Shown here piece after piece: positions 1 through 34,051 of a DNA stretch of 34,051 nt (the first letter of the stretch is position 1; each line of letters starts with the position of its first letter). A program made the translations under genes and the position numbers. The stretch lies in the NCBI GenBank assembly GCA_020848935.1, contig JADLHF010000253.1, positions 1-34,051 of the forward strand, in the 5' to 3' direction. Source of the DNA: Acetobacteraceae bacterium. Lineage in GTDB: Bacteria > Pseudomonadota > Alphaproteobacteria > Acetobacterales > Acetobacteraceae. The notes beneath the pieces were generated by a model, which saw only the letters and a program-made list of their open reading frames with translations, was not told where the DNA came from and made no database searches.

Positions 1-994
1 CGTGGCGCACGGCGTCGGCGATCCGGATGGCGTCGGGGATGTAGAGTTTCTCCAGCGCCGGGGCGAACGGCACCGGGGTGTGCGGCGCGGTCACCCGGCG
101 GATCGGCGCCTTCAGCGCACCGAACGCCTTCTCGGCCACCAGGGCGGCGATGTCGGTGGCCATGTTGCAGCGGGGCGTGGCCTCATCGACGACCACCAGG
201 CGGCCGGTGCGCTCGACACTCTCCAGAATGGTATCCTCGTCGAGCGGCGAGGTGGTGCGGGGGTCGATGATCTCGCACTCGATGCCTTCGGCCGCCAGCG
301 TGGTTGCGGCATCCCCGGCGTAATGGACCATGCGGGCGAGGGCCACGATGGTGACGTGCTCGCCGTCGCGCACGATGTTGGCCTCGCCGAACGGGATCGT
401 ATAGGCCTCGTCCGGCACCTCGCATTTGAGGTCGTAGATCAGCTTGTGCTCGCAGAAGATCACCGGATCGTCGTCGCGGATGGCCTGGATCAGCAGGCCC
501 TTGGCATCGTAGGCGTTGGAGGGCACCACCACCTTCAGGCCGGGCACCGAGGTGAAGATGCCGTAGGGGCTTTGCGAGTGCTGTGCTGCCGCACTCCGCC
601 CGGCGCCGACCATGGTGCGAATGACGAGCGGCGTGCGCGCCTTGCCGCCGAACATGTAGCGGAACTTGGCGGCCTGGTTGTAGATCTGGTCGAAGCAGAC
701 GCCGAAGAAGTCGGAGAACATCAGCTCCGCCACCGGCCGCAGCCCGGACAGCGCGGCACCGGCCGCAGCACCCATGATGGCGGATTCGCTGATCGGCGTG
801 TCGATCACGCGCGCCTCGCCGAACTCCCCGATGAGGCCGCGGGTGATGCCCATCACCCCGCCCGCCGCGTCGCGCCCGCCCTGGGTGCCGGCGCCGCCCG
901 AGATATCCTCGCCGATGACGATGACGCGGGGATCGCGGTGCATTTCATGCACGAGGGCTTCGTGCAGTGCCTGGCGGATGGTTTTGACGGTCAT
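1..994 (-). CDS. acoB: Acetoin/pyruvate dehydrogenase E1 component, beta subunit (3' end cut by window edge)
   Basis: Read from ATG at 994-992, the frame stays open for 331 codons to the window edge and begins MTVKTIRQALHEA. It has the transketolase-like E1 beta pattern: IGED near residue 28, an ISESAIMGAAAG segment, and a C-terminal transketolase domain with a DPRTTSPLD stretch. With the alpha subunit it forms the ThDP-dependent E1 that decarboxylates or cleaves a 2-oxo acid or acetoin and passes the acyl group to a lipoyl E2. The start overlaps the alpha stop (ATGA), so translation is probably coupled. Family length is about 325-340 residues, so only the last few codons should be missing. 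An E2 gene would be expected beyond the left edge. Acetoin versus pyruvate/branched-chain substrate rests mainly on the alpha subunit. Confidence 0.88.
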   Translation of the reverse strand, partial: MTVKTIRQALHEALVHEMHRDPRVIVIGEDISGGAGTQGGRDAAGGVMGITRGLIGEFGEARVIDTPISESAIMGAAAGAALSGLRPVAELMFSDFFGVCFDQIYNQAAKFRYMFGGKARTPLVIRTMVGAGRSAAAQHSQSPYGIFTSVPGLKVVVPSNAYDAKGLLIQAIRDDDPVIFCEHKLIYDLKCEVPDEAYTIPFGEANIVRDGEHVTIVALARMVHYAGDAATTLAAEGIECEIIDPRTTSPLDEDTILESVERTGRLVVVDEATPRCNMATDIAALVAEKAFGALKAPIRRVTAPHTPVPFAPALEKLYIPDAIRIADAVRH

Positions 995-1974
995 GGCGCG
1001 GCTTCCGGATACGACACATATACGTCGCTGAACAGCGCCGCGGCCGCGGGCGGCGGCGCGTCCTTCGCGGCGGCAACGGCGGCCTCGATCACGGCCGCGA
1101 CCTGCACATCGATGGCATCGAGCTCGCTGGTTTCCAGCAGGGCCGCCTCGCCGACACGGCGGCGGAAATGCTGAAGGCAGTCGCGCTCCTCGCGCAGGCG
1201 CTTGACCTCGTCCTTGCCGCGATAGAGCTGGGCGTCGCCGGAATGATGGCCGTAGAAGCGGCAGGTATCGACCTCGATCGCACTCGGCCCGCCGCCGTTG
1301 CGGGCCCGCTCCACGGCCTCCTGCGCGGCGGCGTGGACGGCGAAGAAGTCGTCGCCATCGACCTTTACCGCCGGCATCCCGAAGCCCGCCGCACGCCCGG
1401 CGATGTCGCCGCTGCCGACGGCATAGGCGGCCGCGGTGTATTCGCCGTAGCCGTTGTTCTCGAACGCGAAGATCGCCGGCAATTTGAGCACGACGGCCAT
1501 GTTCATGGCCTCGAACGTCGTGCCCTGGTTCGATGCGCCATCGCCGAGGAAGGCGACCGCCACATTGCCGGTGCCGAGCGTCTTGGCCGCCAGCGCGGCA
1601 CCCACCACCAGCGGCGGGCCGCCGCCGACGATGCCGTTGGCGCCCAGCATGCCGCGATCGAGATCGGCGATGTGCATCGAGCCGCCCTTGCCGCCGCACA
1701 GTCCGGTGCCGCGGGCAAACAGCTCGGCCATCATCGCGCTGACGTCGCATCCCTTGGCAAGGCTATGGCCATGGCCGCGATGGGTGCTGGAGATGCGGTC
1801 ATCGGCGCCGAGATGCGCGCAAATCCCGACGGCGGATGCTTCCTGGCCGGCGTACAGGTGCACGAAGCCGGGGATGTTCCCCTTGGAGAATTCCTCCTGC
1901 ACCCGCTCCTCGAAGCGGCGGATCGTGACCATGTCACGATAGGCCTTGAGCAGCGCGTCGCGGTTCAATTGCAT
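991..1974 (-). CDS. acoA: Acetoin/pyruvate dehydrogenase E1 component, alpha subunit
   Basis: This 327-residue protein has the ThDP/Mg-binding signature of E1 alpha: GDG at residues 144-146 and NN at 173-174. It also has the THRGHGH block (64-70) and the GKGGSMHIAD segment (95-104). The N-terminal GFVHLYAGQEA and the LGANGIVGGGPP run resemble AcoA acetoin dehydrogenases more than housekeeping PdhA, and the short length fits. The ATG at 1974 has a strong ribosome-binding site (GGGAGGG, about 6 nt upstream). The gene ends in a 4-nt overlap with the beta subunit. Its upstream region (1975-2443) carries small inverted repeats. Acetoin as substrate is inferred from similarity; pyruvate or a branched 2-oxo acid is possible. 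Confidence 0.88.
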   Translation of the reverse strand: MQLNRDALLKAYRDMVTIRRFEERVQEEFSKGNIPGFVHLYAGQEASAVGICAHLGADDRISSTHRGHGHSLAKGCDVSAMMAELFARGTGLCGGKGGSMHIADLDRGMLGANGIVGGGPPLVVGAALAAKTLGTGNVAVAFLGDGASNQGTTFEAMNMAVVLKLPAIFAFENNGYGEYTAAAYAVGSGDIAGRAAGFGMPAVKVDGDDFFAVHAAAQEAVERARNGGGPSAIEVDTCRFYGHHSGDAQLYRGKDEVKRLREERDCLQHFRRRVGEAALLETSELDAIDVQVAAVIEAAVAAAKDAPPPAAAALFSDVYVSYPEAAP

Positions 1975-2443
1975 GGCACCCTCCCGCGGCCGCCCCGCCC
2001 CGTCCCGTCGCGCACGAACCGCTTGATAAAGGCTGCAGGAAAAGGAAGGCCATGCAATTGATCTGCATCAAACGATGCCGGTGCGGGGGGTTGCCCGCCG
2101 GTGTTCGGGCGCGCCGGCGGATGGATTTCCTGCCTGACCGCCGCGACCATGGCTGAGAGGACGCGGGCTGAACCGGCCAAGCTGCATGATGAGCACCCGC
2201 ACCGGATGACCGCCGGGAAGGCGCAATTGCGGGAGGACGCGGCCGAGATCCCCGGCTCCGCGCCCCGGCCGCCGCCGAGCCCAAGGCTCACTTCGCCCCA
2301 GGCCCCGACACATCGCCGGATGAAGGGCGGGGCGCGTGACCCGAGCCGCGCGGCGCCGCAGCATCGGGACAGCGTGCGCATCGACCGCCAGGCCACCCGC
2401 CGGTCGGAAGCGAAACGCCGGGGCGAGAAGGCGGGCCGCCTTA
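1975..2443. other. Gene-free stretch between E1 alpha and the PepSY gene
   Basis: I see no convincing gene here. The open frames on both strands are Arg/Ala/Pro/Gly-rich and look like products of high GC content. The part nearest the E1 alpha start holds the inverted repeats listed separately at 2052-2078, so it probably contains the dehydrogenase promoter. The rest may include the 3' region of the PepSY gene, but no clear terminator hairpin followed by a T-tract is visible. Confidence 0.5.
2052..2078. promoter_or_regulatory. Two overlapping small inverted repeats upstream of the E1 operon
   Basis: ATGCA (2052-2056) is repeated inverted as TGCAT (2064-2068) with a 7-nt gap. GCATC (2065-2069) pairs with GATGC (2074-2078) across AAAC. 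They lie about 80-100 nt before the E1 alpha ATG, where an operator or activator site would be expected. The regulator is not in the window. These short repeats could be chance. Confidence 0.25.
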
Positions 2444-2719
2444 TCAATCGTATTCGATTTCGATCTTCATGGGGCGGAGGGTCGCCGGATCAAAGGTGCC
2501 CTCATAGCGATCGCCTTTGTCATTCCTGGCATGAACCCGATAGCATCCGTCCTTGGTCCTGATCCGCGTCACGCGCCAGCCCTCGGCCTCGACCTGCTGT
2601 TGCAGCGCGGAGCGTGGTTTCCAGTCGGCCAGCGGCACGTTGCAGCGCTGGTCCGCCAGGGCGGGTGCGGCACCGAAGGCGCCGATGAGCAGCCAGGTTG
2701 CGAGCGGTAGAAGTTTCAT
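2444..2719 (-). CDS. Small exported PepSY-domain protein
   Basis: The ATG at 2719 gives 91 residues, with an AGGA about 10 nt upstream. Residues 1-22 form a Sec signal peptide (MKLLPLATWLLIGAFGAAPALA) that leaves a mature domain of about 69 residues. The mature part shows the PepSY pattern: a C-x-VP-x-ADW start, a GWRVTRIRTKDGCYRVHA strand region with a second Cys, and an FDPATL-type end. The two cysteines could form a disulfide. Such proteins are often encoded beside two-component systems and are thought to be periplasmic modulators; their biochemical role is not established. It is divergent from the response regulator and shares its control region, with a copy of the GTTCAGC-N5-GTCAG box 50 nt before its start. 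An upstream in-frame ATG at 2764 would overlap that box and is unlikely. Confidence 0.8.
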   Translation of the reverse strand: MKLLPLATWLLIGAFGAAPALADQRCNVPLADWKPRSALQQQVEAEGWRVTRIRTKDGCYRVHARNDKGDRYEGTFDPATLRPMKIEIEYD

Positions 2720-2768
2720 GATGCGGCATCCTGTCGGTTGGGCGACGATGGGACAATGCCACAACGAC

Positions 2769-2813
2769 CTGACAGCAAGCTGAACGCGGCGCCGATGTTC
2801 AGCTTGTCGTCAG
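2769..2813. promoter_or_regulatory. Paired response-regulator boxes in the PepSY/regulator divergent promoter
   Basis: Two 17-nt arms form an inverted repeat matching at 15 of 17 positions. The left arm at 2769-2785 reads CTGACAGCAAGCTGAAC and the right arm at 2797-2813 reads GTTCAGCTTGTCGTCAG, separated by 11 nt. Each arm read outward is GTTCAGC-N5-GTCAG, in which TCAG recurs every 11 bp, the spacing typical of OmpR/PhoB-type regulators. The arms point toward the PepSY gene (minus) and the regulator gene (plus). Each is followed after 10 nt by a -10-like hexamer: CATTGT at 2758-2753 and TATCCG at 2824-2829. Binding by the adjacent regulator is inferred. Confidence 0.6.
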
Positions 2814-2860
2814 CATGGCGGAGTATCCGCGACGGCGAGGCTGGCTGGGGGCGGCGTTTC

Positions 2861-3568
2861 ATGCGCGTTCTGTTGATCGAAGATGACCCGATCCTGGGGG
2901 CGGCGGTGCGCGACCAGATCGCGGCGGACGGGCATACCGTCGATTGGGCAACCCGCCTGGACCTGGCGCGCGACTGCGTGGCCACCGTGACCTACGGGCT
3001 GGTGCTGCTGGACCTGATGCTGCCGGACGGGCGGGGCCTCGACTTCCTGAAGGCCCGGCGCGCGGCGCGGGATTCAACGCCGGTGATCATCCTGACGGCG
3101 CGCGACCAGATATCGGACCGGATTGCCGGGCTCAACGCCGGGGCGGACGACTACCTTGTCAAGCCGTTCGACCTCGCCGAGCTGTCGGCCCGCATCGGCG
3201 CGGTGGCGCGGCGCTATGCCGGCAGCCCGAACCCGCTGGTCGAGATCGGCGACCTCGCCATCGACATGGCCACGCGCATGATCCACCGTGGCGGGGTGCC
3301 GGTTGCGCTGACCGCGCGCGAGTGGGTGGTGTTCGAGGCCTTCCTGCAGCGCCCCGGCGCCCTGCTGTCCAAGGCGCAGATCGAGGAATGGCTTTACTCC
3401 TTCGACGCCGAGGTCGAGAGCAACACCATCGAGGTCTATATTGGCCGCATCCGCCGCAAACTCGGCCATGACATCATCGAGACCGTGCGCGGCATGGGGT
3501 ATCGTCTGGGCCGGAAGCTGCGCGAGGGCAGGGCAGCCGATCAGCCGCGGAACGCGAATCCGCCATGA
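2861..3568 (+). CDS. OmpR/PhoB-family response regulator
   Basis: This 235-residue regulator has a receiver domain (about 1-115) with the acidic pair E7/D8-D9, phospho-acceptor D51, T79 and K101. A winged-helix DNA-binding domain follows (about 125-220), with SNTIEVYIGRIRRKLG and the GMGYRLG end typical of QseB/PmrA/TctD-like members. I chose ATG at 2861 because MRVLLIEDD is the normal receiver start. The longer frame from TTG at 2738 would run through the paired operator. Its 3' end overlaps the kinase start (ATGA). It probably autoregulates and controls the PepSY and DUF2271 genes through the 17-bp boxes. Confidence 0.92.
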   Translation: MRVLLIEDDPILGAAVRDQIAADGHTVDWATRLDLARDCVATVTYGLVLLDLMLPDGRGLDFLKARRAARDSTPVIILTARDQISDRIAGLNAGADDYLVKPFDLAELSARIGAVARRYAGSPNPLVEIGDLAIDMATRMIHRGGVPVALTAREWVVFEAFLQRPGALLSKAQIEEWLYSFDAEVESNTIEVYIGRIRRKLGHDIIETVRGMGYRLGRKLREGRAADQPRNANPP

Positions 3569-4926
3569 GGACCGGCCGCGCGCGGCGACACAGCCTGCAG
3601 CGTCGCCTGGGGCTGGGCCTGGCCGCCGGGGTGACCGCGCTCTGGGTTGCGGGCGCCGTGGCAGCGGGGCTGATCCTGCGCGGCGAGATCGATGCGTTGT
3701 TCGACAGCGCATTGCAGGAGGTCGCCCAGCGCATCCTGCCGCTCGCCTATAGCGAGGTGCTGAGCAGCGATCCCGTGGTTGACGGCGAAAGCCTCGGCGA
3801 TCGGCTGCCGGCGGTGCTGCCGCATGCGGAGTCCATCACCTATATCGTGCGCGATGGCAGCGCGCGCGTGCTGCTGCGGTCGCACGACGCCGATCCATCC
3901 GCCTTCCCGGCGACGCTGCAGCCGGGCTTCCATGATACGCCGAGCCTTCGCCTGTACACCGAAGGCGCCGTGCAGGGCACGCTGTTCGTCACCGCGGCCG
4001 AGCCGAAACAGCACCGGCGCACGGTCACGCTGGAGGCGGCTGGCATGCTGCTCTGGCCGCTGGCGCTGATGCTGCCGCTCAGCCAGCTGGGGGTATGGGC
4101 GCTGGCCCGCTACACCCTGCGGCCGGTGCGCGCTTTGCAGGGCGAGATCGAGGCGCGCGGTCACGGCAATCTTTCGCCGGTCGGCACGGTGGGGTTGCCC
4201 GCCGAGTTCAATCCGGTTGCCGACGCGGTCAACAGGCTGATCGCGCGGCTGCACCGCGCCCTGGCGGCCGAGCGGGGTTTCACCGCGAGCAGCGCGCACG
4301 AATTGCGCACACCGGTTGCCGCGGCCCTGGCCCAGACCCAGCGCCTGGTGGCCGAACTGCCCGACGGGCCGTTGCGGGCACGCGCGCGCTCGGTCGAGAC
4401 GGCCTTGCGCCAGCTGTCGCGGCTGTCGGAGAAACTGCTCCAACTCGCCAAGGCCGAGGGCGGATCGTTGCTGGCCGAAACGCCCCAGGATCTCGCGCAG
4501 GTGCTGCGGCTGGTGGTCGACGACCTGCGCCATGACCGAGCCGGTGCCGTCGATCTGGAAATCGCGCTTCCGTCGCGCGGGCAGTTCCTCTCGTCGATGG
4601 ATGCGGATGCCTTTGCGATCCTGGCACGCAATTTGATCGAGAATGCCCTGAAGCACGGCGCCCCGGACCGGCCGGTGGCGGTCACGCTGACCGATGGCGG
4701 GCTGCTGGGGGTGACGAATGACGGCCCGGTCGTCGCGCCGGAGACACTGGCCCGCCTCAGGCGGCCATTCGAGCGTGGCGTGACGGCGGCCACCGGCTCG
4801 GGCCTGGGCCTGGCCATCGCCGAGGCGATCGCCGCCGGCACGGGCACGGAGCTGGAACTGCGCTCGCCGGCCCCGGGCCGGAGCTGCGGGTTCGAGGCGC
4901 GGGTGCAATTGCCCGCCGGCAACTGA
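3565..4926 (+). CDS. QseC/TctE-like sensor histidine kinase
   Basis: This 453-residue membrane kinase has TM1 at about 15-38, a periplasmic sensor region (about 39-155) of the short two-component sensor type, and TM2 at about 158-180. A linker leads to the dimerisation helix with H245 in SSAHELRTPVAA. The catalytic domain has an N-box (NLIENALKHG) and a G-box (GSGLGLAIAEAIAAG). It starts inside the regulator stop codon, so the pair is co-translated. The input signal cannot be read from the sequence. By position it should phosphorylate the preceding regulator and control the PepSY/DUF2271/ApbE redox genes. Metal or redox stress is a plausible signal but only a guess. Confidence 0.9.
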   Translation: MRTGRARRHSLQRRLGLGLAAGVTALWVAGAVAAGLILRGEIDALFDSALQEVAQRILPLAYSEVLSSDPVVDGESLGDRLPAVLPHAESITYIVRDGSARVLLRSHDADPSAFPATLQPGFHDTPSLRLYTEGAVQGTLFVTAAEPKQHRRTVTLEAAGMLLWPLALMLPLSQLGVWALARYTLRPVRALQGEIEARGHGNLSPVGTVGLPAEFNPVADAVNRLIARLHRALAAERGFTASSAHELRTPVAAALAQTQRLVAELPDGPLRARARSVETALRQLSRLSEKLLQLAKAEGGSLLAETPQDLAQVLRLVVDDLRHDRAGAVDLEIALPSRGQFLSSMDADAFAILARNLIENALKHGAPDRPVAVTLTDGGLLGVTNDGPVVAPETLARLRRPFERGVTAATGSGLGLAIAEAIAAGTGTELELRSPAPGRSCGFEARVQLPAGN

Positions 4927-4942
4927 GTGGACTCGCCCGGCG

Positions 4943-4959
4943 GTTCAGCGCAGTGTCAG
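4943..4959 (+). promoter_or_regulatory. Third response-regulator box, upstream of the DUF2271 gene
   Basis: GTTCAGCGCAGTGTCAG matches the paired boxes at 2769-2813 as GTTCAGC-N5-GTCAG, again with TCAG repeated at 11 bp. It ends 50 nt before the DUF2271 ATG and is followed after 10 nt by CATCTC (4970-4975), the same geometry as at the PepSY and regulator promoters. This suggests the DUF2271-reductase-apbE genes have their own regulated promoter inside the locus. Confidence 0.5.
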
Positions 4960-5008
4960 CCTGGGCGTGCATCTCTGCGGCATCACCACGCGATGCAGGA
5001 GAGACACC

Positions 5009-5494
5009 ATGAACAAGATCGCCGCCACGCTCGGCCTGGCCACCACCCTGGCGGTTCCGGCACTGGCGCTCGCCCCCAAGGCGGAGGCGCGGACCGTCAC
5101 GCTGACCACGCAGCTTCGGCCGTATGACGGCGATGGGGCCTATCTGGCCATCTACCTGACCGACGCACGGGGGAAATTCCATTCCACCCTGCGCGTTGCC
5201 GGGTCGAAGGCCAAGTACTACAAGCACCTGCGCGACTGGGCGCGCGGCCGCACCGCGGAGGCGGGGCGGATCGACGGCATCACCGGCGCCAGCGTGGGAA
5301 GCGGCCAGTCGCTGCGCGCCAGCGTCGAGATTGCCGATGCGCTGATCGATGCCGGCTACCAGATCCGGATCGACACCGCCGTCGAGGACGGGCGCGACAA
5401 TCCGTCCGAGGTGGTCGTGCCGCTCACCGCCGCCGCTTCGGGCAAGCCTGTCGCCGGGCGCGGCTATGTCGCCGCGTTCCGGTTCGACATGTGA
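5009..5494 (+). CDS. Exported DUF2271-family protein with a predicted covalent FMN site
   Basis: The ATG at 5009 has a good ribosome-binding site (AGGAG, 7 nt upstream) and gives 161 residues. Residues 1-27 are a Sec-type signal peptide ending AEA, so the mature protein should be periplasmic. The body fits DUF2271 (predicted periplasmic proteins), with a YLAIYLTD strand and a YYKHLRDW segment. D89-G-I-T-G-A-S95 matches the D-x2-(S/T)-G-A-(S/T) motif that ApbE enzymes flavinylate in NqrC/RnfG-type proteins, with S95 as the expected FMN acceptor. An apbE gene ends the same gene string, which supports this. Likely role: periplasmic flavin electron carrier fed by the downstream reductase. The family name is recalled from sequence features, not from a search. 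Confidence 0.78.
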   Translation: MNKIAATLGLATTLAVPALALAPKAEARTVTLTTQLRPYDGDGAYLAIYLTDARGKFHSTLRVAGSKAKYYKHLRDWARGRTAEAGRIDGITGASVGSGQSLRASVEIADALIDAGYQIRIDTAVEDGRDNPSEVVVPLTAAASGKPVAGRGYVAAFRFDM

Positions 5495-5515
5495 TCGTGC
5501 GGCAGGACAGATCCG

Positions 5516-7732
5516 ATGATACGCCGCCTGCATTCGCTGCCGGGCCTGTTCGCCGCGGTGCTGATCGCAACCCTGGCCTTGACCGGCGCCTTCCTGGCGT
5601 TCGACTCGGTGCAGGAGCGCGCCGGCGCCACGGTGCCGCCATCCGGACAGGTCAGCGTCGCCGCCATCGCGGCGGCGGTCCAGGCCCGCTATCCCGAGGT
5701 GGAACGGCTCGTCAGGACCGCGTCGGGGTCGGTCATCGCCTATTACTTCGAGGCCGACCGGCCGGGCGCCGTTCTGGTCGATCCGCTGACCGGCGGGCCG
5801 ATTGCCCCGCATGAGCCGTCGAACCTGGCGCGGACCATCACCAACCTGCACCGGTCGTTCCTGGCCGGCGATGCCGGGCGGGCGGCGGCCGGGTTGGGGG
5901 CATTGGCCATGCTCGCGCTATGCGTTTCCGGGGCCGTTCTGCTTGCCGGGCACCTTGGCGGCTGGAAGGCGCTGCTGCGCCCGAGCCGGGGGACGATGGC
6001 GCAGCGGCTGCACTGCGAACTGGGGCGGGCGGCATTTGCCGGGTTGACGCTCTCCGCGCTGACCGGGGTCTACATGTCACTGGCCACATTCGGCATCGTG
6101 CCGGATGGCGACTCCGATCGACCTGCGCCAGCCCTGGAATCCAGCGCGGGGGTTCGGGTGCCGGTTGCCGAACTGGCGGCACTGCGGGCGGTTGACCTGA
6201 ACGATCTGCGCGAACTCGCCTTTCCCGCCATCACCGACCCGGGCGACACCTATGCGCTGACCACCGCGCAGGGCGCCGGCGAGATCGATGCCGCCACCGG
6301 GCAGCTGCTCGGCTTCACACCGCATGGCCTGGCGCGCCGGTTCTACGAGACGATCTATCTTCTGCACACGGGCCAGGGCGCCTGGCCGCTTGCGCTGCTG
6401 CTGGGCGCGTCCGCGCTGGCCGCGCCGGTGCTGGCCGGCGCCGGGGCGCTGCTGTGGTGGCGCCGCCGGGGTGCCCAGCCGAGGATCGCCGGCAACGTGG
6501 CGCCGCAGACGGCCGACACGATCATCCTGGTCGGCAGCGAGGGCAACAGCACCTGGAGCTTTGCCGCCACGCTGCACGCGGCACTGACAGCGGCGGGCCA
6601 TCGGGTCCATGCCGCGCCGATGAATGCCCTGGCGGCGGAGTACGGCGGGGCGGAACGCGTGCTGATCCTCGCGGCAACATATGGCGATGGCGATGCGCCG
6701 GCTTCGGCAAAGCTGTTCGCCCGGCGTCTGGCGGCGTCGAAGATGCGCCTTCCCGTCGCGGTGCTCGGCTTCGGGGACCGCGGTTTTCCGCGGTTCTGCC
6801 AGTTCGCCGAAGAGGTCTCCGCCATGCTGTCTGCCAGGGGCTGGCCGATGCTGATCGCGCCCGTGCTGATCGACCGGCAATCCGTGCAGGATTTCGCGCA
6901 GTGGGGCCAGGCGCTCGGCGCCGCGATCGGCACGAAGCTGGACCTGGTCCATGTCGCCGCGCGCCCGAAGACGGTCCGCTTGGTCCTGGCCGACCGCGTG
7001 GACTATGGCGCCGAGACGCAGGCGCCGACGGCGATACTGCGCTTCGTGCCGCCCCCGGTGGATCCGCTATCGGGGGTCTGGCGCCGCTGGCGCACGCCGC
7101 GGTTGCCGCGCTTCGTGGCCGGCGATCTCGTTGGCATCCTGGCGCCCGGCGCCGAAATGCCGCGGTTCTACTCGCTCGCCTCCGCCACGATGGATGGGGT
7201 GCTGGAGATCTGCGTCCGCAAGCAGCCCGGCGGCGTGTGCTCGGGCTTCCTGCATGCGTTGCAACCGGGGGATGCGATCGCGGCGTTCATCCGGCCCAAC
7301 CCGCGCTTTCGCCCCGCCGCCGGCAAGGCACCCTTGATCCTGATCGGCGCGGGTGCGGGGATTGCGCCCCTGGCCGGCTTCATCCGCCACAACCGGGCGC
7401 GGCGCCCGGTGCATCTCTATTGGGGCGGCCGCCATCCGGCGTCCGACTTTCTCTACGAGGCGGAGCTCAACGGGTTCATGGCCGACAAGCGCCTGGCCCA
7501 TCTGGCCACGGCATTCTCCCGCGCCCCCGGCGGCAGCCATGTGCAGGGTCGGCTGGCCTTGGATGCGGCGGAACTGCGCAGCCTCATCCAACGCGGCGCG
7601 CAGGTGATGGTGTGCGGCGGGCGCGACATGGCGGCCGGCGTGGCGCGGACGATCGACTCCCTGATCCGGCCATTGGGCTTCGATCTCCGCACCTTGAGGA
7701 TGGAGGGCCGCTATCTTGAAGATGTCTACTGA
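5516..7732 (+). CDS. PepSY-TM / flavodoxin / ferredoxin-NADP reductase-type fusion (transmembrane flavo-oxidoreductase)
   Basis: This 738-residue fusion begins with a PepSY-associated membrane module (about 1-320). It has four likely TM helices (about 8-30, 120-143, 170-193, 290-313) and histidines H112, H166 and H284 beside or between them, which are candidate haem ligands. A flavodoxin-like domain follows (about 333-475; GSEGNST from G340, then ATYGDGDAPASA), then a CysJ/P450-reductase-type FAD domain (RFYSLAS from R550) and an NAD(P)-binding domain (GAGAGIAPLAGF from G611). The order implies electron flow from NAD(P)H via FAD and FMN to the membrane module and on to a periplasmic acceptor, plausibly the DUF2271 protein encoded 21 nt upstream. 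The direction of flow and the haem content are inferred. The gene overlaps the apbE start. Confidence 0.85.
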   Translation: MIRRLHSLPGLFAAVLIATLALTGAFLAFDSVQERAGATVPPSGQVSVAAIAAAVQARYPEVERLVRTASGSVIAYYFEADRPGAVLVDPLTGGPIAPHEPSNLARTITNLHRSFLAGDAGRAAAGLGALAMLALCVSGAVLLAGHLGGWKALLRPSRGTMAQRLHCELGRAAFAGLTLSALTGVYMSLATFGIVPDGDSDRPAPALESSAGVRVPVAELAALRAVDLNDLRELAFPAITDPGDTYALTTAQGAGEIDAATGQLLGFTPHGLARRFYETIYLLHTGQGAWPLALLLGASALAAPVLAGAGALLWWRRRGAQPRIAGNVAPQTADTIILVGSEGNSTWSFAATLHAALTAAGHRVHAAPMNALAAEYGGAERVLILAATYGDGDAPASAKLFARRLAASKMRLPVAVLGFGDRGFPRFCQFAEEVSAMLSARGWPMLIAPVLIDRQSVQDFAQWGQALGAAIGTKLDLVHVAARPKTVRLVLADRVDYGAETQAPTAILRFVPPPVDPLSGVWRRWRTPRLPRFVAGDLVGILAPGAEMPRFYSLASATMDGVLEICVRKQPGGVCSGFLHALQPGDAIAAFIRPNPRFRPAAGKAPLILIGAGAGIAPLAGFIRHNRARRPVHLYWGGRHPASDFLYEAELNGFMADKRLAHLATAFSRAPGGSHVQGRLALDAAELRSLIQRGAQVMVCGGRDMAAGVARTIDSLIRPLGFDLRTLRMEGRYLEDVY

Positions 7733-8672
7733 CCCTGTGATCGACGCCCGCCGACCGGACCGGCTTGTGCGGCGCAGCTTGAACGGCACGACGATGGGCA
7801 CCCGCTATGCGGCGGTGTTCTATGCGCCGGCAACGTTGTGCACCGAAACGCTGGCAGCCGCGCTGTTTGCGGCCGTGGACCGCGTCGACCGGCAGATGTC
7901 GGGCTGGAAACCCTCCTCGGACCTCAACCGCCTGAATGCGGCGCCGGTCGGCGCCTGGCTGGAATTGCCGCCGGAACTGCTGGCGGTGCTGGCGGAAGCG
8001 TTGCGGATCGGCGGGGCCAGTGGCGGTGCCTTCGACATCGGCGTCGGTTCGCTGGTCTCGGCCTGGGGGTTCGGTCCGGCTGCCCGGGCGCCTGACCCGC
8101 AGCTGATCCGTGCCGCCGCCGGGCCGCGCGCGCCCACGATGGCGGCGCTGCAAGTCGATGTGGCGGGGTGGCGCGCCCGCAAGGCGGCGCCGCTGGCGCT
8201 CGATCTGTCGGGTATTGCCAAGGGCTTCGGCGTGGACGAGATGGCGCGGGTCATGGACGGATACGGCATCGCCTCCTGGCTGGTCGGAATCGATGGCGAA
8301 ATGCGCGCGCGCGGCGCGAAGCCGGATGGCGAAGCCTGGGCGGTGGCGCACGAACGCCCGGACCGCCATGCCCGCGGCGCGATGGGCGTGATCGAGCTGT
8401 CGGACATGGCCATCGCGACCTCGGGCAACTACCGGCACTGGGTCGAGATGGACGGCCGCACCGTCTCCCACACGATGCAGCCCGGCACCAACGCCCCGCT
8501 CGAAAACGACATCGCCTCGGTGTCGGTGATTGCGCCGACCTGCATGGCGGCGGATGCCTGGGCGACCGCGCTGCTGGTGCGCGGCGTGGACGCGGGCCTG
8601 ACACTGGCCAAGATGCACGGGCTGGACGCGGTTTTCGTGCGCAACGACGGAACGGTCAGGTCCACGCTCTGA
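7722..8672 (+). CDS. apbE: FAD:protein FMN transferase
   Basis: This 316-residue ApbE-family enzyme transfers FMN from FAD onto Ser/Thr of target proteins. Visible family blocks are GTTMGTRY near the N-terminus, FDIGVGSLV, DLSGIAKGFGVDEMA, SGNYRHWVEMDG, and a C-terminal ADAWATALLV segment with the Mg-binding Asp. Two blocks vary: the usual GG-D/E is GIDGEM, and the usual H-x-x-D-P-x-T-G is SHTMQPGTNAP. The ATG at 7722 lies inside the reductase gene (11-nt overlap); a TTG two codons upstream is the alternative. No signal peptide or lipobox is visible, although the proposed DUF2271 substrate has a Sec signal, so where modification happens is unclear. Confidence 0.9.
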   Translation: MSTDPVIDARRPDRLVRRSLNGTTMGTRYAAVFYAPATLCTETLAAALFAAVDRVDRQMSGWKPSSDLNRLNAAPVGAWLELPPELLAVLAEALRIGGASGGAFDIGVGSLVSAWGFGPAARAPDPQLIRAAAGPRAPTMAALQVDVAGWRARKAAPLALDLSGIAKGFGVDEMARVMDGYGIASWLVGIDGEMRARGAKPDGEAWAVAHERPDRHARGAMGVIELSDMAIATSGNYRHWVEMDGRTVSHTMQPGTNAPLENDIASVSVIAPTCMAADAWATALLVRGVDAGLTLAKMHGLDAVFVRNDGTVRSTL

Positions 8673-8826
8673 CCGCTGCGATTGCAAGACGGCGGCCGGT
8701 CATCGCAACCGGACGGCTGGTCATGCCTGCGCCCGATCCACGGCTGCACCGTGGCGTTCGGGCAGGGCACCCAAGACGGAAATGACGAGCGTCACTCACC
8801 GCCGCGCCTGTCCGACCAGGCGGGCA

Positions 8827-8851
8827 GGGCCAGGGGGAACGTCCCTGGCCC
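8827..8851. terminator. GC-rich hairpin between convergent apbE and aldehyde dehydrogenase genes
   Basis: GGGCCAGGG (8827-8835) pairs perfectly with CCCTGGCCC (8843-8851) across a 7-nt loop, in the gap between two convergent stop codons. There is no proper T-tract, only GCCTTTG on the plus side, so termination is plausible but not certain. Confidence 0.4.
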
Positions 8852-8872
8852 GCCTTTGCTCGCCCACCCTTC

Positions 8873-8900
8873 TTGGCCCGCCTTTCTTGGCCCGCCTTTC
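8873..8900. repeat. Tandem 14-bp direct repeat abutting the aldehyde dehydrogenase stop
   Basis: TTGGCCCGCCTTTC occurs twice head to tail (8873-8886 and 8887-8900), and TGGCCCGCCTTT occurs a third time at 8846-8857 inside and after the hairpin. The second copy ends exactly where the dehydrogenase stop codon begins. It looks like a local slippage duplication. Confidence 0.7.
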
Positions 8901-10331
8901 CTAGGCGGCCTCATATCCCAGCACCGCCTTCACTTCGAGGAACTCGTCCAGCGCCCACTTGCCGTATTCGCGGCCATTGCCGGACTGCTTGTAGCCGCCG
9001 AACGGTGCCGCGGTGTCGCCGACGGGGTAGTTGATGTGGACACCGCCGGCGCGCATTTCGGACGCCACTCGGCGCGCATGCGCGAGGTCGCCCGACTGCA
9101 CATAGGCGGCCAGGCCGTACACCGTGTCGTTGGCCAGCTTGATCGCCTCGGCCTCGTCCTTGTACGGCAGGATGGCGAGCACCGGCCCGAAGATCTCCTC
9201 GCGGGCGATGGTCATGTCGTTGCGCACGCCGGCGAAGACCGTCGGGCGGACATAGTAGCCGCGGTTGAGGTGTTCGGGCCGGCCGGTGCCGCCGGTGACC
9301 AGCTCCGCGCCCTCGTCGATCCCGGCCTGGATCAGGCGTTGGATCTTGTTGAACTGCGCCTCGCTGACCACCGGGCCCAGGTTGGTCTTGGGGTCGGAAA
9401 CGCTGCCGACCACGAGGTTTTCGGCCGTCGTCTTGGCGATCGCCTTGGCCTCGTCATGCCGGTCCGCCGGCACGAACATGCGGGTCGGCGCGTTGCAGGA
9501 CTGGCCGGAATTGCCCATCATGCCCAGCACGCCCTTGGCGACGGCCGTCGGGAAATCGGCGTCCGGCAGCAGGATGTTGGCGGATTTGCCGCCCAGCTCC
9601 TGCGCCACGCGCTTGACCGTCACGGCGGCGGCCTGGGCCACCAGGATGCCGGCGCGGGTGGAGCCGGTGAAGGACATCATGTCGATATCCGGGTGCGACG
9701 ACATGGCGGCACCGACAACGCCGCCCTCGCCCTGGATCATGTTGTAGACGCCCTTGGGCACGCCGGCGGCATGCATCACCTCGGAAAAGATGATGGCGTT
9801 CAGCGGCGCGATCTCGGACGGCTTCAGCACCATGGTGCAGCCGGCGGCGATGGCGGGCGCCACCTTGCAGACGATCTGGTTGATCGGCCAGTTCCACGGC
9901 GTGATCAGGCCGACGACGCCGATCGCCTCCTTGGCGATCATCGTGGTGCCCTGCACTTCCTCGAACCTGTAGCTCTCCAGCACCTGGATCATGCGGGTCA
10001 GGTGGGCGATGCCGGTGGCGGACTGGCGCTCGTAGGACAGGGTCTTGGGCGCGCCCATCTCGCGCGACAGGATGTCGGCGATGTCCTGGCGGCGCTTGGT
10101 GTACTCGGCCAGGATGGCGCGCAGCAGGTCCAGCCGCTCGGCGCGGGTGGTGCGCGAGAAGGCGGGGAAGGCCGCCTTGGCGGCAGCCACCGCGCGATCC
10201 ACGTCGGCAGCGCCACCGAGGGCAATCCTGGTGAAGGCTTCCTCCGTCGACGGATCGATCACATCGAACAGGGCAGGTTGCAGCGGGGCGACCCACGCCC
10301 CGTTCACGTAGTGCTGCTGTTCATGCGGCAT
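8901..10331 (-). CDS. NAD(P)-dependent aldehyde dehydrogenase
   Basis: This 476-residue ALDH superfamily enzyme oxidises an aldehyde to its acid. Key features are TPWNWPIN (substrate/cofactor Asn region), FTGSTRAG (dinucleotide turn), general base E245 in QELGGK and nucleophile C279 in NSGQSCNAP. The E-to-C spacing of 34 residues is the family norm. The closing PFGGYKQSGNGREYG block is intact. The ATG at 10331 has a strong AGGAGG about 8 nt upstream; the frame extending to 10439 is Arg/Pro-rich and crosses the likely promoter. The substrate is unknown, and the neighbouring catabolic genes suggest carbon-source breakdown. It converges on apbE. Confidence 0.92.
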   Translation of the reverse strand: MPHEQQHYVNGAWVAPLQPALFDVIDPSTEEAFTRIALGGAADVDRAVAAAKAAFPAFSRTTRAERLDLLRAILAEYTKRRQDIADILSREMGAPKTLSYERQSATGIAHLTRMIQVLESYRFEEVQGTTMIAKEAIGVVGLITPWNWPINQIVCKVAPAIAAGCTMVLKPSEIAPLNAIIFSEVMHAAGVPKGVYNMIQGEGGVVGAAMSSHPDIDMMSFTGSTRAGILVAQAAAVTVKRVAQELGGKSANILLPDADFPTAVAKGVLGMMGNSGQSCNAPTRMFVPADRHDEAKAIAKTTAENLVVGSVSDPKTNLGPVVSEAQFNKIQRLIQAGIDEGAELVTGGTGRPEHLNRGYYVRPTVFAGVRNDMTIAREEIFGPVLAILPYKDEAEAIKLANDTVYGLAAYVQSGDLAHARRVASEMRAGGVHINYPVGDTAAPFGGYKQSGNGREYGKWALDEFLEVKAVLGYEAA

Positions 10332-10415
10332 GTCGAGATCCTCCTGTGGGTGACGGGTCCGGTCGGGCGCGGCGTTCGATCGCCAGCCGCTCCCTCGTCC
10401 CGGCGGTGTGAACGT

Positions 10416-10444
10416 TATATACATATGGACACAGCGCAACGCAA
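10416..10444 (-). promoter_or_regulatory. Candidate promoter for the aldehyde dehydrogenase
   Basis: On the minus strand TTGCGT (10444-10439) and TATATA (10421-10416) are separated by 17 nt. They lie in a short AT-rich island that stands out from the GC-rich surroundings. A start site near 10409 would leave a leader of about 78 nt. The -35 match is weak and the -10 match is fair. Confidence 0.4.
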
Positions 10445-10490
10445 AGCCACCCCCAAGGAAGCCGTTCCTCCCGGTTGAGGCGAATTCCCA

Positions 10491-10687
10491 TCATGCCCTT
10501 GTGCGGCGCCCGGCCGTTGCCGCCAGCTGTTCCGCATTGAGCGAGTTGGGTTGTGCGCTGGTCCCGGCCGCGCAACGGTGTGTGGCGGACCCCGACCGCG
10601 TCGCGGCGTGGGTCGCGGGCGGCTGCGGTTCGGTTACCGCTCGGCGGCTTGGTCGAGCTTGGCTTTGGCGGCATTCCGCTTTGGCAT
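10491..10687 (-). pseudogene. Possible frameshifted remnant of a small basic protein
   Basis: From ATG at 10687 (AAAGGG upstream) the frame reads MPKRNAAKAKLDQAAER and then stops. A neighbouring frame continues through the region and ends with TSAQPNSLNAEQLAATAG and a stop at 10493. Both segments look like natural protein, in contrast to the Arg/Pro-rich noise around them. A single indel could have split a gene of about 65 codons. I do not recognise the family, and chance is a real alternative. Confidence 0.22.
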
Positions 10688-10831
10688 GTTCGCCCTTTTC
10701 AGGTCGACGCGGCGGGCATCGCGCGCCAATCGACGGGGCACAGCCTCCGCGCTGGCGGCGGTGCCATGATCCGCATCGTGTTCCGACGGCAGGCTGGCCG
10801 TTCGGCGGTGCCGAACTTCCCGGATGGGCGC

Positions 10832-12385
10832 TTACGGCAGGTAGGGCAGGCCGGGCACCCCGACCTGGCTCTGCAACAGCCGCTGCGCATCGTGCACGAA
10901 CTCCACCATCTTCTGCCGCGTGGTGCGCGGGTCGATGATGTCCTGCCCGGTCGACTCGGCGGTCAGGAACGGCGAGGCCAGGGCCTGCAACCGCGCCTCG
11001 ATCTCGGCCTTCTTCGCCGCGGGGTCGGGCGCATTGGCGATCTCGCGCCGATACGCCGCCGCCACGCCGCCGGTGATGTGCATGCTGCCCCAGTTGGCGG
11101 ACGGCCAGGCGTAGCGGCGGAACATGCCGGAGGGGCGGTGGTGGCACTGCCCGGCCACCCCGTAGAGCTTGCCCAGCACGATGGTCAGCCACGGCATCCG
11201 CGTGGAGCATACGGTCGCCACCATCCGCGCCCCGGCGCGCTCGATGCCCTGGCGCTCCGCCTCCGGCCCCACCATGAATCCGGGCTCGTCGGCCAGCGAG
11301 ATCAGCGGCAGGTGGAACAGGTCGCACAACCCCATCAGCCGCATCGCCTTCGACCCGGCCGCGACGTCGGTGGAGCCGCCATTGTAGCGCGGGTTGTTGA
11401 TCATGATGCCGACCGGGAAGCCGTCCACCCGTGCGAGGCCAAGGATGCGCGCACGGCCATAGAGCGGGGAGATCTCGAAGAAGCTGCCCTTGTCCACCAC
11501 GGCGTTCAGCACCTTGCGCGCGTCGTAGGTGGCGCGCTTGTTCTTCGGCATGGCGCTGAGCAGGGATTCCTCGACACGCTCGGGGTCGTCGGTGATCGGC
11601 CCGCGCGGCGCCATTTCGCCGACACTGGAGGGCAGGTAGGACAGGAAGCGGCGGATCTGGTCGAAGGCGTCCTGTTCGGTTTCGGCGACGTTGTCGATGC
11701 AGCCCGAGATCCTGGTGTGGATGTGGTCGCCGCCGAGCTCCTCCTTGGTGATATCCAGGTCGAGCGCCGCCTTCACCACCGGCGGGCCGCCCGGGAAGAT
11801 CTGGGAGATGCCTTTGACCATGACATTGAAATGGGCGAGGCAGGCCTGGATCGCCGGCAGCCCGGCGACCGAGCCGAGCACGGCGGAGACCGAGGGCACC
11901 AGGTTCAGCAGCTTGACCTCCAGATGGGTCCACTGGTTGCCGTCGGGCAGGTAGGTGCGGCCGTAATCCTCGAAGGTGCGCACCGAGCCGCCGGCGGCGT
12001 CGAGCAGGCGGATGAAGGGCAGCCGCCACTCGATGGCGCGCTCGGCGGCCGACAGCTCCTGGCCCATGCCGCCATGGTTGCCGCCGGAGCCGCCGCGCAC
12101 GGTGAAGTCGCCGGCGGTGGCCACCACCTTGCGGCCGTCGAGCTTCATCGTGCCGGTGACGAAGGCCTTCGGCAGGAAATGCTTGAGCTTGCCACCCTCA
12201 TAGGTGCCGTGGCCGGTCAGGCCCATGAACTCGTTGAAGCTGCCGGGATCGGCCAGGGCTGCGATGCGCTCGCGCACCAGCAGCTTGCCGTTCTGGCGCT
12301 GGCGGGCGATGCCCTCGGCCCCGCCCATCGCTTCGGCCATCGTCTGGCGCTGCTTGAGCTCGTCGATTTCTGCCTGCCAGGACAT
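10832..12385 (-). CDS. Acyl-CoA carboxylase carboxyltransferase (biotin-dependent, beta-type)
   Basis: This 517-residue crotonase-fold carboxyltransferase has the tandem N and C domains of the PccB/AccD-like family. Landmarks are RERIAALADPGSF, GGSGGNHGGMG, the GPPVVKAAL acyl-CoA region, a central PLYGRARILGLARVDG, NNPRYNGGSTD, and a late MHITGGVAAAYRREIA segment. It should transfer CO2 from carboxybiotin to an acyl-CoA. No biotin carboxylase or biotin carrier gene is adjacent, so the partner is elsewhere or the enzyme works differently. The ATG at 12385 has GGAAGGA upstream; the frame extending to 12487 crosses the operator-like palindrome. It is divergent from the ThDP enzyme gene. Confidence 0.88.
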   Translation of the reverse strand: MSWQAEIDELKQRQTMAEAMGGAEGIARQRQNGKLLVRERIAALADPGSFNEFMGLTGHGTYEGGKLKHFLPKAFVTGTMKLDGRKVVATAGDFTVRGGSGGNHGGMGQELSAAERAIEWRLPFIRLLDAAGGSVRTFEDYGRTYLPDGNQWTHLEVKLLNLVPSVSAVLGSVAGLPAIQACLAHFNVMVKGISQIFPGGPPVVKAALDLDITKEELGGDHIHTRISGCIDNVAETEQDAFDQIRRFLSYLPSSVGEMAPRGPITDDPERVEESLLSAMPKNKRATYDARKVLNAVVDKGSFFEISPLYGRARILGLARVDGFPVGIMINNPRYNGGSTDVAAGSKAMRLMGLCDLFHLPLISLADEPGFMVGPEAERQGIERAGARMVATVCSTRMPWLTIVLGKLYGVAGQCHHRPSGMFRRYAWPSANWGSMHITGGVAAAYRREIANAPDPAAKKAEIEARLQALASPFLTAESTGQDIIDPRTTRQKMVEFVHDAQRLLQSQVGVPGLPYLP

Positions 12386-12415
12386 GGTGTTTTCCTTCCT
12401 CATCGCCCGCGCGGA

Positions 12416-12457
12416 ATTGTCGACAATAATTTGACGCCTGCCGGCGCCGCACCGCAA
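12416..12457 (-). promoter_or_regulatory. Carboxyltransferase promoter with palindromic operator
   Basis: On the minus strand TTGCGG (12457-12452) and TCAAAT (12434-12429) form a 17-nt-spaced promoter candidate. Immediately downstream is the perfect 12-bp palindrome ATTGTCGACAAT (12416-12427), placed where a repressor would block initiation. TTGT-n2-ACAA centres resemble sites of GntR/FCD-type repressors; that assignment is inference. A similar site lies before the ABC transporter genes. Confidence 0.45.
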
Positions 12458-12543
12458 GGGGCCGCGTGACCGGCAGCCGCCATTCACGCCGCCCGCCTTC
12501 CGTGCGACGATCCCGGCCGGGACAGGAAACCAAGGAGCAAGAC

Positions 12544-14166
12544 ATGCCTCGCATGACCGGTGGCGACGCCATCGTCGATTCCCTGCTGCGCCACGGCGTT
12601 GACACCATCTTCGGCCTGCCGGGCGTGCAGATGTACGGGTTGTTCGACGCCTTCGCCCGCAACGCCAACCAGCTGCGCGTGCTCAATGCCCGCCACGAGC
12701 AGACCACCGCCTACATGGCGCTGGGCTATGCGCAATCCACCGGCAAGCCCGCGGCCTTCACCGTGGTCCCAGGCCCGGGCCTGATGAACACCATGGGTGC
12801 CATGCTCACCGCCTGGGGAGTGAACGCGCCGATCATGTGCATCACCGGCCAGGTGCCCAGCGCGCTGATCGGCCATGGCCGCGGCCAGCTGCACGAAATG
12901 CCGGACCAATTGGCAACGCTGAAGAGCATGCTGAAATTCGCCGAACGCATCGAGCACCCCACCGATGCGCCACAGGTGATGGCCCGCGCGTTCCAGGCGA
13001 TGACCTCCGGCCGCCCCGGCCCCGTCGCCGTCGAGATGCCGTGGGACATGTTCCCGGCCGCCGCGGACGTGACCCCGATGGACCCGCTGGGCCGGCGGAC
13101 AAACCCGGTGCCTGACCCGGAAAGGATTTCGGCGCTCGCCAAGCTGGTGGACGCGGCGAAGTTCCCGATCATCTGGGTCGGCGGCGGCGCCAACGAGGCC
13201 GGCGCCGAGGTGCTGGCGCTCGCGGAGAAGATCGGCGCGCCGGTGGTCTCGTTCCGCACCGGCAAGGGCGTGGTGGACAGCCGCCATCCCCTCTCGCTGG
13301 GCACCGTCGCCGGCTTCGAGCTTTGGGACAAATGCGACCTGCTGATCGGCATCGGCACGCGCCTGGACGTGCCGCTGACCCGCTGGGCGCCGGCGCCCGC
13401 CGGCCTGAAGATCGCCCGCATCGACATCGACGCCGCCGAGCATCGCCGCCTGACCGTGGATGTGCCGATCGTGGCGGATGCAGCCGACGGGGCCCGCGCC
13501 CTGGCCGCGGCGGTGGCCAGGAACCCCGGCACCGACCGCCGCGCCGCCATTGCCGCCGCCAAGGCCTCCGCCCTGGCACAGATCGCCAAGGCGCAGCCGC
13601 AATTCGGCCTGGTCGAAGCCATCCGCGACGCGGTCGGCGAAGACGGGCTGATCGTCGACGAGGTGACCCAGGTCGCCTACATCGCCTGGTACGGCCTGCC
13701 GGTCTACAAGCCCCGCACCATGATCACCTCCGGCTTCAACGGCACGCTGGGCTACGGCTTCCCGACGGCATTGGGCGTGAAGGTCGCCCACCCCGACCGG
13801 CCCGTGGTCTCGATCTGCGGCGATGGCGGCTTCCTGTTCGGTGGCTCCGACCTCGCCACCGCCATGCAGTTCGGCATCAACCTGGTGACCGTGGTGGTCA
13901 ACAACGCCAGCTACGGCAACGTGCTGCGCGACCAGAAGCGCCTGTTCGACGGCCGGCATTCCGGCTCGGTGCTGACCAACCCGGACTTCGTCGCCTACGC
14001 CCGCGCCTTCGGTGCCGGCGCCTGGCGGGTGGAAGACGCCGCCGGACTGAAGCGCGCCCTGGCCGAAGCGCTGGCCTCGAACGCTCCGGCATTGATCGAA
14101 GTGGTGTCGGATATCACCAAGGATTACCCGCCCTCGGAGTTCCATCAGCCGAAGCGGAGGCAGTAA
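12544..14166 (+). CDS. ThDP-dependent acetolactate synthase-like enzyme
   Basis: This 540-residue protein has the three-domain layout of the acetolactate synthase/benzoylformate decarboxylase superfamily. The N-terminal pyrimidine-binding domain has catalytic E52 in NARHEQTTAYMA, the central domain has WVGGGANEAGAE, and the C-terminal domain has G426-D-G and the following VVVNNASYGN for ThDP/Mg binding. The ATG at 12544 has AAGGAG about 5 nt upstream. No small regulatory subunit gene is adjacent, which argues against a biosynthetic IlvB. A catabolic 2-oxo acid decarboxylase, carboligase or lyase is more likely, but the substrate cannot be read. Neighbours are the divergent carboxyltransferase and a downstream ABC importer. 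Confidence 0.88.
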   Translation: MPRMTGGDAIVDSLLRHGVDTIFGLPGVQMYGLFDAFARNANQLRVLNARHEQTTAYMALGYAQSTGKPAAFTVVPGPGLMNTMGAMLTAWGVNAPIMCITGQVPSALIGHGRGQLHEMPDQLATLKSMLKFAERIEHPTDAPQVMARAFQAMTSGRPGPVAVEMPWDMFPAAADVTPMDPLGRRTNPVPDPERISALAKLVDAAKFPIIWVGGGANEAGAEVLALAEKIGAPVVSFRTGKGVVDSRHPLSLGTVAGFELWDKCDLLIGIGTRLDVPLTRWAPAPAGLKIARIDIDAAEHRRLTVDVPIVADAADGARALAAAVARNPGTDRRAAIAAAKASALAQIAKAQPQFGLVEAIRDAVGEDGLIVDEVTQVAYIAWYGLPVYKPRTMITSGFNGTLGYGFPTALGVKVAHPDRPVVSICGDGGFLFGGSDLATAMQFGINLVTVVVNNASYGNVLRDQKRLFDGRHSGSVLTNPDFVAYARAFGAGAWRVEDAAGLKRALAEALASNAPALIEVVSDITKDYPPSEFHQPKRRQ

Positions 14167-14180
14167 GGAGAAGGGCAGGG

Positions 14181-14311
14181 AGGGTGTTCTTTTTTGAAAA
14201 AAAGAACCAAAAAACTTTCATTCCTTGTTCGTGGGGTGGCACCGCTGTCGGCGAATGCTCCAATGATGAAGGTCTTTTTGCTTCTTTTTCTTCAGAATAA
14301 GAAGACCTTCC
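14181..14311 (+). repeat. AT-hairpin palindromic element, copy 1
   Basis: The left hairpin pairs GTTCTTTTTT (14186-14195) with AAAAAAGAAC (to 14207). The right hairpin pairs CTTCTTTTTC (14281-14290) with GAATAAGAAG (14295-14304) over a TTCA loop; one base in its right arm differs from the other copies. The outer arm GAAGGTC before the right hairpin also pairs with GACCTTC after it. The centre is GC-rich. It sits between two plus-strand genes, about 15 nt after the ThDP enzyme stop. Confidence 0.9.
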
Positions 14312-14359
14312 TGCCTTTTTTGGCCCGCCTCCCGGTGTCCGTCAGGCGCCACACTGTCA

Positions 14360-14371
14360 TTTGTTGACAAT
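14360..14371. promoter_or_regulatory. Operator-like site upstream of the ABC importer genes
   Basis: TTTGTTGACAAT matches the carboxyltransferase operator ATTGTCGACAAT at 10 of 12 positions. It includes a consensus -35 hexamer TTGACA (14364-14369) directed at the importer genes, but no good -10 lies 16-18 nt further on. It starts 115 nt before the importer ATG. Confidence 0.4.
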
Positions 14372-14474
14372 GTTCGCTTGACGGGGCGGGCGGCAGGCTC
14401 GCAGTCTGGCCGCCCGACTGCCGGCGTCCGCGACGAATGCGGCTGGGCCGGCCCAGACAACGGAGGAGCCGGTC

Positions 14475-16052
14475 ATGGCCAACACGCTGCGGCGTCGTAC
14501 CCTGCTGAAGGCATCACTCGCGGGCGCGGGCGCCACCGTGCTCCTGGCCCGCCACGGCCGGGCGGCGGCGGAGAAGCCGCAATACGGCGGCAAGCTTCGG
14601 GTTGCCTACCAGCTGGCGCCGGGCGCGCTGGACCCGGTGGTGGGCCGCTCGGGCGGCGATGCCTATTACTGGCGCCAGTTCGTCGATCAACTGGTGGACG
14701 CCGACCCCGCGCTGAAGCCGCGGCCGGAAACCTCGCTGGCCGAATCCTGGGACGTGTCGGACCCGAAGAAGGTCATGCTCAAGCTGCGCCGCGGCGTGCT
14801 GTTCCACGACGACACGCCGTTCAACGCCGAGGCGGTGAAGTTCAACATCGAGCGCCTGCTGGACCCCGCCACCAAGGCCACGCCGCGCGCCGCCTTCAGC
14901 GCGGTCGAGACGGTCGATGCGGTGGACGAGCACCTGGTGCGCATCAACCTCAAGAAGCCCTGGGGTTCCGTGCTCAGCACCCTGGCCGATCGCGGCGGCG
15001 CGATGAACTCGCCCACGGCGGTGAAGGCGCTGGGCGCGGACTACGCCTTCAAGCCGGTCTCCACCGGCCCGTTCAAGATTGCCGAATTCGTCAGCGGCAG
15101 CCATGTCCGCTTCGTACGCAACGAGAAATACTGGGGCCGCGACGCCGCCGGCAATCCGCTGCCGTACTTGGACGAAATCGTGGTCAACACGGTGAAGGAC
15201 CCGACCGTGCAGGTCTCGGCGCTCAAGGCCGGCGAGATGGACCTGATCTACCTGCCGTACCGCGAGGTCGGCAACTTCCTCGCCGACAAGACCTACAACG
15301 TGCGCAAATTCGACGGCGGCGGCATTGCGCTGACCCTGCAGTACAACCGCGCCAAGCCGCCGATGGACAACATGAACCTGCGCCTGGCGGTGGCGTACGC
15401 GATCAACCCGGAACTGATCAACCGGGCGGTGTTCTTCAACCGCGCCATCATCGCCAAGGGCGGCATGTGGCCCACCGGTGCCTGGGCCTACGATCCCACC
15501 GTCAAGCGCCCGCACTACGACGTGGCCAAGGCGCGCGAATACCTCAAGCTCGGCGGCAAGCCGAACGGCTTCGAGATGGACGCGATCATCTGGCCCAGCG
15601 AGGTCAACACCCCGATGGCCGAGATCATCCGCGCCCAGCTCGGCGCCATCGGCATCAAGCTGAACCTCAAGGTCTATGAGGTCACCGTCGCCACCGAGAA
15701 GTTCAACTACGGCGGCGAGGCGCCGATCTTCCTCACCTCCTGGAGCCGCTATCCCGAGCCGGACTGGAACGCCTCGCTGATCTACCGCTCCAACGGCTAC
15801 TACAACGCCGGCAAGATCAAGGACGACCGGCTGGACGCGCTGATCGACGCCGGCGCCGCGGTGGCCGATATCGAGAAGCGCAAGCCGATCTACCGCCAGA
15901 TCGACGAGATCGTGCTGGGCGAGGCGCACATGGTGCCGATGCTGTACGGCGTCACCTATGCCGCCGCGCGCAAGAACCTGATCGGCATCGACGACGTGTT
16001 CGGCTGGGATGCCAAGATGTATCTCCACCGCATGTGGCTGAAGAAGACCTAG
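14475..16052 (+). CDS. ABC transporter substrate-binding protein, family 5 (peptide/nickel type)
   Basis: This 525-residue periplasmic binding protein of the DppA/OppA class has an N-terminal twin-arginine signal: RRR at 6-8, then TLLKASLAGAGATVLLA and a cleavable ARHGRAAA. Tat export of the folded protein is therefore likely. Family blocks are YGGKLRVAY at the mature start, SLAESWDVSDPKKVMLKLRRGVLFHD (split across residues about 90-115), and a late YNAGKIKDDRLDALID. The ATG at 14475 follows GGAGGAG. The ligand is not evident; this class binds peptides, opines, glutathione, nickel chelates or sugars. The two permease genes follow directly. Confidence 0.9.
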   Translation: MANTLRRRTLLKASLAGAGATVLLARHGRAAAEKPQYGGKLRVAYQLAPGALDPVVGRSGGDAYYWRQFVDQLVDADPALKPRPETSLAESWDVSDPKKVMLKLRRGVLFHDDTPFNAEAVKFNIERLLDPATKATPRAAFSAVETVDAVDEHLVRINLKKPWGSVLSTLADRGGAMNSPTAVKALGADYAFKPVSTGPFKIAEFVSGSHVRFVRNEKYWGRDAAGNPLPYLDEIVVNTVKDPTVQVSALKAGEMDLIYLPYREVGNFLADKTYNVRKFDGGGIALTLQYNRAKPPMDNMNLRLAVAYAINPELINRAVFFNRAIIAKGGMWPTGAWAYDPTVKRPHYDVAKAREYLKLGGKPNGFEMDAIIWPSEVNTPMAEIIRAQLGAIGIKLNLKVYEVTVATEKFNYGGEAPIFLTSWSRYPEPDWNASLIYRSNGYYNAGKIKDDRLDALIDAGAAVADIEKRKPIYRQIDEIVLGEAHMVPMLYGVTYAAARKNLIGIDDVFGWDAKMYLHRMWLKKT

Positions 16053-16064
16053 CCGCCGTCGCAC

Positions 16065-17018
16065 GTGCAGGCCTATATCCTGCGCCGCACGGCGCAACTG
16101 CTGCCGTCGCTGCTGCTGATCAGCTTCATGGTCTTCGCCCTGATGCAGGCGATCCCCGGCGACCCCGCGCGCATGATGGTCGGCGCCGGGGAGTCGCTGG
16201 ACGAGGCGCAGCTGGAGCTGGTGCGAAAGGAATACAACCTCGACCGCCCGATCCCGGTGCAGTTCGTGCTGTGGCTCGGCCGCGCCGCCACCGGCGACCT
16301 CGGCCGATCGACGGTGACCCAGCGCCGGGTGGGCGAGGAGCTGGCGATGCGTGCCGTCGTCACCTTCCAGCTCGGCCTGTTCGCCTGGCTGATCGGCGCT
16401 GCCATCGCCCTGCCGGCCGGGGTGATATCGGCGGTGTATCGTGGCCGCGCGCCGGACGTTGCGGCCACCATGGTCGCGGTCGGCGCGGTTGCCCTGCCGG
16501 GGTTCTGGCTGGGGATCATGATGATCCTGCTGTTCGGCGTGGTGCTCGGCTGGCTGCCGACGCGCGGCTTCGTGTCGGTGTTCCAGGACCCATACGAAGG
16601 GCTGCGTCATATGGTGCTGCCGGCCATCGCGCTGGGCATCACGTCGTCGGCGGTGGTGATGCGCCAGATGCGCTCGGCGCTGCTGGAGGTGCTGACCCAG
16701 GACTACATCCGCACCGCGCGGGCCAAGGGGCTGGCGCAATGGTCCACCGTGATCGGCCACGCGCTGCGCAACGCCATGCTGCCGGTGGTCACCGTGATGG
16801 GGCTGGAGATCGGCCGCATCTTCGCCGGCGCGGTGGTGATCGAAACGCTGTTCGGCGTGCCCGGCATGGGCCAGTACATGGTGGAGGCGGTGTTCAAGCG
16901 CGACTTCCCAGTGGTCCAGGGCTGCGTGCTGGTGATGGCCACCGCGGTGCTGCTGGTGAACTTCCTCACCGACCTGTTCTACGCCGTGCTCGACCCGCGC
17001 ATCCGCTATGATTCCTAG
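16065..17018 (+). CDS. ABC transporter permease (DppB-like)
   Basis: This 317-residue membrane protein has about six TM helices and the BPD_transp_1 coupling region with the sequence DYIRTARAKGLAQ near residue 210, the ATPase-contacting EAA-like loop. The N-terminal FxLRRTAQLLPSLLLISFMVFALMQ type of start is characteristic of DppB-class permeases, with the GDPARMMVG segment following. GTG at 16065, 12 nt after the binding-protein stop, is the start because no ATG fits. The end overlaps the next permease by 11 nt. Confidence 0.92.
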   Translation: MQAYILRRTAQLLPSLLLISFMVFALMQAIPGDPARMMVGAGESLDEAQLELVRKEYNLDRPIPVQFVLWLGRAATGDLGRSTVTQRRVGEELAMRAVVTFQLGLFAWLIGAAIALPAGVISAVYRGRAPDVAATMVAVGAVALPGFWLGIMMILLFGVVLGWLPTRGFVSVFQDPYEGLRHMVLPAIALGITSSAVVMRQMRSALLEVLTQDYIRTARAKGLAQWSTVIGHALRNAMLPVVTVMGLEIGRIFAGAVVIETLFGVPGMGQYMVEAVFKRDFPVVQGCVLVMATAVLLVNFLTDLFYAVLDPRIRYDS

Positions 17019-17859
17019 GGCCGATACCGTCGCCGGCCGTCTGCTCCGCACGCCGCGTGCGGTGTTCGGCATGGCCGTGATCCTGCTGGTGCTGCTGGGC
17101 GCGGTGTTCGCCGATGCGGTGATGCCCCATCTCAGCGAGGACATGGATTTCGACAACCTGCTGTCCGGCCCTACCTGGCTGCACCTTCTCGGCACCGACC
17201 AGCTGGGGCGGGACACGTTGTCCCGCCTGATCCTGGGCAGCCAGGTGGCGTTGCAGGTCAGCGTCGGCGCGGTCGGCCTCGGGGTTGTCATCGGCGTGCC
17301 GCTGGGCCTGGTCTCGGTCACCATCGGCGGATGGGTGGACGACGCCATCATGCGCGTGATGGACGCGATCGTGGTGTTTCCCTCGCTGCTGGTGGCGGTC
17401 GCGCTGGCCGCCGCCATCGGCAACTCGCTCGGCACGGTGATCGTCGCCATCGGCATCGCCAACGTGCCCTGGCTGGCCCGCATCACCCGCAGCCAGGCGC
17501 TGGGGGTGCGCTCGCTGGATTTCGTGGCCGCCGCCGAAGCCGCCGGCTCGTCGCGCATCAAGATCATGCTGCGCCACATCCTGCCCAACGCGATCGCCCC
17601 AGTAATCGTCCAGGCCACGCTCGGCATGGGCTACGCCGTGCTGGCCGAGGCCGCGCTGGGCTTCATCGGCGTCGGCGTGACGCCGCCCACGCCCACCTGG
17701 GGCAACATGCTGCAAGCCGCCTTCCCGTTCCTGGAATTGCAGCCGGCCCTGTCCATCGCGCCGGGGGTGGCGATCTTCCTGCTGGTGCTCGCCTTCAACC
17801 TGCTGGGCGACGCCCTGCGCGACATCCTCGACCCGCGGCTGCGCGGCGTGGTGCGGTAG
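17008..17859 (+). CDS. ABC transporter permease (DppC-like)
   Basis: This 283-residue DppC-class permease has an N-terminal TM helix (about 22-42), a GTDQLGRDTLSRL motif (about residues 64-76) that is diagnostic of this class, and four to five further TM helices. The EAA-like loop near residue 170 (SLDFVAAAEAAGSSR) contacts the ATPases. The ATG at 17008 lies inside the preceding gene. Two ATPase genes (DppD/DppF type) usually follow, but here the string ends at repeat copy 2 and a convergent gene, so the importer must borrow ATPases from elsewhere. Confidence 0.92.
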   Translation: MIPRADTVAGRLLRTPRAVFGMAVILLVLLGAVFADAVMPHLSEDMDFDNLLSGPTWLHLLGTDQLGRDTLSRLILGSQVALQVSVGAVGLGVVIGVPLGLVSVTIGGWVDDAIMRVMDAIVVFPSLLVAVALAAAIGNSLGTVIVAIGIANVPWLARITRSQALGVRSLDFVAAAEAAGSSRIKIMLRHILPNAIAPVIVQATLGMGYAVLAEAALGFIGVGVTPPTPTWGNMLQAAFPFLELQPALSIAPGVAIFLLVLAFNLLGDALRDILDPRLRGVVR

Positions 17860-17890
17860 GGCACGGGCAGGAGCGCCTCAGCTGCGGGAT

Positions 17891-18027
17891 GAAGAAGGAG
17901 TTCTTTTTTGAAAAAAAGAACCAAAAAACTTTCAATCATTGGAGTGTGGGGACAAGATGGCTCCGAAAACCCCAATGAGTGAAGTCTTTTTGCTTCTTTT
18001 TCTTCAGAAAAAGAAGTCCTTTCTTCT
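17891..18027 (+). repeat. AT-hairpin palindromic element, copy 2
   Basis: The left hairpin is at 17900-17921 and the right at 17993-18016 (10-bp stem, TTCA loop). CATTGG (17937-17942) pairs with CCAATG (17972-17977) inside, and the outer flanks GAAGAAGGA and TCCTTTCTTC also pair. The whole unit can fold as one long imperfect palindrome. It lies between the convergent permease and aldolase genes, and the aldolase stop is 7 nt from its right edge. Confidence 0.92.
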
Positions 18028-18033
18028 CTTTTT

Positions 18034-18978
18034 TCACACTGCCATCGTACGCTTCTGATAGGCGCGGCCGATCACCGCCGAATCCTCCCGCCCACCAGCC
18101 AACACCCGTACCCCGTCATCGATGCGCTGCTTGACGTTCTCCGGCCAGCACGATTCCAGGAACGCCAGCCCGTTGCGCGTGCAGGCGCGCAGAATGCGGT
18201 CGCGGGCGGATTGCAGTTCCGGCGGATAGGGGTTGTTGCGCATGGTCAGGTAGCCCAGCGAAAAGCCGAGGTCACCCGGCCCGATCTCGGCATAGGCCAG
18301 GCCTGGCACCGCCAGGATCTCCTCGCAGCGCGCGACACCCTCGGGGCTTTCCAGCTTCACGCCCAGCATCAACTCGCCCTTCGGGTTCAGTGGCCAGGGA
18401 TCGCAGCGCTGCTTGTACTCGCCCTGCTCCAGTCCCCAGACATGCCCCGCCTCCGGCTCCGAGCCCTGGCCGCGCGTGCCGATGCCGAGAAAACCGGTTC
18501 GCGGCACCACCTTCGCCTTTCCCGCCATACGCTCCAGTGGCGACGGCATCGCCGGGTCCACGCCCTGCGCCCCGATCGGATAACGGCAGGCTTCCACGAA
18601 CGCGCGCACCGCTTCCGGCGTCTCGGCCTGGCACAGGATGATGCCGTGGGCCCCGCGCCCCAGGATCTGGCGAAACTGCCAGGCGTTGTGCAGCACGTTG
18701 GCCTCGGACGTGCCGTTCACCGGCGCCTCCACCACCACCGTCGGCGTGCGATGCCCGCTGCGCGTCGGCCCGCCATCCACCAGCCCGCGCATGTATTGCA
18801 TCAGCCCCCCCATGTCGAAGGCGCCATGCTCCATGCCGATATTGATGTAGTCGGCCCAGGTCCCGGCATCGATCCTGCCCTGCTCATAGGTCAGCACGTG
18901 CCCGGTGTGGTGGCCGGTGTAGTAGACGCCGATATCCTGTTGCAGCAGCTCGATGCAGCGGTTGATGCGCGCAGCCAT
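18034..18978 (-). CDS. HpcH/HpaI-family aldolase/citrate-lyase-type enzyme
   Basis: This 314-residue protein is a class II (metal-dependent) 2-keto-3-deoxy acid aldolase-like TIM barrel. Signatures are the GIILCQAETPEAVRAFVEACRYP-type region, the metal-ligand Glu in GVKLESPEGVARCEEI, and the Asp in IGPGDLGFSLG. The insertion with PRTGFLGIGTRGQGSEP differs from compact HpaI proteins. It should cleave or form a hydroxy-oxo acid to pyruvate plus an aldehyde; the substrate is unknown. The ATG at 18978 has AAGGGGA upstream. A 14-bp palindrome lies 46 nt before it. It may work with the nearby aldehyde dehydrogenase and ThDP enzyme. Confidence 0.85.
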   Translation of the reverse strand: MAARINRCIELLQQDIGVYYTGHHTGHVLTYEQGRIDAGTWADYINIGMEHGAFDMGGLMQYMRGLVDGGPTRSGHRTPTVVVEAPVNGTSEANVLHNAWQFRQILGRGAHGIILCQAETPEAVRAFVEACRYPIGAQGVDPAMPSPLERMAGKAKVVPRTGFLGIGTRGQGSEPEAGHVWGLEQGEYKQRCDPWPLNPKGELMLGVKLESPEGVARCEEILAVPGLAYAEIGPGDLGFSLGYLTMRNNPYPPELQSARDRILRACTRNGLAFLESCWPENVKQRIDDGVRVLAGGREDSAVIGRAYQKRTMAV

Positions 18979-19024
18979 GGCCGGTCCCCTTCGTTTCGTG
19001 GCCGCAGGCTAGCATGCGGCCTGG

Positions 19025-19038
19025 GCGGTTCGAACCGC
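19025..19038. promoter_or_regulatory. Perfect 14-bp palindrome upstream of the aldolase
   Basis: GCGGTTCGAACCGC is perfectly palindromic and lies between the aldolase start (18978) and repeat copy 3. Its position fits an operator for the aldolase gene. No regulator is encoded nearby. Confidence 0.35.
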
Positions 19039-19052
19039 TGGTTGGACGGATG

Positions 19053-19186
19053 GAGAAGAATGTTCTTTTTTGAAAAAAAGAACCAAAAAACTTCTATTCA
19101 TTGGTGCGGTGGCAGTAAGTCGCCGCAAGTGGGAAATTCAATGAAGTCTTTTTGCTTCTTTTTCTTCAGAAAAAGAAGACCTTCTC
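19053..19186 (+). repeat. AT-hairpin palindromic element, copy 3
   Basis: The left hairpin is at 19062-19083 and the right at 19155-19178. TTCATTG (19097-19103) pairs with CAATGAA (19139-19145), enclosing a further GC-rich inverted repeat. It lies between two minus-strand genes, downstream of recX and upstream of the aldolase. Confidence 0.92.
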
Positions 19187-19225
19187 TACCTGCCCTTGAT
19201 CCAACTGTACCATCCGCAGCCATCC

Positions 19226-19816
19226 TCACCCCTCCCGCGCCGCCCGCAACAGCGCCTCGGCCGCGTCGAACGCCATCCCCATCGCCCGCTCCGCCACATC
19301 CCGCGAGAACCCCGCCCGCGCGAACGCCGCCAGCTCCTTCAGCCGCCGCGCCGGCTCATCCGCCACATTGCGAAACGGCCCCAGCCGCCGCCGCCGCGCC
19401 AGCGCCACCGCTGCCGCCAGTTCGGCCTCGGGGTCATCCGGCAGCACCGCCCGCGCCGCCTCCGCATCGATCCCGCGCGCCGCCAGATGCGCCGCCACCG
19501 CCCGGCGCGACCGCCCGGCCCGCGCCAGGCTGCGCGCCCGGCTGGCGGCAAAGGCGGCATCGTCCACCACCCCCAGCGCCACCATCTTGTCCGCCACCAC
19601 CCGCGCCGCCGCCCGTGCCGCTACCGCCGCCTCGCCCGCCGTCTCATCCCCCTCGGCCGCCCGCAGCCAGCGCGCGATGCGCCGGTCCAGCACCGCGAGC
19701 AGCCCGGCCCGCGTGGTGGCATAGCGGGCGAGATGCGCCAGCGCCGCCTCGCGCAGCGTGGCTTCGGTGGGCGGCGGGCCAGCAGGGGCGGGGGCGCGGG
19801 GCATCGCCGCCACCAT
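19226..19816 (-). CDS. recX: RecX-family regulatory protein
   Basis: This 196-residue, Ala/Arg-rich helical protein has the RecX three-helix repeat pattern. The first repeat is LREAALAHLARYATTRAGLLAVLDRR; the second region has LGVVDDAAFAASRARSLARAGRSRRAVAAHLAARGI; the third has AAVALARRRRLGPFRN and the FARAGFSRDVAERAM closing. RecX binds RecA filaments and limits their activity in recombination and SOS induction. The ATG at 19816 is used; ATG at 19804 (fifth codon) is equally possible. recA is not in the window. It is divergent from argD. Confidence 0.85.
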   Translation of the reverse strand: MVAAMPRAPAPAGPPPTEATLREAALAHLARYATTRAGLLAVLDRRIARWLRAAEGDETAGEAAVAARAAARVVADKMVALGVVDDAAFAASRARSLARAGRSRRAVAAHLAARGIDAEAARAVLPDDPEAELAAAVALARRRRLGPFRNVADEPARRLKELAAFARAGFSRDVAERAMGMAFDAAEALLRAAREG

Positions 19817-19992
19817 GCCACGCGGCGCCCAGCGAGAGAATTCCGCCGCGCAACGCCGCCATGCGCGGCCATTCGCCCATTTGACTCGGCCCCTTCGCGC
19901 AGATCATTGTTTCCGCTTCCCCGGAACCGGCCGCACAGGGGTGCGCCCGGCCGCAAGCCCGGTGGAACAGACGTCCCCGGCCAGAGGGACCA

Positions 19993-20013
19993 ATGAGGGT
20001 TACCCGGATATGA
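19993..20013 (+). promoter_or_regulatory. Six-codon upstream reading frame overlapping the argD start
   Basis: ATG at 19993 has AGAGGGA just upstream. It encodes M-R-V-T-R-I, and its TGA overlaps the argD ATG (20010). Two of six codons are Arg (AGG, CGG), and its ribosome-binding site looks better than argD's own. It could couple argD translation to arginine supply, but the frame is very short and may be chance. Confidence 0.25.
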
Positions 20014-21203
20014 TTTCCGCCCTGCTGCCGAACTACAACCGCGCCGACCTCGCTTTCGAGCGGGGCGAGGGCGCCTGGCTGTGGACGACCGACGGGCGAC
20101 GATTCCTCGATTTCGGCTCGGGCATTGCCACCGCCTCTCTGGGGCACGGCAACAAGCACCTGGCCGACGCCATCGCGGCGCAGGCGCACAAGGTGATGCA
20201 CGTCTCCAATCTGTACCGCATCCCGCAGGCCGAGCAGCTTGCCGCCCGCCTGGTCGCCGCCACCTTTGCCGACACCGTCTTCTTCTGCAATTCGGGCGCC
20301 GAGGCGAACGAGGGCATGATCAAGATGGTCCGCAAGGCCATGGCCTCCACCGGTAAGCCGGAACGCTACGGCATCATCTGCTTCGAAGGCGCGTTCCACG
20401 GCCGCACCCTGGCCACCCTGGCCGCCACCGGCAACGACCACTACCTGGAAGGCTTCGGCCCCCGGGTGGAGGGTTTCAAACACGTGCCGCTCAACAACAT
20501 GAACGCGGTGCGCGACGCCATCGACGGCACCACCGCGGCCGTGATGCTGGAACCGATCCAGGGCGAGGGCGGCATGCGCTCGGCCGACATCCAGTTCCTG
20601 CGCGACCTGCGCGCCATGTGTGACGAGTTCGGTTTGTTCCTGGCGCTGGACGAGATCCAGTCCGGCATGGGTCGCACCGGCAAGCTGTTCGCCCATGAAT
20701 GGGCGGGCATCGAGCCGGATGTGATCTCGGCGGCCAAGGGCATCGGCGGCGGCTTCCCGCTTGGCGCAGTGCTGGCCAAGGAAGCGGTGGGCCGCCACCT
20801 CGTCCCCGGCACCCACGGCACCACCTTCGGCGGCAACCCGCTGGCCTGCACGGCGGGGAACGCGGTACTGGATGTCATGCTCGCTCCCGGTTTCCTCGAC
20901 GAGGTGGTGCGCAAGGGCGAGGTGATGAAGGCCGGCGTGAACAAGCTGTGCGCCGAGTTCCCTGCCATCTTCGCCGAATCGCGCGGCCGCGGCCTGATGC
21001 AGGGCATCAAGTGCGTCATCCCCGCCGGCCAGGTCCAGGGTGCCTTCACCGCCGAGGGCCTGATGACCGTCACCGCCGGCGAGAATGTCGTGCGCCTGGT
21101 GCCGCCGCTGGTGGCCACCGACGCCGATATCGCCGAGGCACTGACCATGATGCGCCGTGCCGCCTCCGGCCTGGCCGCAGCACCCAAGGCCGCGGCACAG
21201 TGA
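20010..21203 (+). CDS. argD: Acetylornithine aminotransferase
   Basis: This 397-residue class III PLP aminotransferase converts N-acetylglutamate semialdehyde to N-acetylornithine in arginine synthesis, and may also act on succinyldiaminopimelate. Features are [13 protein letters not shown], the phosphate-binding [48 protein letters not shown], and the PLP lysine K243 in [25 protein letters not shown] near the C-terminal part is also standard. The ATG at 20010 gives the normal start. argF follows after about 90 nt on the same strand, a common alphaproteobacterial arg pair. Confidence 0.93.
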
Positions 21204-21294
21204 CCGGCACCGCAAGGCCCGGCATCGCAAGGCCTGTGCGGTGAGCGGAGCCGCATTGCGCCGAACCCGAATTTCCCGGGGGGCGCAGGCGGAA

Positions 21295-22236
21295 ATGACG
21301 AAAGGCGGGGCGCCGCAAACGCCCCGCCACTTCATCGACATCCGCGACCATGACGGCGCCACCCTGCGCCACATGCTGGAGACTGCCGCCGGCTACAAGC
21401 ACGCCCTGAAATCCGGTGCCGCCGCCGCCAGGCCGCTCGCCGGAAAAGTCCTGGCGCTGATCTTCGAAAAACCCTCCACCCGCACCCGCGTCAGCTTCGA
21501 GGTCGGCATGCGCCAGCTCGGCGGCGACGTGATCAACCTCACCTCGGCGGACATGCAGCTCGGCCGGGGCGAGACCATCGCCGACACCGCCAAGGTCCTC
21601 AGCCGCTACGTCGATGCCATCATGATGCGCACCCACGCCCATGAACGGCTGCTGGAAATGGCCCAGCACGCCACCGTCCCGGTGATCAACGGCCTGACCA
21701 ATGCCAGCCACTCGGTCCAGCTGATGGCCGACGTCATGACGTTCGAGGAGCATCGCGGCCCGATCGCCGGCCAAGTCGTCGCCTGGTGCGGCGACGGCAA
21801 CAACGTCGCCCAGACCTGGATCGAAAGCGCGGCCCGCTTCGGCTTCACCCTGCGCCTGGCCACCCCCCCCGAGCTGCGCCCGCCCGCCGAAGTGCTGGAA
21901 TGGGCCCGCGTCCAGGGTGCGAAGATCGAACTGGTCGACGACCCCGCAGCCGCCGTCGCCGGCGCCCGCTGCGTGGTCACCGACACCTGGGTCAGCATGG
22001 GCGACGACCCCAACTCCAGCCGCCACAACCTGCTCGCCCCCTACCGCGTCACCCCCAAGCTGATGGCCCGCGCTGCGCCGGATGCCATCTTCATGCATTG
22101 CCTGCCCGCCCATCGCGGCGAGGAAGTCGATGCCGAGGTGATCGACGGCCCGCAAAGCGTGGTGTTCGACGAGGCCGAGAACCGGCTGCACGCGCAGAAA
22201 GGCGTGCTGGCCTGGGCAATGGGCGTCTCCGGCTGA
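21295..22236 (+). CDS. argF: Ornithine carbamoyltransferase
   Basis: This 313-residue enzyme makes citrulline from ornithine and carbamoyl phosphate. The carbamoyl-phosphate loop STRTR is at 61-65 within [21 protein letters not shown], the [16 protein letters not shown] domain boundary, DTWVSMGDD and the ornithine-binding HCLP at 268-271 ([12 protein letters not shown]) are all present. ATG at 21295 with GGCGGAA upstream is preferred. A GTG at 21241 would add 18 unconserved residues. It is co-directional with argD and ends just before repeat copy 4. Confidence 0.94.
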
Positions 22237-22273
22237 CGCCTGCCGGCGAGCGACGATCCCCGATCCAGAGAAC

Positions 22274-22403
22274 GAAAGGCCTTCTTTTTCTGAAGAAAAA
22301 GAAGCAAAAAGACATCATTCATTATCCATCGCTTGGCACGCCGCGTGCCCACACTCCAGTGATGGAAGTTTTTTGGTTCTTTTTTCAAAAAAGAACATCC
22401 TTC
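22274..22403 (-). repeat. AT-hairpin palindromic element, copy 4 (inverted)
   Basis: In this orientation the TGAA-loop hairpin comes first (22281-22304) and the GTTC hairpin second (22376-22396). The centre has GGCACG (22335-22340) pairing with CGTGCC (22344-22349) across CCG. It separates the convergent argF and oxidoreductase genes and ends about 1 nt from the latter's stop. Confidence 0.92.
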
Positions 22404-22404
22404 C

Positions 22405-23388
22405 TTATTGCCCTGACTCGCCACCGGCCCGCAGGATCCCCTCAACCACCCGCTGCACCTCGAACGCCTCCTGCACCGTGGCCAGGTGATGCGCCTCGCC
22501 CCGCGCCATTTTCGCCACCCCTTCCAGTTGCCGGCGCAGCACCAGCGGCCGCATGCGGTCGTTCGGCATCGCCGCGGGATCGGGCACCCAGGCGCCGTCC
22601 ACCAGTTGCTCGGCCACCGACCAGTCGCGCAGCCGCACCGCCCCCTTGTCCCCCCACAATGTCCAGGTGTTGTGGTCGTCCTTCAGCGTGGTGCCCACCC
22701 CGCCCACCAGGCTCACCGGCAATCCGCCCGCGCTGAGCCGCGCGGCAATCGCCCGCTCGCTGGCCCCCGCGGTGTGGAAACTGGCATGCGCCTGCTCCAG
22801 CACCATCGCCCCGCACAGCCGGCGGGTCAGGAACAGGAAGTGCGACACCACCTCGCGGGTGAACCCGCCCTGCGCCGGCCGGTCCAGCCAGCCCGCCGCA
22901 TCGCGCTGCCAGCCGCGCGGCCAGGCGGCGAAACTGGTCTCGATCTCCAGGCGCAGCCGTGTCCCGACCGCGCCACCGTCGAGCCATCCCCGCAAGGTCG
23001 CCACCGCCAGCGAGGAGGCCATCGGAAAATTCACCGCCGCCCGCCCGTCCCCCAGTTCCGCCACGAACGCCTGCCCCGCCGCCACATCGACGGCCAGGGG
23101 CTTCTCGCAGAACACCGCGCGGCCCGCCGCCAGCGCCGCGCGGGCATGCTCCAGATGGCTGGCCGGCGGCGAGGCGACATAGACGCACTCCGCCCCGTCG
23201 ATCAGCGCCGCCGCCGACCCCACGTGCGGCGCCAACCCGCCGATCCGCGCCAGCGCCCCGCCCGACGGATCCCAGATGCCGCTCACCTCCACCACATCCG
23301 GCGCCTGGTCCACCGCTGCGCGCAGCATGCGCTCGCCCATGATCCCCGCCCCGATGATGCCCAGCCTGATCCGCGCCGCCTGTGCCAT
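22405..23388 (-). CDS. Gfo/Idh/MocA-family oxidoreductase
   Basis: This 327-residue protein has an N-terminal Rossmann domain (IRLGIIGAGIMGERML, residues about 6-21), the VASPPASHLEHARAALAAGRAVFCEKPLA block that carries the family's EKP motif, and a C-terminal alpha/beta domain. It likely uses NAD(P) to oxidise or reduce a sugar, inositol or related compound; the substrate is not evident. ATG at 23388 follows GGGAGCGG; the frame extending to 23484 would overlap the rph start. It is divergent from rph with an 86-nt gap. Confidence 0.88.
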   Translation of the reverse strand: MAQAARIRLGIIGAGIMGERMLRAAVDQAPDVVEVSGIWDPSGGALARIGGLAPHVGSAAALIDGAECVYVASPPASHLEHARAALAAGRAVFCEKPLAVDVAAGQAFVAELGDGRAAVNFPMASSLAVATLRGWLDGGAVGTRLRLEIETSFAAWPRGWQRDAAGWLDRPAQGGFTREVVSHFLFLTRRLCGAMVLEQAHASFHTAGASERAIAARLSAGGLPVSLVGGVGTTLKDDHNTWTLWGDKGAVRLRDWSVAEQLVDGAWVPDPAAMPNDRMRPLVLRRQLEGVAKMARGEAHHLATVQEAFEVQRVVEGILRAGGESGQ

Positions 23389-23474
23389 AATCCGCTCCCT
23401 GCTCAAGCCCCACTCTTGCGCGGGCCGCCGCGCGCCGCCATAGCCAGCGCCGACACCATGAACGGAATTGCCCC

Positions 23475-24194
23475 ATGCGCCCATCCGGCCGCGCCCTCGA
23501 CGCCCTGCGCCACGTCACCATCACCCCCGGCTTCTCCCACCACGCCGAGGGCTCGGTGCTGATCCGCATGGGCGGTACCGAGGTGCTGTGCGCCGCCAGC
23601 GTGGAATCCCGCGTGCCGCCGTTCATGCGCAACCAGGGCCTGGGCTGGGTCACCGCCGAATACGGCATGCTGCCCCGCGCCACCCACACCCGCGGCGACC
23701 GTGAGGCCGCCCGCGGCAAGCAGTCCGGCCGCACCCAGGAGATTCAGCGCCTGATCGGCCGCTCGCTGCGCGCCGTGGTGGACCGCAAGGCGCTGGGCGA
23801 GATGACCATCACGCTGGATTGCGACGTGCTGAACGCCGATGGCGGCACCCGCTGCGCCGCCATCACCGGCGCCTGGGTGGCCCTGAACCTCGCCCTGCGC
23901 CACCTGGTGCGGATGAACGTGCTGAAATCCGTACCCCTGGTCGGCCAGGTCGCCGCCGTCTCCTGCGGCCTCTACCAGGGCAAGCCGGTGCTGGACCTCG
24001 ACTATGCCGAGGACAGCGACGCCGACGCCGACGCCAATTTCGTCCTGACCGATGGCGGCGGCATCGTCGAAATCCAGGGCACCGCCGAAAAGGCGCCGTT
24101 CAGCGAGGCCGAGTTCGCCGAGCTGATGCGCCTCGCCCGCGAGGGTACCAGCCGCCTGTTCGCCCTCCAGCGCCAGACCATCGAGGCGGCATGA
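23475..24194 (+). CDS. rph: Ribonuclease PH
   Basis: This 239-residue phosphate-dependent 3' exoribonuclease trims tRNA 3' ends. It begins [12 protein letters not shown], close to the usual RPxGR start. It carries [17 protein letters not shown], the [16 protein letters not shown] block, and [17 protein letters not shown] with the catalytic acidic residues. Length and end match the family. It overlaps rdgB by 4 nt (ATGA) and heads the rph-rdgB-hydrolase-hemW string. Confidence 0.95.
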
Positions 24195-24793
24195 CGCGAA
24201 CAATCCCCCCCGGCACCAAGCTCGTCCTGGCCAGCCACAACCCCGGCAAGCTGCGCGAAATTCTCGACATGCTGGCGCCGTTCGGGGTGACGGTGGTCTC
24301 CGCGGCCGCCCTCGGCCTGCCGGAGCCGGAGGAGACCGAGGACAGCTTCGCGGGCAACGCGAAGCTCAAGGCCCTGGCCGCCGCAAGGGCATCCGGCCTG
24401 CCGGCGCTCTCCGACGACTCCGGCTTCTGCGTCGCCGCACTCGATGGCGCGCCGGGCGTGGTCTCCGCGCTGTGGGCCGGCCTGGGCAAGGATTTCGCCC
24501 CCGCCATGGCCCGCGTCCACCGCGAAATGGCCGACAGCACCGACGACCGCGCCTGGTTCATCTCCGTGCTCTGCCTTGCCTGGCCCGACGGCCATACCGA
24601 ATGCTTCGAGGGTCGGGTGGACGGCACCGCCGTCTGGCCGCCCCGCGGCGCGCACGGCTTCGGCTACGACCCGATGTTTCTGCCGGACGGCGCGGCGCTG
24701 ACCTACGGCGAGATGGACCAGCGGGAAAAACACGCCACCAGCCACCGCGCCCGCGCCTTCGCATTGCTGGTCAAGGCATGCTTCGCGCGCTGA
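24191..24793 (+). CDS. rdgB: XTP/dITP diphosphatase (non-canonical purine NTP pyrophosphatase)
   Basis: This 200-residue Ham1/RdgB protein hydrolyses ITP, dITP and XTP to monophosphates to keep them out of nucleic acids. Motifs are [12 protein letters not shown] near the N-terminus (residues about 12-23), [14 protein letters not shown], the [16 protein letters not shown] substrate/metal block, and the [10 protein letters not shown] region followed by the SHRARA end. It starts inside the rph stop and overlaps the next gene by 16 nt, so translation is coupled through the string. Confidence 0.95.
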
Positions 24794-25521
24794 TCCTCGC
24801 CACCCTTCTGCTTGCCGCCACCGGCCGGATCGCCCCCGCCGGCGCCGGATTGCCGGAGGACGCGGCCCCCCTCACCCCCGCCTCCCCGGTCGCCCCAGCC
24901 ACCGCCCGCGGCGCCCTGGTCTGGCTGCACGGCTCCTACGACGCCGCCACCGATCCCCGCCCGGCCGACCCCGACTGGCTCGCCCCATTGCTCGCCCGTG
25001 GCTACGACCTCTGGCATTTCGACCGGCCAACCCGCCCGGACCCGCTGGCCGAGGGCGGCGCCCGGCTGCTGCACGGCCTGGCCGCCCTGCGCCACGGCGG
25101 CTACCGCCGTATCGTCGTGGCCGGCTTCTCCCGCGGCGCCTTCATCGCGCTGCCCGCGCTGGCCCGCCCCGACCTCGCCGACGCCGTCGCCGCCATCTCG
25201 CCCGCCGCCCATGGCCGCCGCGAAGACCGCAAGCCCGCGGCCCTTGCCGCCTTCGCCGAGCCCCTGCGCGCCGCCCAGGCCATGCGCTTCGCCTTCGTCA
25301 TGCTGCGCGACGACCCCTGGGACCCCGGCCCGGACGCCCGCGCCGCCATGGCACGCCAGTCCGCACCCGGCCGCGCCGGCCTTCTTCTGCTGCTCGACCG
25401 CCCGGCTGGGATCGACGGCCACATGGGCAGCTTCGAACCTGCATTCACGCGCCGCTTCGCTGCCTGCCTCGCCGCCTTCCTGGACGCGACCGCCGGCCCC
25501 GATGCCTGCGCGGGCCGCTGA
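24778..25521 (+). CDS. Secreted alpha/beta-hydrolase-like protein
   Basis: This 247-residue protein has an N-terminal signal peptide (residues about 1-23, [20 protein letters not shown]) and an alpha/beta-hydrolase core. WLHGSYD gives the oxyanion region, GFSRGAF carries nucleophile S118, and DGHMGSF near the end carries a likely catalytic His. The start overlaps rdgB and the stop overlaps the hemW ATG (TGATG), so it lies embedded in a housekeeping operon. Its substrate is unknown, and it is not an obvious functional partner of hemW or rdgB. Confidence 0.75.
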
Positions 25522-26669
25522 TGGAACCGCTCGCCCTTTACATCCACTGGCCGTTCTGCCTGGCCAAGTGCCCATATTGCGACTTCAACTCCCACGTCCG
25601 CGACCGCATCGACCAGCGCCGCTTCGCCACCGCCCTGCGCACCGAGCTGGCGTGGGAGGCCGCCCGCCTCGGCCGCCGCCCCTTGGCCTCGATCTTCTTC
25701 GGCGGCGGCACCCCCAGCCTGATGGCACCGGACACCGTCGCCGCCCTGATCGCCGACGCCACCACCCTGTTCGCCGCCGCGCCCGACCTGGAAATCACCC
25801 TGGAGGCCAACCCCACCAGCGTGGAGGCCGCCCGCCTCGCCGCCTTCCGCCAGGCCGGTGTCAACCGCATCTCGCTCGGCGTGCAATCGCTGCGCGCCGA
25901 CGCGCTGCACGCCCTCGGCCGCCAGCACTCCGCCCCCCAGGCCATCGCCGCCCTGGAACTCGCCCGCCGCCTGTTCGACCGCATCTCCTTCGACCTGATC
26001 TACGCCCGCCCCGGCCAAACCTTGGCCGACTGGCGCGCCGAACTGCGCGAGGCCCTGGCACTCGCCCACGACCACCTGTCGCTCTACCAGCTCACCATCG
26101 AACCGGGCACCACCTACCATGCGCTGCACCGCCGCGGCGAACTTGTCCTGCCCGACGACGACCTCGCCGCCGCCCTGTACGACGCCACCGCCGAGGAGGC
26201 GGCGCGCTTCGGCCTGCGCCCCTACGAAATCTCCAACTACGCCAGGCCGGGCAGCGAAAGCCGCCATAATCTCGCCTACTGGCGCTACAACGACTACGCC
26301 GGCATCGGCCCCGGCGCCCACGGCCGGGTCAGCCTCGGCCCCGCCCTGCTCGCCACCCGCCGCCACCGCGCGCCGGAGCCCTGGGCCGAGCGCGTCGAAG
26401 CCCACGGCCACGGCACCACCCATGAAGACCCCGTCCCCCCCGCCGACCGGGCGCGCGAGGCACTTCTCATGGGCCTGCGTCTGGACGAAGGCATCGCAGC
26501 GGCCCGATTCCTCGCCCGCACCGGCATCGCCCTGACCGACGCAATCGATGCCGCGGTGCTGCAACAGGCGATCGCCGAAGACTATGTCGCATGGCAAGAT
26601 GGCGTGCTGCGCGCCCTGCCCGAGGGGCGCAAGCGACTCGATGCCCTGCTGGGGGCGCTGGTGCTCTGA
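25521..26669 (+). CDS. hemW: HemW-like radical SAM haem chaperone
   Basis: This 382-residue protein has the radical SAM cluster motif C13-x3-C17-x2-C20 followed by DFNSH, as in HemW (formerly HemN-like). FFGGGTPSLM, the LEANPTS strand and GVQSLRADALHALGR complete the SAM core, and a C-terminal HemN domain follows. HemW binds haem and delivers it to membrane haem proteins; it is not the coproporphyrinogen oxidase. The ATG overlaps the hydrolase stop by 1 nt. The gene ends about 20 nt before repeat copy 5. Confidence 0.93.
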   Translation: MEPLALYIHWPFCLAKCPYCDFNSHVRDRIDQRRFATALRTELAWEAARLGRRPLASIFFGGGTPSLMAPDTVAALIADATTLFAAAPDLEITLEANPTSVEAARLAAFRQAGVNRISLGVQSLRADALHALGRQHSAPQAIAALELARRLFDRISFDLIYARPGQTLADWRAELREALALAHDHLSLYQLTIEPGTTYHALHRRGELVLPDDDLAAALYDATAEEAARFGLRPYEISNYARPGSESRHNLAYWRYNDYAGIGPGAHGRVSLGPALLATRRHRAPEPWAERVEAHGHGTTHEDPVPPADRAREALLMGLRLDEGIAAARFLARTGIALTDAIDAAVLQQAIAEDYVAWQDGVLRALPEGRKRLDALLGALVL

Positions 26670-26689
26670 TCCGACATATTGGAGAAAGG

Positions 26690-26811
26690 AAGAAAGGCCT
26701 TCTTTTTCTGAAGAAAAAGAAGCAAAAAGACTTTTATCAATAATAAATAATATACGTTCCTTATTATCGAAAGTTTTTTGGTTCTTTTTTTCAAAAAAGA
26801 ACATCTTTCTT
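26690..26811 (-). repeat. AT-hairpin palindromic element, copy 5 (inverted), containing the rsmI stop
   Basis: The TGAA-loop hairpin is at 26699-26722 and the GTTC hairpin at 26781-26802. The centre is AT-rich here, unlike the other copies, yet ATAATAA still pairs with TTATTAT inside it. The minus-strand rsmI frame runs into the element and stops at 26793-26791. Confidence 0.9.
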
Positions 26812-27702
26812 ATTCTCTTCTCCCGCCAGCGCCAACGCCCGCGCATAGACCTGCTTGCGCGGCAGCCCGGTGGCCGCGGTCACCTGCGCCACCGCCTCCT
26901 TCAGTCGATGACCAGCCAGCGCCGCGCGCAACAGCGCATCGACATCCGCCTCGGCCGCCGCCTCGGCCGGCGCGGGGCCGAGCAGCACGCAGACTTCGCC
27001 ACGCGCCGCATGCGTGGCGTAGTGCGCGGCCAGGGCGGCCAGGCCGTCGCGGTGCACCTCCTCGAAGCGCTTGGTCAGTTCGCGGGCCACCGCGGCAGGC
27101 CGGTCGCCGAAGGCCTGCAGCAGGTCGGCCAGCATCTCCGCCAGCCGGTGCGGTGCCTCGTACCAGATCAGCGTGGCGGCCAGCCCCGCCCGCTCGGCGG
27201 CGCGCACCGGGGCATAGGCCGCCAGCCGCGCGGCCCGTCGCGGCGGGGAGAAGCCGAGGAACAGGAACGGCTGCGGCGGCAGGCCCGACAGGGTCAGCGC
27301 CAGCAGGGCGGCATTGGCGCCGGGCACGCCGGTAACCGGCAGCCCCGCGGCGATCGCCGCGCGCACCAGCCGGTAGCCGGGGTCGCTGACCAGCGGCGTG
27401 CCGGCATCCGACACCAGCGCCACAACGCGGCCGGCGCGCAGCATGGCCAGCACCTCGGCAATGCGGGCATCCTCGTTGTGCTCGTGCAGGGCTGCGGTGC
27501 GCGCGCTGATCGCATGCGCGGACAGCAGGCGCGCGGTGGTGCGGGTATCCTCGCACAGCACCAGGTCGGCGGCGCGCAGGCTGGCCACGGCGCGGCCGCT
27601 GATATCGCCGAGGTTGCCGATCGGCGTCGAAACCAGCACAAGACCGCTGGATGCCGGCGCGGCCCGGTCCGGTGGCGCGTCATCAGTCGGCAGGGAGGAC
27701 AT
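26791..27702 (-). CDS. rsmI: 16S rRNA (cytidine1402-2'-O)-methyltransferase
   Basis: This SAM-dependent tetrapyrrole-methylase-fold enzyme methylates the 2'-OH of C1402 in the 16S rRNA decoding centre. Motifs are VSTPIGNLGDIS at the N-terminus, LCEDTRTTARLL, HEHNED, SDAGTPLVSDPGYRLV, VPGANAALLA and the C-terminal RKQVYARAL. ATG at 27702 gives 303 residues. ATG at 27723 is an alternative that would overlap the divergent lipoprotein gene. The last residues (KKDVLF) and the stop are encoded by repeat copy 5, so the native C-terminus has been replaced or extended. Confidence 0.9.
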   Translation of the reverse strand: MSSLPTDDAPPDRAAPASSGLVLVSTPIGNLGDISGRAVASLRAADLVLCEDTRTTARLLSAHAISARTAALHEHNEDARIAEVLAMLRAGRVVALVSDAGTPLVSDPGYRLVRAAIAAGLPVTGVPGANAALLALTLSGLPPQPFLFLGFSPPRRAARLAAYAPVRAAERAGLAATLIWYEAPHRLAEMLADLLQAFGDRPAAVARELTKRFEEVHRDGLAALAAHYATHAARGEVCVLLGPAPAEAAAEADVDALLRAALAGHRLKEAVAQVTAATGLPRKQVYARALALAGEENKKDVLF

Positions 27703-27707
27703 GGGGC

Positions 27708-28958
27708 ATGTTTCGTCGTGCATTCGCGCTGGCGTTTGTCACACTAGCATTGGCCGGTTGCGGTGTATCCTCCGGACCCACGCCGCGTGGCGGCCTGTCG
27801 GCACGGTCGCTGCCCGCAACCCCCTCCACGGTGGCGCCGCCGGGCCGCACCGTGGCGCTGCTGGCGCCGCTCAGCGGGTCGAATGCCGAGCGTGGCCGCG
27901 CGCTGGCCAATGCCGCGCAATTGGCGCTGTCGCCGCCGGGCTCGCCGGCGCTGGACGTGCGCGATACCGGCGGCACCCCACAGGGGGCGGCCCAGGCCGC
28001 GCGCGCCGCGCTTGCCGCCGGGGCGGGCATGATCATCGGCCCACTCACCGGCCCGGAGACCGCCGCGGTGGCGCCGCTGGCCCGCGCCGCCGGGGTGGCG
28101 GTGCTGGCCTTCACCTCCGACCCCGCCCAGGCCCAGCCCGGCGTCTGGACCCTGGGCATCATGCCGGCCCAGCAGGTGCGCCGCCTGGTCGCCGCCACCG
28201 CCGCCCAGGGCAAGTCCCGCTTCACCGCCGTGCTGCCCGATGATGATTTCGGCCGCGCCATGGCCGCAGCACTCGCCGATGCCATAAGGGAAGCGTCGCT
28301 GCCGCCGCCGGACATCCACTTCCATGCCGGCTCCACCGCCGCGATCAACGCCACCATGCGCGCGGTCTCGGCCTATGACAGCCGCCGCGGCCCGGTCGAT
28401 GCCCAGATGCGCGCCGCCCGCGCCGCCCACACCGCCGAGGGCCGCCGCCGCGCGGCCGAGATCGCCCGCACGCCGATCCCGCCGCCGCCGATGGACGCGC
28501 TGCTGCTGGCCGATACCGGCGAGCGCCTCGGCACCATCGCCAGCCTGCTGCCCTATTACGACCTCGACCCCCCGGCGGTGCGCGTGCTTGGCCCGGCGCT
28601 GTGGGCCGCCCCGGTGGCGCGCGCCGATGCCGCCCTGCGCGGCGCCTGGTTCGCCGCGCCGGACCCGCAGGCCCGCGCCGGTTTCGACGCGCAGTACCAG
28701 GCCCAGTTCGGCGCCCCCGCGCCGGGGCTGGCCGATTTCGCCTTCGACGCCGCCTCCATCGCGCGCGTGCTGGCCGGCGAGGGCGGCTATTCCGCCGCCG
28801 CGCTGACCCGCCCGGAAGGGTTCGCCGGGGTCAACGGCGTGCTCGCCTTGCAGCCCGACGGCACGGTGCGCCGCGGCCTGGCACTGTTCGAGATACGGCG
28901 CGGCAGCATCGAGATGATCGAACCGGCGCCGGACGCCATCGGCACGCCGGGCATCTGA
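27708..28958 (+). CDS. LppC/LpoA-like penicillin-binding protein activator lipoprotein
   Basis: This 416-residue lipoprotein has a signal peptide with lipobox LALAGC (lipidated C18) and a Pro/Ser-rich linker. A periplasmic-binding-protein-like domain follows, starting RTVALLAPLSGSNAERGRALANAAQLAL and continuing through MIIGPLTGPETAAVAPLA. In gammaproteobacteria LpoA of this family activates PBP1A; the alphaproteobacterial members share the fold and probably the role. GGGAGG stands 9 nt before the ATG. It is divergent from rsmI with almost no gap, the usual neighbourhood for this family. Confidence 0.85.
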   Translation: MFRRAFALAFVTLALAGCGVSSGPTPRGGLSARSLPATPSTVAPPGRTVALLAPLSGSNAERGRALANAAQLALSPPGSPALDVRDTGGTPQGAAQAARAALAAGAGMIIGPLTGPETAAVAPLARAAGVAVLAFTSDPAQAQPGVWTLGIMPAQQVRRLVAATAAQGKSRFTAVLPDDDFGRAMAAALADAIREASLPPPDIHFHAGSTAAINATMRAVSAYDSRRGPVDAQMRAARAAHTAEGRRRAAEIARTPIPPPPMDALLLADTGERLGTIASLLPYYDLDPPAVRVLGPALWAAPVARADAALRGAWFAAPDPQARAGFDAQYQAQFGAPAPGLADFAFDAASIARVLAGEGGYSAAALTRPEGFAGVNGVLALQPDGTVRRGLALFEIRRGSIEMIEPAPDAIGTPGI

Positions 28959-28979
28959 TCTCCGCCGGGAGGGCGTGCA

Positions 28980-30350
28980 ATGCCGTTCACCGCCTGGCTG
29001 GCGGCCAGCACGGCAATGGCCGGCGTGCCCCTGCTGGCCCTGACGGCACTGGCCACGATTGGCGCGCTGGCCCCGCTGCCCGCCCTGGCCGCGGCCACGG
29101 CCACCCTGGCCGCGGCGATGGTCGCGGCCGCCATCGCCCAGCGCGACCTGGCGCGGCTGGATGCCGCCCTGGACCGCGCCGAGGCGGGCAGCACCGAGGC
29201 GGGCAGCACCGGCGCCCCGCCGCGCCCGTGGCTGTGGCCGCTGGCCCGCCCCGCGGCGCGCATCGACCGTATCGCCCGCTCCCTGGCCCGCCGTGCCGAC
29301 GAAGTCGGCGCCGCCCTGCGCGCCAGCGAGGCGATCATCGAACGCCTGCCGGACCCGCTGATTGCGCTGGACGGCGCGCGTGCCGCCCGGCGCAGCAACG
29401 CCGCCGCCCGCGCGGCCTTCGGGCCCGACATCGCCGCCGTGCTGCGCCACCCCCTGCTGCGCGAGGCGATCGACCGCGCCTGGCACCACGGCGGCCCGGA
29501 AACCGCCGACCTGCTGCTGCCGGTGCCGGTGGCGCGCGAGGTCCAGGCCACCGTGATCCCCTTCGCCGCCGTGCTGCCGGACGGCACGCGCGCCCTGCTG
29601 GTGCTGTCCGACCGCACGCGCGAGCGGGCGCTGGAGCGCACGCGCGCCGATTTCGTCGCCAATGCCAGCCACGAGCTGCGCACTCCGCTGGCCAGCCTGA
29701 CGGGTTTCGTCGAGACCCTGCGCGGCCCGGCCGCCGACGATCCGCCGGCGCAGCAGCGCTTCCTGGCAATCATGGCCGAACAGGCCGCCCGGATGAGCCG
29801 GCTGATCGACGACCTGCTCAGCCTGTCCCGCATCGAACTGTCCGAGCACACCCCGCCCTCCGACAGCATCGACCTCGCCGCCCTGGCCGCGCGCGTGCTG
29901 GCGGGCTTCGAGGTGCGGCTGGCCGAACGCCGCCAGACCCTGGCCGTGGACATCGCCCCCAACCTGCCCCGCGTGGTGGCCGATGCCGACCAGATCGCCC
30001 AGGTGCTCAGCAACCTGGTGGACAACGCGATGAAATACGGCCGCGAGGGTGGCCGCGTGGCCGTGTCGGTGCAGCCGGTGCCCGCCACCAACCGCTTCGG
30101 CCCCGCCGCCGGCGTGGTGCTGGCCGTGCGCAACGATGGACCGGGCATCGCGCGGGTCCACCTGCCACGCCTGACCGAGCGCTTCTACCGCATCGACAAG
30201 GGCCGCGCCCGTGCCGCCGGCGGCACCGGCCTGGGCCTGGCCATCGTCAAGCACATCACCAACCGCCATCGCGGCCGGCTGGCGATCGACAGCGACGAGG
30301 GCCACGACACCACCTTCTCGGTATGGTTGCCCCTCACGCCCGAATCCTGA
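28980..30350 (+). CDS. PhoR-like sensor histidine kinase
   Basis: This 456-residue kinase has two N-terminal hydrophobic segments (about 8-30 and 33-52), a basic linker, a PAS-like domain (about 108-215), and the dimerisation helix with H231 in FVANASHELRTPLASLTGFVETLRG. That block closely resembles PhoR. The catalytic domain has NLVDNAMKYG, RNDGPGI, ERFYRIDKGR and GGTGLGLAIVKH. PhoR controls PhoB in phosphate limitation, but no phoB, pst or phoU gene is adjacent. A tandem 15-bp duplication near residue 70 encodes EAGST twice. Confidence 0.88.
   Translation: MPFTAWLAASTAMAGVPLLALTALATIGALAPLPALAAATATLAAAMVAAAIAQRDLARLDAALDRAEAGSTEAGSTGAPPRPWLWPLARPAARIDRIARSLARRADEVGAALRASEAIIERLPDPLIALDGARAARRSNAAARAAFGPDIAAVLRHPLLREAIDRAWHHGGPETADLLLPVPVAREVQATVIPFAAVLPDGTRALLVLSDRTRERALERTRADFVANASHELRTPLASLTGFVETLRGPAADDPPAQQRFLAIMAEQAARMSRLIDDLLSLSRIELSEHTPPSDSIDLAALAARVLAGFEVRLAERRQTLAVDIAPNLPRVVADADQIAQVLSNLVDNAMKYGREGGRVAVSVQPVPATNRFGPAAGVVLAVRNDGPGIARVHLPRLTERFYRIDKGRARAAGGTGLGLAIVKHITNRHRGRLAIDSDEGHDTTFSVWLPLTPES
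29181..29210 (+). repeat. Perfect tandem 15-bp duplication inside the kinase gene
   Basis: GAGGCGGGCAGCACC occurs at 29181-29195 and again at 29196-29210 in frame, encoding EAGST twice in the linker after the second hydrophobic segment. Confidence 0.9.
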
Positions 30351-30378
30351 CCCTCCAATCCCGATCGCCGGAGCACCC

Positions 30379-32964
30379 ATGACCCTGCCCGAAGCCGTCC
30401 AGCGCGCCGCCTATCGCCCGCCCGCCTTCCTGGTCGATGACGTCGATCTGCGCTTCGAGCTCGACCCCACGGCCACCCTGGTCCGCTCCCGCCTCACCCT
30501 GCGCCGCAACCCCGCCCACGGCGACCCCACCTCCCCGCTGCACCTGGACGGCGAGGCCCTGTCCCTGCTCTCGGTGACGCTGAACGGCGAACCCCTCGGC
30601 GCCAACCGCTATCGCCTGCTGCCCTCCGGCGCCATGCAGATCGACGACATGCCCGATGCCGCCGTGCTGGAGATCGAAACCCGCATCAACCCCGCCGCCA
30701 ACACCGAGCTGTCCGGCCTCTACACCTCCAACGGCGCCTTCTTCACCCAGTGCGAGGCCGAAGGCTTCCGCCGCATCACCTACTTCCCCGACCGCCCGGA
30801 CGTGATGGCCCGCTACACCACCACCATAGTCGCCGACCGCGCCGCGGTGCCGGTGCTGCTCGCCAACGGCAACCCCACCGCCACCGGCATCCTCGGCACA
30901 AGCCACTGGGCCACCTGGACCGACCCCCACCCCAAGCCCGCCTACCTCTTCGCCCTCGTCGCCGGCACCCTCGTCGCCGTGCGCGACCGCTTCACCACCC
31001 GCTCCGGCCGCCACGTCGATCTCGCCATCTGGGTGCGCGACGGCCACCAGGATGCCTGTGGCCACGCCATGGATTCCCTCAAGCGCGCGATGAAGTGGGA
31101 CGAGGACATCTACGGCCTGGAATACGACCTCGACGTCTTCAACATCGCCGCCGTCAGCGACTTCAACATGGGCGCGATGGAGAACAAGGGCCTCAACGTC
31201 TTCAACACCAAATACGTCCTCGCCCGCCCCGCCACCGCCACCGACACCGACTACCAGGGCATCGAGGCGGTGATCGCCCACGAGTATTTCCACAACTGGA
31301 CCGGCAACCGCGTCACCTGCCGCGACTGGTTCCAGCTCTCGCTGAAGGAAGGCCTCACCGTCTTCCGCGACCAGCAATTCTCCGCCGACATGGGCAGCCC
31401 CGCCGTCAAGCGCCTGGCCGACGTCCGCGCCCTGCGCGCCGGCCAGTTCCGCGAGGATGCCGGCCCGCTCGCCCACCCCGTCCGCCCCGACAGCTACATC
31501 GCCATCGACAACTTCTACACCGCCACCATCTACAACAAGGGTGCCGAGGTGGTCCGCATGATCCACCGCATCATCGGCGCCGCCGCCTTCCGCCGCGGCA
31601 TGGATCTCTACATCGCCCGCCACGACAACCAGGCCGTCACCATCGAGGATTTCGTCGCCGCGATGCAGGACGCCTCGGGCGCTGACCTCGCACCCTTCCT
31701 CGCCTGGTACGCCCAGGCCGGCACCCCGGAACTGACCCCGACCGAAGAATACGACCCCACCACCCGGCGCTACACCCTCACCCTGCGCCAGCACACCAGG
31801 CCCACCCCCGGCCATCCCGACAAGCAACCGCTGCCCATCCCCGTCGCCATGGGCCTGCTGGCCCCCGACGGCCAGGAGATCGCCGCCCGCCTGCTCCTGC
31901 TGACCGAGCCGGAACAGAGCTTCACCTTCGACAACATCCCCGCTCCCCCAACCCCCTCCCTGCTGCGCGGCTTCTCCGCCCCGGTGAAACTCCTCGGCAT
32001 CGACCGCGCCCGGCTGCGTTTCCTCGCCGCCCACGACACCGACCCCTTCGTGCGCTGGGACTCCCTGCAATCCACCGCCACCACCTTGATGCTGGAACGC
32101 ATCGCCAATGGCAGCACCGGCGCCGATGACAGCCTGCTCGAAGCCTTCGCCGCCACCCTGGCCACCGCCGACGCCGACCCCGCCTTCGCCGCCGCCTGCC
32201 TGGCCCTGCCCGCCGAAGCCACCGTCGCCGACCACATGGCCATCGTCGATGTCGATGCCATCCACCGCGTCCGCCAGGACCTGCGCCGCGCCCTCGGACA
32301 GGCCCTCGCCGCCCCCCTGCGCGAAACCTACCACCGCCTGGCCGACCCCGGCCCCTACCGCATCGACGGCGCCTCCATCGGCTGCCGCGCCCTGCGCAAC
32401 GCCTGCCTCGCCTGGCTCGCCGCCGCCGGCGAAGACGGCGTGGCCCTGGCTGCCGCCCAATTCGACACCGCCGCCAACATGACCGACTCACTGGCCGCGC
32501 TCGACATCCTCGCCGCCACCGACAGCCCCGCCCGCGCCACCGCCCTGCAAACCTTCCACGCACGCTGGCGCCACGAGGAACTCGTGCTCGACAAATGGTT
32601 CGCCATCCAGGCCCTCTCCCCCCGCCCCGACACCCTGGCCCAGGTCCAGGCCCTCTCCCGCCACCCCGATTTCGACCTGCGCAACCCCAACCGCGCCCGC
32701 GCCCTGCTCGCCAGCTTCCCCGCCAATCCCGTCCGCTTCCACCACGCAACCGGCGACGGCTACCGCTTCCTCGCCGATGCCATCATCCATCTCGACCCCG
32801 CCAACGGCCAGTTGGCCGCCCGCCTCGTCGCCCCCCTCGGCCAGTGGCAACGCTTCGACACCGGCCGCCAGGCCCATATGCGCGCCGCCCTGGAGTCCAT
32901 CCTGGCGCTGCCCGGCCTCAGCCGCGGCACCTTCGAACAAGCGTCGCGCGCGCTGGGGCAGTAG
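30379..32964 (+). CDS. pepN: Aminopeptidase N (M1 family)
   Basis: This 861-residue gluzincin removes N-terminal residues from peptides in the cytoplasm. GAMEN, the substrate-anchoring motif, is present. The zinc site is H301-E302-x2-H305 (HEYFHNWTGNR), and the third ligand Glu falls in LKEGLTVFRDQQF. The N-terminal part forms the beta-rich domain; the C-terminal helical domain ends RGTFEQASRALGQ, normal for PepN. ATG at 30379 is preceded by GGAG. It follows the kinase gene after 28 nt and ends before a strong terminator. Confidence 0.95.
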   Translation: MTLPEAVQRAAYRPPAFLVDDVDLRFELDPTATLVRSRLTLRRNPAHGDPTSPLHLDGEALSLLSVTLNGEPLGANRYRLLPSGAMQIDDMPDAAVLEIETRINPAANTELSGLYTSNGAFFTQCEAEGFRRITYFPDRPDVMARYTTTIVADRAAVPVLLANGNPTATGILGTSHWATWTDPHPKPAYLFALVAGTLVAVRDRFTTRSGRHVDLAIWVRDGHQDACGHAMDSLKRAMKWDEDIYGLEYDLDVFNIAAVSDFNMGAMENKGLNVFNTKYVLARPATATDTDYQGIEAVIAHEYFHNWTGNRVTCRDWFQLSLKEGLTVFRDQQFSADMGSPAVKRLADVRALRAGQFREDAGPLAHPVRPDSYIAIDNFYTATIYNKGAEVVRMIHRIIGAAAFRRGMDLYIARHDNQAVTIEDFVAAMQDASGADLAPFLAWYAQAGTPELTPTEEYDPTTRRYTLTLRQHTRPTPGHPDKQPLPIPVAMGLLAPDGQEIAARLLLLTEPEQSFTFDNIPAPPTPSLLRGFSAPVKLLGIDRARLRFLAAHDTDPFVRWDSLQSTATTLMLERIANGSTGADDSLLEAFAATLATADADPAFAAACLALPAEATVADHMAIVDVDAIHRVRQDLRRALGQALAAPLRETYHRLADPGPYRIDGASIGCRALRNACLAWLAAAGEDGVALAAAQFDTAANMTDSLAALDILAATDSPARATALQTFHARWRHEELVLDKWFAIQALSPRPDTLAQVQALSRHPDFDLRNPNRARALLASFPANPVRFHHATGDGYRFLADAIIHLDPANGQLAARLVAPLGQWQRFDTGRQAHMRAALESILALPGLSRGTFEQASRALGQ

Positions 32965-33023
32965 AAAAAGCAAGTCCTGAGGGCAGCTTCCCCCAGACCC
33001 CATTCCTCAAGTGAAAGGGGGTT

Positions 33024-33057
33024 CCAGGGGGCTCGGCCCCCTGGCCTTTCGCTTTTT
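33024..33057. terminator. Strong GC-rich terminator between convergent pepN and DoxX genes
   Basis: CCAGGGGG (33024-33031) pairs with CCCCCTGG (33037-33044) across CTCGG. The outer bases GAAAGG and CCTTTC extend the pairing, and a T-tract (33052-33056) follows on the plus strand. It is a conventional Rho-independent terminator for pepN and very unlike the AT-hairpin elements. Confidence 0.8.
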
Positions 33058-33058
33058 C

Positions 33059-33496
33059 CTAGCGCCGCCTCTCGGCGGGCCGCTCCACCGGCAGCGCGCC
33101 CGGCCGCCGGGAATCCAGGCTCCAGGCCCCAGCGCCAGCAAACACGAAATAAAGAAAGACAAAGCAGTACAGCATGACCAACTCACCGCGATTCACCAGC
33201 GGGTAGAAGCTGCTCGCCGCGTGCACCATGAAATAGGCCGCCGCCGCGAATCCCGACATGATGAAGGCCGCCTCGCGGGTGAACAGCCCAACCAGCAGCA
33301 ACAGGCTCCCGATCACCTCGATCACCGCGGCAAGGCCAAGCAGCGAGAACCAGGCGAAACCCGCCGGCCCCGGCGCCGGAAATCCGAATACCTTCTGCAG
33401 CCCGTGCTGCAGGAACAACAGGGCGACCACAATGCGCAGCACCGCCAGGATGCGCGGCTGCCACCGCGCCGCCTCGAACTGCATGCCGAAGAACAT
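33059..33496 (-). CDS. DoxX-family membrane protein
   Basis: This 145-residue protein has four TM helices: LAVLRIVVALLFLQHGLQKVFG first, then FSLLGLAAVIEVIGSLLLLVGLF, AAFIMSGFAAAAYFMVHA, and MLYCFVFLYFVFAGAGAWSLD. The GLQKVFGF motif and the Glu in the second helix are typical of DoxX. Family members have been linked to quinone or thiosulfate redox and oxidative stress; the role here is unknown. ATG at 33496 has GGAGG 7 nt upstream. The downstream-strand neighbour is a rhodanese-type enzyme, a possible sulfur link. Confidence 0.88.
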   Translation of the reverse strand: MFFGMQFEAARWQPRILAVLRIVVALLFLQHGLQKVFGFPAPGPAGFAWFSLLGLAAVIEVIGSLLLLVGLFTREAAFIMSGFAAAAYFMVHAASSFYPLVNRGELVMLYCFVFLYFVFAGAGAWSLDSRRPGALPVERPAERRR

Positions 33497-33600
33497 CGTT
33501 ATCCTCCATCGCCGAACCGACGCGGGCCGGGCCCGTGCCACTCGGCGCGAATCCTAGCACGTCCGGCGCCGGATGGTGCACTGGCATAGATCAGGCAAGG

Positions 33601-33735
33601 GGAAGAAAGTCTTCTTTTTCTGAAGAAAAAGAAGCAAAAAGACTTTTGTCAATTTCTTGGAGTGGCACCGTCCTGCGCAACCACTCCAATGAACAGGAGT
33701 TTTTTGGTTCTTTTTTTCAAAAAAGAACTCCTTCC
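33601..33735 (-). repeat. AT-hairpin palindromic element, copy 6 (inverted)
   Basis: The TGAA-loop hairpin is at 33611-33634 and the GTTC hairpin at 33707-33728. TTGGAGTGG (33657-33665) pairs perfectly with CCACTCCAA (33681-33689). The flanks GGAAGAAAG and CTCCTTCC also pair. It separates two minus-strand genes, and the sulfurtransferase stop codon touches its right edge. Confidence 0.92.
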
Positions 33736-34051
33736 TACCCTACTTCCATCGGCAACCCCTCATCCGTCACCCATTCGATCAACGAGGCGTCGTAGATCTT
33801 CACGTCCCGATGCCCCAGCAGCGTCAGCACCAGCGCATCCGCACTCGCCGCGATGCCGCCGCCGCAATAGGTGATCACCCGCCGGTCCATCGCCCCCACC
33901 TCGGCGAACAGCGCCCGCAGCACCGCCGGCGACCGCAACGTCCCGGTGGCGGGATCAACCAGATGGGCGGCGGCAACATTCACGCTGCCGGCAATCCGGC
34001 CGGGCCGGCCGTACTGCACCCCGCCGGCACCGGTATGCTGCTCCGGCCGCA
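33735..34051 (-). CDS. Rhodanese/3-mercaptopyruvate-type sulfurtransferase (5' part beyond window)
   Basis: The minus frame is open to the right edge, giving about 104 C-terminal residues. GRIAGSVNVAAAHLVDP and ITYCGGGIAASADALVLTLLG form the catalytic rhodanese domain, with the active Cys in CGGGIAAS and the closing DVKIYDASLIEWV segment. This is the second domain of a two-domain TST/SseA-like enzyme, which transfers sulfane sulfur from thiosulfate or 3-mercaptopyruvate to cyanide or thiols. The CG-G-G-I loop is closer to the mercaptopyruvate type than to CRKGVT thiosulfate types. GTG at 34019 is an internal codon, not the start. Confidence 0.85.
   Translation of the reverse strand, partial: RPEQHTGAGGVQYGRPGRIAGSVNVAAAHLVDPATGTLRSPAVLRALFAEVGAMDRRVITYCGGGIAASADALVLTLLGHRDVKIYDASLIEWVTDEGLPMEVG

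Follow-up and report, generated by a model that had tools for sequence, protein, structure and literature searches.

The window analyzed here is a 34,051-nucleotide stretch of DNA from an Acetobacteraceae bacterium, in which profile searches confirmed the six adjacent genes (positions 2444-8672), with their domains, that an earlier note made from the letters alone had described. On the minus strand, the gene for a small exported PepSY_2 protein of 91 aa with two cysteines (2444..2719; PF13670, 1.8e-22) is divergent from the gene for a response regulator of the OmpR/PmrA class (2861..3568, plus strand; 235 aa; PF00072, PF00486). The remaining genes, all on the plus strand, encode a sensor histidine kinase of the QseC/PmrB class with HAMP, HisKA and HATPase_c domains (3565..4926; 453 aa), an exported DUF2271 protein (5009..5494; 161 aa; PF10029, 2.8e-34) predicted from its motif and hydrophobic N-terminus to carry FMN, a fusion of PepSY_TM, flavodoxin and FAD/NAD(P)H reductase parts (5516..7732; 738 aa; PF03929, PF00258, PF00175) and an ApbE flavin transferase (7722..8672; 316 aa from the ATG; PF02424, 5.6e-76). 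The apbE gene starts (ATG at 7722, or possibly TTG at 7716) before the fusion gene has ended. PepSY_TM, Flavodoxin_1 and NAD_binding_1 were recognized in the fusion, FAD_binding_6 scored under its cut-off, and the C-terminus resembles CysJ and P450 reductase. Neither Rfam families nor tRNA genes were found when the window was scanned for them.

Conservation and classification of the sensor pair

A comparison set of 82 fusion-bearing loci comprised the best 80 of 491 relatives, one family locus and the window. The neighborhood is conserved outside the window's genome: 65 of the 82 loci carry a regulator of this type (>240 bits) together with a kinase, and both the dedicated regulatory pair and the shared box proposed earlier extend far beyond this genome. 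One of the loci (L041) belongs to Pseudomonas fluorescens FW300-N2E3, a harmless laboratory strain. The PepSY gene was found in 59 of these 65 loci and is divergent from the regulator gene in all 59, and the two cysteines of its product are invariant in 67/67 aligned homologues. This small exported protein is the probable periplasmic partner of the sensor pair.

The best NCBIfam match of the regulator was PmrA (202.5 bits, cut-off 330), with 179.8 bits against QseB (cut-off 345), and that of the kinase was QseC (138.4 bits, cut-off 475); the best PDB match of the regulator was BasR. Because the scores fall well under the equivalog cut-offs, the pair was not filed directly as PmrAB (BasSR) or QseBC, although these are its best family matches. 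Its partner genes in the window also differ from those of PmrAB and QseBC, and its box differs from the PmrA box. Kinases of related classes, BasS, PmrB and BqsS, are named as iron sensors (PMC12666569). Of 60 kinases, 40 carry an ExxE motif adjoining the first membrane helix and 53 carry one anywhere in the periplasmic stretch. The window's kinase reads EIDA at the helix, and inspection by eye showed no ExxE elsewhere in its periplasmic stretch. The second glutamate of ExxE is reported to be essential in BqsS, whereas the motif is not intact at the corresponding place here, and direct iron sensing through ExxE is unsupported for the window's kinase.

A conserved box at three promoters

The shared box is TTCAG-N6-GTCAG, found exactly upstream of the PepSY gene (TTCAGCTTGCTGTCAG, 2769..2784, minus strand), the regulator gene (TTCAGCTTGTCGTCAG, 2798..2813, plus strand) and the DUF2271 gene (TTCAGCGCAGTGTCAG, 4944..4959, plus strand). 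With at most one mismatch allowed, 5 box matches were counted versus a shuffle mean of 1.02, and 5 was reached in 2 of 100 shuffles. Genome-wide, the exact pattern occurs 8 times, 3 of them at the locus, and its reversed control 0 times. Three of the five off-locus boxes (L002, L004, L005), whose surroundings were inspected, are located within genes or straddle the end of one, and a wide regulon in this genome is thus unsupported; for the other two (L001, L003), the local sequence only was inspected. Judged from this one genome, so short a pattern could have arisen by chance, as would be expected if the genes were merely adjacent and the box were a fortuitous or unrelated repeat. However, box and regulator are found together in three classes of Proteobacteria, with neither the spacer nor the distance to the gene varying, and the uniform divergence of the PepSY gene likewise argues against this reading. 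Chance adjacency was rejected on the strength of the cross-species co-occurrence and is regarded as very improbable indeed.

In 63 of the 65 regulator-bearing loci, versus 3 of the 17 others, the box is present at the promoters where it is expected; once L058, L089 and L090, which are cut or disrupted, are set aside, it is present in none of 14 loci lacking the regulator. The comparison across species gave the strongest test: within the same 65 loci, 153 boxes were found in 30,112 bp of upstream regions versus 7 in 1,205,356 bp elsewhere, and no spacer of 4, 5, 7 or 8 in place of N6 was found in those upstream regions. Boxes precede the regulator gene in 61/65 loci, the PepSY gene in 57/59 and the DUF2271 gene in 37/65; 46-49 nt separate the box end from the regulator start for 42 of the 49 same-strand boxes upstream of the regulator. 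Of 7 independent pairs, 6 or 7 show box and regulator changing in the same direction (p 0.016 to 0.031, sign test); significance is lost in this tree-corrected comparison when the box is defined more loosely (p 0.25). A one-mismatch box is present in four loci without the regulator (L034, L054, L067 and L105), and in two loci from Lysobacter the sensor pair occurs without any match to the box.

Ninety dereplicated sites show the pattern box - 10 nt - TAnnnT. A search of 39 genomes for the box plus this -10 element returned 56 matches, which were assigned by hand from their coordinates: 50 at the locus, 1 at a second copy and 5 elsewhere, with 2 for the reversed control. No match was obtained in 15 of the 39 genomes, including the window's nearest relatives (G249, G250 and G252), and in the window itself the -10 elements are weak, with only that of the PepSY gene fitting the pattern by eye. 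The arrangement resembles that of BqsRS of P. aeruginosa, an activator system that senses Fe2+ and whose box, in the promoter dissected, has one pentamer overlapping the -35 site (PMC4682146; PMC12666569). Both boxes are direct repeats of two pentamers 6 bp apart, but the BqsRS letters are TTAAG-N6-TTAAG. The comparative sequence evidence supports the view that regulator and box go together and that the box marks three promoters at a position suited to an activator; the regulator would activate its own operon, the PepSY gene and the DUF2271-fusion-ApbE operon through it.

The proposed electron-transfer chain

Diheme PepSY_TM reductases of the FoxB type are defined by four histidines that ligate haem, one pair on each side of the membrane. 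In the fusion, H6, H112, H166 and H284 are invariant in 82/82 loci. The sole PDB sequence match of its membrane part at E values up to 10 was 7abw (1.2e-4), which a 2024 paper gives as the PepSY structure of FoxB. This profile match is weak (E 1.9 and 2.9 for single stretches), and in it H6, H112 and H284 stand opposite FoxB histidines by eye. The conserved histidines of FoxB ligate two haems (PMC13038864), and the chain in the window probably includes two haems as well. The earlier reading of a coherent electron-transfer locus stands; its proposed chain left the haems out and is amended to include them. Electrons are predicted, from the protein families and invariant residues, to pass from NAD(P)H to FAD and then FMN within the fusion's cytoplasmic half, and from there through two b haems in the PepSY_TM half to FMN on DUF2271 outside. 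The PepSY_TM domain is shared with the metal reductases FoxB (P. aeruginosa, 7abw), FsrB, HiuB and CrpH. The electron donor of FoxB is reported as unknown, whereas FMN and FAD/NAD(P)H domains are here fused to the membrane part and a separate flavoprotein carrier follows.

Predicted flavinylation of DUF2271

The DUF2271 N-terminus is hydrophobic and Sec-like (by hydrophobicity and eye), and its motif DGITGAS fits [S/T]GA[S/T]. The strict motif is kept in 76 of 82 DUF2271 proteins and its last serine in all 82; no convincing solved structural relative of DUF2271 was found. In published work, a DUF2271 homologue was flavinylated by its ApbE (PMC8238504). The motif and N-terminus favor the earlier suggestion of FMN bound to periplasmic DUF2271, but ApbE fits it poorly: no convincing export signal or lipobox was seen in 59 complete copies (by hydrophobicity and eye), so that attachment of FMN by this enzyme to a periplasmic protein needs an extra assumption. 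An ApbE without a signal beside a Sec-type substrate makes the flavinylation step awkward. Because ApbE seems to stay cytoplasmic, flavinylation of DUF2271 is proposed to occur before or during its export.

The same absence of a signal would suit an ApbE acting on some other, cytoplasmic substrate, with DUF2271 serving as an unflavinylated redox or ligand-binding partner of the fusion. In keeping with this, among genomes that lack an ApbE at the locus, 25 of 29 ApbEs encoded at other sites do have an export signal, and no second ApbE was found in the window's genome. Retention of the flavinylation motif argues against this alternative, as do the overlap of the projected apbE start with the fusion gene in 60/61 loci and the presence of an ApbE elsewhere, common as such genes are, in 21/21 genomes where none was found in the available sequence of the locus. 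It is considered quite unlikely.

Flanking genes and the possible electron acceptor

Among 140 flanking ORFs from 38 loci, Ferric_reduct was found 9 times, VIT1 6 times and P-type ATPases 5 times. Over the 82 loci, VIT1 occurs in 19-20, a ferric-reductase-like protein in 16 and a P-type ATPase in 10; the VIT1 loci are unevenly spread, with 15 of 19 in Pseudomonadaceae, and the window has none of these neighbors. Judged from these neighbors, the best guess is that the electron acceptor is a metal, chiefly iron. We infer, more weakly than for the chain itself, that the final acceptor is an oxidized periplasmic metal, most likely ferric iron. The preferred explanation, to which we assign a probability of roughly 0.6, is that metal or redox stress in the envelope leads a PmrA/QseB-type pair to induce a dedicated electron conduit in the inner membrane.

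VIT1 proteins and P-type ATPases, the recurrent transporters here, are often exporters, and PmrA-class sensors usually respond to iron excess. Together with the absence of TonB receptors, Feo/FeoB and DUF4198 among the 25 neighbor families listed of 116, these points make it unlikely that the locus is an assimilatory iron reductase for uptake, comparable to the PepSY/DUF2271/DUF4198 operons that Fur represses, except that the sensor pair would have taken over the role of Fur. That reading draws on the core parts, which are those of PepSY-like systems implicated in iron assimilation (PMC8238504, a 2021 paper in which VIT1 is read as an importer), and on the Caulobacter locus CCNA_03155-03159 (PMC12004947).

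Outside the fusion branch, the PepSY/regulator/kinase/box cassette sits with cytochrome b561, which directly follows PepSY in 11 of the 19 further loci with a kinase of this class, and in one relative (L139) the box lies upstream of an SHP/diheme cytochrome c-type operon. Since the cassette also accompanies b561, its common output would be electrons rather than metal transport. HprSR, which controls MsrPQ, provides a model for a conduit that repairs oxidized periplasmic proteins (methionine sulfoxide or thiols), with metals acting only as the inducing stress. Such a role would accord with the b561 association and with the two invariant cysteines of the PepSY protein. However, MsrP, Dsb and thioredoxin-like families are absent among the 25 neighbor families listed of 116, and the recurrent neighbors are tied to metals or iron reduction; protein repair is judged improbable.

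Relation to known systems

The core of PepSY_TM, DUF2271 and ApbE was already described by Meheust 2021 (PMC8238504), so that the possible novelty raised earlier does not extend to it. Of the features that define membership in that survey, those readable from sequence are present: a PF03929 PepSY_TM protein is encoded with ApbE and DUF2271, and at least one target gene, that for DUF2271, has a predicted signal peptide (by hydrophobicity and eye). As there, PepSY_TM is in part joined to an NAD-binding domain, DUF2271 bears [S/T]GA[S/T], and VIT1 occurs in some clusters, here in relatives. Compared with those systems as outlined in that paper, the unit differs in having a sensor pair, an exported PepSY_2 protein and a conserved box, in lacking adjoining DUF4198 or TonB genes in the window, and in its ApbE without an export signal. 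The main text of PMC8238504 contains neither 'histidine kinase' nor 'response regulator' and names Fur as regulator, and a literature search at title and abstract level found no description of a dedicated sensor pair and box with this module.

Similar pairings have been reported for haem-based modules. Operons for SHP, diheme cytochrome c (DHC) and cytochrome b adjoin a QseC-like kinase and regulator in some species (PMC2909971), again placing such a pair beside a periplasmic electron-delivery module, although the carriers are haems there and flavins here; profile searches found no DUF1924 or DHC domain in the window's six proteins. In Salmonella, STM1253 encodes a cytochrome b561; together with the adjoining STM1252, which is annotated as a putative cytoplasmic protein, it has been called PmrA-regulated, and PreA activates it (PMC2653508). 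A tentative extension, possible though not favored, is that PepSY, regulator, kinase and box form a portable periplasmic sensor of lost reducing power or metal stress to which evolution has joined different electron sources. These would be a cytochrome b561, a ferric-reductase-like flavocytochrome, SHP with cytochrome b or, as in the window, the flavo-dihaem fusion drawing on NAD(P)H and paired with FMN-DUF2271. Where flavin is used, the carrier would be flavinylated in the cytoplasm and then exported by Sec with its cofactor. If true, Sec export with flavin attached would be a new route to an exported covalent flavoprotein.

The electron-delivery parts are of a known kind, and the sensor pair, the box and the oddly located ApbE appear, from the sequences compared, to recur together in many bacteria. 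PepSY-type flavin systems were counted in 3040 genomes in the 2021 survey (PMC8238504), and when they are used is rarely known; the sensor pair and conserved box give a handle on this question, as the physiological role would follow once the inducer of one box promoter is found. The locus raises the question of where the covalent flavin is added, and it would link envelope sensing of the PmrA/QseB type to the delivery of electrons across the membrane.

Organization and conservation of the locus

The earlier note had described a six-gene set at 2444-8672 of the window, with a regulatory pair and a shared box, and this set was recovered with the named domains: genes for an exported PepSY_2 protein of 91 residues (2444-2719, minus strand), a PmrA/QseB-type response regulator (2861-3568, plus strand), its partner kinase (3565-4926, plus strand), a DUF2271 protein (5009-5494, plus strand), a PepSY_TM/flavodoxin/FNR fusion of 738 residues (5516-7732, plus strand) and ApbE (7722-8672, plus strand). 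The regulator and kinase genes overlap by 4 bases, and apbE starts within the final codons of the fusion gene. The two cysteines of the exported PepSY protein are invariant in 67/67 aligned homologues, and a disulfide switch that would signal to the kinase is conceivable. The neighbours belong to ordinary metabolism: a pyruvate-dehydrogenase-type E1 alpha (991-1974), an aldehyde dehydrogenase (8901-10439) and an MmdA-type carboxyltransferase (10832-12487), all on the minus strand and each below the NCBIfam cut-off among the matches shown.

In a sample of 249 genomes of the window's family, DUF2271 exceeded the Pfam cut-off in 10, four of which carry the fusion and the sensor pair (the window's, G212, G005 with two copies, and G016). 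At the DUF2271 loci of the other six, within the ~3.4 kb read for each, ApbE was seen and no fusion, regulator or kinase was found. When named genomes were scanned with five fusion sequences as queries, 491 relatives were obtained, the best 80 of which were retained together with the G016 locus and the window. The conservation beyond the window's genome that the earlier note had proposed to check was borne out, as these 82 fusion loci span the Alpha-, Beta- and Gammaproteobacteria and 65 of them have a regulator scoring >240 bits. The PepSY gene is divergent from the regulator gene in 59/59 regulator-bearing loci in which it was found, in two layouts: window-like (14) or with PepSY at the head of the DUF2271 side (45). 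Mapped onto a tree built from the 82 fusions, the distribution of the sensor pair takes 8 gain or loss events if three unclear loci are excluded and 10 if these are scored as lacking the pair; shuffled labels need 15.6.

Sensor pairs were apparently recruited on more than one occasion. In four loci, L030, L031, L033 and L034 (e.g., L033 7700-10079), the surroundings of the fusion and ApbE genes include a different cassette; it has another PepSY protein (PF03413 in L033), a regulator just 41-42% like that of the window, a histidine kinase in L033, and no TTCAG box. Two copies of the system occur in Humitalea rosea (L028 and L029), and a second copy is present in one Alcaligenaceae genome (L138; G271 contig 29, 1-9000), where the fusion ORF stops early, at 577 aa, close to the contig end.

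The box and its predicted regulon

Each of the PepSY, regulator and DUF2271 genes of the window is preceded by one exact copy of TTCAG-N6-GTCAG. When the 200 bp upstream of these three genes were searched in the 65 loci, 153 exact boxes were found in 30,112 bp, versus 7 in the remaining 1,205,356 bp; within the upstream regions, no match was obtained with other spacer lengths (4, 5, 7 or 8), with the pattern reversed or its halves exchanged, or with either of two permutations. The box is present in 63/65 regulator-bearing loci; both exceptions are from Lysobacter and have at best a TTAAG-like variant that differs at three positions. It also occurs in 3 of the 17 other loci: L089 and L090, whose regions are truncated by a contig end, and L058, which by eye has a transposase-like gene and a ferric-reductase gene remnant upstream. 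Leaving out these three, the contrast is 63/65 versus 0/14, and independent branch pairs agree in direction in 6 or 7 of 7 cases (p 0.016 to 0.031). Because four of the 14 (L034, L054, L067 and L105) have a one-mismatch site and a looser box definition weakens this test to p 0.25, the tree-corrected support for a predicted box-regulator pairing is real but not large.

In 90 dereplicated sites the box is followed after 10 bases by TAnnnT, so that the -35 region would coincide with the box; the -10 matches in the window itself are weak. The BqsR operator, reported as TTAAG-N6-TTAAG, is similar in that the -35 region falls on it, much as inferred here (PMC4682146).

A scan of 39 genomes for the box plus the -10 pattern gave 56 matches in 24 genomes and zero in 15; the reversed control gave 2. 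By coordinates, 50 lie in the locus, one at the second system copy (L138) and five elsewhere. With so few outside, the predicted regulon of the sensor pair is mostly one locus. One of the five, in Ciceribacter (L139 2996-4587), lies distant from that genome's fusion locus and upstream of genes for a cytochrome b561-DHC fusion and DUF1924 (SHP); two, near rdgC in two Alcaligenaceae (L140 near 4612, L142 near 4305), may be due to chance; the others are in Polaromonas, in a region (L141) that contains no part of the system, and on G268 contig 52.

The sensor cassette without the fusion

Kinase relatives with E below 1e-60 were found in 20 of 385 alphaproteobacterial genomes, the window's included, with at most four candidates scored per genome. 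The fusion, DUF2271 and ApbE accompany 3 of the 19 other kinase loci, and a cytochrome b561 gene immediately follows PepSY in 11. With TTCAG permitted as the second half, the box occurs in 3/3 of the former and 8/11 of the latter. The remaining five comprise one locus with PepSY only (L168), one with a cytochrome b at greater distance (L173), and three (L179-L181) in which regulator and kinase were found and neither PepSY nor a module was.

In Salmonella, the cytochrome b561 STM1253 and STM1252 are reported as a PmrA-regulated pair that PreA also activates (PMC2653508). Three loci have an extra box past the cytochrome b561 gene (L171, L172 and L175); in L172 (10387-12917) it is followed by genes for an EptA-type phosphoethanolamine transferase and PAP2 (Pfam), which L175 resembles by eye. 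These are classic kinds of PmrA target. In L026, a box (4053, minus strand) directly precedes a cytochrome b561 ORF that comes after VIT1 in the regulator/kinase direction.

Predicted electron path and flavinylation

The C-terminus of the fusion resembles CysJ and P450 reductase, and its middle is a flavodoxin. In its N-terminal membrane part, H6, H112, H166 and H284 are kept in 82/82 sequences, and the sole PDB sequence found with this part was 7abw (E 1.2e-4), the PepSY_TM protein FoxB, for which two haems between conserved histidines are reported. Together, these features suggest that electrons would most likely pass from NAD(P)H through FAD, FMN and two haems to the outside.

A DUF2271 homologue with the same motif is reported to be flavinylated by ApbE (PMC8238504). 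The strict motif occurs in 76/82 DUF2271 proteins, its last Ser being invariant, and an automated hydrophobicity cut flagged a signal-like N-terminus in 71/82; by eye, several of the 11 unflagged had been trimmed beyond the signal by the script. No convincing hydrophobic N-terminus was found in ApbE from the 59 loci with a complete ORF; two ApbEs over the numeric threshold (L027, L080) were judged artefacts of the segment cut position. Elsewhere in 21 genomes without ApbE in the available locus sequence, 31 ApbE matches left 29 scored copies (one had no locus and L210 was unscorable), 25 of them flagged for a hydrophobic N-terminus; one of the four unflagged, L206 from Halomonas, is of the locus type by score and N-terminus. 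The locus ApbE is the only one found in the window's genome. Among 12 other searched genomes, four have a single ApbE (G249, G252, G254 and G260), G250 has two, one for each of its two locus copies, and seven have two or three matches. Cytosolic ApbEs are known, and the review examples modify cytosolic or intracellular substrates (PMC12052999).

Candidate acceptor and relation to known systems

In 38 of the 65 loci, 140 ORFs surrounding the core were surveyed. Among the 25 of 116 Pfam families shown, the commonest were Ferric_reduct (9), VIT1 (6), HAD hydrolase (6) and E1-E2 ATPase (5), followed by sigma-54 domains (3) and cytochrome b561 (3); the HAD hydrolase domain is also part of P-type ATPases. 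Over all 82 loci, VIT1-like (19), ferric-reductase-like (16) and P-type ATPase (10) genes recur, spread unevenly over several families. These metal-related neighbours favour, short of proof, a metal as the putative acceptor, chiefly iron. The window neighbourhood has no VIT1, ferric-reductase-like or P-type ATPase gene, and its genome has a single weak VIT1 match, away from the locus and exactly at the cut-off. Among 60 kinase relatives, the window's included, ExxE occurs somewhere in the periplasmic stretch in 53 and adjoins the first membrane helix in 40; the window kinase has EIDA at the latter position and no ExxE there.

The suggestion that the combination with a regulatory pair and box may be undescribed stood in part: no such description was found in the literature searched, but the core PepSY-type flavinylation module is already described (PMC8238504). 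The main text of that paper lacks the terms "histidine kinase" and "response regulator", its lone "two-component" being in a reference title, and among the openly available articles searched no paper was found that visibly joins the flavinylation module to a sensor pair. The new part would be a sensor pair joined to this known core module.
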